64,000 nucleotides of DNA from Pleurocapsa minor GSE-CHR-MK 17-07R (GTDB lineage: Bacteria > Chloroflexota > Anaerolineae > Aggregatilineales > Phototrophicaceae): the NCBI GenBank assembly GCA_019359125.1, contig JAHHHY010000009.1:62001-126000 (forward strand), read 5' to 3'. Positions 1 through 64,000 of this stretch are shown here, piece by piece (the stretch's first letter is position 1; every line of letters starts with the position of its first letter). The position numbers and the translations under genes were made by a program. The notes beneath the pieces were generated by a model that was given only the letters and a program-made list of their open reading frames with translations, searched no databases and had not been told where the DNA came from.

Positions 1-1
1 G

Positions 2-643
2 ACCTTCAGCCGCTCCGGCTTCACAGGCTCGCAGCGCGCGCCGATGCACTGGGCGGGCGATGAGAACTCGACCTGGGACGCCTTCCGCCATTCGATTTTC
101 GCCGGGCTGAGCGCGGCCGTCTCCGGGATTCCCTTCTGGGGCTGGGACTTCGGCGGCTTCAGCGGCGAGATTCCCACCGCCGAGCTGTATCTGCGCGCGG
201 CGGCGATGGCCGTCTTCTGCCCAGTGCTGCAATACCACTCGGAATACAATCCGAAGCGCGACCCCAGCCGCGACCGCACGCAATGGAACATCCAGAAGCT
301 GACCGGCGATGCGCGCGTGATACCCGTGTTCAAAGAACTGATGGCGGTGCGCGAGAAGCTGCTGCCCTATGTGTGGGCCGAGGCCCAGCACAGCGCCGCA
401 TCTGGCGAGCCGATGATGCGCCCGCTGAAGCTGTGGCACGCGGAAGCAAATGACTATCAGTATTATTTTGGCCGCGACCTGCTGGTTTGCCCGGTGGTCG
501 AGCCGGGCGTAAACAGCGCGTCGTGCTGGCTGCCTGCCGGTGACTGGGTCGATTTCTGGACGGGCGAGACGATCTCAGGCGGGGCTGTCGTGCAGGTCGA
601 CGTGCCGATCGGGCGCATCCCCGTCTTCCGCAAGGCGACATAA
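2..643 (+). CDS. Glycoside hydrolase family 31 (alpha-glucosidase/xylosidase-like), C-terminal part, truncated by window edge
   Basis: Frame open from window start; GH31-like motifs SGIPFWGWDFGGFSGE and QYHSEYNP. Confidence 0.85.
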   Translation, partial: TFSRSGFTGSQRAPMHWAGDENSTWDAFRHSIFAGLSAAVSGIPFWGWDFGGFSGEIPTAELYLRAAAMAVFCPVLQYHSEYNPKRDPSRDRTQWNIQKLTGDARVIPVFKELMAVREKLLPYVWAEAQHSAASGEPMMRPLKLWHAEANDYQYYFGRDLLVCPVVEPGVNSASCWLPAGDWVDFWTGETISGGAVVQVDVPIGRIPVFRKAT

Positions 644-699
644 AGCAGACGCTGGTTGGGGGGATACCTTCGTTCCGAATCGCCAGGGATTATGTCCCC

Positions 700-727
700 G
701 TAGTGGCTTGGCATGCCAAGCCACTAC
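700..727. repeat. Perfect 28-bp palindrome GTAGTGGCTTGGCATGCCAAGCCACTAC
   Basis: Read directly; GTAG foot as in the other palindromes of the window. Confidence 0.85.
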
Positions 728-800
728 TACCCACAAGACGCTGTGACTCTACAGCCGCCGCTGTGGTTGCTTCGCTGAATCTGCACCCCAGGACGTTGCA

Positions 801-860
801 TTTCAGTCCCTTCAGGGACTTGGGCTTCTCGTAGCCTGAGGTTTTGAACCTCAGGCGGCG
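801..860. repeat. Interspersed repeat copy 1: two hairpins (AGTCCCTTCAGGGACT and GTAG-GCCTGAGGTT-TTG-AACCTCAGGC)
   Basis: Near-identical copy at 41532-41590. Confidence 0.85.
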
Positions 861-921
861 AGGGCGGGTGGGTGCCTGCCGTGCACACCGCACGATGTGG
901 GGACACAGGCGCAGAATGGAC

Positions 922-1791
922 TTACCCCTCCGCCATCTCCAGCACCTGCGCCATCAGCGCCCGGCTGAGCTGCACGGCCTGCCCGTTATGCTCGGTCAGG
1001 ATGCGCTCCAGCGTGGCGTGCCAGCCGTCGGGCATGACCGGCAGCATCGACGCCATCGTCAGCATCCATTTGGCGCTGGCCTCCCAGCGGCCGTTCAGCG
1101 CGAACAGCGCCCGAATCAGCGCGGTCGCGTCTTCCTGCAAATAGGTCAGCAGGGCGAGCGATTCGCCGCGCGCGGCCAGGCGCAGCATGGTCGTGTGGCG
1201 TTCGTCATTGGTGGCCAGCTTGCGCAGGTCATCCAGCAGCCGTTTACGCAGATTAGGCGGATACAGCGCCGCCGCCTCCTGCCACTGGCCCAGCAGGCCA
1301 TTCGTGCGCAGGGGCACCGCCGAGACGACAATTTCGGCCAGCGTCAGGGCTTTCAGGTCGTACACTTTTCCCTGCAAAATCGGCGTCAGCGAGTTTTCCA
1401 GCGCGGCGTACGTCTGCCACCCGGCCTCCACGCTGACCCCCTGAAACACGCCTGAAATCCAGTATGAATCATCCTGGCGCGGCTTGAAGTGCAGCACGTA
1501 ATCGCGCACGCCCATGCTGTACAGCCATTCGGCGCGGTCGTCTGGCGCGGGCAGTGCTTCTACCCAAAAGTTAATTTCCAGGTCGCTGTCGGCATCGGCC
1601 AGCCCGCGCGCGGCCGAGCCGGTCAGCGCGATTTCCTGGCCCAGCGTGATCGGGCAGCTGCGCGTCAGGAGCAGCGCCAGCGTCAGGCGCTGTCGGCTTT
1701 CAGGCGTGGCATATTCTGGCAGTGCGGATTCTGCTGAGGTCATCCGGGATTCTCGCTGCTGTAAGCTGTTTACTAATCTATTTCTTTGCAC
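922..1791 (-). CDS. Nucleotidyltransferase-domain protein
   Basis: Motif LTGSAARGLADADSDLEINFW resembles the Pol-beta-type nucleotidyltransferase core. Confidence 0.6.
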   Translation of the reverse strand: MQRNRLVNSLQQRESRMTSAESALPEYATPESRQRLTLALLLTRSCPITLGQEIALTGSAARGLADADSDLEINFWVEALPAPDDRAEWLYSMGVRDYVLHFKPRQDDSYWISGVFQGVSVEAGWQTYAALENSLTPILQGKVYDLKALTLAEIVVSAVPLRTNGLLGQWQEAAALYPPNLRKRLLDDLRKLATNDERHTTMLRLAARGESLALLTYLQEDATALIRALFALNGRWEASAKWMLTMASMLPVMPDGWHATLERILTEHNGQAVQLSRALMAQVLEMAEG

Positions 1792-1864
1792 AGTGTAACA
1801 TTATTGGCCATAATTCACCGATGAAGGTTGGCAAAAACTTACCGTATTCGAGATTGGTTGCTCC

Positions 1865-3304
1865 ATGCGTATTGTCATGTTCTCGATCACCCCGCTGTTC
1901 CCGGATCACGACATGGGCGGCGGACAAAAGCATCTGCGCCGAATCGCGATGCATCTGGCCGAGATGGGGCACCAGATCACCATTCTGTGCACCCGCCGGG
2001 AAGACACCAAAGTACCCTTCCAGTGGCATGAGAATATCCGGGTGCTGCCGATGCTGCGCTTCAAGCAGCCATTTCCCGCGCCCTATGACACGCCTGCCTA
2101 CAATATCGCGGCGATCATCCAGGACGTGGCCGAATACATCCAGGCGGCCGACCGCTTCTACATCCACGACGGTGAGTTTGTTTTCCCATACGTGTACCGT
2201 AATGTGCCCACGGTCGTCTCGCTGCGCGATAACGTGTATCCCGAAACCATCCAGGGCGCGTTTCACTTTGCGGCGCACAAGCTGATCGTCATCAGCGAAT
2301 ATGCGCGCCAGTTCTTCCTGCATACGGTCGGCCGCTTTTTCCCTGAGCTGCCCGCCCACATGACGGTCATCCGCAACAGCATCGACTGGACGATGTTCCG
2401 CCCCGTGGAGCCGACGCAGGCCATTCGCGACCTGGTGCACGGCGTCAACCCGGACGAGCACGCGATTGTGCTGCACCCGCACCGGCCAGAGGCGTCCAAA
2501 GGCCTGCCGCAGACGATCGAGGTCGCCGACCGGCTGGTGAAAGAACATGGCATCACCAACCTGCGCGTGTGTGTGCCGCAGTGGCTGGGCATGGACTACG
2601 ACCCCGAAGTGAAGAAATTTTACGAGAAGATGCGCGGGGAAATCGCCGCACGCGGCCTGACCGAGCATTTCGTCTTTCACGACTGGGTGCCGGTCAACCT
2701 GCTGCCAGGCTATTTCAGCTATGGCGGCGTCACGCTGGCGCTGGGCAGCTTTGTCGAGTCGTTTGGCAACGCGGTCTATGAGTCGCTGGGCTGCGGCACA
2801 CCCACGGTGGTCGCGCGCATCTCCAGCCACCGCGAGATTCTGCCGGAGGCGCTGATCGACAAGGTGGACTTCAACGATCACGTCACGGCGGCGGCCAAAG
2901 CCGCGCACATCCTGCAAACGAAAAAGCGCACGCCGGGCGCGACGATGGAGTATCTGCACCTGAATTACCGCATCGAGAATCAGCTCAGCCGCTATGCCGA
3001 GACGATCCTGAATGCGCGCGTGGCCCAGCCGATGCGCTTTGAAGTGCGGCCAATCACCCCGCAGACGCGCTATATGCTGGCCCCGTGGTGCTATCTGGCA
3101 GCCGCGCCCGACGGCGAGCCGCGCGGCATCTACCACGACTACCTGAGTGATTATTATCACGATGACACGCTGATCGAAATCCTGAACGCGTTCCCGCGCG
3201 GCTTCACCGGGCTGGATGCCGCCGCCCGCGATATCTCCGCCGAGACGCTGGAAGGCTGGCTGCGCGACGGCTATATCAGCATCGCCGTGGGCATCGTGGC
3301 CTGA
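1865..3304 (+). CDS. Glycosyltransferase family 4-like protein
   Basis: N-terminus MRIVMFSITPLFPDHDMGGGQKHLRRIAMHLAEMGHQITILC; C-terminal ESFGNAVYESLGCGTPTVVAR. Confidence 0.85.
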   Translation: MRIVMFSITPLFPDHDMGGGQKHLRRIAMHLAEMGHQITILCTRREDTKVPFQWHENIRVLPMLRFKQPFPAPYDTPAYNIAAIIQDVAEYIQAADRFYIHDGEFVFPYVYRNVPTVVSLRDNVYPETIQGAFHFAAHKLIVISEYARQFFLHTVGRFFPELPAHMTVIRNSIDWTMFRPVEPTQAIRDLVHGVNPDEHAIVLHPHRPEASKGLPQTIEVADRLVKEHGITNLRVCVPQWLGMDYDPEVKKFYEKMRGEIAARGLTEHFVFHDWVPVNLLPGYFSYGGVTLALGSFVESFGNAVYESLGCGTPTVVARISSHREILPEALIDKVDFNDHVTAAAKAAHILQTKKRTPGATMEYLHLNYRIENQLSRYAETILNARVAQPMRFEVRPITPQTRYMLAPWCYLAAAPDGEPRGIYHDYLSDYYHDDTLIEILNAFPRGFTGLDAAARDISAETLEGWLRDGYISIAVGIVA

Positions 3305-3346
3305 AGACATCAGGCAGTCTACCTGAACACGTGATAGAGCAATACG

Positions 3347-3378
3347 ATGCCGGTGCGCTGACAGCACCGGCATTTTTG
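3347..3378 (+). terminator. Rho-independent terminator
   Basis: ATGCCGGTGC-loop-GCACCGGCAT followed by TTTTT. Confidence 0.8.
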
Positions 3379-3573
3379 TCTCCTGCAACCCGCACTCAGG
3401 CGACCTGTTCTTCCCTGCAAGCACGACCAAATTAAAAAATCGCGATCTATATGATCGCAGGTGATACTCTTTTGATATCATGATGAACTAATACGCTGCC
3501 GGGTTCTGCTGCCTCGTGTTGTTGGCCGGGGCCCTGCAAATCGGCTTATCTGCAAGTCTGAGAAAGGAAAGAG

Positions 3574-5139
3574 ATGTTGAGGATGGTTTTAGGCATTATT
3601 GCTGCTGCGTTCTTATTTGTCCCCGGCCTGTCATTCGGGGGCGCACCGGCCGTCATGGCCAGGCAGGTGGTCCCGGAAGTCTGCTTCATCCGGTTGCTTA
3701 CCGGCACACAAACAGTCTATGAGAATAACATCCGTGCGTTGGACTTTGGCATTATCTTTTCCAATGCCCCGGCTGCTGTCAGCGTGACCATCGTCTCGTC
3801 AGATCCGTCTGAAGGGGTGGGCGATCCGGATACTGTGGCCAACGTGGTCCAGGGGCTTGTTACTGGCACGCTGGTCAGTATGGTGCCGGTGGATGACGAC
3901 ATTGATGATGGCGATCAGACCTACACCCTCACCCTCGATTTTACGGACGGGTCCCTGTGCGACACTATCGACGTCACTGGCAGGTCGCTGACCTTCATCA
4001 CCGTGGATGACGATACTGCGGGTGTCACCATTACGCAGTCCGGCGGCAGCACGGATGTGAGCGAAGCGGGTGATACCGATACTTACTCGGTCGTGCTGAC
4101 CAGTGAGCCGGTCGCCGATGTGACGGTCAACCTGAATGGGGGCAGCCAGCTCAGCGTCGTCCCGGCATCGCTGACTTTCACGCCGAACAACTGGGACACG
4201 CCGCAGGATGTCACTGTGGGCGCCGTGAATGACGCGGTCGCGGAGGGCGCCCACACGGGCACCATCAGCCACACGATCTCGTCCAGCGACTCGGTCTATG
4301 CCGGCCTGACGGTCGCCTCGGTCACGGCAACTATCGCCGACGATGACAGCGCGGGCGTTCTCATCACGCCCCAGCAGATCACCAAAGACGAGAATGGCGC
4401 CGCGCAGACCTACAGCATCAGCCTGTCGAGTGCGCCCAGCGGGTCTGTCAGCTTCACACTCACTTTCGATGACAGCCAGATCAGCGTCAACGGGTCGGCA
4501 TCGCCGGTCACGCTGACATTCACCGATGCGGCGCCCCAGGTCATCACCGTCCAGGCGCTGGACAATGCGCTGCTGAACAGCAGCCGAATCACGCTGATTG
4601 CCCACGCGATTACAACCAGCAGCGCGATCGAATACCCGACGACGCGGTCGCTGCCCAGCGTCGAAGTCGGCATCGTCGAGCTGACGGCGCTGCCTACGCC
4701 GCTGCCGCCACCGCCGCCGCCTCCCACCCCGCTGTGCGAGACGCATAACTTCGAAGACGGTGGTGTGGTACGCTCCAGCGTGGCCGATGCTGACGGCCAG
4801 GCTATCAACTGCCGTGTGATGTTCCAGAATGGCGCGCCAACCAGCTGGCTGGGCAGCCCAATGTACGGCGAGGCCAATCTGGGCGTGCCTGGGCTGGTGG
4901 AACTGGGCGTGCAGCAGGCCATCGACATTTTCAGCCCCGGCGGACTGAGCTACTTTAACGGCGGCGCGGTGTTCTGCCTGCGCGGCCAGGGCACGCTGAT
5001 CTGGCTGGCGGCCAGCGGAGTGCCCCGTCATCCGGAGATTATCGGCAGCTACACCGTGCCTGATTTCCCCGGCTTCACCTGTGCCACGCTGTTCGAGCCT
5101 GGTACGCTGGTGCTGGTCAGTCGCAATCCGCTGGGCTGA
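3574..5139 (+). CDS. Secreted Calx-beta-like repeat protein with proline-rich linker
   Basis: Signal peptide-like N-terminus; Calx-beta-type pattern (AGVTITQSGGSTDVSEAGDTDTYSVVLTSEP). Confidence 0.65.
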   Translation: MLRMVLGIIAAAFLFVPGLSFGGAPAVMARQVVPEVCFIRLLTGTQTVYENNIRALDFGIIFSNAPAAVSVTIVSSDPSEGVGDPDTVANVVQGLVTGTLVSMVPVDDDIDDGDQTYTLTLDFTDGSLCDTIDVTGRSLTFITVDDDTAGVTITQSGGSTDVSEAGDTDTYSVVLTSEPVADVTVNLNGGSQLSVVPASLTFTPNNWDTPQDVTVGAVNDAVAEGAHTGTISHTISSSDSVYAGLTVASVTATIADDDSAGVLITPQQITKDENGAAQTYSISLSSAPSGSVSFTLTFDDSQISVNGSASPVTLTFTDAAPQVITVQALDNALLNSSRITLIAHAITTSSAIEYPTTRSLPSVEVGIVELTALPTPLPPPPPPPTPLCETHNFEDGGVVRSSVADADGQAINCRVMFQNGAPTSWLGSPMYGEANLGVPGLVELGVQQAIDIFSPGGLSYFNGGAVFCLRGQGTLIWLAASGVPRHPEIIGSYTVPDFPGFTCATLFEPGTLVLVSRNPLG

Positions 5140-5161
5140 TCGCGGCATCAATACATGACAT

Positions 5162-5201
5162 GCGCCACCGTCACCCGTAATGCTCTGGGTGACGGTGGCG
5201 C
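5162..5201. terminator. 15-bp perfect hairpin between convergent genes, possible bidirectional terminator
   Basis: GCGCCACCGTCACCC-loop-GGGTGACGGTGGCGC; no T-tract. Confidence 0.5.
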
Positions 5202-5239
5202 GTGAAGTGCCTGCGTCTGGCTGACTGCCTGCGCGGTGT

Positions 5240-5578
5240 TTATTCCTCCGCGGCGATGGCGCGGTTGCGCTCGGCCAGGTCATCGCGGGTGGCCTGCTTC
5301 AGCGGCACGCCAGACCGGTAAGCAGCGGCGGCAATCGCGTGCGAGGCCACTGGCGAGGTGAGCAGGATGAACACGCCCAGCCCCAGCAGCTTGAGCGTCG
5401 CCTCTGGCAGCAGGATGGCCGTGCCGGCCAGCAGGCCAAAGATGCCCAGGATGGCGACTTTCCCCGATGCGTGAATGCGTGAATACACGTCTGGCAGGCG
5501 CATGATGCCCAGCACCCCCAGCGCGCAAAAGGTGACGCCCGACAGGATGAACAGCAGTCCTATGATTTCGCCCAGCAT
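5240..5578 (-). CDS. mrpG: Na+/H+ antiporter subunit G
   Basis: GVLGIMRLPDVYSRIHASGK motif; position last in mrp operon. Confidence 0.9.
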   Translation of the reverse strand: MLGEIIGLLFILSGVTFCALGVLGIMRLPDVYSRIHASGKVAILGIFGLLAGTAILLPEATLKLLGLGVFILLTSPVASHAIAAAAYRSGVPLKQATRDDLAERNRAIAAEE

Positions 5579-5854
5579 CTAGAACAGCCTCCCTTCGGCC
5601 AGATAGCGCGCAATCGCCAGCGTGGCCACAAACGAGAAGGCCGACAGCGCCAGCGCGACGTCGATCACGAACGACGACCCCTGCACCACGGCCAGCAGCA
5701 CGATGATGCCGATCAGCAGCATGGTGATGGTGTCCAGCGCCTGCAGCCGGTCTGCCGGGCTGGGCCCCTTGAAGGCGCGCCATGCGCATGGCATCAGCAG
5801 GAAAATCATGACGATGACCGCGATTTGGACCAGATTTGCGGCAAGGGTGCTCAT
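5579..5854 (-). CDS. mrpF: Na+/H+ antiporter subunit F
   Basis: Small 3-TM protein with GPSPADRLQALDTITM; operon position. Confidence 0.9.
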   Translation of the reverse strand: MSTLAANLVQIAVIVMIFLLMPCAWRAFKGPSPADRLQALDTITMLLIGIIVLLAVVQGSSFVIDVALALSAFSFVATLAIARYLAEGRLF

Positions 5855-6351
5855 CAGTCCCTCCCCAGAATGCGTTTGAACAGTTTCAGCCGCTGCGTCT
5901 GCTGGCCGTCAGCCTTCATCACGCTCGTGCTGACGTCCAGGCAGTGCACATACATCGTGTGCTGATCGTCCAGCTCGACCACCAGCTCGCCCGGCGTCAG
6001 CGTGATGACATTGGCGCTCAGCGCGGCGATCAATCCGTTTTGCGTCTCATCCTGCGTCTCCACGGCGATGATGCCGGTATTCAGGCGCATGTCCTTCGAC
6101 ACCACGCGCCGCGCCACATCGATGCCCGACAGCAGGATGTCCCAGAACAGCGTGGCCATGTACACGATCAGGTAAAAAATCTGGCGCGGCAGGCGCACCA
6201 GCCGCAGGTTCACATCTTTCGGGCGCACCAGCAGCACCGACACCAGGCCGATGATCAGCCCGACGGCGAAGCTCTCCAGCGTCAGCCGGTTTGTGACGAT
6301 CATCCAGACGCCGCTGATGATGAACGCCAGCACGATCATGGATTGGGCCAT
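5854..6351 (-). CDS. mrpE: Na+/H+ antiporter subunit E
   Basis: MrpE-like sequence; start MAQSM chosen to abut mrpD. Confidence 0.85.
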   Translation of the reverse strand: MAQSMIVLAFIISGVWMIVTNRLTLESFAVGLIIGLVSVLLVRPKDVNLRLVRLPRQIFYLIVYMATLFWDILLSGIDVARRVVSKDMRLNTGIIAVETQDETQNGLIAALSANVITLTPGELVVELDDQHTMYVHCLDVSTSVMKADGQQTQRLKLFKRILGRD

Positions 6352-6352
6352 G

Positions 6353-7837
6353 TCAACCTCCCAGCACAGCGCGGATATACAGGGTCGGATCGCCAATCTG
6401 CTCCACGGCGCGCATGGCCAGGTCGATCAGCGGCGAGGCATACAGCCCCAGCACCACGCACATCACAATGAGCAGGGCGGGGGCCAGCGCGCTGTCGCCA
6501 TATGACTTCATTTTCACGGGCTCAGCCGGCTGCACCTGGAAAATTAACTGCCATGTGCGCGTCATATACAGCAGCGTCAGCGTGCCCGCGCCCACCACCA
6601 GCCCCAGCGCGACCCACTGGCCCACGCCGATGCCGCCCTGCACCAGCGTCAGCTTGCTGATGAAGCCGTTCAGCGGAGGCACGCCGGCCAGCGCCAGCCC
6701 GCCCACAAAGTACAGCAGACCGGCCAGCGGCAGCGTCTTGCCCGCGCCGCCGATTTCCGACAGGCGCGAGGTCTTGGCGGCGGTGCGGCTGGCGATATAG
6801 CCGGTGATCATCAGCAGGGCAGCTTTGATCAGCGAGTGGTTGAACGCGTATACGATGGCGGCGGCCAGCGCCAGCGGCGATCCCCAGCCGATGCCGACCA
6901 GGATGAAGCCCACCTGCGCGAAGGTGGAATACGCGAGGATACGCTTGGCGTCATAGGTGCGCAGGGCGGCCAGGCTGCCGAAAAAGATGCCAATGATGCC
7001 CAGCACCACCAGGATATTCTGGATCAGCGGCGCTTCATCGGTGAACATCAGCGTGATCATGCGGATGATGCTGTAGATGCCCGCCTTCACCACCACCGAC
7101 GAGAGCACGCTGTGCACCGGCGTGGGCGCCGTGGTGTGGAAGTCCGGCTGCCAGAAGTGGAACGGGAACACGCCGCTTTTGAGCAGGAAGGCGCACATCA
7201 GCATGACGGCCGCGGCCTGCGCCAGCAGCGGGCGTTCGCCAGACGCCAGCAGGCGCCCGATGTCGGCCATGTTCAGCGTGCCAAATGTGGCATACAGCGC
7301 GGCGATGCCGGTCAGCAGGAAAAGCGAGCCCACGCCGCTGATGAACAGGTACTTGATCGCCGCTTCCAGGCCTAGGCGATTGTCCGAGATGGCCACCAGG
7401 ATGACCGACGAAATCACCATCAGCTCGATGAATACGAACAGCGTGAAGATGTCCCCGGTATACAGCGAGCCGTTCAGCCCCACGCCCATGCACAGGAACA
7501 GCGGCATGAACATCGGCGATGACACGCTTTTATCGCGGCAGCCCAGCGCATACAGCACGCCGCCCAGCATGACCGTCGTGGCCATCAGCGCGAAGACCGA
7601 CGTGAGCTGGTCGGCCACCAGCACGATGCCGAACGGCGGGGCCCAGCCGCCCAGTTGATAGGTCAGAATCTCGCCGTTCAGGTTGGCCGCCAGGATGACG
7701 ATGCTGCACAGCCATGCCAGCACGCTGGCGACCAGGGCCAGCGCGTGCTGGTAGGTGCGGTTGCGCGCCAGCATCACGCCCAGCGAGGCGCCCGCCAGCG
7801 GGATGAAAATAGGTCCGAGTAAGATTGCGTTGTCCAT
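6353..7837 (-). CDS. mrpD: Na+/H+ antiporter subunit D (proton-conducting membrane transporter)
   Basis: NuoN/MrpD-like with YSTFAQVGFILVGIG and NHSLIKAALLM. Confidence 0.9.
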   Translation of the reverse strand: MDNAILLGPIFIPLAGASLGVMLARNRTYQHALALVASVLAWLCSIVILAANLNGEILTYQLGGWAPPFGIVLVADQLTSVFALMATTVMLGGVLYALGCRDKSVSSPMFMPLFLCMGVGLNGSLYTGDIFTLFVFIELMVISSVILVAISDNRLGLEAAIKYLFISGVGSLFLLTGIAALYATFGTLNMADIGRLLASGERPLLAQAAAVMLMCAFLLKSGVFPFHFWQPDFHTTAPTPVHSVLSSVVVKAGIYSIIRMITLMFTDEAPLIQNILVVLGIIGIFFGSLAALRTYDAKRILAYSTFAQVGFILVGIGWGSPLALAAAIVYAFNHSLIKAALLMITGYIASRTAAKTSRLSEIGGAGKTLPLAGLLYFVGGLALAGVPPLNGFISKLTLVQGGIGVGQWVALGLVVGAGTLTLLYMTRTWQLIFQVQPAEPVKMKSYGDSALAPALLIVMCVVLGLYASPLIDLAMRAVEQIGDPTLYIRAVLGG

Positions 7838-7843
7838 GCAGGA

Positions 7844-8188
7844 CTACCCTTTCAGATGATCGACTTCGTCGCTGTCCACCGTGCGGAAGCGCCGCGAGGT
7901 CACAGCGATCAGGCCGAGCAGCAGCGCATACGAGCCGAAGCTGATCACGATGGCGGTCAGGATGAGCGCCTGCACCAGCGGGTCGCTGGGCTGTGCGCTG
8001 GTCTGGCCAGCGGCATCCACATACGGCGCGATCAGGCCGTCATAGGCGCCCACCGACAAAAACAGCAGGTTGACGGCCGCAAACAGGATGTAAAAGCCCA
8101 TCGCCGCCTTGATCAGGTCGCGGCGCAGGATCTGAAAGATGCCCATGCCAAACATGATGCCGGTCGCGATTGCAAACAGCGTGTTCAT
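7844..8188 (-). CDS. mrpC: Na+/H+ antiporter subunit C (NuoK-like)
   Basis: 114 aa; DPLVQALILTAIVISFG. Confidence 0.9.
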   Translation of the reverse strand: MNTLFAIATGIMFGMGIFQILRRDLIKAAMGFYILFAAVNLLFLSVGAYDGLIAPYVDAAGQTSAQPSDPLVQALILTAIVISFGSYALLLGLIAVTSRRFRTVDSDEVDHLKG

Positions 8189-11037
8189 AGGGGTTCAGCC
8201 TCCAGGGGATGCGAGATGGCTTCCATGATGGTGCTCACGCCGCCCAGCACAGTCAGGCAGATGCCGATTTCAAAAATCACCACGGAGGCGAGCTTGATAT
8301 CGGCCAGCGAGAAGCTGGAAATGCTGCTGAAAGACAGGAATTCGCGGTCGATCAGCAGCGGCAGGGCGGCGTTTGCCAGCGCGATGGTGATGCCCAGCCC
8401 GATCAGCGGGGCGGGTTGCAGCCAGCGCAGGCGCGTTTTGGTTTCCTGATAGCCGAAGACGACGAACCACAGCGCGATGCCCAGCCCGATAATCACGCCC
8501 GCGGTGAAGCCGTCGCCGGGGGCCACGCCCGCATAGGCGATGTGCCCCAGCGCGATCACGAAGGCCACCGGCAGCACCACCCGCGCCGCCAGCTGCGTGA
8601 CAGGGTTGGCGAAGCGCGAGCGGTACATGACTGGTTGCGGCGCCTCCTGGTCGTCATCGGCGGATGACTGCTCCAGCTTCAGCGGGGCTTCTTTCCGGCG
8701 GCGCCATTTGAAAATCAGCGGCGTGGTCTTGCCGGGTTGCGGCCGCGCCAGCAGCGTCAGCACGCCCAGTCCCGCCATGCCGAACACCGTGATTTCGATC
8801 AGCGTATCGGTGCCGCGGAAGTCGGTCACGATGCCGGCCACCACGTCAGTCACGCCCACGCGCGGCGCATTCAGCAGGTGCCAGCGCGAAATCGGATTCG
8901 GCGTCGGGCGGCTGCTGACGGCGGCCAGCGCGAAAATGGTCATGGCGACGCCGGTCACCGTGGCGATGACGATATCGCGCAGCATGCCCGGGCGCGTCTG
9001 CCCCCACAGCCGTTCCATCGCCATGCGCCGTTCCTGCTCGCTGGTGCGCGCTAGAATCAGGAAGATCAGCACGGTCGCCAGGGTCTCCACCAGGAACTGC
9101 ACCAGCGCGACGTCCGGGGCAGGCTCCAGCAGGAAGATGCCGCCGATGGCGTAACCCGCCAGGCCGAGGGTGAGCGCGGCCACGATGTGTTTTTCCACCA
9201 GCAGGCTGTAGCCCGTGGCGATCAGCGACAGGATCAGCAGCGCGGCTTTCAGCGCGTCGCTGGCATTGCTGACGGTGATCGGCGCAATCGAGAACGGGAT
9301 AATGCGCACCAGCGCGATCGCCAGCAGCCCGGCGACGGTCGCCAGGATGACGGCCAGGTAGTAGCGAATCTTGCCGCCCTGAAGCTTCAGCACCTGATCG
9401 GCGATGCGCTCGACGCCGCGCACCGAGCCGTGATAGAGCGACGTGCCGGTCGGCAGCGTGGGGATCGTCCAGGCCAGCCAGAAGCGGCGCGTGAAGAACA
9501 GCGCCGCGCCCAGCGCCAGCACGACCATGCTGACGATGAAGGGCGGGTTGATGTACGGCGGAAACAGATACAGCGTGATCGGCTCGCCCACGGCCGGCTG
9601 GATCAGCGGCGTCATCAGCGGGCCGATGCCGATGCCGGCGATGATCGAGAGCGCGGCCAGCCCGGCCGGGCCAGCCACCAGCCCGCGCGGCAGCGCATGG
9701 CCGTGATGCCCGTCGTCGTGTTCATCCTCGTGGCTGTGCGGCGTCGGGCGCATGAAGACATCCCAGAAGATGCGCGCCGCGCACGCCACCATGCAGGTCG
9801 CGCTGATGACGATGACCAGCAGCGCGGGAATATCGGTGATGAAATCGTCCAGCAGCAGCTCTTTCCCCACAAAGCCCATCAGCGGGGGCACGCCGGCCAT
9901 CGACAGCCCGGCGATCGCGGCCACGATGGCAAAGCCGGGCATCTGCGCGCGCAGGCCGCCCAGCTTTGTGATGTCGCGCGTGCCTGCCGCGTGGTCGACC
10001 GCGCCGACCACCAGGAACAGCGCGCATTTATACAGCCCGTGCCCGACCAGCCCGACATAGGCCGCCTTCAGGCCGTGTTCGCCGGGCAGGCCGATTAGCG
10101 CGACGAAGCTGCCCAGCATGGCGATCGTCGTGTAGGCCAGCATGCCTTTCAGGTCGCGCTGGCGCAGGGCGAAGACCCCGCCCACCAGCAGGGTCGCCAG
10201 GCCAAATAACGGCAGCGCGGTCGTCCACAGCGGGGTATCGCCCAGCACGGGCGAGAAGCGCGCCAGCAGGTAGATGCCCGCTTTCACCATGGTGGCCGAG
10301 TGCAGAAAGGCGCTGGCCGGCGTTGGTGCGGACATGGCATTGGGCAGCCAGAAATGCACGGGGAACTGCGCGCTCTTGGTGAACGCGCCGGCCATGATGA
10401 GGATCGCAATCGCGGCATACCAGCCGTTCTCGCGCAGCAGGTCGCCGCTGGACAGGATATCACCCAGCTCCATCGAGCCGACGGCGGTGCCCGCCAGCAC
10501 CAGCCCGACGAACAGCGCCAGGCCGCCGCCGCCGGTAATCATCAGCGCCTGCGATGCGCCGCGCCGTGCGCCTGCTTCCTTGCCATAGAAGCCGATCAGC
10601 AGGAACGAGATGATGCTCGTCAGCTCCCAGGCGATGAACAGCGTGAGGATATTTCCGGCCAGCACCAGCAGCAGCATACTGCCGGTGAAGGCGAGCAGCA
10701 GCCCCAGGAACCGGCTGCTTTTGCGCGCATCATCGAAATAGAAGCCCGCGTACAGCATCACGGCGATGCCGATGCCGGTCACCAGCAGCGTGAATAACAG
10801 CGCCAGCCCGTCCACATACAGCGAGAGCGACAGGCCGAGCTGCGGCACCCACGGGACGGTGAAGACGAGCGCGCCTGCCTCGGTGACGGCGCCAAGCTGC
10901 GTCAGCGCCGTGACGAACAGCCCGCCCATCACAGCCGCGGCGATGCCCCCCTGGGCGGACGTGCGCAGGCGTGCCGATGCCGCCGCAAGCGCAGCAGCCA
11001 GCAGGAATGGAAATACGATAATCAGCGCAAAGGGCAT
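8185..11037 (-). CDS. mrpA: Na+/H+ antiporter subunit A with fused MrpB-like C-terminal domain
   Basis: About 950 aa; ELTSIISFLLIGFYG, HSATMVKAGIYLLARFSP; C-terminal GDGFTAGVIIGLG (MrpB-like). Confidence 0.9.
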   Translation of the reverse strand: MPFALIIVFPFLLAAALAAASARLRTSAQGGIAAAVMGGLFVTALTQLGAVTEAGALVFTVPWVPQLGLSLSLYVDGLALLFTLLVTGIGIAVMLYAGFYFDDARKSSRFLGLLLAFTGSMLLLVLAGNILTLFIAWELTSIISFLLIGFYGKEAGARRGASQALMITGGGGLALFVGLVLAGTAVGSMELGDILSSGDLLRENGWYAAIAILIMAGAFTKSAQFPVHFWLPNAMSAPTPASAFLHSATMVKAGIYLLARFSPVLGDTPLWTTALPLFGLATLLVGGVFALRQRDLKGMLAYTTIAMLGSFVALIGLPGEHGLKAAYVGLVGHGLYKCALFLVVGAVDHAAGTRDITKLGGLRAQMPGFAIVAAIAGLSMAGVPPLMGFVGKELLLDDFITDIPALLVIVISATCMVACAARIFWDVFMRPTPHSHEDEHDDGHHGHALPRGLVAGPAGLAALSIIAGIGIGPLMTPLIQPAVGEPITLYLFPPYINPPFIVSMVVLALGAALFFTRRFWLAWTIPTLPTGTSLYHGSVRGVERIADQVLKLQGGKIRYYLAVILATVAGLLAIALVRIIPFSIAPITVSNASDALKAALLILSLIATGYSLLVEKHIVAALTLGLAGYAIGGIFLLEPAPDVALVQFLVETLATVLIFLILARTSEQERRMAMERLWGQTRPGMLRDIVIATVTGVAMTIFALAAVSSRPTPNPISRWHLLNAPRVGVTDVVAGIVTDFRGTDTLIEITVFGMAGLGVLTLLARPQPGKTTPLIFKWRRRKEAPLKLEQSSADDDQEAPQPVMYRSRFANPVTQLAARVVLPVAFVIALGHIAYAGVAPGDGFTAGVIIGLGIALWFVVFGYQETKTRLRWLQPAPLIGLGITIALANAALPLLIDREFLSFSSISSFSLADIKLASVVIFEIGICLTVLGGVSTIMEAISHPLEAEPL

Positions 11038-11466
11038 GTGGCCTCCCTGCAAGTCAAAAGAGCGCAATGGGTGTGGGCAGGGCAGGATGCCACCGCCCGG
11101 ACATGGGTGGGTGCAGCGATGAAACGCGGGTTAGCACCGTTGGGGGAGCCGATTGTCATCGACCAGCGCCCAGCCGACATGCGCGGCCGCGCTCCGTGAG
11201 TCTGCTGCGGCCTGGCGGATGCGGGTCAGAAGGATATGCGTCTGGCAGCGTGGTTCAGTAACCGGGCGCATCGTGTGACCTGTTTTTTGGGCGAATAAGC
11301 GGATCGTGCATCGCTGCCTTCAGCAGGGAGTTGGGGTATCCCGCCGAAGCTGTCGAGACACTATAGAAAATATCAATTCATGTGTCAATAGAAATCGCCC
11401 CGATCACGCCCGCGAACCGGGAAATGCCCTCACGCACATGGGGGCTGTTCCGGGGACAGGCCGAGG

Positions 11467-12246
11467 TCACGATGCGTTGCTCCTCAACACAGGCCTCAGG
11501 CTGATTTCGTCGTTAAATTCGTTAAAGCGTGCGCAACTGTGACGCGCGGCAGAACGACAAGAATTTGCTATACCAAAAGTATCGCCCCCACGAATCGCCC
11601 GAAATTCTTTCGATAAGCGTTTATTACCGTGGCCATATTTATATATGTCTTCTCTGCACCACTCATCAGCATTGCCATACACGTCATACAGTCCCCACGG
11701 ATTGGGCAGCTTCAGGCCCAAAGGATGAAGTTGCAAATCACTGTTGGCTCTGTACCAGGCGTGATCGGCCAGCAATGACTCATCATCTCCGAAATACCAG
11801 GTCGTCTTGGTGCCTGCGCGGCAGGCATACTCCCATTCTTCCTCGGTGGGGAAATCTAGCTTAAGGTCGGTGGGCAGCGCGCCGCTGGCATGCAGGCGTT
11901 CGGTCATGGTCACGCAGAAAGCAGCCGCATCGTCCCACGTGGTCGGATGCGCCGGGCAACGCGCGCCTTCAGGTGGTATCCAGGCATCCGGCTCAAACAA
12001 ACGCCACTGCTCTACCGACAGGATGGTCGCACTGATCCAGAAACCCTGTGGAATGACAACGAGATGCTGAGGCTGCTCAGATTCTCGTGCATACAGGTCA
12101 TCTGGTCGGCTGCCCATCAGAAATTCACCCGGCGGGCACCAGACAAAGGTGAGGGTTAACGCCTTGTCTAAAAAAACATCAACCTTCGTTCCAGCAGCAT
12201 GATTGCTATGCAGCAACGCGTTCAGTTCACGCATGACCAGCCTCAC
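11467..12246 (-). CDS. SUMF1/formylglycine-generating-enzyme-like protein (copy 1)
   Basis: FVWCPPGEFLMGS, DFPTEEEWEYACRAGT, NPWGLYDVYGNADEWCRE, RAIRGGD...CRSAAR. Confidence 0.9.
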   Translation of the reverse strand: MRLVMRELNALLHSNHAAGTKVDVFLDKALTLTFVWCPPGEFLMGSRPDDLYARESEQPQHLVVIPQGFWISATILSVEQWRLFEPDAWIPPEGARCPAHPTTWDDAAAFCVTMTERLHASGALPTDLKLDFPTEEEWEYACRAGTKTTWYFGDDESLLADHAWYRANSDLQLHPLGLKLPNPWGLYDVYGNADEWCREDIYKYGHGNKRLSKEFRAIRGGDTFGIANSCRSAARHSCARFNEFNDEISLRPVLRSNAS

Positions 12247-12303
12247 TGGTGTTGGAAAAATCGTTGATGCGCTCCCGGTCGGCCATGATGGTCCGGCTTG
12301 TTG

Positions 12304-13146
12304 TCACAGTGCGTTGTTCTCCCGTAACACAGGCCTCAGGCTGATATCATCATTGAATTCATTAAATCGATCTGTGCTAAAGCGTATCGCTGATCTGCAC
12401 GAATAACTGGGCGAACCGTAATCACCTCCGCGTATCGCTCGTTGTAGATCAGCTCCTTTCGGGATGGCAGGTTTACCCCGACGATAATTGTAAGTATCTT
12501 CTCTGCACCACTCAGCAGCATTGCCATACAGGTCATACAGTCCCCACGGATTGGGCAGCTTGAGGCCGACGGGATGCTGCCTGTTGTCACTGTTGGCTTT
12601 ATACCAGGCGTGATCGGCGAGTAACGATTCATCGTCTCCGAAATACCAGGTCGTCGTGGTGCCTGCGCGGCAGGCGTATTCCCATTCTTCCTCGGTGGGG
12701 AAATCCAGCATAAGATCTTGCGGCAGCGCGCCGCTGGCATGCAGATCTTCCGTCATCGCTATGCAGAATGCCGCCGCATCGTCCCAAGTGGCCGGATGAG
12801 CCGGAAACTTCTCTCCGCCGGTCGGTATCCAAGCCTGAGGCTCCAGCAAACGCCACTGCTCACGGGTGATGATCGTCTGACTTATCCAGAATCCCTGCGT
12901 GATAGTGACCAGGTGCTGAGGCCTCTCATAACCCATGCCGTACGGATCGTCAGGTCGGCTGCCCATCAGAAATTCACCCGGCGGGCACCAGACAAAGGTC
13001 AGGGCCAGATGGTCCGCCAGAGGCACAGGACAGGGTGTTCCAGCGGGAAAGTCATTGGGTATCGACAGGTTTGGGGTGTGCATGCCTGTTCCTTCAGAGA
13101 AACTCAATGAACCCTTTGAAACGGCTGTCGCGAAACCTGAGTACAC
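12304..13146 (-). CDS. SUMF1/formylglycine-generating-enzyme-like protein (copy 2)
   Basis: Tandem paralog of the preceding ORF. Confidence 0.9.
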   Translation of the reverse strand: MYSGFATAVSKGSLSFSEGTGMHTPNLSIPNDFPAGTPCPVPLADHLALTFVWCPPGEFLMGSRPDDPYGMGYERPQHLVTITQGFWISQTIITREQWRLLEPQAWIPTGGEKFPAHPATWDDAAAFCIAMTEDLHASGALPQDLMLDFPTEEEWEYACRAGTTTTWYFGDDESLLADHAWYKANSDNRQHPVGLKLPNPWGLYDLYGNAAEWCREDTYNYRRGKPAIPKGADLQRAIRGGDYGSPSYSCRSAIRFSTDRFNEFNDDISLRPVLRENNAL

Positions 13147-13212
13147 AAATCCCCCCAGCGACGCATCGACTGAGGGGATAGTTCGTGCTTTAGTGCAGTC
13201 TGGCTGCCGGGC

Positions 13213-14607
13213 TTAACCGCCCCAGCGGGCCAGCGCCAGGCCGGGCGCGCCCATCGAATCGGCCAGGTAGGTATTCGCGCCGCTGGTCAGGCTGACGGCA
13301 AACAGGCCGCCTGCCGCCGGTGAGTCGTACAGCGCGGCGCTGCCATCGGCCGACAGCGTGCCCGACAGCGCGCTGGGGATCGCCGCCGCGACCGTGCAGC
13401 CGCCGCTGAACTGGCAGCCATTGACCACCACCACCTGCGCGCTGCGGTCATTCACATCGTTCGGGTTGGCGCTGAAGCCGGTGAAGAACAGCACATTCCC
13501 GGCCGCGCTGATCATCGTCGACGGGGCGGCATTGGCGGCCACCATCACGGCGGACCCGGCGCACGCGCCAGACGAAATGCACGCGCTGTTCAGCGCCATG
13601 ATGTTATTGCCGTCCTGGTAATACAGCGCGCCATTGCTGAGCACGACTTCGGTGGCGGTGGGCGGCAGCACTTCAAGACCGCTTTGCAGCGGGTCGCTAC
13701 TGCACGACGACGCCAGGCAGCCCATGTCTGCTGCGCGCACGACGCCGCTGGCATCGCGATAGAGCAGCACGGTGGTATTGGGCAGCCACAGCACCGGCGT
13801 GATCGGCGCGGTGCGGCCGCTGTTCAGCGTCAGCGTCTGCCCGTTGGTGGCATTCGTCACCGAAAGGATGGCGCTGCCCTCATAGCCCCAATAGGCCACC
13901 AGCGGCGCATTATCGGCCCACAGGCCGCTGGCGCGCGCGTTCTGTTCATTGCTGCCTGGCAGCGGGAAGGCGCTGCTGCCATCCAGCGCGGCCACGGCAT
14001 AGCGGCCGTCGCCCTGCTGGAAGAAGACATGCGTGTTGCCGCTCGAAACGGCCCGTGCGCCGGGCAGGTTGGGGCGCGCATCGCCGTAGGGCGAAAACAG
14101 GCTCAGGCCCGACTGGCCGGTGACGACCGGGGCGATGCTGCCATCGCGCCCAATAAAGGTGATCGAATTGCCATCGGACACCATGACGCCGCGTCCGTCG
14201 CGTGTCCAGCCGCCGCCAGTGATGGCGGATGCGCCGCTTTGTGCCGCTTCCGTCACCGACTGCGCGGCGGTATCGGCAAAACGCAGGCTGATGCCCGCGC
14301 CGTTGTTCACCGCAAGAAACAGCGTGCGGCCATCGGGCGACCAGGTGAAGCCGACCGGCTGCACCAGCATTTCGCCCGGATTGGTCACAATCCAGCGATA
14401 CGAGCCATCCGCGCTGCCGATGACGAGCTGCCCGGAGGTATTCACAAAGGCGACGCGCGCGCCCGACTGCGCACTGGCAGGCAGGGCAGACAGCACCAGA
14501 AGCAGACACACAGCCACGATGAGCCAGAGCGCACGGCCTGTTCCAACTCGCCTCATCGTACACGATCCTTTCCCAATACCCATGCGACGGCGACAGCATG
14601 TCACCAC
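13213..14607 (-). CDS. Secreted WD40/TolB-like beta-propeller protein
   Basis: Signal peptide; repeated WSPDGRTL-type blades. Confidence 0.55.
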   Translation of the reverse strand: MVTCCRRRMGIGKGSCTMRRVGTGRALWLIVAVCLLLVLSALPASAQSGARVAFVNTSGQLVIGSADGSYRWIVTNPGEMLVQPVGFTWSPDGRTLFLAVNNGAGISLRFADTAAQSVTEAAQSGASAITGGGWTRDGRGVMVSDGNSITFIGRDGSIAPVVTGQSGLSLFSPYGDARPNLPGARAVSSGNTHVFFQQGDGRYAVAALDGSSAFPLPGSNEQNARASGLWADNAPLVAYWGYEGSAILSVTNATNGQTLTLNSGRTAPITPVLWLPNTTVLLYRDASGVVRAADMGCLASSCSSDPLQSGLEVLPPTATEVVLSNGALYYQDGNNIMALNSACISSGACAGSAVMVAANAAPSTMISAAGNVLFFTGFSANPNDVNDRSAQVVVVNGCQFSGGCTVAAAIPSALSGTLSADGSAALYDSPAAGGLFAVSLTSGANTYLADSMGAPGLALARWGG

Positions 14608-14775
14608 AATCGCGCATAGTGTATATCACTCAGCATACGAAATCATGCGTGATTTCGCGCCCCCTAGTAAACAGGGGCATATGAAAGCACACGCGCCGCA
14701 ATCCTTAAGGGTTGCAGCGCGTGACTTGTTCGTGGGTTTGGTTGTGCGGGTGCAGATGCGCCCGCGGTGCTTGCG

Positions 14776-14946
14776 TTACAGCAGGGTGCGAAGATTGACG
14801 GTGATCATCCGGTTCATACGCACACGAACGGGGTCGGGCAGGCGGCGAACAACCGCGAGTCCGGCTTCATAGGCACAGGCAACTGCAAAGTATGCCAGCG
14901 CCACGATCAACATCACACAAACCAGTACGGGAATCAGGCTTGCCAT
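14776..14946 (-). CDS. 56-aa small membrane protein MASLIPVLVCVMLIVALAYFAVACAYEAGLAVVRRLPDPVRVRMNRMITVNLRTLL
   Basis: Manual translation; GGAGGAACCAC-ATG Shine-Dalgarno sequence; N-terminal TM helix; absent from the supplied track, probably by size. Confidence 0.6.
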   Translation of the reverse strand: MASLIPVLVCVMLIVALAYFAVACAYEAGLAVVRRLPDPVRVRMNRMITVNLRTLL

Positions 14947-15259
14947 GTGGTTCCTCCAATCAACATCAGCTTACCGACCAGAGCGTCTTCTAAACCACGT
15001 GGGTGCTCGTACTCTTTGGCAGGACCGCCATGCAATCCCTGAAGTCGTAGTCCCTGCGTCTCATTAAGACATGTAGATTATATGTTAAAGTTTCTTAAAA
15101 GTAAATCACTTTTCGCCGTGATTTTTGTTAAGGAAATTAGTCAATATTGTATAGATGTGTAAAAACGCCGCGTATATCCCCCGAAAGGCGGTGCCAAAAA
15201 CAGGCCGGTTGTGGGATGGGCTGCCGGGTGGGTTGTATTAAGGGATTTAACAATCAAAA

Positions 15260-15290
15260 GCCAGGACGCCTTATTGCGAGGTGTCCTGGC
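15260..15290 (-). terminator. Terminator for the 15319-16494 minus-strand operon
   Basis: GCCAGGAC-loop-GTCCTGGC followed on the minus strand by TTTTGATTGTT. Confidence 0.7.
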
Positions 15291-15318
15291 GCTTATGCAT
15301 CTGGTTGGGGAAGCTCGC

Positions 15319-15678
15319 TCAGGCGGACACCAGCACGATGGCGTGGGCCAGGCCCAGCAGCGCCCCGCCAAAAATCCAGATGCGGCTGAAGCCATTGTTA
15401 AAGGTAATCAGCGGGTGATGGCGCAGCGCCCAGTGGATGCCCGCGTGGGCGATCAGGAAAATATCCAGCCCCAGCTGAAACGACGGTGTAGCCAGATTGG
15501 CCAAAATGGGGAGCAGCAGCGGGACATGCGCCGCGTTGAACAGGCGCGTTTTGGTCTCGTCGCTGGCGCGCAGCCAGGCGAAAAAGAAGCGCCATTCGCC
15601 CTGCTGCACCGCGTCCAGCTCATGGATGAGCAGAAAGACTACGCCGAGCAGGAACGGGGTATCGGCAGTCGAAAACAT
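15319..15678 (-). CDS. Conserved membrane protein of unknown function (DUF6713-like)
   Basis: Multi-TM; HELDAVQQGEWRFF; directly downstream of the MerR gene. Confidence 0.5.
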   Translation of the reverse strand: MFSTADTPFLLGVVFLLIHELDAVQQGEWRFFFAWLRASDETKTRLFNAAHVPLLLPILANLATPSFQLGLDIFLIAHAGIHWALRHHPLITFNNGFSRIWIFGGALLGLAHAIVLVSA

Positions 15679-15681
15679 ATT

Positions 15682-16494
15682 TCACCTTCCGGCATACAGG
15701 GTTTCAATAAACAGGCGCTGGAGGGGGGTGGCCTGTTCAAACAGATGCTGGGCCAGCAGGTGCATCACGCGCTGGCTCTCGGCGGCGGGCAGCGCCTGCG
15801 ATTCGGCAGACAGCGCGCGTAACAGCAGCGTCCGGCTGCGGCTGCCGCGCAGCTCGCCCAGCCACGCCTGCGCCTGACGGTCGTCCGCGGGCATGGCGGC
15901 CAGCGCCAGATAGCGCTCCAGCCACAGGATGACATCGTGTTCATGCGCCAGCAGATGCTTCGTCATGGCGCGCGCCGTCTGTTCCCAGAAGTCCGCGTGC
16001 GCGTCCGACCATGACAGCCGGTCAATGGCGCGCAGCGTGTCGCCCTCCACCTGTATCAGCACATCCGCCAGCCCGTGTGACGCTGGCCGCAGCACCTCAT
16101 ACAGCACGGTCGCGGATGAGGCGGACGGGTCAGCCGGTGGCGTCAGGATCGAGGCATCGTCCTGCAGGAAGGCCTGGATGTGCCGCTGCTGATCCTGCAA
16201 TCGGGCGATTTCGTCGTTCAGGGCATGCGTGCGCTGGTGCAGCAGATGACGCAGCAGCGTATCCGGCTCGTCCGCTTCAAGGATGAACCGAATCTGTTGC
16301 AGGGTCAGGCCCAGGCGCTGCATGCGCAGGATCGTCTGGATGCGCTGCATGTCGGCCAGGCCATACAGCCGGTAATCGCTCTCGCCGCGCTCTGGCTCGC
16401 CCAGCAGGCCAATCTCGTGATAATGGCGGATGGCCTTGGGCGTGATGCCCAGCAGCGATGCTGTCTGCCCGATCGTTAGTTTCTGCCCCGGCAT
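15682..16494 (-). CDS. MerR-family transcriptional regulator
   Basis: LTIGQTASLLGITPKAIRHYHEIGLL...DYRLYGLADMQRIQTILRMQRLGLTLQQI. Confidence 0.9.
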   Translation of the reverse strand: MPGQKLTIGQTASLLGITPKAIRHYHEIGLLGEPERGESDYRLYGLADMQRIQTILRMQRLGLTLQQIRFILEADEPDTLLRHLLHQRTHALNDEIARLQDQQRHIQAFLQDDASILTPPADPSASSATVLYEVLRPASHGLADVLIQVEGDTLRAIDRLSWSDAHADFWEQTARAMTKHLLAHEHDVILWLERYLALAAMPADDRQAQAWLGELRGSRSRTLLLRALSAESQALPAAESQRVMHLLAQHLFEQATPLQRLFIETLYAGR

Positions 16495-16824
16495 GGCCTG
16501 TATCCCTCGTCTGACGGTATACCTACAAGCATAGACCGTGCCCCAGGGTCAGCGTCAACAGGCCAGCATGAGGGGCAGATGAGGAAGGTGATGAATGTTG
16601 AACAGTTGAACCGCGCCTTTATCCAGCCTCACCCTGCGTCGCTGCGCTCCGCCGTCCCTCTCCACGGCGTGGATGAGGGACAAAATGCATATTTTTCGCT
16701 CAAATGTTGGCTGTAAGTCATCCCCTCGTCCACATCGTGGAGAGGGGACTGAGGGGTGAGGCCACATTCCTGGAAACCGCATTTTTTATGCCACCTTGGC
16801 GTCCTGGCGGTTCAAAAAGCTGGT

Positions 16825-18273
16825 TTACTCGTGCGGCTCGGTGTGGATGGTCACGCGTTGCAGGTCGGGCAGGCGGGCGCGCAGGGCGCGTTCTGCTTCT
16901 TCGGCCAGGATGTGCGCGTCGGTCAGCGAGGTGTCGGCGGGCAGGCTGGCATGGGCGGTAATGGCAGCGCCTTCCCCGGCGGCGATCACCTGAATGTCGT
17001 GCCAGCCGCCTTCAGGAAATTCCCCCGAAAGCACAGCCGATGCGTCTTTGCGCATCTGCGCCAGGTCGGGCAGCGGGGCTTCCGGGATGGGATGCGTCTC
17101 TTTGGGCTCGATGTGCGAGATAATCTGGCCCAGGTTCGGCATGGTGCTGCGCAGCTTTTTCTCCAGCTCGCTGACGCGCTCGTGCGCCTGCCCCAGCGTG
17201 TAGCCCGCCGGGACTTCCACATGCAGCTCCAGCACCTTGCCGCGCGGCCCTTCGGTCACATGCACGGCGTGGGTGGCCAGCCCCAGCGCGTCGGCACACG
17301 CCCGCGTCATCAGCGCGTAATCGGGCGCGGCCTCGCGCTTCGGCTCAAAATGCACCTCGACTTCGCTCACGCCGTCAAATTCAGATGTGATCTTCTCGCG
17401 GATCGCCCCGGCAATCGCGGCGGCACGGTCGGCGGTGGTCTCCGGCGGCACCGCGACATCGATATCCACATAGGCATCGTTGTTCGGCCCGCGTGAGCGC
17501 ACGCGCACGATTTCGTCCACAGACGCCACCTGCGCCACAGCGGCGGTCAGCTCTGCCTCTGGCAGCGGCGCCAGATCGACCAGCACGCCGCCGGTGCGTT
17601 TCAGGATGCCCCAGCCCGCCCGCGCAATCAGCGCCACGATGACCAGCGCGATAATCGCGTCGGCCCAGGTGATGCCCGCCAGCGTGAGCAGCATGCCCGC
17701 CAGCACCGACAGCGTGACGAACACATCGGCACTGGTATTGGCGCTGTCGGCCAGCAGAATCTGTGAATTAAGGCGCTCTCCGGCGCGGCGCTCATATATC
17801 GCCACGAATACATTGACGCACAGCGTGCCGATCAGCACGCCGAAGGCCAGCGGATTGATCTCCGGCGTGGTGCCCGATTGCAGCCGTTCTATCGCGCTGG
17901 TGACGACCTCGTAAGCCGTGAACAGCAGCAGCACGCCAATGCCCAGCGCGGCGATCGTTTCCACGCGCCGGTGGCCGAACGGGTGGTTGGCATCCGGCGG
18001 CTGGGCGGCGATGCGGCTGGCGATCAGAGCGATCACGTTGCCCGCGCCGTCGATCAGCGAATGGAAGCCGTCCGCCGTGATGGAGAGCGAGCCGGTCACC
18101 GTCCCGATGGCGATCTTGCCGAAGGCCACCAGTGCGTTCAGCACCAGCGTGATCCACAGCACGCGTGCCACCTGTGCCTGGGTATCCGGTCGTTGTATGT
18201 CCCTCATGCGCGCCTCGTGTTTTGCGTTAGCCTGATCGTAAGGCAGGACGCCGCCTTTTGCCAAGCCTGTCAT
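16825..18273 (-). CDS. Cation diffusion facilitator (CDF) family transporter
   Basis: SITADGFHSLIDGAGNVIALI, DANHPFGHRRVE, ADSANTSADVFV. Confidence 0.9.
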   Translation of the reverse strand: MTGLAKGGVLPYDQANAKHEARMRDIQRPDTQAQVARVLWITLVLNALVAFGKIAIGTVTGSLSITADGFHSLIDGAGNVIALIASRIAAQPPDANHPFGHRRVETIAALGIGVLLLFTAYEVVTSAIERLQSGTTPEINPLAFGVLIGTLCVNVFVAIYERRAGERLNSQILLADSANTSADVFVTLSVLAGMLLTLAGITWADAIIALVIVALIARAGWGILKRTGGVLVDLAPLPEAELTAAVAQVASVDEIVRVRSRGPNNDAYVDIDVAVPPETTADRAAAIAGAIREKITSEFDGVSEVEVHFEPKREAAPDYALMTRACADALGLATHAVHVTEGPRGKVLELHVEVPAGYTLGQAHERVSELEKKLRSTMPNLGQIISHIEPKETHPIPEAPLPDLAQMRKDASAVLSGEFPEGGWHDIQVIAAGEGAAITAHASLPADTSLTDAHILAEEAERALRARLPDLQRVTIHTEPHE

Positions 18274-18346
18274 CCTATTTTCGGATAGGCCAAATTTATG
18301 ATAAGCTGTGTCCAGATTAGGTTTGTTTATAGTTAAGGCAGGGTGT

Positions 18347-19336
18347 ATGTCCGGCGACAGTATGATTACAAATGAGATTGTTCAGGTCATCAGACTGGCT
18401 GGTGAGCGGCACGCTGAGCCGGAAGTGGCCAGCACTTACGAAGCCCTGATGCGCGTGATCGAGTCGCATGGCGATGGGACCCAGATTTATCGGGGCAGGC
18501 CGCTGTCTGAGCAGATGCTGGCGAATCTGACGCCGTGGTTTCGGCGCATGGAGCGCCTCAATGCGCTCGACCCCGCCCTGCTGAATGCGGTCGGCCTGCT
18601 CAATCAGATTCTGACACGGCCCCTCATGGCGCAGCCTGACGAGATCGTGCTGCCTGCAGAGGTGGTGCTTGCCGATGAGATCGTGCCCTACATCGATCCG
18701 TCTATCCCTGACTTTTCCCGGCAGGCACATTTCCCGCAGCAGCCCGCGCAGTATGCCAACAAGATCGTGAATATCGGCTCGATTAGCCAAGGCGTAATCA
18801 ATCTTAATGATGGGGATGTCTATGTCGCTCCGCCCGAGATGGACACTGCTGAAGACGAACGCGCCAGCCAGGAAGTTGAGACGGTGCTCGACCCCGGCCA
18901 GCAGATTGACGCGATGATCAGCTATGCGCATAAAGATGCCCGCTGGATGCGCCGGATTGCGGCCAGCCTGCGCGCGCATAACCTGGGCGTGTGGACCGAT
19001 GAGGGTATCGCGGTGGGGACGCCGTTCTGGTCGCGCGCGATTGAGGACGCCATCCGCCGGGCGGGCTGTATCGTGCTGCTGATGACCCCGGCCGCCAAGA
19101 AGTCTGAATATGTGGACAAGGAACTGGCCTGCGCCGATCTGTACAAGGTGCCGATCGTGCCGGTGCTGTGCGACGGCGATGCCCGCACGGCGACATCATT
19201 CCTGGCGATGGGGGCGCAGTTTACCGACATGCGTCCGAAACGCCTGCTTTCGGGGTATAACCGCAACATTCAGGAGATCGTCAATGCGGTCAAGGCTCAG
19301 CGCGATGCCAGAAACAGCCGCCTGCTGAAAGCCTGA
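18347..19336 (+). CDS. TIR-domain protein with N-terminal helical (effector-associated-domain-like) region
   Basis: C-terminal DAMISYAHKDARWMRRIAASLRAHNLGVWTDEG...SEYVDKELACAD; about 100-aa helical N-terminus. Confidence 0.8.
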   Translation: MSGDSMITNEIVQVIRLAGERHAEPEVASTYEALMRVIESHGDGTQIYRGRPLSEQMLANLTPWFRRMERLNALDPALLNAVGLLNQILTRPLMAQPDEIVLPAEVVLADEIVPYIDPSIPDFSRQAHFPQQPAQYANKIVNIGSISQGVINLNDGDVYVAPPEMDTAEDERASQEVETVLDPGQQIDAMISYAHKDARWMRRIAASLRAHNLGVWTDEGIAVGTPFWSRAIEDAIRRAGCIVLLMTPAAKKSEYVDKELACADLYKVPIVPVLCDGDARTATSFLAMGAQFTDMRPKRLLSGYNRNIQEIVNAVKAQRDARNSRLLKA

Positions 19337-19338
19337 AT

Positions 19339-19785
19339 TCACGGCTTGACCATCAGCCGGAAGCTGTAGCCGCGCCAGCCCCACAGCACGGTCGGCACCA
19401 GCCATTTCAGCGCCAGCACCACTGGCGCCCGCCACACGCTCAGCGGCTGGTAGCCATAGCGCGCATACAGCGCCTCGCGTTTCGTCTCGCACAGCAGATA
19501 CAGCGGGCGCGGGGCGTTGGCCTCCAGCGCAGCAATCACCTGCCCGGCGAGGCCGCGTCCGCGATGCGACTCGACCACGATCAGGCTGCCCAATTCGCGA
19601 TGTCCGCCGGGCAGCGGCTTGATCTGGCCGATAGCCACCACCTGCACCGCGCCGGACGCATCGGTATCCTCGGCGATGACGAAATTGGGCCACTTCATAC
19701 TGGTCGGATCCAGCGTTTCATGCCGGATCATCGCGCGGATGGTCTCCGCATCTTCGGCGCGTGCAGCGCGTATCGTAACGGGCAT
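19339..19785 (-). CDS. GNAT-family N-acetyltransferase
   Basis: ELGSLIVVESHRGRGLAGQVIAAL. Confidence 0.85.
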   Translation of the reverse strand: MPVTIRAARAEDAETIRAMIRHETLDPTSMKWPNFVIAEDTDASGAVQVVAIGQIKPLPGGHRELGSLIVVESHRGRGLAGQVIAALEANAPRPLYLLCETKREALYARYGYQPLSVWRAPVVLALKWLVPTVLWGWRGYSFRLMVKP

Positions 19786-19832
19786 TCAGACACTCCATGC
19801 AGGGGCGGACTGCCTGTGCTACAATCCGCGCT

Positions 19833-21173
19833 ATGAGACGATTTTTGCCCTATTCTATCGCTTTTCTGGTCATTGCGGCGGGCTGTGCGCCTGCCCCGTC
19901 TGCCAGCGTGCCCGCCGCCGATGTCGTGATTTTCCCTACGATGACGGCCGGGCGCGTGGTGCGTGGCGACCTGCCGCCAGCGGCGGCCGCTTCCGGCCAG
20001 ACAGGACTGGCGAACCCGGCCACGGCCATCGCGCTGGCGAACATGCCCACGCCCACGCCCAATACCACCGCCTGTCCCGCGCCTGACGCGTCGGCATCGC
20101 TGGCGGCCAACAGCCCTGACGGGGCACCACGTACATCTGCGGCGGTTACCACCGCGATCGAGCGTTATCTGACCGCGGGCGGCAGCGCGGGCGGTATGGA
20201 GAGTGTTTTGCGCGATACCTGGGGCATGCTGGAGACCGGCTTCGTGCGCGGGGACCTCGACCTGACCGGCGACGGCACGCCCGAAGTGCTGCTCAGCTAC
20301 CGTGCACCCGACGCGGGCGGCTCGCTCGTCATTTATGGCTGCGCAGACGGCCGCTACCTGGAGCGCTATCAGGCCATTATGAGCGAGGACAGCACGGCCG
20401 CACCGCCGACCCTGCTGAATGTCGCTGACCTGAACGCCAACGGCCGGCCTGACCTGCTGTTTTCGGCGGTCGCCTGCGGTGAAGATGGCGACCTGTGCCA
20501 GACGACCACGCAGATCACGGCCTGGGATGCCCCGCGCGGCCGCTTTGTCAATCTGCTGGGTGGTGGCGTGACCAGCGCCGAAGCCCCCACGCCGGTGGAT
20601 ATCGACGGCGACCGCATCACCGAAATCGTCGTGCGCATGACCGACGATGGCGACGCCCAGACCGGCCCGCTGCGCACCGGCCAGATCATCTATGACTGGG
20701 ACGGCGGCACCTATGTGCGCAGCTATACCGAGTACGACCCGCCGCGCTTCCGCGTGCAGATGATCCATGATGCCGACGAGGCCTATTCGCAGGGGCGCAC
20801 CCGCGACGCGATTGCACTCTATCGCCTCGCCATCGACAGCCCGGCGTTGGAAAACTGGCAGAATGACGACGCCGGCACGCTGGTGTCGTATGCGCGCTAT
20901 CGCCTGCTGATCGCCTATGCCGACCTGGAAGCCCCGGAACTGATCTCGACGCACGCGGAAATCCTGGCGCTCTACCCGGACCTGGCGCTGGCCCCGGTGT
21001 ATGCCGAGCTGGCGATTCGCTTTTGGGACGGCCTGCAGGCGGCCAACAATCTGCGCTCTGCCTGCGAGGCGGTGCGTGCGGTGATCGCTGCGCGGCCGGA
21101 GGCGGTTGGCCTGCTGAATCGCTATGGCGCGCTTAGCCCGGTCTATGATGCCCAGTCGGTCTGCCCGTACTGA
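19833..21173 (+). CDS. Predicted lipoprotein with VCBS/FG-GAP-like region
   Basis: Lipobox LVIAAGC; DLTGDGTPEVLLSY, DLNANGRPDLLFSA. Confidence 0.6.
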   Translation: MRRFLPYSIAFLVIAAGCAPAPSASVPAADVVIFPTMTAGRVVRGDLPPAAAASGQTGLANPATAIALANMPTPTPNTTACPAPDASASLAANSPDGAPRTSAAVTTAIERYLTAGGSAGGMESVLRDTWGMLETGFVRGDLDLTGDGTPEVLLSYRAPDAGGSLVIYGCADGRYLERYQAIMSEDSTAAPPTLLNVADLNANGRPDLLFSAVACGEDGDLCQTTTQITAWDAPRGRFVNLLGGGVTSAEAPTPVDIDGDRITEIVVRMTDDGDAQTGPLRTGQIIYDWDGGTYVRSYTEYDPPRFRVQMIHDADEAYSQGRTRDAIALYRLAIDSPALENWQNDDAGTLVSYARYRLLIAYADLEAPELISTHAEILALYPDLALAPVYAELAIRFWDGLQAANNLRSACEAVRAVIAARPEAVGLLNRYGALSPVYDAQSVCPY

Positions 21174-21272
21174 TCTGTATCCCCGAATTGCATCTGCATA
21201 TGCGGATATAATGCGCGGCCGGATACCCGTACACTGAGGCTATCGCAAAACATGCAGCCGGGAGCATCCCCT

Positions 21273-22355
21273 ATGACGACCCCTTCGTTTGATGAGCAGG
21301 CATGGCAGGCTGTCATCAGCCGCGACAAGCGCGCCGATGGCGAGTTTGTGTATGCGGTGCGCACGACCGGCGTCTTCTGCCGGCCGTCATGTGCCTCGCG
21401 CCAGCCGCGCCGCGAAAATGTCCGCTTTTTCGCGCTGCCTGCCGCCGCCGAACATGCCGGATTCCGCCCGTGTAAACGCTGTCATCCGCACCAGGCCGCC
21501 CTGTCAGACCCACGCGTCGCGCTGGCCCAGCGCATGGCCGACCATCTGGAGGCGCACAGCGCAGACGGAGACGCGACCTCGCTGGCCGCGCTCAGCCAGA
21601 CCTTCAGCTATGCCGCGGGCTACGTGCAGGAAGTGTTTAAAGAAATCGTGGGGGTGACGCCGCATCAGTATGTGGAGGCGCTGCGCCTGCGCCAGTTCAG
21701 GCACGCGCTGAAATCACACGAGAGCGTGGCTGAGGCCGTGTATCATGCCGGCTATGGCTCTGTCAGCCGCGCCTACGAGCGCGCCAGCGACCGGCTGGGC
21801 ATGACGCCCGCGCAGTATCAGAAAGGTGGCCCGATGCTGGATATTCGCTATACCACGGCCGACACCCCGCTGGGGACACTGCTGGTGGCCGTGACCGAAC
21901 GCGGCGTGTGCGCGGTGGGCCTGTATGACGACGCGCAGGCGGCCCTGTCGGCGCTGGAGCGTGAGTATCCGCAGGCCGGCTTGTCGCGCCAGGATGAGGC
22001 GCTGAATGCGGTGCTGGGCGATGTGCTGTCCGCCGTCATGGCAGGGGCTGCACCCGCGCATGACCTGGCCTTTGACGTGCAGGCGACCGCGTTTCAGTGG
22101 AAAGTGTGGCACGCGCTGCAGCAGATTCCGCGTGGCGAGACGCGCACCTACAGCCAGATCGCCCATGCGATTGGCCAGCCCACTGCTGCCCGTGCCGTGG
22201 CGACCGCCTGCGCCAGTAATCATCTGGCGGTGCTGATTCCGTGTCATCGTGTGATTGGCGCGGATGGCGCCCTGCGTGGCTACAAATGGGGCACGGCGCG
22301 CAAGGCCGCACTGCTGGCCCGTGAGGCGCAGACGGAGCCTGTGGCCGCTGGATAA
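21273..22355 (+). CDS. ada: Ada: bifunctional transcriptional activator / methylated-DNA-protein-cysteine methyltransferase
   Basis: GVFCRPSCASRQPRRENVRFF, PCKRCHP, AraC HTH, C-terminal IPCHRVI. Confidence 0.95.
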   Translation: MTTPSFDEQAWQAVISRDKRADGEFVYAVRTTGVFCRPSCASRQPRRENVRFFALPAAAEHAGFRPCKRCHPHQAALSDPRVALAQRMADHLEAHSADGDATSLAALSQTFSYAAGYVQEVFKEIVGVTPHQYVEALRLRQFRHALKSHESVAEAVYHAGYGSVSRAYERASDRLGMTPAQYQKGGPMLDIRYTTADTPLGTLLVAVTERGVCAVGLYDDAQAALSALEREYPQAGLSRQDEALNAVLGDVLSAVMAGAAPAHDLAFDVQATAFQWKVWHALQQIPRGETRTYSQIAHAIGQPTAARAVATACASNHLAVLIPCHRVIGADGALRGYKWGTARKAALLAREAQTEPVAAG

Positions 22356-22357
22356 CT

Positions 22358-24367
22358 TCAGGATGGTGGCAGTGTGCCAGCGCGCAGCGTCTCCTGCGTG
22401 ACCAGGATATTTGGGCCGTACTGCACGTACTGCGGCGTGGGCGCGCCCGCCATCTGCTGAATGGTCGAAATGTAGAGCAGGCGCGCACCCTCGCTGTGAT
22501 CGAGCGACAGTGATCCGCGAACGAAGCGCCCTGCTTCGATATAAGGGATGATGGAAGCCTCGGCATTCACGCTGAAAATCGAGGTTTGTTCAGGCCCGAC
22601 GCCCGATGCTTCCAGTCCCTCCACCAGCCCGTAGGCCAGCGTGTCCATGCTGCTCAGCAGCACCTGCGGCGGATTACTGGCCTGCTGCACATACGACTGG
22701 ATGCTGCTGCTGGCTGTTTCCTGGGTCAGCGCGTCCACTTCGCCCAGCCAGCGCACCGTCGGCGCATATTCGGCCAGCGCGTCGCGTGCGCCCTGTATGC
22801 GCAGGACGCCCCCGGCATACGCTTGTGGATACACGCCCAGCACGCCGCCGGTGCCGCCCAGCGTGCGGTTCATATACAGCGCGGCAGACAGGCCAATCTG
22901 ATAGCCGATCGCGTAATTCTGGGCATCGAGCTGGGCCCCGTCTTCATAATCGGTCACCGACATGAAGGTCACGGCCTGATTTCGTGCGATGATCCTGTCC
23001 AGCAGCGGGGTCAGCTTTACAGTGTCCAGCGCGCAGATGATGAAGGCACTCGCGCCATCCTCAATGGCCTGTTGCAACAGCGTGACCTGCCGGTCTTCGT
23101 CGCCCTCGCCATCCAGCACGCGCAGGTCCAGGCCATCACGTTCGCTCAGGCCTTCCAGGTCTTCATGTATGCTGCGCTGGATCTCCGACCTGCCAGAGCA
23201 CAGCAGCACCGCGATGTAACCACCACCAAGCTGCTGCCTGACGCGCGCGCGCAGCACATCGAAGGGCGCGAGCGACATGTTCTGGCTGGTGCCGATTTCA
23301 CCTTCAACGACGAGCGGCGGGCGCGTGAACAGGATGAGCAGCGTGACGAGCAGCCAGACAAGCACAGCCGCCAGGCCATAGAGCACGTGACGCACGGTCA
23401 GCCCGCCCGTCTCCGGTGGTTTTACAGGCGTTGACTGCTGCTTTGAGTGATCCAACAGGCGGGCGACGATGTCGTCGCTTTGTACGCCATGACGCAGGCC
23501 GGGGACGGCGCTGGTTTCCGAGGAAATGCCCAGCACTTCCTGCAATTCGTTGGCCATCTGCTCGGCTGTGACATAGCGCGCTTCCGGGTCTTTGGCCAGC
23601 GCCCGCAGCACCACCGATTCCAGCTCGGGCGGCACCTGCGGATTGAAGTCTGCCAGCGGCGGCGGTTGATGATTGACATGCGCGTTCAGCATGCTCATCA
23701 CGTTGTTGCCGGTGATTTCAAACGGGGGGCGGCCTGCCAGCATGTGATAGAGCAGCACGCCCATGCTGTAGACATCGCTGCGGGTGGTGGCCGTCTTGCC
23801 CTGCACCAGTTCCGGCGAGACATACGACGGTGTGCCCACCAGCATGTCGCTTTGCGTGATTTTGGTGCCATACTGCACGAAGGTGGCCAGGCCAAAGTCG
23901 CTCAGGATCGGATTTTTATCTTCGTCGAGCAGCACATTGGCGGGCTTGATATCGCGGTGGATGACGCCGTGCATGTGGGCGTGGCCCAGCGCCCGCGCCA
24001 CCGGCAGAAACAGTTCTGTCGCGCCGCTGACGGAGAACGGCTGTTTGTCTATTTCGTCGGCCAGCGTGCCGCCGGTCACCAGCCGCATCGCCATATAGGC
24101 ATAGCGATGATCGATCATGCCGTAGCCGTAAATTGGCACAATGTGCAGGTGTTCCAGGCCGGCGATAATGCTGGCCTCGCGCTCGAATCGATGCGAGAAT
24201 TCGTCGTGGTTTTCGTTGCTCACATCCAGGTCGACGATCTTTATGGCCAGTATGCGCCGCATCGACACCTGCCGGGCGCGATAAACCACGGCCATTCCGC
24301 CGCGGCCGATCCGCTCGATCAGCTCGAAATCCCCGATCCGCTGGCCAGTCAGATTAATGTCAAACAT
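22358..24367 (-). CDS. Ser/Thr protein kinase - TM - type I periplasmic-binding-protein-like sensor (copy 1)
   Basis: IGRGGMAVVYRA, AIK, HRDIKPANVLLD, DFG; TM HVLYGLAAVLVWLLVTLLILF; C-terminal sugar-binding-protein-like domain. Confidence 0.9.
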   Translation of the reverse strand: MFDINLTGQRIGDFELIERIGRGGMAVVYRARQVSMRRILAIKIVDLDVSNENHDEFSHRFEREASIIAGLEHLHIVPIYGYGMIDHRYAYMAMRLVTGGTLADEIDKQPFSVSGATELFLPVARALGHAHMHGVIHRDIKPANVLLDEDKNPILSDFGLATFVQYGTKITQSDMLVGTPSYVSPELVQGKTATTRSDVYSMGVLLYHMLAGRPPFEITGNNVMSMLNAHVNHQPPPLADFNPQVPPELESVVLRALAKDPEARYVTAEQMANELQEVLGISSETSAVPGLRHGVQSDDIVARLLDHSKQQSTPVKPPETGGLTVRHVLYGLAAVLVWLLVTLLILFTRPPLVVEGEIGTSQNMSLAPFDVLRARVRQQLGGGYIAVLLCSGRSEIQRSIHEDLEGLSERDGLDLRVLDGEGDEDRQVTLLQQAIEDGASAFIICALDTVKLTPLLDRIIARNQAVTFMSVTDYEDGAQLDAQNYAIGYQIGLSAALYMNRTLGGTGGVLGVYPQAYAGGVLRIQGARDALAEYAPTVRWLGEVDALTQETASSSIQSYVQQASNPPQVLLSSMDTLAYGLVEGLEASGVGPEQTSIFSVNAEASIIPYIEAGRFVRGSLSLDHSEGARLLYISTIQQMAGAPTPQYVQYGPNILVTQETLRAGTLPPS

Positions 24368-24421
24368 AGCGTTTGCCCGGTTTCCAGGATACTTGCCCGG
24401 TCATGCAGACTGTATCCGTTT

Positions 24422-26527
24422 TCAGGATTCGCCCTCGACCGTGCTGCTCACCTGAAGCGAGTCCTGTGTGACGATGCTGCCTGGCGGCACCAGATATGTC
24501 TCCGGCACCACCGTGCCCGCCAGCATCTTCACCAGGGCATTGATCGCCACGATGGAGAAGTCGCGGCGGTTGACCTCCAGCGAGGCGCGAATGTAATAGT
24601 CGTCGCGGATGTACTGCTGCGCGACCGGCTCGGCATCGACGCTGCTGATATACACATCGTCTGGCGAGATGCCGGTGGCCTGCATGGCCTCGATCGCGCC
24701 AAATGCCCCGGCATCGTTGATGCTCAGGATCAGGTTGAATTCCAGGCCTTCTTCGATCAGGCGGGCGATATTGGTGCGCCCGTTTTCGCGCGTCGCGCCG
24801 GGGGTATTGGCCACCACCTCGGCATTCGGCGCCACGCTCAGCATGCCATCGACCAGCCCCTGGGCGCGGTCCATCAGTGTGGGGAAGCTGGGATAATCCA
24901 GCACGATAGCCTGGGCGCTGCCGCCCAGATACCGATTGACAATTTCGCCCCCGGCCATGCCCGCCGCATAGCCCATCTGATAGTCGTCGCCTGCGATCAG
25001 CACGCCGTCGGTGTACATGGGCATGGTGGCGGCCATGTATACGGTGGGGATGCGCGCCTCGCGCAGGGACTCCAGCGCGTTCGCTAGCACGGACGGGTCC
25101 AGCGGGCAGACAATCAGCCCGACGGCGCCGTCGGCCCGCGCGCGCTCGATCAGCGTGAGCTGGAGATAGGGGTCGGCGTTGCCGTCGTATACGCGGTACT
25201 CCAGGCCATAGGCGCGCGCCATGTCACCGATTTCGCGCGTCTGGGTGGCGTGGTAATCGGTACTCTGGGTGCAGGCGACATAGGCGACCATGCCATCTTC
25301 GCCCGCCCGGCGCACCGCAGCATCGATTTCTGCCTGAGTGGGGATGCTGCCCTGCAGGCTGGCCACCTGCCCAACCAGCACCATCGGGCCGGTGGCAGGC
25401 GGATCCGGCTGGGCATTGCCGCGGCCGGAGAGGCCCAGCACGACAGCGGCCACAAGGACCAGCGCACCGGCTATCACAGCCATTTGCACTCGGCGGTCTT
25501 TTTTAAGCAGGTCGCCCACCGTCATGCGCTGCACAGCGGGCGCGTCCGGGGCTTTAAGCGCGGGCGCCTGTGCCGCTATGGTCGGCGGGGAGGCCGGGCT
25601 GACGCTGGCGCTCGCACCGGACTCAACCGGTTTTTCCGGTTTGGGGCGGGGCAGTTTCCCGGTGCTGATTCGTGTTTGCCGCCCCAGCGCATCGTTCAGC
25701 GCCTGGGCCATATCTTCGGCGCGCTCATAGCGGCCGATGCGGTCTTTGTCCAGCGCGCGCAGGATGACATCCTCCAGCGCGGGCGTCACCGCCGGATTGA
25801 TGACCGACGGCGGCACAGGAATCTTTTCCAGATGCTGATAGATGACCGACACCATGTTGAAGTCGTCGCTGTCGAATGGCGGTTTGCCTGCCATCATGTG
25901 GTAGAGCAGCACGCCCATGCTGTAGATGTCGCTGCGCGTATCCAGATCTTCGCCGCGCAGTTGTTCCGGCGACATATAGACCGGCGTGCCGACGATGCTG
26001 CCCGTGCGCGTGATATCCTTTGAGTCTTTCAGCAGCTTGGCCAGGCCGAAGTCGGTCAGATAGGCGTTGCCGCTTTCATCCAGCATGATGTTGCTGGGCT
26101 TCAGGTCGCGGTGAATGACCTCCCGCAAGTGGGCGTAGCCCAGGCCGCGTGCAATCTGCGTGAAGATATCGGCGGCGCGGTTGAATTCCAGCGGCCCGGC
26201 CTTTATCAGGTCGGCCAGACTTCCCCCGCGCAGCAGGCGCATCGCCAGGAACGCGACATCGCCATCCACCACGCCATAGTCGTAAATAGGCAGGATGTGC
26301 AGATGCTCCAGCGACGCGATCAGGTTGGCTTCCTGTTCAAAACGCTGCTGAAATTCATTTTTCTGGTCAAGCGTCGTCGGGTCGAGCGGGATGACCTTCA
26401 GCGCCACATCGCGGTTGACCGAGCGCTGGCGCGCGCGATAGACGGTGGCCATGCCTCCGCGGCCAATCCGTTCTCCCACGACAAAGTCGCGCAGCCGTCT
26501 GCCGATATTTGGGTCGGACGATTGCAT
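24422..26527 (-). CDS. Ser/Thr protein kinase - TM - type I periplasmic-binding-protein-like sensor (copy 2)
   Basis: IGRGGMATVYRA, HRDLKPSNIMLD, DFGLAKL; TM VQMAVIAGALVLVAAVVLGLS; C-terminal RbsB/LacI-type fold pattern. Confidence 0.9.
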   Translation of the reverse strand: MQSSDPNIGRRLRDFVVGERIGRGGMATVYRARQRSVNRDVALKVIPLDPTTLDQKNEFQQRFEQEANLIASLEHLHILPIYDYGVVDGDVAFLAMRLLRGGSLADLIKAGPLEFNRAADIFTQIARGLGYAHLREVIHRDLKPSNIMLDESGNAYLTDFGLAKLLKDSKDITRTGSIVGTPVYMSPEQLRGEDLDTRSDIYSMGVLLYHMMAGKPPFDSDDFNMVSVIYQHLEKIPVPPSVINPAVTPALEDVILRALDKDRIGRYERAEDMAQALNDALGRQTRISTGKLPRPKPEKPVESGASASVSPASPPTIAAQAPALKAPDAPAVQRMTVGDLLKKDRRVQMAVIAGALVLVAAVVLGLSGRGNAQPDPPATGPMVLVGQVASLQGSIPTQAEIDAAVRRAGEDGMVAYVACTQSTDYHATQTREIGDMARAYGLEYRVYDGNADPYLQLTLIERARADGAVGLIVCPLDPSVLANALESLREARIPTVYMAATMPMYTDGVLIAGDDYQMGYAAGMAGGEIVNRYLGGSAQAIVLDYPSFPTLMDRAQGLVDGMLSVAPNAEVVANTPGATRENGRTNIARLIEEGLEFNLILSINDAGAFGAIEAMQATGISPDDVYISSVDAEPVAQQYIRDDYYIRASLEVNRRDFSIVAINALVKMLAGTVVPETYLVPPGSIVTQDSLQVSSTVEGES

Positions 26528-26808
26528 AAATTACAGCCTTCGTATGAAGCAATCACAATACCAGTGTAACATTTTTCTGGTCAGATTTACGCCAATTATT
26601 CTCAAGTTTCTGCACGAGTTTCACAAATTCCGACCAGTTTATTTCAGAACCGCAAGAACTCTTAATAATTTGTGTAATAGTCTTATAACACGTTGTATCG
26701 GGCTGGGACGGATGAGCTGGTGCTGAGATGCACGCTGTTTTCGGCTGGAAGCCACAGCTTCAGCGATTGATTCACGGCCCAAATCTCTGCTACAATAGCA
26801 AAATGCTT

Positions 26809-26882
26809 CGGGGCATAGCGCAATTTGGCAGCGCGCCGCGTTTGGGACGCGGAGGTTCTCGGTTCAAGTCCGGGTGCCCCGA
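26809..26882 (+). tRNA. tRNA-Pro (anticodon TGG)
   Basis: Acceptor CGGGGCA/TGCCCCG; anticodon arm CCGCG-TTTGGGA-CGCGG; TTCAAGTC T-loop. Confidence 0.95.
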
Positions 26883-26887
26883 CTTGT

Positions 26888-26958
26888 GCGGGTGTGGTGT
26901 AATGGCAGCACACGACCCTTCCAAGGTCTTAGCGTCAGTTCGAATCTGATCACCCGCT
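26888..26958 (+). tRNA. tRNA-Gly (anticodon TCC)
   Basis: Acceptor GCGGGTG/CACCCGC; anticodon loop CTTCCAA; GTTCGAATC T-loop. Confidence 0.93.
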
Positions 26959-26988
26959 CAGTTTTCTCCCACTCTCCCTCACCAGCGC

Positions 26989-27061
26989 GGGGCTATAGCT
27001 CAACGGTCAGAGCAGGCGGCTCATAACCGCTTGGTTCCAGGTTCGAATCCTGGTGGCCCCA
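26989..27061 (+). tRNA. tRNA with CAT anticodon (Met elongator or Ile2)
   Basis: Acceptor GGGGCTA/TGGCCCC; GGCGG-CTCATAA-CCGCT; GTTCGAATCC. Confidence 0.93.
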
Positions 27062-27181
27062 CACCCGTCTGTTTCCCCCCACATTTTGCAACCTGTTTAC
27101 ACTTTACGCGCACATGTATAACATCTGCTGCGCATACTGGCGTGCAGCGGTTCGCTCAAAAAGTAATGAGACGAGGGGTAT

Positions 27182-28057
27182 ATGAATCCACACGCTGACG
27201 CGCACGATGAACATGATGATGACAAGCCGGTTGGCCGGGTGCTGTCGCGCCGCGAAATCCTGAAGCTGTTTGCGGGCGGCGGTGCTGGTCTGGTCGCCAG
27301 CGCGGGCATTTTCAGGCTCGCTGCGGCGCAGACTGGCTCTACCGCGACGCCAGCCGTCACGCCGACCGCGACCAGTATCCCCACCTGCGTGGTCAAGCCA
27401 GAGCTGACGGAAGGTCCATTTTTTGTGGATAGCCTGCTCAACCGCTCGGACATCCGCGCGGATTCGCTGACCGGCCTCGTGCGCGAAGGCGCGCCCTTTA
27501 ATCTCAAATTTCGCGTGTCGGATGTGAGCGCTGGCACCTGCTCACCGCTGGAAGGCGCGCAGGTCGATATCTGGCACTGCGACGCGCTGGGCGTGTATTC
27601 GGGCGTCGCGTCTGAGGGGACGCCTGACGAGAACTGGCTGCGCGGCTGGCAGCTCACCGACGCGCTGGGCGAGGCCGACTTCCTGACGATTTATCCGGGC
27701 TGGTACAGCGGCCGCGCCGTGCACATTCATTTCAAGGTGCGCACTGATCCGCAGGCCGACAGCGGCTATGAATTCACATCACAGGTATTCTTCGACGACG
27801 ACTTTTCAGCCGCGTTGTTCACCACGACCGAGCCATACAGCGAGAAGGGCATCCAGAACCGGCTGAATACCCAGGATGGCATTTTCCAGAACAGCGACGG
27901 CATGCTCACGCTGACGGTGACCGAAGATGCCGACGGCGGAAGCTATTCAGCCGTATTTGATATCGGCCTGGACCTGAGCGATGCAGGCATCACCAGCAGC
28001 AGCACGGGGAACGGCCCGCGCAGCACCCGCCCGGCCCCGCCGTCGTCCGGCGGGTAA
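27182..28057 (+). CDS. Intradiol ring-cleavage dioxygenase-like protein with Tat-type leader
   Basis: RREILKLFAGGGAGLVASAG leader; LTEGPFFVD, DIWHCDALGVYSGV, YPGWYSGRAVHIHFK. Confidence 0.85.
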   Translation: MNPHADAHDEHDDDKPVGRVLSRREILKLFAGGGAGLVASAGIFRLAAAQTGSTATPAVTPTATSIPTCVVKPELTEGPFFVDSLLNRSDIRADSLTGLVREGAPFNLKFRVSDVSAGTCSPLEGAQVDIWHCDALGVYSGVASEGTPDENWLRGWQLTDALGEADFLTIYPGWYSGRAVHIHFKVRTDPQADSGYEFTSQVFFDDDFSAALFTTTEPYSEKGIQNRLNTQDGIFQNSDGMLTLTVTEDADGGSYSAVFDIGLDLSDAGITSSSTGNGPRSTRPAPPSSGG

Positions 28058-28066
28058 CAGAGCGGC

Positions 28067-29194
28067 TCAGGAACCAGGCACGCCGTTCAGGCGCACCACA
28101 TAGCCGCCGCCCATGCCGGTATAGCCCACCAGAATGGTGAACTGGCCGGTCTCGCCCAGGCGCACGGTGGCCGAGGCATCGGTGGGCGTGAAGGCAAACG
28201 GCGCATTTTCGTTGAAGGCGATTGGCTGCATATTCGGTGCCAGCACCGCGACATTCAGATCCAGCCCCGGCGAGATGGCCAGCGCATCGACCGTGATAAT
28301 GTCGCCCTCTGTCCCTGAGAAGGTGTAGCCAGTCAGCGGCGAGCCTTCCATCACTTGTGCCGACAGCCCTTGGCTGTAACTCAACATGCCGCCCGGCTGA
28401 ATCATCATGAAGCTGCCTGCCGGGGGCGCAAAGGTGGGCGCGGCCAGCGGAATCAGCGGCGCGGCGTCAAACTCGGCGGGAAGCGCGGCGTCCGCACAGG
28501 CCAGCCAGGCCAGCGCAGTTGCTGCCTGCCCGGCATACAGCGGCACGACTTGCAGCAAATAAGGCGCGTTGTCGCTGTCCAGCGCCAGCGGGTCGAGGCC
28601 GCTGCCCGCAAACTGGCTCACCAGCGCGCCATCGGCCCCCAGCACGCGACCCGCGATCTGCGCGCCATCAGCGCCAGAGGCTGCCACGGTCAGCGTGGTC
28701 GGGCACTCGGCATCGGGCGTGGCCAGCCGCTGGACCATCGACCCGTCCGCGGGCAGGTCGAGCGCGACGGCTTCGGCCACTGGCAGCGTTTCGGCGTCAT
28801 CGGGCAGGACGCGGCGCTCAATCTGAAGCAGGAATTCGCCGTCGCCCACGCCCACCTGCACGCTGAACAGCCCGCTTTCCGGCAGCGTGAGCGTAAGCGC
28901 GCTGTCGATGGCGTCGGGCGGGGCGATGACGTCGCTTGAGCTGGCGACCACGTTCTGCGCGGTGTCGATGACCGTCAGCGAGGTGCGCAAACCGGGCGTC
29001 ATGCTCAGCGCGCGCAGCACCACGATATCGCCCGCTTCACCCTCAAAATTGTAGAACAGAAACGGATTCTGGATGGTCACGCGGCCGACGATCGACGCGC
29101 CATAGGTCAGCGTGCCGCCTGTCTGCGCGGAGACGACGCCAGCCAGCAGGCCGAGCAGCATCACGAGAACGATCAATCGGCGCATGTCGGGCAT
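28067..29194 (-). CDS. Secreted protein of unknown function (pre-peptidase-like repeats)
   Basis: MRRLIVLVMLLGLLAGVVSAQ signal peptide; two related beta-rich segments. Confidence 0.5.
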   Translation of the reverse strand: MPDMRRLIVLVMLLGLLAGVVSAQTGGTLTYGASIVGRVTIQNPFLFYNFEGEAGDIVVLRALSMTPGLRTSLTVIDTAQNVVASSSDVIAPPDAIDSALTLTLPESGLFSVQVGVGDGEFLLQIERRVLPDDAETLPVAEAVALDLPADGSMVQRLATPDAECPTTLTVAASGADGAQIAGRVLGADGALVSQFAGSGLDPLALDSDNAPYLLQVVPLYAGQAATALAWLACADAALPAEFDAAPLIPLAAPTFAPPAGSFMMIQPGGMLSYSQGLSAQVMEGSPLTGYTFSGTEGDIITVDALAISPGLDLNVAVLAPNMQPIAFNENAPFAFTPTDASATVRLGETGQFTILVGYTGMGGGYVVRLNGVPGS

Positions 29195-29202
29195 CCTTTC
29201 GC

Positions 29203-30135
29203 TTACTTGAAGTCCATCGCCTGGCGCACGGTTTGCAGCAGCAGCTCGGCGCGCATCTGTGCCAGCGTGAAGCACGGCCCGCCCAGGCGGTCGGCCAGCT
29301 TGGCGGCCAGCCCCTGGTCAAACGCGGCATGCTCCATGTTGATGGTCACCGTCTTGATGTGCTCATATTTATACTGATCGGCGATCAGATGGGCTTCTTC
29401 CTGCGGGGGCCGGTTGCCGACCGAGACATTGCCCGCGCCGTCGGTCAGCACGATCACCAGCGGGATGATATCGGGGTGGATGCGTTTTTCCTTGTGCACC
29501 GTGTCCAGCGCCAGCATCAGCCCGGCAGACAGCGGGGTCTTCCCACCGACGGGAATGGTCACAAGGGCCTGCTTGGCCAGCTGCACGCTGTTGGTGGGCG
29601 GCAGCACGATCTGGGCGCGGTCTTTCTGGAACACGATCAGGCCGACGCGGTCGCGGCGCTGGTAGGCATCGGTCAGCAGGCTCATGATCGCGCCTTTGGT
29701 GGCCGTCATACGCTCACTGACGGCCATGCTCCACGAGGCATCCACCAGGAACAGCACCAGGTTAGAGGTGCGTTTCACGCGCACTTTGCGCTGTAAATCG
29801 CCCATCTTCAAGGCATAGGCCATGCCCGACGCCGCCTTCTGTTCGGCACGTTCGCGCTGCATGGGTGCGGCTGCGCGCAGCGTGGCGTCGAAGGCGATGT
29901 CGTCGGTGCGGCCGTTGGCGGGGCGGGCCATGATATAGCGTCCGCGCTTGCGGTCGGTCTTGGTGCGGCTGCGGCGGCCCGCCTGCTTGCGCATCATCTT
30001 GTCGAGGACGGTGTCCAGCTTGCGCGGGGCAAATTCCTCGCCGGTCTGGGTTTTCTTGCCGCCGTCCCACCAATAGGCGTCGCGGTTGTCAAACACATTC
30101 TGCGGGCCGGGATCCGTCTGGCCGAAGTCAGGCAT
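29203..30135 (-). CDS. Chelatase subunit D-like VWA domain, probably the C-terminal part of a frameshifted chlD
   Basis: LVLFLVDASWSMAVSERM, VVLTDGAGNVSVG; in -1 register with the upstream ORF through an A9 run. Confidence 0.85.
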   Translation of the reverse strand: MPDFGQTDPGPQNVFDNRDAYWWDGGKKTQTGEEFAPRKLDTVLDKMMRKQAGRRSRTKTDRKRGRYIMARPANGRTDDIAFDATLRAAAPMQRERAEQKAASGMAYALKMGDLQRKVRVKRTSNLVLFLVDASWSMAVSERMTATKGAIMSLLTDAYQRRDRVGLIVFQKDRAQIVLPPTNSVQLAKQALVTIPVGGKTPLSAGLMLALDTVHKEKRIHPDIIPLVIVLTDGAGNVSVGNRPPQEEAHLIADQYKYEHIKTVTINMEHAAFDQGLAAKLADRLGGPCFTLAQMRAELLLQTVRQAMDFK

Positions 30136-30155
30136 TTCCTGGTCGCTGGTCGTCG

Positions 30156-31271
30156 CTATGGAGTTGCTTTTTTTTTAGTCGCCTGTTCTTCGCCCTGCTC
30201 ATCCTCGCTGGGTTCGGGGGTGTCGCCCTCGCCCCACTGGCTTTCGGCCTGCTCCAGCTTGCGTTCCATGTCGGTCATCGTCACCTGCGCGTCGGCAAAC
30301 GGGCCGCGCTTCAGGCGGTGCGGGATGGCCAGCTCGAACGCCATCATGATGTCTTCGCGGGTGATGTTGGTGCGCCCCTCGAAGGCAGCGTTGGCGCGGG
30401 CCGTCTTCAGGATCACCATATCGGCGCGGTGGCCGTCGATGTGCATGCTGCTGGTCAGCGAGGCGATGCTGAAGATATCGCGTTTGGTGAAGCGTACGGC
30501 TTCCACCAGCGAGCGACCGGCGGTGATGCGCTCGGCCAGCTTTTCTTCTTCAGGCTGCCAGAAACGGCGGAAGCCCTCGGCGTTGTCTTCATAGGCCATG
30601 TGGCGCTGCACGATTTCCATGCGGTCTGAGGCATCGTGGATGCCGTGCACGTCCACGCTCAGCGCGAAACGGTCGAGCAGCTGCGGGCGCAGGTCGCCTT
30701 CTTCCGGGTTCATCGTGCCGACGAGGATGAAGCGCGCCGGGTGGCTGAAGCTGATGCCCTCGCGCTCGATCACGTTCACGCCCATCGCCGCGCTGTCCAG
30801 CAGCAGGTCGACGACATGGTCGTCCAGCAGGTTGACCTCGTCCACGTACAGGATGCCGCGGTTGGCGGCGGCCAGCACGCCCGGGTCGAAATGGCGTTCA
30901 CCCTTCTGAATGGCTTTCTCGATATCGAGCGTGCCGACGACGCGGTCTTCGGTCGCGCTGACGGGCAGGTCGACAAACGGAATCTTGCGGCGCGAGATGT
31001 GCAGCGTCTCGCCTTTTTCGCTGCGCTCGCGGATGGCATCGCTCCAGGTATCGGGGCGGGCGGGATCGTCATTGAACTGGGATTCGGTAAACACATCCAG
31101 TTCGGGAAGGAGGGCAGCCAGCGCGCGGGCGGCGGTGCTTTTGCCGGTGCCGCGTTCGCCGCGCACCAGCACGCCGCCGATGCGCACATCGACCGCGTTC
31201 AGGATGAGGGCGCGCTTCATCTGGCGCTGGCCAACGATGGCTGTGAATGGATAGATCGGTTGTTTCGCCAT
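30156..31271 (-). CDS. Magnesium/cobalt chelatase ATPase subunit I-like (AAA+)
   Basis: AIVGQRQMKRALILNAVDVRIGGVLVRGERGTGKSTAARALAALLP; YVDEVNLLDDHVVDLLLDSAA. Confidence 0.92.
   Translation of the reverse strand: MAKQPIYPFTAIVGQRQMKRALILNAVDVRIGGVLVRGERGTGKSTAARALAALLPELDVFTESQFNDDPARPDTWSDAIRERSEKGETLHISRRKIPFVDLPVSATEDRVVGTLDIEKAIQKGERHFDPGVLAAANRGILYVDEVNLLDDHVVDLLLDSAAMGVNVIEREGISFSHPARFILVGTMNPEEGDLRPQLLDRFALSVDVHGIHDASDRMEIVQRHMAYEDNAEGFRRFWQPEEEKLAERITAGRSLVEAVRFTKRDIFSIASLTSSMHIDGHRADMVILKTARANAAFEGRTNITREDIMMAFELAIPHRLKRGPFADAQVTMTDMERKLEQAESQWGEGDTPEPSEDEQGEEQATKKKATP
30168..30176 (-). other. Candidate programmed -1 frameshift / transcriptional slippage site (A9)
   Basis: Minus strand ACT AAA AAA AAA GCA (0 frame), shifting to AAA AAA AGC AAC TCC ATA GCG ... 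GAA ATG CCT GAC, in frame with the VWA ORF. Confidence 0.75.
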
Positions 31272-31494
31272 AATCGGGAATGTTCTCTCACGAAGCTGTT
31301 TCAACAGGCCTAGTATAGCGCAAAGGTGTGTTTAAGGGGACACCTGTGGTTATAGAGCTGCCTCACGCCTGGTTCCCCCTTCTATCTCTCCATTTCGTGG
31401 ACGGGGGGATAACTCAGGGCATGTTTTCGACCAGCGCGGACACGGCAGGCCGTGTCCCTACGCCCCAGGCCATCATCCGTAGGGACGAGGCCTG

Positions 31495-31708
31495 TGTCAC
31501 ACGATGTTGGGATATACCCTAATTTGCGCTATGTAGTTACACCCTTTTACCCAAGCAGGTTCACTGGGGCTAACGTCGATATCGCTGACTTCTTCATCCG
31601 GCTCCGCTTGGTGGAAATGGATCAGATGTACGTACAGCAATTGTTTCTTTCGATGGGGTATAACACCCGTGTCGTTTTTATTGGTGCATAACCCTATGTC
31701 GTGTGACA
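31495..31708. mobile_element. 214-bp MITE-like element inserted in a REP-like palindrome
   Basis: Ends TGTCACACGATGTTGGGATAT / TGTCACACGACATAGGGTTAT (17/21 match), flanked by CCTG direct repeats at 31491-31494 and 31709-31712. Confidence 0.75.
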
Positions 31709-31825
31709 CCTGCCTCGTCCGGCCCTGAAATTGAAATGGATTCTTTGCCTCGGCAGGTATCTTCTTGGACTCGCCCCTGGGTGTCCGCCCTTACCCGGTA
31801 CACATGGGTGAGGTTTCCATAAAAT

Positions 31826-31852
31826 GAAGCGGGCACCCCGCAGGATGCCCGT
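31826..31852. repeat. 27-bp repeat GAAGCGGGCACCCCGCAGGATGCCCGT, copy 1
   Basis: Identical copy at 32054-32080; internal CGGGCA/TGCCCG stem. Confidence 0.85.
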
Positions 31853-32053
31853 AGGCATTTCCTTCAGACCACGAAAGAACGCTTAACCGCCAAGACGCCA
31901 AGAACGCCATGGCAGAATGAATAATCGGCGACTTTGTAAATAGTGATCCCCTGTTAAAGATCTCTGGTTCAACTGTTCGCCACCAGACCGCATCTACCTT
32001 TCAAGTCTTGGCGCTCCTGGCGTCTTGGCGGTTCAAAATGCCTTGAACATAAC

Positions 32054-32080
32054 GAAGCGGGCACCCCGCAGGATGCCCGT
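32054..32080. repeat. 27-bp repeat GAAGCGGGCACCCCGCAGGATGCCCGT, copy 2
   Basis: Identical to 31826-31852. Confidence 0.85.
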
Positions 32081-32161
32081 CTGTGTGATGTGGTGTTGTC
32101 GTGTTACACAGCGTCACTGGCGCTGATCAGTTTCTGCATTCAGTCGCTCCTGTTCTCCCCG

Positions 32162-32947
32162 TTAGTTCCCGACTGCGCCGAAAGTCGCTTCGGGCGTGCG
32201 TTCCGGCTTCAGGCGCACATCGAAATGTGCAGGAATCACCTTGGCCGTGCGCAGGATCGGACGGGACGGGTCGAAATCGGGATTCTGCCACACGATGCCG
32301 ACGCCGTAATTCAGCGTGCGCGCGTCGTTGAAGTAGTTCGGGATGATGTTATGCACCCGAAATCCCTTATGGAGCTGTTTGGTCAGATTGGTGTCAAAGC
32401 GTTTGCCGTCGATCACATCCTGCACGTACTGCTCAGGCGTGACTTCACTGGCCACCTTGTGGTAGTCGATAATCAGACTGCCGGCGATCATCCCGCGCAG
32501 GTTTAACTGCTTCAGGACGGCAAAACGGGCATCCATGAGCTTGCTGCCCACGCCGCGAGACCGGTATTCGGGAAGCACGGCCGAATCGACGCCGTACATC
32601 CAGTCACCGTCCGGGCGGTGCGTGCTCAGTCAACCATAGTTGGTGGTTTCGTACCAACTGTGCAGCAGGGGCTGCGCGGGGTCAAAATCAACGCGCATCG
32701 CCACGGTATAGCCCACCACGCGATCGGTGGCGCCATCCACGGCAACGTAATGTCCATCGGCGAAATTCGCCAGCTGCGACCGGTAATAATTTACCGAGTC
32801 GGCCACGTCGGCGTCGCTGATGGGGTAGCAGGCGCGGTCCACATCCACAATCTGTGAGATGTAGCGTTCGCTCGTCGGCATAATGGCAATGGGTGCCACT
32901 TCCGTCCTGCTGGTACTGCTCGATGGGGTACTGCGTACCGCTAACAT
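32162..32947 (-). pseudogene. GNAT-family acetyltransferase interrupted by one in-frame UGA (pseudogene or readthrough)
   Basis: ORFs 32630-32947 and 32162-32599 are in the same frame, separated by TGA at 32630-32632; ...YETTNYG*LSTHRPDGDWMYGVDSAVLPEYRSRGVGSKL. Confidence 0.8.
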
Positions 32948-32958
32948 AACTGTCCTTT

Positions 32959-34272
32959 CTACGACACGGATAAAATATCGCGGGCTACGCGCTGGCCGCT
33001 GACAAGCGCGCCATGCACAGTCGCCGCATACAGGTTCGGCGCCGTCGCCTCGCCTGCAAAGTGCAGGCGGCTTCCCCGGTCACCCACGACCGGTGCCGCC
33101 AGAACTTCCCGTAAACCATCCCCCTGCGGCGGAACCGAGCTGTAGCCGCCGAGCGCAAATTCGTCGGCAGTCCAGTTCATGATGCGCGCTTCCAGGGGGG
33201 TTAATGCGGGCTGGTTCAGCTCCCTGCGGAGCGTCTCCAGTCCCAGTGCCAGCGCGCCAGCTTCGCCATCGGCCAGCAGGTCGCGGGCATGATCGCCGGT
33301 GGCGAAGCCCAGCCAGACCTGTTCCTGGTCGGGCGCGCTGTTCGCCTGTGGCGTCCACCACATCGGGGGCAGGCCGTCGGCATACAGGGCAGCGATGCCC
33401 CGTGGCGTGATCGGCCTGGCAAATTTGTAAATCAGCTTGAGGGCAGGGGCCATATTCATGCGCCCGATGGCATCCTGCTTGTCGGCGGGCAGCGCGGGCG
33501 TGAAAGCCACGCGGCCCGCCTTGAGCACCGCCAGCGGCAGCGTCACCACCACGTGATCGGCCTCGAACACATGGCCATCCCCCGTCCGCACATGGGCACG
33601 CGGGCCAGACCAGTCGATTTCGCTGACAATCGTGTTCAGCCGGATATCCAGCCCTGCCGCCAGATGGTCATGCAGCGACAGGTAGCCTTCGGCGATGCGA
33701 TAATCGCCATTCCCGGCCGAGGGCACCGGTGCGTCGCCAAAATAGGGCGCGCTGAAAGACGGCCGCAGCTCCAGGTCCTGCAGGCAGACGATCGCGCTCA
33801 GGCGGTCGGCGGCTTCGCCGGAGGCATTGACCCAGGCGCGGCGCGCATAGCCCAGCGCCTCGTCGTCAAAGCCGATGCGACGCAGGTAGGCATCAAACGG
33901 CTCATCGTCGGGGGCGGGCGGCACGTCTGGCAGGTTCCAGGCGCGCGTGATGTCCCACTTTGCGTTGGTGGCGCGGGCCTCCGTCATGGTGACGAGGCGC
34001 CCGTCAGCTAGCCGCACGAGCGAGTCGTCGGTTTTGGGCCAATGATGAGTTGTCAGGCCGAGCTTGCGAATGAGCAGTCAGGTCGGAGCGTCGGCTCCGT
34101 GGACGAGTTCGGCTCCGAACTCTACAGGGGTGTAGGAGAAGGCCCGTTCGGTCAGAACGCGCCCACCGATACGCCCGCGCGCTTCCAGCACAACCACCTG
34201 ATGCCCTGCCTGATGCAGGTCATGCGCGGTGGCGAGTCCGGCTGTGCCAGCGCCGATGACGACGGTATTCAT
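32959..34272 (-). pseudogene. FAD-dependent amine oxidase interrupted by one in-frame UGA (pseudogene or readthrough)
   Basis: [38 protein letters not shown]...[20 protein letters not shown]...LHFAGEATAPNLYAATVHGALVSGQR; TGA at 34078-34080; single frame otherwise open. Confidence 0.85.
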
Positions 34273-34432
34273 GAGATCCTCTGGCAAGGGTGCCAGCACT
34301 AACAGGAGAATATTACAGCCAGCATATGCCGACTCTGAAAACTTGTCAAGCGTGACCAGCCCCGCATCTGTGGGGTTATTCCTGGTGTATGATTTCAGCC
34401 AACACGATGATGTACATCCGGGAAGAGGCCTT

Positions 34433-34792
34433 ATGCTGCGCTGCGGCATCGACATGATCGACATCGAGCGGATCGAACACGGCATCGCCACCTTTGGCGA
34501 GCGCTTCCTCAACCGCTTTTTCACGCCGAATGAACGGCACGACACCGCCGACAAGCCAGCCCGTCTGGCGGCGCGCTTTGCCGCTAAAGAGGCAGTCGCC
34601 AAGGCGCTGGGGACGGGCATCGGCGCTGTGGGCTGGCGCGAAATCGAGATTCGCTGCGATGGCCGCGGCCGCCCGTATGTGGTGCTGCACGGGGCAGCGT
34701 CCGCCGAAAGCGCGCGCCTGGGGCTGACAGAATGGGATATCAGCCTGACGCACACGGGGCATCAGGCCAGCGCGATTGCCGTCGCCCGCTAG
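34433..34792 (+). CDS. acpS: Holo-[acyl-carrier-protein] synthase
   Basis: [43 protein letters not shown]. Confidence 0.92.
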
Positions 34793-35031
34793 GACGAAAT
34801 CTTCACCTTCGACTTGCGACCCGGATTGTTCGGTTCAGTCGGTGTCTGGACAGTCGTGCCCTGAATCACGTTCGCATCGGCGGCGCCCTTGCGGCGGCCC
34901 AGATACCACATCACGCCAGCCGTGGCGGCCGGCACCAGAAAGCGCAGCCGGCGCAGGAATCCGACGCGAAAGATCAGCGCCAGTACCGTATTCCAGAATG
35001 CCGCGCGTGTCAGTCCATTCAATTTCCACAT
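34789..35031 (-). CDS. Small hypothetical protein
   Basis: MWKLNGLTRAAFWNTVLALIF... start; convergent with acpS. Confidence 0.45.
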   Translation of the reverse strand: MWKLNGLTRAAFWNTVLALIFRVGFLRRLRFLVPAATAGVMWYLGRRKGAADANVIQGTTVQTPTEPNNPGRKSKVKISS

Positions 35032-35220
35032 CGTCGATTGCCTGCTTTCAGTCGTCGTTCCCGCCAATATGCTTCCAGCATACACGGGGATGCGCGCCCG
35101 ACGCTGGTCCATCAGGCGCAATGTGAATGGGCCAGTTGGGGGAATTGTGGGTGTTGTCGGGCGCGGCGCGTTGCTTCCCTGACCCGCCTCACCCCTCGGT
35201 CCTGATGGAGACATGTCTCC

Positions 35221-35341
35221 GTAGGGACGAGGCCCGCCTCGTCCGGCCCTGGAATTGAAACGGGTTCTTTGCCAGCGCGGACACGGCAGGCCGTGTCCCT
35301 ACACCACCACCCGTACCGTAGGGACGAGGCCCGCCTCGTCC
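35221..35341. repeat. Three GTAG-footed palindromes (REP/BIME-like)
   Basis: GTAG-GGACGAGG-CCCG-CCTCGTCC (35221-35244), GGACACGGC-AG-GCCGTGTCC-CTAC (35279-35302), GTAG-GGACGAGG-CCCG-CCTCGTCC (35318-35341). Confidence 0.85.
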
Positions 35342-35534
35342 GGCCCTATACCTCACCTCTCCCCTCGTTCCCTTTTGCCCCGCCGTCGGCGGAAAAACAA
35401 AAAACGGGCTTCCAAACACCCCCCATCCGCACCGTGGTGGCATAGCGTCGGCTACACGCGTTGTGAAACCGTGCCCATTATCGTTACAATAACAACTATG
35501 GTTCCACCTGACATCGCACATGCCGGAGATATGC

Positions 35535-37676
35535 ATGGTTTACGGTCGGCTGGATGTGTTTTTTCCCGACGGTATGCTCAAACCGTTTCAGCTCAGCGAC
35601 GAGAATATTTCACTCGGTCGCTCCGCCGGTAATACTATCGCGCTGGAAACAGACACTATTTCGCGCTACCACCTCAGCATCACGCGGAAGGATGGCGAAA
35701 CGTTCATCACCGACCTCGAATCGGTGAATGGCACGTTTATCGATGGCACGCGCCTGCCCACCAATGTCCCCACGGTGCTGCGCGGCGGCGAGGAAATCCT
35801 GATCGGCGAGCTGATCATGATTTACCAGGACGCCAACGAAAACCCCACCCGCCCGCTGGATGTGCCGGAAGAAATGACGCGCCGCATCGAGCCGGTGGGC
35901 AGCAAGACATCATTCAATGTGGAGGCCGAGGCGCCCGATATCGCTATTGCGCCCGGCGCATATACCTCATCGCGCATCATGATTACCAATGCCGATACCG
36001 AGACCACCCGCTTTGTGGTCGAGGTGAGCGGCATCCCCAAAGAATGGATTCGCGTCGACCGCCCGGAGCTGGATGTGCGCAGCGGCGACAGCGAGGATGT
36101 GACGATCAGCTTCAAGCCCACGCGCACGCCGGACAGCGTACCCGGTGATTATCGCGTGCGCGTGCTGGTGCGCCCGAAGAATCAGCTTGACGAGTACATC
36201 AAGACCGAAGTGCCGCTCAAGATTCTGGCCTATGTCGGGCTGGGCGTCGCGCTGGAGTCGCGCCAGATTCGTGCGGGCGAACAGTTCCGCCTGCTGCTGC
36301 ATAATCAGGGCAACGCGCCGCTGCCGCTGAAGCTGTATGGGCGCGACCTGACCACCAAGACCAAAGCGCCCGGCAAGACCGAGAGCCTGCTCAAATTTGA
36401 TATCCCCAGCGCGCAGATTGTGCTGCCACCCGGCCAGCGCACCTCGTTCAGCGGGACGGTGTCGATGCGCCAGCCGCGCCTGTTTGGCGACGCACGCACG
36501 ATCCCGTTTGACGTGCTGGTGCGGGGGGCCAATGCGTCGGGCTTTCTGGTGGCCATGCGCGGCCGCGTGACCGAAAAGCCCGCCCTGCCCAAAAGCGCCG
36601 TTTACGCGCTGGCGGGCATCAGTGCCGCGCTCGTGCTGGGCCTGATTGTGCTGGCAGTCGTGCTGCTGCGCCCCGCGCCGCGCCCGGCCCAGCTCACTGG
36701 CCTGACGGTGCCGTCATCGGTCATTCAGGGCACGCCAGCCGGACTTTCGTGGTCCGCGGTGGATGCGACCAGCGTCATGCTCAGCATCGCTGGCACGCCG
36801 GTAGCAACCGTGCCGGTGGGGCAGAATGGCGTCACGCTGGACACAACCGGCCTGGAAGGCGATGTCGCCATTCAGGTGCTGGCCAGCGGCGCAGGCGGGA
36901 CCGCCGTCGCGTCGGCCAACCTGCTGGTCGAGACGCCGCTGGTGGTGGCTTCGTTCTCGGCACAGCCGGATGCCGTGCTGTTGTATGCCGACCAGCAGAT
37001 TACCGTGACGTGGAGTGTGCCCGGCGCGAGTGTCGTACGCCTGTTTGGTGGCGACATCTTCGATGGCACGGAAGACCTGCCGGCTGAAGGCAGCGCCACC
37101 GCCCGCATGACCCTGACCCAGCCCGGCCTGACGCTTCAGCTTCTGGCGACGGGCGAGGATGGTGCGACTACGCAAGCCACGCTGACCCTTCAGACCAGCG
37201 AACCGACCTGCGCCCCGCGTGCGGACCTGCAGGTGTTTGATGCGCCGGGCGATACCGCCCAGGTGATCGCGACGTTCCCGGCCAGCACCACCTTCCGCGT
37301 AGAAGCGCGCACCAGCACCGGCGCATGGCTGCGCGTGCCCGTGACCGGCGGGCTGAAAGGCTGGGTGCAGCGCGCCCTGGTAGACTGTCAGCCGCCGCTC
37401 GACCCGATGCTGCTGCAGATTGACGATGCCGCACCCGTCCCGCCGACGCCTGTTTCTCCGACGCCGACGCCTTCGGCCACGCGCACGCCGGTTCCCACCA
37501 GCACGCCCACGCGCAGCCCGACGCCCAGCGCCTCGACCAACTTCATGAGTACCGCGACCGCGCTGGCCAATGCCCAGGCGACGGTGCGCGCGCAGCTTAC
37601 GCTGTCGGCCGTGCCCACCGACCGCGCTGGCGGCCTGTCCGACGACTCCAAGCTGACGATCACGCCCAGCGGATAG
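35535..37676 (+). CDS. Transmembrane FHA-domain protein with extracytoplasmic Ig-like, SH3b-like and TP-rich regions
   Basis: N-terminal FHA (LGRSAGNTIALETDTISRYHLSITRKDGETFITDLESVNGTFIDGTRL); TM SAVYALAGISAALVLGLIVLAVVLL; SH3-like WLRVPVTGGLKGWVQRALVDC. Confidence 0.85.
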   Translation: MVYGRLDVFFPDGMLKPFQLSDENISLGRSAGNTIALETDTISRYHLSITRKDGETFITDLESVNGTFIDGTRLPTNVPTVLRGGEEILIGELIMIYQDANENPTRPLDVPEEMTRRIEPVGSKTSFNVEAEAPDIAIAPGAYTSSRIMITNADTETTRFVVEVSGIPKEWIRVDRPELDVRSGDSEDVTISFKPTRTPDSVPGDYRVRVLVRPKNQLDEYIKTEVPLKILAYVGLGVALESRQIRAGEQFRLLLHNQGNAPLPLKLYGRDLTTKTKAPGKTESLLKFDIPSAQIVLPPGQRTSFSGTVSMRQPRLFGDARTIPFDVLVRGANASGFLVAMRGRVTEKPALPKSAVYALAGISAALVLGLIVLAVVLLRPAPRPAQLTGLTVPSSVIQGTPAGLSWSAVDATSVMLSIAGTPVATVPVGQNGVTLDTTGLEGDVAIQVLASGAGGTAVASANLLVETPLVVASFSAQPDAVLLYADQQITVTWSVPGASVVRLFGGDIFDGTEDLPAEGSATARMTLTQPGLTLQLLATGEDGATTQATLTLQTSEPTCAPRADLQVFDAPGDTAQVIATFPASTTFRVEARTSTGAWLRVPVTGGLKGWVQRALVDCQPPLDPMLLQIDDAAPVPPTPVSPTPTPSATRTPVPTSTPTRSPTPSASTNFMSTATALANAQATVRAQLTLSAVPTDRAGGLSDDSKLTITPSG

Positions 37677-37726
37677 GCGACAAAAAAGGGCCTGGCAATC
37701 ACGCCGGGCCCTGAACTGATACCCCC

Positions 37727-38092
37727 GGACAACGCAGGCGTTGTCCCTACAGAGACCGGATGCACCGGAAAACGCTCGTAGGGACGCGGCCTGCCGCGTC
37801 CGCTGGCCCAAAAACCCATCGGTGAAAATGAGGCGCGATCGGACAACGCAGGCGTTGTCCCTACAGAGACCGGATGCACCGGAAAACGCTCGTAGGGACG
37901 CGGCCCGCCGCGTCCGCTGGCCCAAAGACCCATCGGTGAAAATGAGGCGCGATCGGACAACGCCTGCGTTGTCCCTACAGAGACCGGATGCACCGGAAAA
38001 CGCTCGTAGGGACGCGGCCCGCCGCGTCCGCTGGCCCAAAGACCCATCGGTGAAAATGAGGCGCGATCGGATAACGCAAGCATTGTCCCTAC
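37727..38092. repeat. Three exact-length 114-bp tandem units plus a partial fourth, each carrying two inverted GTAG palindromes
   Basis: Unit starts at 37727, 37841, 37955, 38069. Confidence 0.95.
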
Positions 38093-39807
38093 TGCTTCAC
38101 GTAGATTTTGACATCACTTTCGGCCAGCTCGTCATTCAGCACGCCGCCCGTCACCTGCACATCATAGTTGTAGACGACTTCTTTCCACGTGCCATCTTCC
38201 AGCCCGGCTTCTTCGACGGTGAACGCGCCCGCGAATTCATCCTTCAGGTTGGCGGCCACCAGCACGACGTTGCCGTTGGCGGCCCAGCGCTTGTAGGCGA
38301 TGATGCCCCGGTCGGGCATGTCTGCTGCCGCTTCAAACGTGTCGCTGGTGAGTGCATCGTTTTCCATGCGCAGCCTGATCAGGTGCCTGTAGTGGTTCAG
38401 CAGGCCCTGGTTCTCCTCGTGCTCCAGCAGGCCCCACTGCACCGGGCGCAGCTCCATGCTCTTGTTGGTCGGCTGGCCCAGTTCCTCGCCCATCCACAGC
38501 ATCGGGATGCCGGGAGCTGTCAGCAGCAGCGACGCGCCCAGCTTGGCACGGCGAAAGGCCGCCTCATCGAAGGTGTTGGCCACGTCGCCCAGCAGGAAGA
38601 AAATGCGTTCCTCGTCGTGGTTGCTCAGATAGCGCACGGTATTGTAATTCGAGTCGAAGCCGTCTTCGTGGGCATTCATCAGGCGCAGCACTTCGCTCGT
38701 GTTGTAGGGGTCGCGCCCGTGATGGGGCACGCCCAGCGTGCTGCACGCCAGCTGACGCATGAAGGTATCGTGCCAGGCGGCATCCACCGGGCCGTTGCCC
38801 GACGCGATGGCGCTGTCCTGCGGCACATGCTCGGCGATGGTATAGAACGGCTTGAAGTTGGCGCGGCTGTGCGCCTCGTCGTCGAACCAGCGCAGCAGAT
38901 CAAAGTATTTGATGGCGCGTGTGCAGTCAAAGCGGATGCCGTCGATGTGGAACTGCTCCACCCACATGCGCAGCGCGTTGATGACGTACTCGCGTGCCGG
39001 AAACACATTGTAGTGCGGGTCATAGTGCTCGTAGTTGAACTTTGGCCCGAAGCTCAGTGCGGCCTCATCCGGGTTGTTCTCGTAGAACCAGTAGTTGTAG
39101 TCGATCTGTGTCAGGGGTGCTTCCGGGGCCAGATGGTTGTACACCGCATCATGGATGACGCGGATGCCGCGCGCGTGGCACTCGTCCACAAAGCGGCACA
39201 GGTCATTCGGCGTGCCATAGCTGTTCTCGACCGCATACACGCTGTGCTGGCTGTAGCCCCAGCTGTGTCCGCCGGGAAACTCGTTGATCGGCATCAGCTC
39301 GATGGCATTGATGCCCAGGTCGCGCAGATAGTCCAGCTTGTCCAGCGCGGTGACCAGCGTGCCCGGCTCGGACTGCGTGTCGCCCTCGCCGCCGCGGAAG
39401 TCGCCCACATGCAGCTCATAGATGACCAGTTTTTCATTGGATGGCAGGGGCACATCGTCGTGCTGCCACACATAGTCGTGCACGATGGCGCTGCCATTCT
39501 TCACCTGCACGATCGAATTCTCGTGGTTGTCCAGCGAATAGCGCAGGGCGGTCGGGTCTGCCACTGACTTCATCTCGCCCAGGCAGAACGGGCTGTTCGA
39601 CTTCACGATGAAACGGTATTCATATTCCCCGTCCGGCAGGTCGACCTCAGCCCGCCAGTGGCCGGTCTCATCTTTGGTCATGTCGATAGGCTGCCAGTCA
39701 TTCCAGGCGCCGGTGAGCTGGACGATTTCGTTGTGCGGGGCAAACAACCCAAAGGCGACCGGATTTGTCTTGCCCGTCGCCTGCTTTTTTGCGCGCTGCG
39801 CGATCAT
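38089..39807 (-). CDS. GH13 alpha-amylase-family / branching-enzyme-like protein with N-terminal CBM48
   Basis: LTGAWNDWQPIDM, YELHVGDF, GHSWGYSQHSVYAVENSYGTP, HIDGIRFDCTRAI. Confidence 0.88.
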   Translation of the reverse strand: MIAQRAKKQATGKTNPVAFGLFAPHNEIVQLTGAWNDWQPIDMTKDETGHWRAEVDLPDGEYEYRFIVKSNSPFCLGEMKSVADPTALRYSLDNHENSIVQVKNGSAIVHDYVWQHDDVPLPSNEKLVIYELHVGDFRGGEGDTQSEPGTLVTALDKLDYLRDLGINAIELMPINEFPGGHSWGYSQHSVYAVENSYGTPNDLCRFVDECHARGIRVIHDAVYNHLAPEAPLTQIDYNYWFYENNPDEAALSFGPKFNYEHYDPHYNVFPAREYVINALRMWVEQFHIDGIRFDCTRAIKYFDLLRWFDDEAHSRANFKPFYTIAEHVPQDSAIASGNGPVDAAWHDTFMRQLACSTLGVPHHGRDPYNTSEVLRLMNAHEDGFDSNYNTVRYLSNHDEERIFFLLGDVANTFDEAAFRRAKLGASLLLTAPGIPMLWMGEELGQPTNKSMELRPVQWGLLEHEENQGLLNHYRHLIRLRMENDALTSDTFEAAADMPDRGIIAYKRWAANGNVVLVAANLKDEFAGAFTVEEAGLEDGTWKEVVYNYDVQVTGGVLNDELAESDVKIYVKQ

Positions 39808-40191
39808 AGATGTCCTCGTTGGCTAATTGCTGCTCATGAGTGTAGTGGAGGATGACCAGACGGGGATGGGCAGAACGGCGAGAGACATATCCACCACATG
39901 GCCTATTTGTGGATCGCTTCACAGATGGTCTGGCAGGGTATTTGGCGGATTTTCACAAACGTTATGCATAACTTTCGCCAATTCAACTTTTATACTTTAG
40001 CGGTATGCTGAGGGTATTCGTCACACTCTTGTGCGCAGCGCGCATACACAGGCAGGCAGTTCGCCCTGTTCGCCCGATTGTGAAGAATTTATCATACTCT
40101 GCTCATTGTGACCGCGTACACTGCTGGGTAAACATGATTCGTTCCGGCCCGCCCGCATTCAACAGCCAACCCTGACAACAAAGGTCACCCC

Positions 40192-40917
40192 ATGAGCACG
40201 CATCCCCCCCTCCATGCTATCGTTGAAATCCGCGAGCTGACGCGCCAGTATGCCGAAGGGGGAGCCACGCGCCTGATCCTCGATCATGTAAACCTGGATA
40301 TCGAAGAAGGTGAATTCTTCGTGCTGCTGGGCAAAAGCGGCAGCGGTAAGAGCACCCTGCTCAACCTCATCAGTGGCATAGACAGTGCAGACAGCGGATC
40401 GATCCGCATCGACGGCACTGACATCACGAAGCTGAATGACCGCGGCCTGACGCTGTTTCGCCGCGACCACATCGGCATCATCTTCCAGTTTTTTAACCTG
40501 ATCCCCACGCTGACCGTGCTTGAAAACGTGACGCTGCCCGTGGAACTGGCGGGTGGCAGCGTGAGCAAGGCGCAAAAGCGCGGGCGCGAGCTGCTGGAGC
40601 GCGTTGGCCTGGCCAACCGCGCCGACAGCTTTCCCGACAAGCTGAGCGGCGGCGAGCAGCAGCGTATCGCCATCGCCCGCGCGCTTGTCACCGACCCCGC
40701 CTTCGTACTCGCTGATGAGCCCACCGGCAATCTGGACGAAGAGACAGGGGAACGAGTTTTGAAACTTCTGTTAGAATTAACAAGAGATGCAGGAAAAACA
40801 CTCGTCATGGCTACCCACAACCCGGATATTGTGCCGTTTGCCGACCGCGTGTGCCGCATCCATGAAGGCAAACTCGTGGTAAGTAGTCCGGTGGCGATAA
40901 AGGAGCCGATACTATGA
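40192..40917 (+). CDS. ABC transporter ATP-binding protein (MacB/LolD-type)
   Basis: [46 protein letters not shown]. Confidence 0.93.
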
Positions 40918-41387
40918 CCCACCCTGAAGAGCTCTCGCTCAAACAGGCCCTGTCTGAACTGCGCGATACGAATAAGGAAAAGCGTCGTACCGCCGTGATG
41001 AAGCTGGGCATGATGGGGGGCGACGAGGCCGTCCGCACACTCATAACCATCGTCCGCAATGATAATGAAGACCTCATTGTGCGTGGCCGTGCCGCGCTCA
41101 TGCTCGGCAAGCTGGGCGACCAGCGCGCCGTGGATCCCCTGATTGATGCCTTGCAGGCCCCCGGCTTTCAGACCCGCGTCAACGCGGCGCAGTCGCTGGG
41201 ACGCCTGGGCGACCCGCGTGCCATCGCGCCGCTGATGAAGATCGTCCAGAACGAGGCGGATACCTTCCGCGAGACGGCCGCCGACGCGCTGAAGCGCCTG
41301 GGCTGCGACCCGGACATGGTGCAGGATACGGCCCATGACCCGAGGGCCAGCCTGTTCGCGCAGGCCGACGAGTCCGGCGAGGGCTAA
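40914..41387 (+). CDS. HEAT-repeat protein
   Basis: Repeated [21 protein letters not shown] / [21 protein letters not shown] units; overlaps the preceding stop (ATGA). Confidence 0.88.
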
Positions 41388-41404
41388 CACACAATCAGCA
41401 GATG

Positions 41405-41440
41405 ACGGGCGAGCCAGCACAGGCTCGCCCGTTTGTTTTA
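41405..41440 (+). terminator. Rho-independent terminator
   Basis: ACGGGCGAGCC-loop-GGCTCGCCCGT followed by TTGTTTT. Confidence 0.85.
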
Positions 41441-41531
41441 CCTCAACGATGATTTGAACCGCCAAGACGCCAAGAGCGCCAGGATTTGGAAGTCATGACG
41501 GTGAGTTGAATCGGCGCCGCAGAAACCGGCC

Positions 41532-41590
41532 TTTCAGTCCCTTCAGGGACTTGGGCTTCTTGTAGCCTGGGGTTTTAACCTCAGGCGGCG
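41532..41590. repeat. Interspersed repeat copy 2 (see 801-860)
   Basis: TTTCAGTCCCTTCAGGGACTTGGGCTTCTTGTAGCCTGGGGTTTTAACCTCAGGCGGCG. Confidence 0.85.
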
Positions 41591-41720
41591 GAGGCACACA
41601 GATATTCGCCGCCCGTTGCGCATCCTCTCAGCTTTTCCCCGCAGATTGGCACCATTTGGTCTATAACCACCTGCCGTATACTGAAAACATTCTGTCGGCA
41701 CAAGCCCCCTAACAAGTCCT

Positions 41721-42959
41721 ATGATGCTCAAAGACCGACGTTACCTGGTGCTGTTCGCTGTGGCGTTTGTTAATTTTCTGGGCGGAACCATCGTGCTGCC
41801 CACCCTGCCGCTGTATGCCCAGCGCAATTTTGGCGCGCAGCCCCAGCAGATTTCGCTGCTGCTGGCCTCGTATTTCATCGCGCAGTTTCTGGCCGCCCCG
41901 CTGCTGGGCCGCCTGAGCGACAAGTATGGCCGCCTGCCCGTGCTGCTCGTCTCGCAGATCGGCACCGTGCTCAGCTTCGTGATGATGGCCGCCGCGCAGG
42001 ACTTCAATGTGCTGCTGCTGGCGCGCGTGCTGGACGGCATTACCGGCGGCAACCTGATCGTGGCGCAGGCCTACGTGACCGATATCACCCCGAAAGAGAA
42101 GCGCACCCAGGGGCTGGGCATCATATTCATGGCGTTTGGCCTGGGCTACATCCTGGGGCCGGCGGTGGGCGGCATCGTCTCGGCCTTCAGCGGCGACCAT
42201 ATGCCGTTTGTGGTGGGTGCATCGGTCACGGCCTTCACCGTGGCGCTCACGTGGATCTTCCTCGATGAAAGCCTGCCCAAAGAGAAGCGCCAGCAGCGCG
42301 CCGACGAAGGCCGCGCCCGCATGAGCGTCAGCGAGATTACCGGCAACCGGTCGCTGCTGATTATCCTCGTGATCGGCTTCGCGGCGCAGTTCTGCATCGC
42401 CATCATCCAGAGTACGATTGCCCTGTTTGCGGCGGCCGAGCTGTTCCCCGGCGAGACCAATCAGCAGGTCAATCTGGGCGTCGGGCTGATGCTGACCAGC
42501 ATCGGGCTGGGCCAGGTCATCACGCAGGTGTTTTTCCTGCGGCCGGCGCTGAAACGCTTCGGTGAGCATCGGCTGGTGGTGTATGGCGATATCCTGCGTG
42601 GGCTGGGCATGATGTCGATCGCCATGTTCGCGTCGCCGTGGCTGGTGGGCGGCGTCTCGCTGTTGTTTATGGCGATTGCCAGCGGCCTGATGATGCCCAG
42701 CTTACAGGGGCTGGCCACCATGAGCGTGCGCGAGGAAATCAACGGCGGTGCGCTGGGCGTGTATAACGCGGCCACCAGCCTCGGCCTGATTATGGGGACT
42801 GGCCTGGGCGGCAGCATGTTCGACATCGGCCACCGCGTGCCGTTCCTGATTGCGGGCGGCGTGATGCTGATGACGGTCATTCCGGCCATGTATCTGATGC
42901 GCCGCCGCGATCCTTCTCCAGGCGCGACGGTCGTGCCCGTCACAACGCCCGGCCATTAA
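41721..42959 (+). CDS. MFS transporter (TetA-like)
   Basis: PLLGRLSDKYGRLPVLLVS; LDGITGGNLIVAQAYVTDITPKEKR; multi-TM. Confidence 0.9.
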   Translation: MMLKDRRYLVLFAVAFVNFLGGTIVLPTLPLYAQRNFGAQPQQISLLLASYFIAQFLAAPLLGRLSDKYGRLPVLLVSQIGTVLSFVMMAAAQDFNVLLLARVLDGITGGNLIVAQAYVTDITPKEKRTQGLGIIFMAFGLGYILGPAVGGIVSAFSGDHMPFVVGASVTAFTVALTWIFLDESLPKEKRQQRADEGRARMSVSEITGNRSLLIILVIGFAAQFCIAIIQSTIALFAAAELFPGETNQQVNLGVGLMLTSIGLGQVITQVFFLRPALKRFGEHRLVVYGDILRGLGMMSIAMFASPWLVGGVSLLFMAIASGLMMPSLQGLATMSVREEINGGALGVYNAATSLGLIMGTGLGGSMFDIGHRVPFLIAGGVMLMTVIPAMYLMRRRDPSPGATVVPVTTPGH

Positions 42960-43024
42960 GGAACAGGCGGTGACGCCACATCACCCATTGGCACCAAGTT
43001 AAGACAATTCTTCTTCTATTTGCC

Positions 43025-43137
43025 GGGCAGACACGCCGGTCTGCCCCTACATTCCTCGCGGACAAATATGTGGAACCGCGAGTTTTTTTCCTCAAATTCG
43101 GGCCACTCCGAGTAGGGGCGGACCTATGTGTCCGCCC
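43025..43137. repeat. Pair of inverted GTAG-footed palindromes
   Basis: GGGCAGAC-ACGCCG-GTCTGCCC-CTAC (43025-43050) and GTAG-GGGCGGAC-CTATGT-GTCCGCCC (43112-43137). Confidence 0.8.
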
Positions 43138-43261
43138 TGGAGGATCAAAATCTGACTGAATCCTCAGCGAGAATTCCTTACCCCGGTGCCAATGGTGACG
43201 CCACATCACCCTTGAATCCGCGCGCGCCGTCCTCTAGAATGAACCTCATCAACACTTTACC

Positions 43262-43395
43262 GCAGACCGCGTGCCGTGTTCAGTCACGTAAGCCACGCCG
43301 AGGTGAAGGGGAGAGCCTGAACACCTGAATGTTCTGCTCGTATCGCGCGACTGTTTATGCGACCCTGCCACCATGCTGCGGGGTCGCATTTTTTT
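43262..43395 (+). ncRNA. L10 leader-like RNA upstream of rplJ, ending in a terminator-like hairpin
   Basis: GACC-GCGTG...CACGC-CGAGGTG resembles the conserved L10-leader core; GCGACCC-loop-GGGTCGC-ATTTTTTT at 43359-43395. Confidence 0.65.
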
Positions 43396-43477
43396 ATGGT
43401 GTTGCATCGACGTGCTGACATTGCGGGCCGCAAGCCCGCGCGTTAGAAAAATCCTGACGGAAAGGAGGAAAAATCAC

Positions 43478-44011
43478 TTGGCAATTTCTCGTGAACGTAA
43501 AGAGGAACTCGTCAGCATTTACACCGAACAGCTGAAGGGAACCGACGGCTTTATCGTGGCCTCGTACTCGAAGCTGACAGTGGCGCAGGTCAATGTCGTG
43601 CGCACGAAGCTGGCTGCCGCTGGCGGTACCTACAGCGTCGTCAAGAATACGCTGTTCCGTCACGCCCTGACTGAAGCTGGCTGGCCGGTTCCGGCTGACC
43701 TGCTGAGCAATATGACGGGTATCGTGTTTGGCAATGGCAATCTGCCCGGCGTCGCAAAGGTTGTGCAGGGTGTCATTAAAGACATGCCCGACAACTTTGG
43801 CGTGAAGGGCGGCGTTATCGCCGACAGCATCTTCAAAGCCAGTGACCTGGAAGCAATCGCCAACCTGCCGACGATGGACGAAATTCGCGCCCAGCTCGCC
43901 GGCATCATCGTGGCGCCCGCGGCCCAGCTCGCTGGTCTGCTCCAGGCTGCCAACAGCCAGGTCGTCAACGTGCTCCAGGCTTACCTGGACAAGGCGAACG
44001 ACGCGGCATAG
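43478..44011 (+). CDS. rplJ: 50S ribosomal protein L10 (TTG start)
   Basis: AISRERKEELVSIYTEQLKGTDGFIVASYSKLTVAQ; AAAGGAGG upstream. Confidence 0.93.
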   Translation: MAISRERKEELVSIYTEQLKGTDGFIVASYSKLTVAQVNVVRTKLAAAGGTYSVVKNTLFRHALTEAGWPVPADLLSNMTGIVFGNGNLPGVAKVVQGVIKDMPDNFGVKGGVIADSIFKASDLEAIANLPTMDEIRAQLAGIIVAPAAQLAGLLQAANSQVVNVLQAYLDKANDAA

Positions 44012-44173
44012 TCATTCAAGTCGTCACTGGGATACACCGCGAGCGGCCTGAGATGAGCGTGCTGCCGCGCAGACCGGTGTATCGGAAATAACCTGGGCTT
44101 CGGCTGTCTCATCCGCTGCTGCCCGCCACACCAGACAATTACACACACAAACGAAAGAACGTGAGGAAATATA

Positions 44174-44572
44174 ATGGCTGACCTGAACAAGCTGGTCGAA
44201 GAACTGAGCGCCCTGACAATCCTGGAAGCCAGCGAGCTGAAGACGCTCCTGGAAGAGAAGTGGGGCGTGACCGCCGCTTCCGGTGGCGGCATGATGATGA
44301 TGGCCGCCGCTGCCCCTGCCGCTGCCGTCGCCGCTGAGCCGGAAGAAGAGCAGACCGAATTCAACGTCGTCCTGAAGTCGGTTGGTCCCAAGAAGATCAA
44401 CGTCATCAAGGTCGTCCGTCAGCTCACCAACCTGGGCCTGAAGGAAGCCAAGGACCTCGTTGAAGGCGCCGAAGCCAGCCCTGCCAACGTGCTCGAAGCC
44501 GTCAGCAAGGACAAGGCTGCCGAAGCCAAGAAGCTGCTGGAAGAAGAAGGCGCGGGCGTCGACGTCAAGTAG
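44174..44572 (+). CDS. rplL: 50S ribosomal protein L7/L12
   Basis: C-terminal [37 protein letters not shown]. Confidence 0.96.
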
Positions 44573-44608
44573 TCGGCTGTTTGCAGTACCAGCAAAATCA
44601 GCACCAGG

Positions 44609-44640
44609 ACAGGGACGCCCAGCGCGTCCCTGTTTTATTT
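44609..44640 (+). terminator. Rho-independent terminator after rplL
   Basis: ACAGGGACG-loop-CGTCCCTGT followed by TTTATTT. Confidence 0.85.
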
Positions 44641-44789
44641 CAGGCCCGGCGACTTTCGGGGATTTTTCATAAAGATTCACGTATTTTGCGGCATAACCAC
44701 GCTATGCTATACTTTGTAAAGCAATTTGTCCTTCATGCCACGCGAAAGTGTGGCTGATGCTCACATCACCCGGCACAGGAGTATTCCCG

Positions 44790-45161
44790 TTGGCAAAGTC
44801 ACGTACAGAACTTATGGTGGCGCGTTTGCGCGACCTGCAGGCCAGCTCTGAACACGTCGAGGCCGCTGCCATCGTGAGCGTCGACGGCCTGAGTATTGCT
44901 TCGGCGCTGCCCGCAGGCACCGAAGAAGACCGCGTCAGCGCGATGTCTGCCGCCATGCTCGGCCTCGGCCAGCGCATGACGCAGGAGCTGAAGCGCGGCA
45001 ATCTTGAGCAGATTTTTGTGCGCGGCGAAAGCGGCTTTGTCGTGATCACCGCCATCGGCGAGGAAGCCGTGCTGACCGTGCTGGCGCGCAAGGAAGCCAA
45101 GCTGGGCATGCTGTTCCTGGATATCTCACGCGCGTCGCAAGACCTCAAGCATCTCATCTGA
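44790..45161 (+). CDS. Roadblock/LC7-domain protein (MglB-like)
   Basis: AAAIVSVDGLSIASALPAGTEEDRVSAMSAAMLGLGQRMTQEL; TTG start after CAGGAG. Confidence 0.85.
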   Translation: MAKSRTELMVARLRDLQASSEHVEAAAIVSVDGLSIASALPAGTEEDRVSAMSAAMLGLGQRMTQELKRGNLEQIFVRGESGFVVITAIGEEAVLTVLARKEAKLGMLFLDISRASQDLKHLI

Positions 45162-45189
45162 TTCGTACGGCAGCGAGGCTGTACGCCCC

Positions 45190-45846
45190 ATGACCGCGAC
45201 GCCGCACAGCTCTGATATCAGCGCCCGCACCAGTGGCAGCCTTATGCCTGACCGCTTCGGTCGGGCGTTTTTGCTTGCCATGCAGGAGGTGATGGGCGAG
45301 CACAGCCTGCAGGCCACGCTGGAGCTGGCGCATTTGCACCGCCTGCTGGTCAACCTGCCGTCAGAGGGGCTGACGCGTTCGCTCGATTTTGCCATTTTCA
45401 GCGCGCTCAATCTGGCGCTGGACGAAATGTATAGCGCGCGCGGTGGACGCGGCATGGCCCTGCGCGCGGGCCGCGCCTGGCTGGCACGCGGCATGCTGCA
45501 ATTTGGCGCGCTGGCTGGCATGGCCGATCCCGCCTTCCGCACCCTGCCGCTGGATGAACGCCTGCGCGTGGGCATGAAGGCGCTGGCGGCGGTCATGTCG
45601 CATTTCAGCGACCAGCAGTGCGCCATCGAAGACACGCCCACCAGCGTGCGCTTCATCATTCACGACAGCGCCATGTGCTGGGGCCAGACTGCCCAGCGAC
45701 CTGTCTGCCACCCGTATGTGGGCCTGCTGCAGGAGACCGCGCTGTATGCCACCAATGGCCGCGAACACACTGTCCGCGAAATCCAGTGTGTCGCCGCGGG
45801 TGCTGATCGCTGCATCTTTGTCATCAATAAGCACACCGTCGCGTAG
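45190..45846 (+). CDS. V4R-like domain protein
   Basis: Pattern RFIIHDSAMCWGQTAQRPVCHPYVGLLQET...VREIQCVAAGADRCIFVI resembles V4R domains. Confidence 0.6.
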   Translation: MTATPHSSDISARTSGSLMPDRFGRAFLLAMQEVMGEHSLQATLELAHLHRLLVNLPSEGLTRSLDFAIFSALNLALDEMYSARGGRGMALRAGRAWLARGMLQFGALAGMADPAFRTLPLDERLRVGMKALAAVMSHFSDQQCAIEDTPTSVRFIIHDSAMCWGQTAQRPVCHPYVGLLQETALYATNGREHTVREIQCVAAGADRCIFVINKHTVA

Positions 45847-45912
45847 AATCAAATACAGAGGCTGTCGTGGCCTCTGCTGCCTCGTCTGAATTCAGACAGG
45901 CTGCATCATTTC

Positions 45913-46815
45913 TTGCACACAACCCTCCGTGAGGCGCATGGCATGGATTCCAAACCATCACGTATTTTGATTGTTGAGGACGATCAGGATCTCTCCGAGA
46001 TGCTGCATACGTTCTTCCGTGTGCAAAGCTACGAGGTGCAGCGCGCCGCCTGGGGCCGCGATGCGCTGGAGCTGGCCAAAGACCAGGATTTTGACCTGTT
46101 TATGCTCGACATCCGCCTGCCTGATATCAGCGGCTATGAAGTCTGTCGCCAGCTGCGCCTGAATCTGCGCTCGCAGGACGTGCCGATCATCTTCCTGACC
46201 GAAAAGCGCGACCGTATCGACCGCCTGCAGGGGCTGGAGCTGGGCGTGGTGGATTACATCACCAAGCCGTTTGACATTCAGGAGCTGCGCCTGCGCGTGC
46301 GTAATGCGATCCAGCGCGCCGAGATGAACAGCATGCTCAACGCGGTCACGCAGTTCCCCGATGTGCTGCTCACCAACCAGCGCCTGCAATCGCTGCTGTT
46401 CAGCGACATGCCGTGGGCGCTGCTGCGCGTGCATGTGCAGGGGCTGGACAAACTGCGCGAACGCATGGGCTTTATTGCCGCTGACGAGATGATGCGCGCG
46501 GTCGCCATGCTGCTGAAGAATGCCCTGCGCGAGCACGGCACGCCAGAAGATGTCATCGGCCACGCCGGTTCTGACGAGCTGATCGTGTTCACGCAGGCCG
46601 AGCGCCTGCCCCATGTGCTGGAGCGCGTGGAAACCCGCGTGCGCGGCGCTTTAATGCAGTTCTACAGCCCGATTGAACAGCCGGATGCGTCTGCCCCGCC
46701 GACGCTGGAGCTGCATACTAGCAGCCTCACCCGCGAGGGGAACAAAGCCACCACGCTGGAAGAGCTCAAGACGGCGCTGGGCGTGCAGACGCCAGAGCCA
46801 AAACGCGAGGAATAG
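45913..46815 (+). CDS. Response regulator with degenerate GGDEF-like output domain
   Basis: REC: ILIVEDDQDLSEM...DLFMLDIRLPDISG; C-terminal AGSDELIVF in the GGDEF position. Confidence 0.75.
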   Translation: MHTTLREAHGMDSKPSRILIVEDDQDLSEMLHTFFRVQSYEVQRAAWGRDALELAKDQDFDLFMLDIRLPDISGYEVCRQLRLNLRSQDVPIIFLTEKRDRIDRLQGLELGVVDYITKPFDIQELRLRVRNAIQRAEMNSMLNAVTQFPDVLLTNQRLQSLLFSDMPWALLRVHVQGLDKLRERMGFIAADEMMRAVAMLLKNALREHGTPEDVIGHAGSDELIVFTQAERLPHVLERVETRVRGALMQFYSPIEQPDASAPPTLELHTSSLTREGNKATTLEELKTALGVQTPEPKREE

Positions 46816-46840
46816 TTCTCTGCAACCGGGATTATCCTGA

Positions 46841-46869
46841 AACGCGACGCCTGAGGTGTCGCGTTTTTG
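46841..46869 (+). terminator. Rho-independent terminator
   Basis: AACGCGACGCC-TGA-GGTGTCGCGTTTTT. Confidence 0.85.
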
Positions 46870-46876
46870 CTGTGCG

Positions 46877-47773
46877 CTATTCCTGAATCACATCCAGCGC
46901 GCTGATCTGCGCCGCCGTCAGCTCGATCAGCGGGGCGCTGACCCAGCCGCTGATGCCGTCGTAGGCCACATACAGCCAGCCGCCCGTATCATCGCGGCCC
47001 AGCACCTGCACCAGCGTGGCAAACGGCACGATCACCAGCGTATCGGATTCCAGCGTGGGGGCGGGGCGCACACGGGCATTGAAGCGCGACCGCGCATAAT
47101 CCGACGGCGGCACCAGGTCTTCAGGATCGGCCTCGCCGGGCACCAGCAGCGGCAGGTCATCCACCGCGCCGGTTACTTCCACGGTGAAATACGCCACCCA
47201 GCCTTCCAGCACACCCACCAGCACGTCGGCCTCATCGGCTTCCGGGGTGGCTTCGGGCAGTGGCTCGGCGGCCGTCGTGCTCAGGCGGATAAGCAGCCAG
47301 TCATTGGTATCACAGCAGCGGGCAATCGCCAGCGCGGTCGTGCCGGTGTCGATCTGGAACAGCGTTTCAGCGGTGATATCCGGCGCAGAGCGCACATTCA
47401 CGCGGCCGTATGCCGTCACCAGCACATCGCCATCCGGGTCGGCCGGCGCTTCGCTTTCCGAGACAACCGGCAGCGTCTCCAGCGCGACATCGACAATCAG
47501 CGTATAGGCCAGCGTCCAGCCAGACAGCCCGGCGTCGGTCTCGACCAGCAGCCAGCGCCGCGTTTCGTCGATGCCCACCAGCGTCACGACCACGCCGCTG
47601 CCCACCTGCCCGACAATCTCAAAGCGCGTGTCCGGGGCGATGCGCAGATTGGTGGTCTGATAGGTCTGTCCGGTCACGGGTTCATCAGGCTGAGCCGCTC
47701 CGGAAAAGACACACGCCAGCAGCGCAACCACAATCAGCAGGATTCTCACGGGGGATTTCCAGTTCAGTATCAT
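46877..47773 (-). CDS. Secreted protein with multiple SH3b-like domains
   Basis: Signal peptide; repeats TTNLRIAPDTRFEIVGQVGSGVVV, RVNVRSAPDITAETLFQID, RFNARVRPAPTLESDTLVIV. Confidence 0.75.
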   Translation of the reverse strand: MILNWKSPVRILLIVVALLACVFSGAAQPDEPVTGQTYQTTNLRIAPDTRFEIVGQVGSGVVVTLVGIDETRRWLLVETDAGLSGWTLAYTLIVDVALETLPVVSESEAPADPDGDVLVTAYGRVNVRSAPDITAETLFQIDTGTTALAIARCCDTNDWLLIRLSTTAAEPLPEATPEADEADVLVGVLEGWVAYFTVEVTGAVDDLPLLVPGEADPEDLVPPSDYARSRFNARVRPAPTLESDTLVIVPFATLVQVLGRDDTGGWLYVAYDGISGWVSAPLIELTAAQISALDVIQE

Positions 47774-48109
47774 GCCAGCCAGTATACCAGAATTTCAGGA
47801 CGTGCCTGAAGACCATGCCCGTGCGGGCGCTGGCAGAACGTTAATCCAAATCGCGTAATGCTTGATATAATGTTAATGTATAAATTCTTTATTTATCTTT
47901 TATACTGGTATGCAAGGCGTATTTGAGTGAAAAAGCAGCGGTCATGCGCGATTCTTTCCCTCAGCATTAGATTTTTGATGACATGAGTATTGAATGAATG
48001 ACCTGTTGCCATATCCTGCTGTTGACAATACAATCTCAATATATGAAAGTCGTAAACAAGTGACGTGACAGACAGCGGGCGCGATGGCCCGTGAACAGGA
48101 CAGCGACTG

Positions 48110-49330
48110 ATGCCCACCCCACAACGACACATTCCCGACTGGGTGTACCGGCTGGCACTGTCCTGTATTGGCGACACGCGGCCAGCTGGCGACGTGCTGG
48201 CGTCGGCCGCGGATGCTTTTTCCGAGGCTTTCCAGACGCACTTTGTGTTTGTGGTGCGCTTTGACGCGCACGGCCAGCCCGCCGATGTCGTCGTCGCTGG
48301 TGAGGCCATGTCGCCCGAACAGCGCCAGGTGTGGGAGGCGCTGCTGGTTCAGGGCGTGATGACCAGGGCGCTGGCGGGCACGCATGCCGTGGTCGGGCGT
48401 GATGGCACCAATGCCGCTGTGGTGCTGCGCGATCAGGATACGCCGCTGGGCATGATTGCCGTCGCCCATGACCCGCGCACAGCCTTCGACAAGGCCCAGC
48501 TTCACGCGCTGACGGACGGCGCCGCAGTGGTTGAGAAGGCGCTGCTGGCTGCTCTCGCGCGCGACTCGCAGGCCCAGCAGGACGCGCAGAAACAACAGCT
48601 TCAGCGCGATCTGGTGGCGATGACCTACCACGACATGCGCGCACCGCTTCAGCATGTGCAGACGACCTTTGCCGTGCTCGATCGCTTGATTCCGCCGGAT
48701 GCAGTGCCGCAGGCGGGCGAATATGTCGCGGCGGGCACGCGCGCCATCCGCCAGGTCAGCCGCATGATCAAGACGCTGCTTGACATGGGCAAGCTGGAGA
48801 ACAACGGCCTGTCGCTGAACCGGCGTCCTGTCTCGCTGGAGGCCGTCGTGCAGGGCGCTTTCCAGATCGTCAGTGCCGCCGCGACCGATGCCGCGCAGAC
48901 GCTCGTCGCGCAGGTGGATCCCAGCCTGCCGCGTGCGCGCATCGATGGTGAAATCGTGCAGCGCGTGCTGATCAACCTGATCGAAAACGCGATCAAGTAC
49001 ACGCCGGCGGGCGGCACCATCACCGTGAGCGCGCAGGCCGACGGGCAGGGCATCCGCCTGGCTGTGACCGACAGCGGACCCGGCATTCCGCCGCATCTGC
49101 GCGACGCCGTGTTCGACAAGTATTATCGCATCCGTGGCAGCGGCTCACGCGAGGGCGTCGGGCTGGGGCTGGCCTTCTGCCGGTTGGCCGTGGAAGCGCA
49201 CGGCGGCCGCATCTGGGTGGAGGGCGAGGCTGGCTCTGGCGCGGTCTTCGCTTTCCTGCTGCCGGCGGAGGTCGCCCCGGCGCCGGATGCCCCGTTTTCC
49301 CGCGCCGCCGCGGCAGCCGCGCAGTTCTGA
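48110..49330 (+). CDS. Sensor histidine kinase with GAF-like N-terminus
   Basis: TYHDMRAPLQHVQ (H-box), NLIENAIKYTPAGGTI, VTDSGPGIPPHLRDAVFDKYYR. Confidence 0.9.
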   Translation: MPTPQRHIPDWVYRLALSCIGDTRPAGDVLASAADAFSEAFQTHFVFVVRFDAHGQPADVVVAGEAMSPEQRQVWEALLVQGVMTRALAGTHAVVGRDGTNAAVVLRDQDTPLGMIAVAHDPRTAFDKAQLHALTDGAAVVEKALLAALARDSQAQQDAQKQQLQRDLVAMTYHDMRAPLQHVQTTFAVLDRLIPPDAVPQAGEYVAAGTRAIRQVSRMIKTLLDMGKLENNGLSLNRRPVSLEAVVQGAFQIVSAAATDAAQTLVAQVDPSLPRARIDGEIVQRVLINLIENAIKYTPAGGTITVSAQADGQGIRLAVTDSGPGIPPHLRDAVFDKYYRIRGSGSREGVGLGLAFCRLAVEAHGGRIWVEGEAGSGAVFAFLLPAEVAPAPDAPFSRAAAAAAQF

Positions 49331-49431
49331 CCGGGAATAACCCTGACGGGCTGTCTGACTTTCGGTTGACAAGCGCACGGCCCAGCCGCGATAATGCGTG
49401 AATTGCCCACACACATTTCAGGTTATTAGCG

Positions 49432-50448
49432 ATGCAGGCTGCCCCCGGGCCCTTTTCTATTGGCGGAATTCCCGTCACCACCCCGCTCACGCTGGCCCCG
49501 ATGGCCGGCCAGACCAACTATGCCTTCCGTGCGCTGGCGCGCGAGCTGGGCGGCTGCGGCCTGGTGTGCACCGAGCTGATTTCCAGCCAGGCCATCCACT
49601 ACAAAAGCCAGAAAACCTACGCCATGTTTGACTGGGTGGAGGACGAAAGCCCGTTCGCCGTGCAGCTATTTGGTGCAGACCCGGACGTGATGGCCGAGGC
49701 TGCCCGCGTGGTTGCCGATGCCGGCGCCGATATCATCGACATCAATATGGGCTGCTGGGTGCCGAAAGTGGCCAAGCAGGGCGCTGGCGCGGCGATGCTG
49801 AAGGAAATTGGCGATGTGTGCACGGCGACCGCCGTGGTGGAAGCGGTCATCCGCGCGGTCAATGTGCCGGTCACGGTGAAGGTGCGCGCCGGCTGGGATG
49901 CGAATAACCTGACCGCGGTGCCGTTTGCCAAAGCTGCCGAGCAATCCGGCGTGCAGGCGATTGCCGTGCATGGGCGCACCGCCGAACAGGGCTTCACCGG
50001 CAAGGCCAACTGGGACATCATCCGCCAGGTGAAGGACGCTGTGAAGATTCCTGTGATTGGCAATGGCGATGTCGATACGCCGGAAGACGCGGCGCGCATG
50101 TTTGCCGAGACCGGCTGCGATGGCGTGATGATCGGGCGGGCCGCGCTGGGCGCGCCGTGGGTGTTTGCCCAGATGTGGCATTACCTGACGACGGGCGAGC
50201 ATCTGCCGGCTCCGACTGCCGCCGAACGCGCCGCGATTGCGCTGCGCCATGCCCGTATGACGATCGAACGCGGGCTGATGAGCGAGACGGTCTATGTGCG
50301 CGAGCTGCGCGGCCAGATCACCAAGTATCACCTGGGGATTCCCGGCTCGGCCAAGCTGCGCGACCGGCTGGTGCGCGCCGAGACGCTGGCGCAAATCGAG
50401 GCCGCCCTGCTGCCGGTGATTGCTGGCGAGCCGATTATCGCTGCATGA
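49432..50448 (+). CDS. dusB: tRNA-dihydrouridine synthase (DusB-type)
   Basis: LAPMAGQTNYAFRALARELGG; DINMGCWVPKVAKQGAGAAML; IPVIGNGDVDTPEDA. Confidence 0.9.
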   Translation: MQAAPGPFSIGGIPVTTPLTLAPMAGQTNYAFRALARELGGCGLVCTELISSQAIHYKSQKTYAMFDWVEDESPFAVQLFGADPDVMAEAARVVADAGADIIDINMGCWVPKVAKQGAGAAMLKEIGDVCTATAVVEAVIRAVNVPVTVKVRAGWDANNLTAVPFAKAAEQSGVQAIAVHGRTAEQGFTGKANWDIIRQVKDAVKIPVIGNGDVDTPEDAARMFAETGCDGVMIGRAALGAPWVFAQMWHYLTTGEHLPAPTAAERAAIALRHARMTIERGLMSETVYVRELRGQITKYHLGIPGSAKLRDRLVRAETLAQIEAALLPVIAGEPIIAA

Positions 50449-50494
50449 TACATGAGGTTGTGCGAGGGAACTGCGAAGTGCGCCTGATCGTCGC

Positions 50495-53400
50495 CTAGCA
50501 GGTGACCGGAGCGCTGGCCAGCGGCGAGGCTGTGTTGACGTTGCCCGACGCGCCATTGACACCGTTGGCTCCCGCGCCGCCCGGATCTCCCCACCAGTTA
50601 AATTGCAGGTTGGCCGTGGTCGAGCTGGCGCTGCTGATGGCGACATTTGAGCCATCGCTGTTTCCGGTGATGCAGCTGTTCGTGATGTTGATCGTGGCAT
50701 TGATCCAGCCCTGCACTGCGCCCGCGCTGCTGCCTGCCGTATTGCCGACAAACTCTGTCCCGGTCGCCGTCAGCGTGCCTTCCACAAAGATTGCTCCGCC
50801 TTTGGCGCAGCAGGTCTCGCTGGTGACATTGGTGAAATTGTTGAGGAAAATGCTGTTGGTGACATTGGCTGTCGAACCAGCGCCAATATAGACCGCGCCA
50901 CCGTCCCACGGCGAAGCGGAATTGCCCTGAAAGGTGACACCCAGCAGGGTAACAGCAGGCGCGCCGCTGATGCCGACGGCGCGCCCTGTATTGCTGATGA
51001 AGCTGGAGCTTGAAATTGTGCCTCCGTTGAGGAGGCTGACGGCTTGCCCGGTGTTTCCGGTGAAAGTGGAGGTGGCAATGAGAATCGTGGCGTTGGTATT
51101 GCTGTGAATCGCGCTGCCATCCACGCCTGCGCTGTTGCCGCTGAAGGTCGAATTGGACACCGTGAGCGACCCGGAGTTATAAATGGCACCCCCTGTCAGG
51201 CTCACCGCGTTTCCCGAAAAGACCATGTCGGTCAGGGTCATACCGCCGGCGTTATACACCCCGGCGCCATCGCCTGCACTCCCATTGCTGATGGTCAGGC
51301 CGTCCATCGACACGGTATAGCCGTTATTGATGAATACGCGTGTGCCGCCGCCGCCGCTGATGGTCAGGCTGCCTGCTCCCGGCCCATCAAAGGAGACGTT
51401 TTTTTCGATGCTCAGCGGCGACGAAACAGCAATGGTGCCGGTCACGCCAAAGGTGATGGTGCTGTCCGGTGGGGCCGCTGCCATGATATCGCGCAGCGTG
51501 CCCGGCCCGCTGTCTGCCAGCGAGGTCACATTCAGCGCCAGCGATTGAATCGTCAGGAACAGGACTGATGACGGGTTCCCGCCATTGGCCGATGCCGTCA
51601 CCTGGAAGGTGCCGTCGATGTTGGTGGCCGTGCCGAAAGCGCCAAATTCACCGCTGCCGTCTGAACTGCCGCTGGCGACATTGCTGCCACCAAAGTCAAT
51701 CGCAGCCCCACTCAATGCCGGACCTGTGAACGAAATGGAAACGCCGGGGACCGGATTATTGCACGAATCAGTGACGCGTGCCCTCAGCTCGGTCGGGAAC
51801 GGCTGGCCCGGCCCGATTGACTGATTATCGCCGCTGGTAACCTGGATGCTTTCCACAGCGCCTGGCGAGACGGTGCCACTTGCGCCGCTGACGGAGAGTC
51901 CGTTGGCCGTGATGCCGACGTTGTAGCTGCCGGCGGCGCAGGTGGCCTGCACCGGGTCAGAGGTCGCGAATCCGCCGCCAGAGGTCGTGCCCGACCAGGT
52001 GGGGGAACCACCCTGCCCGACGAGGAATTCGGCGCCGGAGATGCTCATCACGATCGACACGCCATCCATCGGCTGGCTGTTGGTGTCGAGAATCTGTATC
52101 GTGATGCCGCTGCCCGTCTGATTGATCGTCAGCGCCTGGCCATCGCCGCTGGTTACGCTGCCAGAGCCGACACCGGGTACCGGCGTCAGCGTCGCGGTGG
52201 GGATCAGGGTAGGCGTGAAGGTCGCTGTGGGCGGCTCAATGATGTTCAGGTTGAAGAACGCTGAGTCCTCCAGCCCGCTGGGGTAGGCGTACACCGTATA
52301 CTGCCCGCCCGATTGAGAGTAGTTGTACAGCAAGGGCGTTGTCGCATAGCCATTGGCATCGGTGACGATATCAACTTCGCTGTTTTCAGGATCGAACAGG
52401 ATCGGCGCATAGTAATCGATGAGGAAGGTGACATTCACGCCAGCGACGCCATTGCCAAACTCATCCACCACGCGGGCGACCAGCGGATTAGGATAATTCT
52501 CGCCGATTCCGACGCTTTGGCCGCTGCCGCTGATCACCTCGATACCCATGGCCTCGCCAGCAGCATTGGCCACGCTGAAAGTCGCGACCACGCGCGTCTG
52601 GAAGGACGGGCGCTTGGCCAGGGTGTCCGCTGATGGCGCGCTGGCGACCGTGCTGGGCGCTGTGGCGATGACCGCGTACTGTCCAGACACGGTGTTGGGC
52701 GTGAACGATGAGGTCGTCGCGGTGCCGCTGCCGTTGGTCACCACCGTCTGCGAATTAGTGCCCGTGGCCGCGAACGTACCGGTGGCGCCGCCAGTAGGCG
52801 CGGTGAAGGTGACGGCCGTGCCGACGACAGGTGTGCCATACGGGTCCAGCACCGTTACGCTGAACGGATTCGGGAACGGCTGGCCGACGATCGCGACCTG
52901 GCCGCCGCCCACTACATTGGTGCCCTGCGCGGGCTGGCCGACATTGGCGGGTGGCGGGACGGCCGTGGCCGGGGGCAGCGGTGTGCCCGTGGGCGTGCCG
53001 GTGGGCAGCGCGGTCGGCGTGCTGGTGACCGGGCGGAAGGTGGGCGTAAACGTCGGCGTATTGGTGAAGGCCGGCGTCACATCGTTCACATCCGGGATGT
53101 CGATTTCGTAATTGATGTTATCGGTGGTCAGGTTCTCCAGCGGCAGCAGCGCGTTCAGCTCTTCCTCGGTCAGCGGACGCGGGGCGCCCCACTCGCTGGC
53201 GAACTGCTGGTTCAGCAGCTCCTCGACCAGGTTGCCGGGTTCTTCCGTGGATTCAGGATCGCTGCTGTCATTGGTCGGCGGCAGGCCGCAGCTCACGGCG
53301 AAGGCCTTGTTGCCTTCGGGCAGCACCAGCTCGTCCTCGTTCAGCAGCACTTCACCATTGATGACGGTGAGCTGCATCACGGCGCATTCGCTGTTCGGGT

Positions 53401-54427
53401 CGCCGTTTCCAGCTTCCTGGGTTGCTTCCCCGCCGCCACCCTGTGTCAGTTGTTCGATGATGTCGTCGGGCAGGTCCAGCTCGTCAAGGATATCCTGCGG
53501 CGCACCCTGCACGCTTTGCAGGCCGACGGTGGAGCCGACGACGATATCAGCGCCGTTCACGTTCAGGTTCACCTGGGTATTGGTGGGCCCCTGCACGATC
53601 ACCTGGTTGGGCGCCTGGTCGCAGACGGGGCGGCCCAGGCCGGTGCGGAAGATGAACGACTGCATGGGGGTGCGCGTTTCGGCGTTCACCGCGGGCAGGA
53701 TGCTGGCGTCGAAAGCGACCAGGCTGCTGCGCAGCACCCAGCCACCAACAGCGGGGGATTCTGCATCCGCCGGGTCCTGATAAAACGCGCGGATCCACAG
53801 GCCGGTGCCGTCGGTGGCATCGGCGCCCAGCACGGCACCCTGCGGCGCTGAACCGGCCAGGTTGGCGTTGGCTTCCGGTTGCGTGCGGATAGCGGTCTGC
53901 GCGCTGGTGGTCACTTCAATCGGGTCAAACGGCAGGGCGGCCTGCTCAGGCGAGACCGCGTTGACAACGGTGGCGTCGCCCATCAGCAGGAAGGTCACGG
54001 CCTGTCCGGGCAGTGAGCCGGGCAGATTGGCCTGCGCGTTGATGAGCGCGATGCCCCATTCCTCGGCATCGGGGTCCAGCGGGTCGGTCGAAATGCTCTG
54101 GAGCTGCACCAGATCGGCGCGGTCGGCCGGGCGGCTGAAATAGCCATCTTCCACTTCTTCCAGGAAGGTGGCGCCCACGCGGAAGTTGCCATAGCAGGCG
54201 CTGTTGCGGTCCATGGCGTTGCAGTTGTCGTCCAGCGTTTCCAGCGCCTGCAGGATGAAGTCCGAGCAGAAGTTCTGCCCGGGCGGCTGCTGGGCTTCAG
54301 CAGGCTGGTCCGCCAGTGACGCCACCAGGGCCAGTGTGCCGATCATCAGGCTGGCGCTGGCGGCGGCGATAAATTTTGAGAGTGTGGGAGTGAAACGGCT
54401 GGATTTCATGAAATCGGTGCCTTTCAA
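50495..54427 (-). CDS. 1310-aa surface/secreted protein with Ig-like (Big_1-type) domains, TP-rich linkers and C-terminal right-handed beta-helix
   Basis: Signal peptide; VTVLDPYGTPVVGTAVTFTAP; TPTFTPTFRPVTSTPT; LNVTSLADSGPGTLRDIMAAAPPDSTITF then repeated FSGNSAG-type coils. Confidence 0.8.
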   Translation of the reverse strand: MKGTDFMKSSRFTPTLSKFIAAASASLMIGTLALVASLADQPAEAQQPPGQNFCSDFILQALETLDDNCNAMDRNSACYGNFRVGATFLEEVEDGYFSRPADRADLVQLQSISTDPLDPDAEEWGIALINAQANLPGSLPGQAVTFLLMGDATVVNAVSPEQAALPFDPIEVTTSAQTAIRTQPEANANLAGSAPQGAVLGADATDGTGLWIRAFYQDPADAESPAVGGWVLRSSLVAFDASILPAVNAETRTPMQSFIFRTGLGRPVCDQAPNQVIVQGPTNTQVNLNVNGADIVVGSTVGLQSVQGAPQDILDELDLPDDIIEQLTQGGGGEATQEAGNGDPNSECAVMQLTVINGEVLLNEDELVLPEGNKAFAVSCGLPPTNDSSDPESTEEPGNLVEELLNQQFASEWGAPRPLTEEELNALLPLENLTTDNINYEIDIPDVNDVTPAFTNTPTFTPTFRPVTSTPTALPTGTPTGTPLPPATAVPPPANVGQPAQGTNVVGGGQVAIVGQPFPNPFSVTVLDPYGTPVVGTAVTFTAPTGGATGTFAATGTNSQTVVTNGSGTATTSSFTPNTVSGQYAVIATAPSTVASAPSADTLAKRPSFQTRVVATFSVANAAGEAMGIEVISGSGQSVGIGENYPNPLVARVVDEFGNGVAGVNVTFLIDYYAPILFDPENSEVDIVTDANGYATTPLLYNYSQSGGQYTVYAYPSGLEDSAFFNLNIIEPPTATFTPTLIPTATLTPVPGVGSGSVTSGDGQALTINQTGSGITIQILDTNSQPMDGVSIVMSISGAEFLVGQGGSPTWSGTTSGGGFATSDPVQATCAAGSYNVGITANGLSVSGASGTVSPGAVESIQVTSGDNQSIGPGQPFPTELRARVTDSCNNPVPGVSISFTGPALSGAAIDFGGSNVASGSSDGSGEFGAFGTATNIDGTFQVTASANGGNPSSVLFLTIQSLALNVTSLADSGPGTLRDIMAAAPPDSTITFGVTGTIAVSSPLSIEKNVSFDGPGAGSLTISGGGGTRVFINNGYTVSMDGLTISNGSAGDGAGVYNAGGMTLTDMVFSGNAVSLTGGAIYNSGSLTVSNSTFSGNSAGVDGSAIHSNTNATILIATSTFTGNTGQAVSLLNGGTISSSSFISNTGRAVGISGAPAVTLLGVTFQGNSASPWDGGAVYIGAGSTANVTNSIFLNNFTNVTSETCCAKGGAIFVEGTLTATGTEFVGNTAGSSAGAVQGWINATINITNSCITGNSDGSNVAISSASSTTANLQFNWWGDPGGAGANGVNGASGNVNTASPLASAPVTC

Positions 54428-54735
54428 AGCGCCTGCCTTCTTTGCTGTCAGAATGCATCGACCGATGCAGGAGAATGGCGGCGATGGTGTGCTGTCACGC
54501 AGCGGCCAGAAAATGGAATGCGGACTTGTGTGACCATTATTCTAATGGCATATGAGATGATATGCATGCACGTTTCTGAAAAATTCATGGGACGTTGATA
54601 AATTAGTGGGGCGCTGGAGGCATTTTGGGCCGCGATACCCGCCGAGCGCAGGGATTCCGCAGGCAACTTGTAACTTTTTAGCCCGACTGTACGTTATACT
54701 GACAATTAATATCGACGATCCAGGAGAGAGTCCTC

Positions 54736-55482
54736 ATGCCTTCGCTGTTTGAGAAAATCAACACCCTGATCAGCGCCAACATGCACGCGATGGTCGACAA
54801 CGCGTTGCAGTCCAATTCAGTGGCGGTGATGGATGAATACATCCGCCAGGCGCAGAATGACCTGAAAGAGCTGGAGGGATCGACCGCGCAGGTGGGCGGC
54901 ACCGTCCGCACGCTGAAGCGCAAGTATGAGGAATTTGCCAGCGCCGCCGAGAAGATGGACCGCGATATCGACACGCTGGTGCTGAAAGGCAAGGACGATC
55001 TGGCGGCCGCCGCGCAGACCGAGCTGAACAGCAAGCAGCAGCTGGCCCAGGAATATTTCGAGCAGTGGCAGTCGCAGGAGAAGCAGTATCAGCTCATGCT
55101 GGATATGCGCATGAAGCTGGAAGCCCGCCTGACCAGCATCCGCCAGGAACGCGAACACCTGCGCTCGCTGATCGAGCTGGCCGAAGCCAAGAAGCTGACT
55201 AACAAGACGATCAAGTCGCTGGACAGCCTGGCCTCGCAGAGCGACAAGGACATCAGCGGGCTGGCCGAGTCGATTCGCCAGCGCCTGGACAACGAAGATG
55301 CCCGCCTGGAGATGGCGACCCAGAACCTGAGCGAGCAGATCAACGACGCTGTGCGCTCTGGTGAGGTCGAACGCCAGCTGGACGAGCGCCGTCGCCGTTT
55401 GCTGGGCGCACAGGGCGGTGGCACAGCAGCCGCATCGGGCAGCGAAAGCAGCAGCAGCGCGTCCGGTCAGTCGGGCAGCTAA
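54736..55482 (+). CDS. PspA/IM30 (Vipp1)-family protein
   Basis: MPSLFEKINTLISANMHAMVDNALQSNSVAVMDEYIRQAQNDLKEL coiled-coil. Confidence 0.85.
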   Translation: MPSLFEKINTLISANMHAMVDNALQSNSVAVMDEYIRQAQNDLKELEGSTAQVGGTVRTLKRKYEEFASAAEKMDRDIDTLVLKGKDDLAAAAQTELNSKQQLAQEYFEQWQSQEKQYQLMLDMRMKLEARLTSIRQEREHLRSLIELAEAKKLTNKTIKSLDSLASQSDKDISGLAESIRQRLDNEDARLEMATQNLSEQINDAVRSGEVERQLDERRRRLLGAQGGGTAAASGSESSSSASGQSGS

Positions 55483-55658
55483 ACGGCCACGTCAGGGGGC
55501 ATGGCAGGTCATATGCCACGCCCCTTGACGGGAAAATGCCATTGGAAACACCTGCATGACGCGGCCGCTGATTCCGCCCCGCCCTGCGCTGGCCGGGAAC
55601 TTCTGCGTCTCGTTTTGCGTATACATCAGTATGTTGCACTCTTGAGAAACGCGAGCTT

Positions 55659-56471
55659 ATGAGCAATTCAGATTCCACCCGACGCCGTGCCCTGGGCGCC
55701 ATCTTACGCAATGCCATCTTCAGCTGGCAGTCGCTGATCACCGTGGCGATCACCGGCGTGCTGTTCGCCTTTGTGCCGCAGCCGTTTGACTTCTGGCAGC
55801 CGTGGTTCTGGCTGGTGGCGGGTGGCGCGGCAGAAATCGCGCTGATTGCCGCGCTGGTGAGCGACCCGGCAGCCAATGAGCAGGCCGTGGCGCGCGAATT
55901 CGAAGGGCGCTATGACGTCAGCCGCATCCGCAGCAACGTCTCGCGCCAGCGCCTGTCTGACGCCATCGAATACCGCAAGAATATGGCCACGCTGGCAACG
56001 CGCCACGGCGGGGCGATGCGCGCCGGCCTGAACAGCACCGTCAGCGATGTCGATGACTGGATCGGCCAGATGTACGACCTGGCGCTGCACATCGATGCGT
56101 TCGAGAAGAACGAGCTGGTGGAGCGCGACCGCCGTGCTGTGCCCCAGCAGATCGAAAAGGTCAAGCAGCGCCTGAAAATTGAGCGCGATGATGCCGTGCG
56201 CCGCGACCTGGAAGACCAGCTTCGTCAGCTTGAGCTGCAACTGGCGAACCTGGAAGCGACGACCAGCTCGGTCAAGCGCGCTGAAATCCAGCTCGACAGC
56301 ACGCTCAGCTCGCTGGGCACGATTTACGCGCAGATGTCGCTGATCGGCACCAAAGAAGTGGACAGCTCACGGGCACAGCGTCTGCGTCTGGAAATCAAGG
56401 ACGAGGTCAATCAGCTTCAGGACACGATCGCCGCGCTGGACGAAGTCCAAAGCCAGCGCCTGACGATGTAG
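55659..56471 (+). CDS. Membrane-anchored coiled-coil protein of unknown function
   Basis: Two N-terminal TM helices, then long charged coiled coil; follows pspA. Confidence 0.6.
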   Translation: MSNSDSTRRRALGAILRNAIFSWQSLITVAITGVLFAFVPQPFDFWQPWFWLVAGGAAEIALIAALVSDPAANEQAVAREFEGRYDVSRIRSNVSRQRLSDAIEYRKNMATLATRHGGAMRAGLNSTVSDVDDWIGQMYDLALHIDAFEKNELVERDRRAVPQQIEKVKQRLKIERDDAVRRDLEDQLRQLELQLANLEATTSSVKRAEIQLDSTLSSLGTIYAQMSLIGTKEVDSSRAQRLRLEIKDEVNQLQDTIAALDEVQSQRLTM

Positions 56472-56555
56472 TCACTGGTCAACAGAGCAAACGGGCCGAC
56501 GATACTGTCTGCCCGTTTTTAGTTTCACGGCATGACTGAAAGGGGGACGCATTGT

Positions 56556-57089
56556 ATGGAACCGTTTGAGCGGATGCTGATGGGTGGCCACCCCAATTCG
56601 CTGGGGCGCACGCTGGAAGTTGTGGACATCATCCGGGCGAATCCGGCCGAGCTGGAGCAGTTGTACCAGTGCTACTTTTCCAGCGATGAGGTCGTGCGCC
56701 TGCGCGTATCAAACGCGTTCAAGCGTATCTCGCGTGAACATCCCGACTGGTTGCTGCCCTACATCGACCGCTTCATCGCAGAAATAGCGCGCATCGACCA
56801 GGCCTCCACGCGCTGGACGCTGGCGCAGATCTTTCATGAGCTGGACGGGCTGCTCACGCCGCAGCAGCGGGCTGGCGCCATCGCCGTGGTGCAGCGCAAC
56901 CTGACCGAATCCGATGACTGGATCGTCGTCAATCAGTCGCTGACGGCGCTCGGCCACTGGGCCCGGTCTGACGCAACTGTCAAGGCGTGGCTGCTGCCGC
57001 ATCTGGAGCGTTTTCTGGCCGACCCGCGCAAGTCGGTGGTCGGCACGGCCAGCAAGGTCTCGCGGATGCTGGCCGGGAAGAATGCGTGA
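56556..57089 (+). CDS. HEAT-like/ARM-like hypothetical protein
   Basis: Alpha-helical repeats; RLRVSNAFKRISREHPDWLLPYIDRFI. Confidence 0.5.
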   Translation: MEPFERMLMGGHPNSLGRTLEVVDIIRANPAELEQLYQCYFSSDEVVRLRVSNAFKRISREHPDWLLPYIDRFIAEIARIDQASTRWTLAQIFHELDGLLTPQQRAGAIAVVQRNLTESDDWIVVNQSLTALGHWARSDATVKAWLLPHLERFLADPRKSVVGTASKVSRMLAGKNA

Positions 57090-57138
57090 GTAGCCTCACC
57101 CCGCAGGTCCGAAAACCGGGTTCTTCGGTTATTCAGGC

Positions 57139-57269
57139 GGGCGCGTCGCGACGCGCCCCTACGCCCCCAACCCCGTGAATCGGCAACAAATACGCGGGAT
57201 ATTCGGTGTCACGGCGGTTTTTGGTGAACTGAAAGGCCAGCTGTTGTAGGGGCGCGTCGCGACGCGCCC
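57139..57269. repeat. Pair of inverted GTAG-footed perfect 20-bp palindromes GGGCGCGTCGCGACGCGCCC
   Basis: 57139-57158 followed by CTAC; GTAG at 57246-57249 followed by 57250-57269. Confidence 0.9.
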
Positions 57270-57296
57270 GGCGATATAATTTTCCGCCCAACCCCT

Positions 57297-57755
57297 TTAT
57301 TCCGCTTTCGGGCGGCTCATCACCAGCACAGTCCACTGGCCGCTCTGCACGGTTTTGCCATGCTGATTGATGATCTTCACATCGATGACGACCGTGCCGC
57401 CGCCCAGCCGGGCTGCCTCTTTCTTCTCGGCCACGGATAATTCCACGTGGGTGGTGTCGCCAATCAGCACGGGCAGGCTGAACTTCATCTCCAGCCCGCG
57501 GAAGGCGATCACGGTCCCTTCCATGAAGCCGAGCTGATAGGCCTGTCCGACCGCATAGCTGAGCGACAGCATGCCGTGCGCGATGCGCTGGCCAAACGGG
57601 TGCGACTTCATATATTCGGCATCGGTGTGCATCGGGTTGTAGTCGCCCGTCAGGCCGGCAAAGCTGACGATGTCGGCTTCGGTGATCGTCCGCCCGCGCG
57701 TGACAAATTTGCCGCCAATTTCGTAATCTTCAAAGTACAGGCCTGTCGCTGGCAT
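57297..57755 (-). CDS. MaoC-like dehydratase (hot-dog fold)
   Basis: FEDYEIGGKFVTRGRTITEADIVSFAGLTGDYNPMHTDAEYM...IAHGMLSLS. Confidence 0.92.
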   Translation of the reverse strand: MPATGLYFEDYEIGGKFVTRGRTITEADIVSFAGLTGDYNPMHTDAEYMKSHPFGQRIAHGMLSLSYAVGQAYQLGFMEGTVIAFRGLEMKFSLPVLIGDTTHVELSVAEKKEAARLGGGTVVIDVKIINQHGKTVQSGQWTVLVMSRPKAE

Positions 57756-57870
57756 AGCTCGTCTCTTTCGTTTCAGGATAAGTCCATTTGGCGCACTACT
57801 GTAACACCTGTGCGCCCTGAACAGTTATGATTGGGACAGTTTTCATCCAGCCAACAGGAACCCCACCGCC

Positions 57871-58695
57871 ATGACATCGCATGAACTCGACCTGCCTTCG
57901 CTGCGCCTGCTGACCGAACGCTTCGCACGCATTGCCGGGGCCGTGGTGCTCAGCCATTACGAGCGCCCGCACACCGAGACGGAAAAATCCAGCATCCGCG
58001 ATGTCGTCACCGAGGGCGACCAGGCCAGCGAGGAAATCCTGCTGTCCGAGTTTCGCAAACACACGCCCAATTTTGGCGTGCAGAGCGAGGAAAAAGGTGG
58101 ATTCGATGTGGAGGGCGGGCGCTACGTGTGGGTGATTGACCCGATTGACGGCACGACCAATTTCTCGAATAACCTGCCCTACTTCAGCATCAGCATCGCG
58201 CTGGCCGATGCCGCGACGAATCGCCCGCTGGTGGGCGCGGTGTATAACCCGGTCTACAACGAGATGTTCAGCGCGGCGCTGGGCCACGGGGCCACCATGA
58301 ACGGCCGCCCGATCCAGGTCAGCAGTGCCCGCTCGCTTGACCGCGCCGTGCTGGCCAGCGGCTTCAGCTATAACCGCGACACGCACGAGATTCGCAATAT
58401 GAAGCAGTGGACGGCGATGCTGGCCGAATGCCGCGACCTGCGCCGTTTTGGCTCGGCCGCGCTTGACCTGTGCTCGGTGGCCTGCGGCCGTCTGGAAGGC
58501 TACTGGGAAGGCAGCATGAACGCGTGGGACGTGATGGCCGGCCTGCTGGTGGTGACCGAGGCCGGCGGCACCGTGACCGATTATGTCGGCGCGGTCAGCG
58601 ATGCGCTGTATAACGGCGTCGAAGTGGTGGCCAGCAACGGCCCCCTGCATGACAACATCGTCGCCGTGCTGGTGCGCACAGGAGCGCGCGCCTGA
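57871..58695 (+). CDS. Inositol monophosphatase family protein
   Basis: VTEGDQASEEIL, WVIDPIDGTTNFSNNLPYFSISIAL, NAWDVMAGLLVVTEAGG. Confidence 0.92.
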   Translation: MTSHELDLPSLRLLTERFARIAGAVVLSHYERPHTETEKSSIRDVVTEGDQASEEILLSEFRKHTPNFGVQSEEKGGFDVEGGRYVWVIDPIDGTTNFSNNLPYFSISIALADAATNRPLVGAVYNPVYNEMFSAALGHGATMNGRPIQVSSARSLDRAVLASGFSYNRDTHEIRNMKQWTAMLAECRDLRRFGSAALDLCSVACGRLEGYWEGSMNAWDVMAGLLVVTEAGGTVTDYVGAVSDALYNGVEVVASNGPLHDNIVAVLVRTGARA

Positions 58696-58807
58696 ACAGC
58701 GAAGCGTACCCCCGAAATACAGGGCGTTCACCCGCCGGTGGCGCTGCGTAATCGCCGAAGGCAGTATAATGGGTGGGTATTGTGATGCTGCTTTCGGGAG
58801 AAATTCA

Positions 58808-59404
58808 ATGAAACTGCGTACGCTTTCCCTGACGATGATGGCCGGCCTGTGCATCTGGGTCCTGGCGGCCTGCAACCTGGGCGACCTGGGCGGTGCCGTG
58901 CCCACCACCGGCGATACCAGCGGCGATGCGTCTGCGGCGCAGCGGTTCCTGCCCAATATTGCCGGCTTTACGGTCACTGAGGCCAGCAACATCACCGATG
59001 CGCTGGCGACGGTGGGCACAGGCGCGGCCGCCCTCACGCTGGATCCGCTGCTGGCGGGTGTGATTGCCGGGGTGGACGGGCTGATCGAGTGCTATAACAG
59101 CGTTGGCGCTGCGGCCGCGCGCGTGTACGTGCAGGCGGATGCGGCCACTGCCATCCTGAATGGCGCGCTGCCGAACTTCGGCGCGATGGCCGTTATCAAT
59201 GGCGACCGCATCGTGAATAATTTCCTGCCGTGCGCGGCGCAGCAGGTGCAGGGCTTCAGCGCCCAGTCCGCCGACGCGGTGCAGATCTGCTCCAACAATG
59301 GCACCTTCACCGTCGATGGCGAGAATCTGTTCTACCTGTACGCGGCCACCAACCCGGCCCTGTGCGCCGCCTTCCAGAGCGCGATTCCGGTCGCGCCCCG
59401 CTAA
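58808..59404 (+). CDS. Predicted lipoprotein of unknown function
   Basis: Lipobox WVLAAC; upstream GGAG. Confidence 0.6.
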   Translation: MKLRTLSLTMMAGLCIWVLAACNLGDLGGAVPTTGDTSGDASAAQRFLPNIAGFTVTEASNITDALATVGTGAAALTLDPLLAGVIAGVDGLIECYNSVGAAAARVYVQADAATAILNGALPNFGAMAVINGDRIVNNFLPCAAQQVQGFSAQSADAVQICSNNGTFTVDGENLFYLYAATNPALCAAFQSAIPVAPR

Positions 59405-59441
59405 AACGCCCGCCTAACAGCGCGGCATCCTGACCGTCATC

Positions 59442-59474
59442 GCCCCTGTGCACACGCATGCACAGGGGCTTTTT
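59442..59474 (+). terminator. Rho-independent terminator
   Basis: GCCCCTGTGCA-loop-TGCACAGGGGC followed by TTTTT. Confidence 0.88.
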
Positions 59475-59580
59475 GTGCGCTGAAACAGGCCCGGCTTCCC
59501 GATTCAGCGTGACGCAATCGTAAAATTGGTTACACTGGTAGGCGTGTCATCCATCGTGTCGCATCCAGAGGCCAGACCAC

Positions 59581-60615
59581 GTGACCCACGCAATCCGCAT
59601 GCCCAGCCTGTTCCAGCGCGCCGCGCTGATGATGACGATTGCCCTCTTATGTGCTGCCGCGTTGTCGGCCTGCGGGGCGGCCGCGCTGCCCATCGTGCCC
59701 ACAGCTCAGCCGACCGCGACCGCATCAAGCACGCCCGCGCCCACCCGCACGCCGGGGCGCGATGCCACGCCCAGCCCGCTGCCCACCAGCCTGCCGATGA
59801 CGCCCACGGGCGGGCCTTCGCCCACGCCGCTGTTCGGCCAGCCCGCGACCGCCGTCGCCAATGTGAGCGGCTCCAGCGTGACCAACCCGAATGCCCCGCG
59901 CATCGAATTCTTCACCACCGATGTGCTTTCGATCGCGCCCGGCGACAGCGTCACGCTGTACTGGTCCACGCGCAACACCACCAGCGCCAATATTTACCGG
60001 CTGGAGCGCGGCGTGCGCAACCAGTTGTATCGCGTGGAGCCGGATGGCAGCCTGACCGTGACCACCCGCCGCAGCGACCGCACCAGCGTGGATTTCCTGC
60101 TCACGGTGGGTGACGGCGCGCTGACGACCGAACAGGTGCTCAGCATCCCCATCCTGTGCCCGGATGCCTGGTTCTTCCAGCCGCCGCCGTCCGACTGCCC
60201 GGCTGGCCCCGCCCGCGAGACGCAGATCATCGAGCAGTCGTTTGAGCGCGGCCGCATGGTGTATGTGGTGGAAACCAATCTGATTTACGCGCTGATCAAC
60301 GACGGCTTTGCGCCCGCCTGGATCGTGGTGGAGAACCGCTTCAACCCAGCTACCGACCTGGAAAGCGAGCCGAGTTTCGTGCCGCCGCAGGGCTTCTATC
60401 AGCCGGTGCGCCAGCTCGGCTTTGTGTGGCGTGGCAATGACACCATTCGCGGGCGGCTGGGGCTGGCCATTACGCCCGATTCCAATTTCGAAGGATTCAT
60501 TCAGTCGGTCAACAGCGCGGGTGGCGATACCACGCTGTATATCGCCAGCGCCGATGCGTCGGTGTTGCAGCTGCTGCCCGAAGGCGACCAGTGGCAGATC
60601 ATCACCGCGCCGTAA
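59581..60615 (+). CDS. Predicted lipoprotein with TP-rich linker
   Basis: Lipobox AALSAC; TAQPTATASSTPAPTRTPG; GDSVTLYWSTRNTTSANIYRLERG. Confidence 0.65.
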   Translation: MTHAIRMPSLFQRAALMMTIALLCAAALSACGAAALPIVPTAQPTATASSTPAPTRTPGRDATPSPLPTSLPMTPTGGPSPTPLFGQPATAVANVSGSSVTNPNAPRIEFFTTDVLSIAPGDSVTLYWSTRNTTSANIYRLERGVRNQLYRVEPDGSLTVTTRRSDRTSVDFLLTVGDGALTTEQVLSIPILCPDAWFFQPPPSDCPAGPARETQIIEQSFERGRMVYVVETNLIYALINDGFAPAWIVVENRFNPATDLESEPSFVPPQGFYQPVRQLGFVWRGNDTIRGRLGLAITPDSNFEGFIQSVNSAGGDTTLYIASADASVLQLLPEGDQWQIITAP

Positions 60616-60627
60616 CGCCGCGTGTGA

Positions 60628-61083
60628 CTAGCGGTCGAACGGGGCGATGCCCTGCATGGCCATCGTGAAAATCTCGTTCATCGCCGCGATGGCCAGGTCG
60701 TGTTCTTCGGCGCTGATGCGCAGCGCGTTGAAGGCTTCCTCATCCTTCAGGATCAGGTCGCCATCGGGATAAACGAAAATATCCAGCTCCAGGTCTTCCC
60801 ATTCCAGCGTCTGGGCATCCCAGCGCGATGGCCGCGTGATATTCACGTACCAGCCGCGCACCTCGCCCGTGTGCCGGTCGTGAATCTTGTTGATGTTGTA
60901 CCAGCGGTCGGTGAAATACCACTCGTAGAACAGGTCGCCCTTCTGCCACAGGAAATAGCCGTCATCGCGGTCGTCGATGTCGAAATAGGCTTGCAGCAGC
61001 AGCCATGTGTCGCCCCACTGCACCGGCTCGGCCTGGTACTGCCATTTCACGGTCCCGTAAGCATCTTTTTTAATGACTTGCAT
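60628..61083 (-). CDS. DUF402-family protein
   Basis: FYEWYFTDRWYNINKIHDRHTGEVRGWYVNITRPSRWD...WEDLELDIFVYPDG. Confidence 0.8.
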   Translation of the reverse strand: MQVIKKDAYGTVKWQYQAEPVQWGDTWLLLQAYFDIDDRDDGYFLWQKGDLFYEWYFTDRWYNINKIHDRHTGEVRGWYVNITRPSRWDAQTLEWEDLELDIFVYPDGDLILKDEEAFNALRISAEEHDLAIAAMNEIFTMAMQGIAPFDR

Positions 61084-61137
61084 CGTGTATTATCCTGCAT
61101 CAGGCGTAAATAAAGGGTCAGTCTGTAAAAATTGCGC

Positions 61138-61818
61138 TCAGGCCTCGCCAGCGGTATGCACGACCATCAGCATGCCTGTGGCCAGGCGCACCGTAGCGGT
61201 GTCCGCCAGCATGACATTGCTGACGCCGCGCGCGGGCCCGAAGCGCAGGGTCTCGCCGCGCAGCGGATAGTATAGCCCGTCTGTGTGGATATCCCCGGCG
61301 TCGCCACCCAGCGGCAGCAGCGACACGGTATCGCCCGCTTCGCCGTGGATGATATGCGTCCCCGGCTGAAGCAGCCATGCCCGCTGATTACCAGACACCA
61401 GCCGCACCGGAATGCCCGCCAGCGCCGGCAGCGCCAGCAGATAGACATTGCTCAGCGTCTGGTCCAGGCGGCTTCCAATCGCGCCGATGACGACGATGCG
61501 CCCCGCTTCTTCAGACGCGGCGACGGCCAGCGCCAGCTCCAGGTCGGTTTCATCTTTTTCGCGCGAATAGCGATGGATCTCGGCCCCATTGATTTCCAGC
61601 GACACCAGCACTTCCGGCGCGATGCTGTCCATATCGCCCACCACGGCGTCGATGTGCATGCCCAGCGCCAGCGCGTGGCGTGCGCCGCCATCCGCGGCGA
61701 TCACGCGATAGTCGCCCGGCAGATGGTCGAGCACCCGGCGCACCATCGGGCCGTCGTTGAAGTCGCCATTGGCAAAGACCAGGGCCAGCGGGGCGGGGCT
61801 GTGGAGTGGGTCAGTCAC
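61138..61818 (-). CDS. Thiamine diphosphokinase
   Basis: VIAADGGARHALALGMHIDAVVGDMDSI, YSREKDETDLELAL, GAIGSRLDQTLSNVYLL. Confidence 0.93.
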   Translation of the reverse strand: MTDPLHSPAPLALVFANGDFNDGPMVRRVLDHLPGDYRVIAADGGARHALALGMHIDAVVGDMDSIAPEVLVSLEINGAEIHRYSREKDETDLELALAVAASEEAGRIVVIGAIGSRLDQTLSNVYLLALPALAGIPVRLVSGNQRAWLLQPGTHIIHGEAGDTVSLLPLGGDAGDIHTDGLYYPLRGETLRFGPARGVSNVMLADTATVRLATGMLMVVHTAGEA

Positions 61819-61867
61819 AGGGAAAAGCCTTCAGACAGGAGAAACATGCGATATGCGCGCAGCCCGG

Positions 61868-62908
61868 CTAACGGGTGCGGCGCACCCAGCGTTCTTTCAC
61901 GGCAATCTTGCTGATATCCGGCGCTTCCAGGCAGTCTTTGACCAGATTGCTGAAGCGCACATCCTCCATCATCGGGAAGTGGCGCACATTGGGCAGCAGC
62001 AGCGGCAGCACAAGCTGTTCCTTGTCGGCCGTCAGATATTGCAGCGTGGACTCGTTGGGCGGCGGAATCACGCTGTCTTCGGTGCCGTGGATGAAGACTG
62101 TCGGCATCGGCAGCAGGCGAAACGTATCCAGCATCGAGCCAGCGTCAAAATTGGCGACCATGCCGGTCACGGCCGCCGGATCGCAGCGGGCCACTTCCAG
62201 GCCGACCTTCTCGAAGTCCGGCTCGCCACGGCGAAAGCAGCGCGCCAGCAGCGGCTCCAGGCCGCCCGCGACCAGCTCTTTCAGCGGATTGATCGTCGGA
62301 TAGACCGGCCTCGACGCAGGAATCTCGATCGGCACCGGCTTTGGGGCAGGTGCTGCCGGGGCGGGCGCGCCCGTGCCCGATACTTTCTGGCGCTGCACCA
62401 TCGCTTCGGCCAGCATTTTGCGCATGCTGCTGCTGGGGCTCATGACCGTCGGCGCGTTGAAATCGCTGCTGGCGGGGGCGGGCACAGCCGGGCGTGCTTC
62501 CAGGACACGGCGCGCAGGCACGCGGTGTTCCAGGTCGCCCGGGTCGAACAACGGCGCGCTGATGAGCACCAGGCGCGGGGCACGGTCCGGATAGCGGCGG
62601 GCATACTCGGCCGCCACAATCGCGCCAAGGTCGTGGCCGACGAACGCGGCTTTGGCCAGGCCCATCTCGCGCATGAAGTCTTCCACCAGCGCGATCTGGT
62701 GCTCCAGCGTATATTTATCGGGCTTCTTGGTGCTGTCGCCAAAGCCATACATATCGATGGCATACAGGCGAAAACTGGGCATCAGCGTGGTGAAGGTGGT
62801 CATCCACGTGCGCCACGATCCCAGCATGCCGTGCAGCAAAATCACCGGGCGCCCACGGCCAACTGCTTCGTAATGGACCAGGTCCCCGTCAAACGTAATT
62901 GCAGTCAT
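61868..62908 (-). CDS. Alpha/beta hydrolase
   Basis: VILLHGMLGSWRTW, KAAFVGHDLGAIVAAEYARRYPDR. Confidence 0.9.
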   Translation of the reverse strand: MTAITFDGDLVHYEAVGRGRPVILLHGMLGSWRTWMTTFTTLMPSFRLYAIDMYGFGDSTKKPDKYTLEHQIALVEDFMREMGLAKAAFVGHDLGAIVAAEYARRYPDRAPRLVLISAPLFDPGDLEHRVPARRVLEARPAVPAPASSDFNAPTVMSPSSSMRKMLAEAMVQRQKVSGTGAPAPAAPAPKPVPIEIPASRPVYPTINPLKELVAGGLEPLLARCFRRGEPDFEKVGLEVARCDPAAVTGMVANFDAGSMLDTFRLLPMPTVFIHGTEDSVIPPPNESTLQYLTADKEQLVLPLLLPNVRHFPMMEDVRFSNLVKDCLEAPDISKIAVKERWVRRTR

Positions 62909-62935
62909 GGCTGTGCCACGCCTTTGCCGAACACA

Positions 62936-63319
62936 TCAGCCACCTTCAACCCCTGCTTCTTTCAGCAGCTCCGCCAGCCGACGCGTCAGGTCATCGGGCG
63001 AAAACGGCTTCAGGATATAGGCAGTCGCGCCGGCATCACGGCCCATGTCCACTTCTTCGTCCTGGCCTTTGGCGGTCAGAAAGACGACCGGCACTTCCTT
63101 GAACGGCTCCATGGCGCGAATAGCCTTGCAGGCCTCGTAGCCGGTCATTTTGGGCATGCGCACATCCATCATGATGAGGTGCGGATTGGCCTCGGTCACC
63201 TTCTGCACGGCTTCTTCGCCATTGGCCGCCAGCGTGACGGTGTGGCCGGCGAACATCAGCGTAAAGTTGATCAGCTCGCGGATGTCGCGTTCATCCTCTG
63301 CCACCAGAATACGCGCCAT
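62936..63319 (-). CDS. Single-domain response regulator
   Basis: RILVAEDERDIRELI, LIMMDVRMPKMTGYEA, VFLTAKGQ, KPFSPDDL. Confidence 0.93.
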   Translation of the reverse strand: MARILVAEDERDIRELINFTLMFAGHTVTLAANGEEAVQKVTEANPHLIMMDVRMPKMTGYEACKAIRAMEPFKEVPVVFLTAKGQDEEVDMGRDAGATAYILKPFSPDDLTRRLAELLKEAGVEGG

Positions 63320-64000
63320 TTAGCTCTCCTGTGTTGTCATAGAAGGTTCCCCACGCGACGGAATCAGGCCGACGTCCGGGCCATCCACGGGAATGAGGAT
63401 GTAGAACGTCGAGCCTTTGCCGGGTTCGCTGTCAAACCACACTTCGCCGTGATGCAGGTCGACCATGTGCTTGACGATCGACAGGCCCAGGCCGGTCCCG
63501 GCGACATCCAGCACCAGCGCATGGGCATCATAGCGTTCAAAGCGATTCCAGATGCGCGACTTGAATTCCTCGGCGATGCCGATGCCATCGTCCTGCACGG
63601 TAATCAGCACGCCGGCGCGCGCGGCCTCATAGCGGGCGTCTATGCTCACGTGGCCGTTGGGATACGTATAGTTAAAGGCGTTGTCGATCACGTTGCTGAC
63701 AATCTGCATCATCTTCAGGCGGTCGGCATTGACCAGCGGCAGGTCGTCGGCAAAGGTGGTCGTCACGGTCAGGTGCTTGCGCTCGAACTCCACGCGCCCC
63801 TGATTGAACGAGACGGCCTGTTCCACCATCTCGCGCACATCCACCCTGGTCAGCACGAGTTGCTCGGAGCCGGCATCGATTTTAGAGATATTCAGCAGGT
63901 CGTTCACCAGCTCGGCCAGGCGATCGGCATTGCTCTTGATGGTTTGCAGGAAGCGCTCCTGATCGGGCGTGACGCTGCCGCCGCCGCCCATCAGCAGCAG
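63320..64000 (-). CDS. Sensor histidine kinase, C-terminal part, truncated by window edge
   Basis: NDLLNISKIDAGS, NVIDNAFNYTYPNGHVSI, VQDDGIGIAEEF, GTGLGLSIVKHMVDLHHGEVWFDSEPGKGSTF. Confidence 0.9.
   Translation of the reverse strand: MLLMGGGGSVTPDQERFLQTIKSNADRLAELVNDLLNISKIDAGSEQLVLTRVDVREMVEQAVSFNQGRVEFERKHLTVTTTFADDLPLVNADRLKMMQIVSNVIDNAFNYTYPNGHVSIDARYEAARAGVLITVQDDGIGIAEEFKSRIWNRFERYDAHALVLDVAGTGLGLSIVKHMVDLHHGEVWFDSEPGKGSTFYILIPVDGPDVGLIPSRGEPSMTTQES

Follow-up and report, generated by a model that had tools for sequence, protein, structure and literature searches.

The window, a 64-kb stretch of DNA, carries on its minus strand a gene for an AAA+-linker-VWA protein (29203..31271); the initial annotation was silent on the strand. 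The AAA+ (ChlI/BchI-like) ORF runs from 31271 to 30156 and encodes 371 aa including an acidic tail. Its 3' end reads GAA CAG GCG ACT AAA AAA AAA GCA ACT CCA TAG, with the zero-frame stop TAG at 30156-30158 and a run of nine A's (A9; T9 on the plus strand) at 30168..30176 in codon phase 0 (ACT AAA AAA AAA GCA). The VWA frame lies in the -1 register relative to the AAA+ frame and is open for 323 codons (29203..30174, minus strand). Upstream it is closed by a TAA at 30175-30177 on the same strand that overlaps the A9 run. A -1 slip at A9 joins the AAA+ ORF to the VWA frame and gives a ChlD-like, TIGR02442-like fusion of 689 aa; the junction peptide of this predicted slipped product spans KKKSNSIATTSDQEM. 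Translation of the minus strand thus confirmed the ORF endings, the A9 run, the -1 register and the 689-aa fusion that the initial annotation had described. The first ATG of the VWA frame (30133..30135, minus strand) is found 10 codons past the run without a Shine-Dalgarno sequence, and is probably not a start. Searching the window with Rfam returned tRNAs only, with no known RNA element at the locus.

Both halves of the protein match the NCBIfam profile TIGR02442, the AAA+ half at model positions 1-354 and the VWA half at 386-640. The fused protein gives a full-length match of 749.8 bits, below the curated cut-off of 779.45, which the in-frame relative L034 clears with 797.9 bits. By fold, the AAA+ part matches ChlI/BchI (8osf, 6l8d, 1g8p) and the VWA part the VWA domain of BchD (2x31). 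The Walker A motif GERGTGKST (31134..31160, minus strand; residues 38-46) is common to the short and long products and nearly invariant among in-frame relatives (L034 numbering), and the MIDAS motif of the VWA domain, DASWS (29728..29742, minus strand), is invariant among them. The catalytic motifs are complete and likewise invariant in these relatives, which suggests that the product is probably an active motor. The D-like product retains a complete AAA+ motor identical to that of the I-like product. Disorder is predicted at residues 347-444 in the model of L034, between the AAA+ lid and the VWA domain, and the model places the A-run in this disordered linker after the lid. Between Walker A and Walker B (about 31100-31030 of the window, minus strand) most families of the class Anaerolineae have four cysteines, CPF.C...C..C, which may form a metal or Fe-S site that certain lineages have lost; the motif is missing in the window's family (f1), f2 and f50, and f9 retains one cysteine.

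The A9 at 30168-30176 is the sole A/T run of at least eight across the window, and the 4.85-Mb, 61% GC genome holds four A9/T9 runs and none longer. Two of the other three read as T9 on the sense strand of a long ORF and the third has no long open frame around it; from these orientations and frames, the window's run is the genome's only sense-strand A9 within a long ORF. The initial annotation had suggested following the run and its register through homologs. In f1, 22/22 sampled genomes carry A9 in an identical codon phase and end the zero frame exactly 3 codons on, despite variation in the flanking codons.

A wider census covered 178 Anaerolineae loci, one per genome, with the class sampled and many of the genomes being MAGs. 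Relative to AAA+, the VWA frame is -1 in 135 loci, in frame in 39 and +1 in 4. An A7-A10 run is present at the junction in 170/178 loci; 356 kb of the same genes hold 12 runs of at least seven A's away from it. Exactly nine A's are found in 93 of the 134 run-bearing -1 loci, and two A10 loci place VWA in the +1 frame. Of the 39 in-frame genes, 33 retain the A-run, and every one of these has its -1 frame stopped within 9 codons, compared with 17% at control positions, so a slip there would yield the short form. The initial annotation had taken homologs in other registers as grounds for abandoning its reading, but in-frame homologs that keep the run and a near -1 stop strengthen the case for two products. 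On an unrooted tree built with FastTree from the AAA+ and VWA domains, with the linker omitted, the frame state switches at least 19 times among run-bearing genes while the run is retained. A natural negative control comes from 11 other Chloroflexota families, from which 23 in-frame relatives all lack any run of six or more A's. In family f71, also outside the class, each of nine in-frame genes has A8-A10 and a -1 stop 1-5 codons away. A run of this kind is therefore not generic to the linker. Within genus g123, loci L034 and L058 (A9) encode the long form in frame and L039 (A10) the short form; their junctions are near-identical, CAAAAAAAAA(A)TCATAACTGA, and the one-A difference swaps the product encoded in the DNA frame.

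These data indicate that one gene probably yields a short AAA+ protein and a long AAA+-linker-VWA protein by slippage at A9, in agreement with the claim of the initial annotation that a single locus supplies I-like and D-like products. The dual-product arrangement, its conservation and the absence of a large subunit (below) are established at the level of comparative sequence analysis. Transcripts with exactly nine A's would be read as far as the nearby TAG, yielding the short protein, and those to which RNA polymerase adds one A (or 1+3n) would enter the VWA frame and give the 689-aa protein. Because the slip would fall within the flexible linker past the AAA+ lid, the same ATPase module would be common to both. 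Presumably the two forms assemble together, within a single ring or as paired rings, by analogy with gamma and tau of the DnaX clamp loader, which have their AAA+ module in common; the number of VWA arms per complex would then be set by the slip rate. Taken whole, with RNA-polymerase slippage at A9 producing both forms, their presumed co-assembly and a non-chelatase complex without ChlH/CobN, this is the account we favour, with some reserve.

The features of the junctions differ with run length. A7 runs occupy the one phase giving exactly A_AAA_AAA in 28/28 cases and the A8 runs of -1 loci are also phase-locked (16/16), whereas the A9 runs of -1 loci are spread over all three phases (38/27/28). 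Counting all A9 loci, the tree shows at least 13 changes of phase; within f1 the A9 phase is fixed. This A9/A7 contrast is partly post hoc, as it was first noticed in 93 loci and then extended. Downstream hairpins are strong at A7, where -1 loci average a z of -3.1, and weak or absent at A9+. Mean z values are -2.1 for A7/A8, -0.55 for A9+ and -0.26 for the control; the contrast has a p of 3.5e-8 across loci and about 0.06 on independent pairs. No hairpin was found at the window's junction (z +0.38/+0.78), and upstream Shine-Dalgarno stimulation showed no enrichment (mean z 0.07). At A9+ sites the +1 frame is closed by a stop within 9 codons in 91/97 of the -1 loci and in 20/25 of the in-frame ones (control about 0.3), and closure of both off-frames has family-level p values of 2e-12 and 1e-4. 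In-frame A7-8 genes have such a +1 stop in 0/8 cases; A7-8 loci in the -1 state also close the +1 frame (25/36), so A9 sites share this closure with others. The window departs from its family in this respect, its +1 stop being 12 codons away, against 9 or fewer in 21/22 f1 members.

In many bacteria runs become slippage-prone for RNA polymerase at a length of nine (PMC1088944), and in Thermus dnaX RNA-polymerase slippage makes tau and gamma, with stops in both off-frames (PMC5009743). Together with A9 runs in all phases, missing hairpins and closure of both off-frames, this favours RNA-polymerase slippage of the Thermus dnaX type at A9 sites, the window's included, as a reading of the comparative pattern; the same pattern favours ribosomal frameshifting at A7/A8 sites. 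The initial annotation considered the two mechanisms inseparable here, which now appears too pessimistic, since phase, hairpins and the comparison of off-frame stops point towards RNA polymerase at A9.

The most serious alternative is programmed -1 ribosomal frameshifting, with a tandem tRNA-Lys slip on A_AAA_AAA and the long product made by shifted ribosomes, the mechanism given in published accounts of fs-chlD (PMC3711429, PMC9227772). Every run-bearing -1 locus holds an in-frame A_AAA_AAA heptamer, and an A9 in any phase contains one, so ribosomes may slip there too. A7/A8 runs are phase-locked in eight families of -1 loci, with strong hairpins at A7. Chelatase cassettes in E. coli shift at 63% (A11), 40% (A9) and 10% (A7), in a protein-level assay that cannot separate ribosomal from RNA-polymerase slippage (PMC3711429). 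However, two A's of an A9 would be superfluous to a ribosomal slip in any phase, yet most run-bearing -1 loci keep exactly nine. Nor does the mechanism account well for a window junction without a hairpin, for the lack of upstream Shine-Dalgarno enrichment, for stops in the +1 frame, to which -1 shifting gives the ribosome no access, or for the two A10 loci whose +1 VWA frame it could not join. We regard ribosomal frameshifting as possible at the window's site, though the less probable of the two mechanisms.

The identification of the locus as a chelatase, made in the initial annotation, did not hold up. In the window's genome, which is 98% complete, CobN/ChlH (PF02514) and CbiC/CobH (PF02570, the sole corrin marker tried) both gave 0 matches; the chlorophyll pathway was judged from the absence of ChlH. 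These results do not support a porphyrin or corrin chelatase role for the product in this organism. The same annotation had proposed looking for a separate chlI and a cobN/chlH, and of these a ChlI-like paralog, 37% identical, is present and CobN/ChlH is not. The VWA gene occurs in 359/401 genomes of the class, and in 239/244 good ones, and the CobN/ChlH large subunit in just 48/401, none of them f1 genomes. An apparent bchI/bchD/bchH set, recognised by homology and position, occurs together in G120, G230 and G282, which keep the window-type gene on a different contig or far from it. No conserved operon partner or neighbour was found in 21 neighbourhoods.

A genuine cobalt- or magnesium-chelatase motor, its large subunit too diverged or located in the missing part of the genome, would fit the closest families and folds, which are those of chelatase subunits, and the presence of CobN/ChlH elsewhere in the class. 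The lack of PF02514 and CbiC/CobH matches in so complete a genome, the absence of f1 from the genomes with a large subunit and the retention of the window-type gene in genomes with apparent full bch sets make this unlikely. By analogy with MoxR-VWA systems, a complex without a ChlH/CobN large subunit is more likely to serve in ATP-driven remodelling or as a metal-dependent activase than as a porphyrin or corrin chelatase.

We also considered two separate proteins, with the VWA protein made by translational coupling or from an independent start at the ATG at 30135, the start whose exclusive use the initial annotation had taken as evidence against its own reading. The ORFs overlap and the ATG follows the run by 10 codons, which would suit such a scheme. 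Nevertheless, no Shine-Dalgarno sequence precedes the window's ATG, where the best anti-SD duplex among the starts is -1.7 kcal/mol. An ATG between the run and the VWA core is present in just 75/134 -1 loci, and any start with a reasonable Shine-Dalgarno in just 25/134. The scheme also explains neither the A-run nor its retention in in-frame genes. An independent start was rejected on the SD-poor starts and the many -1 loci that lack the ATG, and we consider it very improbable.

A separate ChlI was likewise rejected as the source of the short product, such paralogs being 35-41% identical and present in some genomes only. The window-type gene is the sole ChlI-like gene in several genomes, among them the f1 members G203, G164 and G372. 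Run-less in-frame genomes are also without a second ChlI-like copy, and hence without a separate gene to make up for the lost run. The paralog of the window's genome (G000, C22, about 358710-359890, minus strand) is an open frame of 393 aa, 37% identical to the AAA+ part and with no VWA gene adjoining; similar paralogs (35-41%) occur in some relatives and are absent from others.

The weakest alternative, a sequencing or assembly error at the homopolymer in a gene that is truly a single A10 ORF, is ruled out for practical purposes: one base in the run would fuse both frames, and the odd loci L039, L082 and L192 could be such cases, but the error is refuted at the window locus by 22 family members with A9 in the same register, and the -1 register of 134 run-bearing loci from many assemblies and the runs at 170/178 junctions likewise speak against it.

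As the initial annotation had stated, the phenomenon itself is known, and further fs-chlD work was reportedly published by Antonov in 2020 (MBE). Frameshifting in fs-chlD genes was described by Antonov 2013 (NAR) and Kuznetsov 2022 (PMC3711429, PMC9227772). The latter noted that the large subunit is missing in some Chloroflexi (PMC9227772). In the fs-chlD literature, Chloroflexi members without B12/chlorophyll pathways or large subunit are classed as "stage 1" and an intermediate to stage 2. The genes described here share with fs-chlD the overlapping AAA+ and VWA ORFs, the -1 register, the poly-A slip site and the derivation of a small and a medium subunit from one gene. In contrast to those papers, which describe translational frameshifting and take in-frame genes as not frameshifted, we find many in-frame genes that keep the run with opposite polarity, and A9 sites that look frame-blind. 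Thermus thermophilus dnaX is similar in its A9 in an AAA+ gene, a hairpin that is unneeded, both off-frame stops and two products sharing an AAA+ module. Most genes here, the window's included, differ from it in having the short form in the DNA frame, and a minority have the dnaX polarity. Escherichia coli dnaX uses a ribosomal -1 frameshift with stimulators. It resembles the A7/A8 members, with their phase-locked A_AAA_AAA and hairpin at A7, and is unlike the window's A9 site. Mg-chelatase ChlI/ChlD and TIGR02442 proteins share the domain architecture, Walker A/B, sensor 1, MIDAS and the BchI/ChlI fold match. Unlike the Mg-chelatase system, the window's genome is without a large subunit or pathway, and the D-like product here has a complete AAA+ motor identical to that of the I-like product.

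What appears to be new relative to Antonov 2013 and Kuznetsov 2022 is the survival of the slip, despite frame reversals, in seemingly in-frame genes, and the division of sites into frame-blind A9 and phase-locked A7/A8. The broader proposal is that across Anaerolineae and f71 the slip has been kept through reversals and switches between RNA polymerase and ribosome, that in-frame "ChlD" genes are slip genes, and that the product is a near-universal non-chelatase machine; we consider the arguments for and against it evenly balanced. If it is true, two machines would be at work: RNA polymerase, slipping at A9/A10 runs without regard to frame, and the ribosome, shifting at phase-locked A7/A8 runs. 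What are now annotated as plain in-frame ChlD genes would encode a slip with the polarity reversed, and some of them may have been miscounted as single-product; the Chloroflexus "fusion", the earlier non-recoded reference, would possibly be among these genes. The AAA+ machine of nearly all good Anaerolineae genomes would then not be a chelatase. A slip signal that outlives its reading frame would offer a natural experiment in which sequence alone could distinguish slippage by RNA polymerase from frameshifting by the ribosome, and would make testable both the role of a ChlI/ChlD pair without a large subunit and the upkeep of a fixed short:long ratio.

Several other features of the window were recorded. 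Just upstream of the AAA+/VWA gene, two adjoining minus-strand genes each contain one in-frame TGA followed by CTG: a GNAT-like acetyltransferase gene (32162-32947; TGA at 32630-32632) and an FAD amine-oxidase-like gene (32959-34272; TGA at 34078-34080). Relatives keep the TGA in place and conserve the protein before and after it: 12 genomes of the genus do so for the GNAT gene and 6 genomes (plus a fragment) for the amine-oxidase gene, counting the window's own genome in each. TGA-less GNAT paralogs all have Trp at this site, amine-oxidase paralogs have W, H or R, and the genome encodes SelB and tRNA-SeC. Together these observations point either to unusual selenoproteins or to a conserved readthrough in which UGA is decoded as Trp. 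The sole convincing tRNA-Trp (cca) that ARAGORN predicts in G000 (contig position 30564-30635) has an unusual short D arm, a second prediction looking like a false positive; this odd tRNA might bear on the two UGA sites. Adjacent long ORFs at 22358-24367 and 24422-26527 (minus strand), read by eye in translation, resemble a serine/threonine kinase fused to a periplasmic sugar-binding-like sensor. Beside a gene end at 37726-38092, a 114-bp unit is repeated in 3.2 copies with 96% identity.
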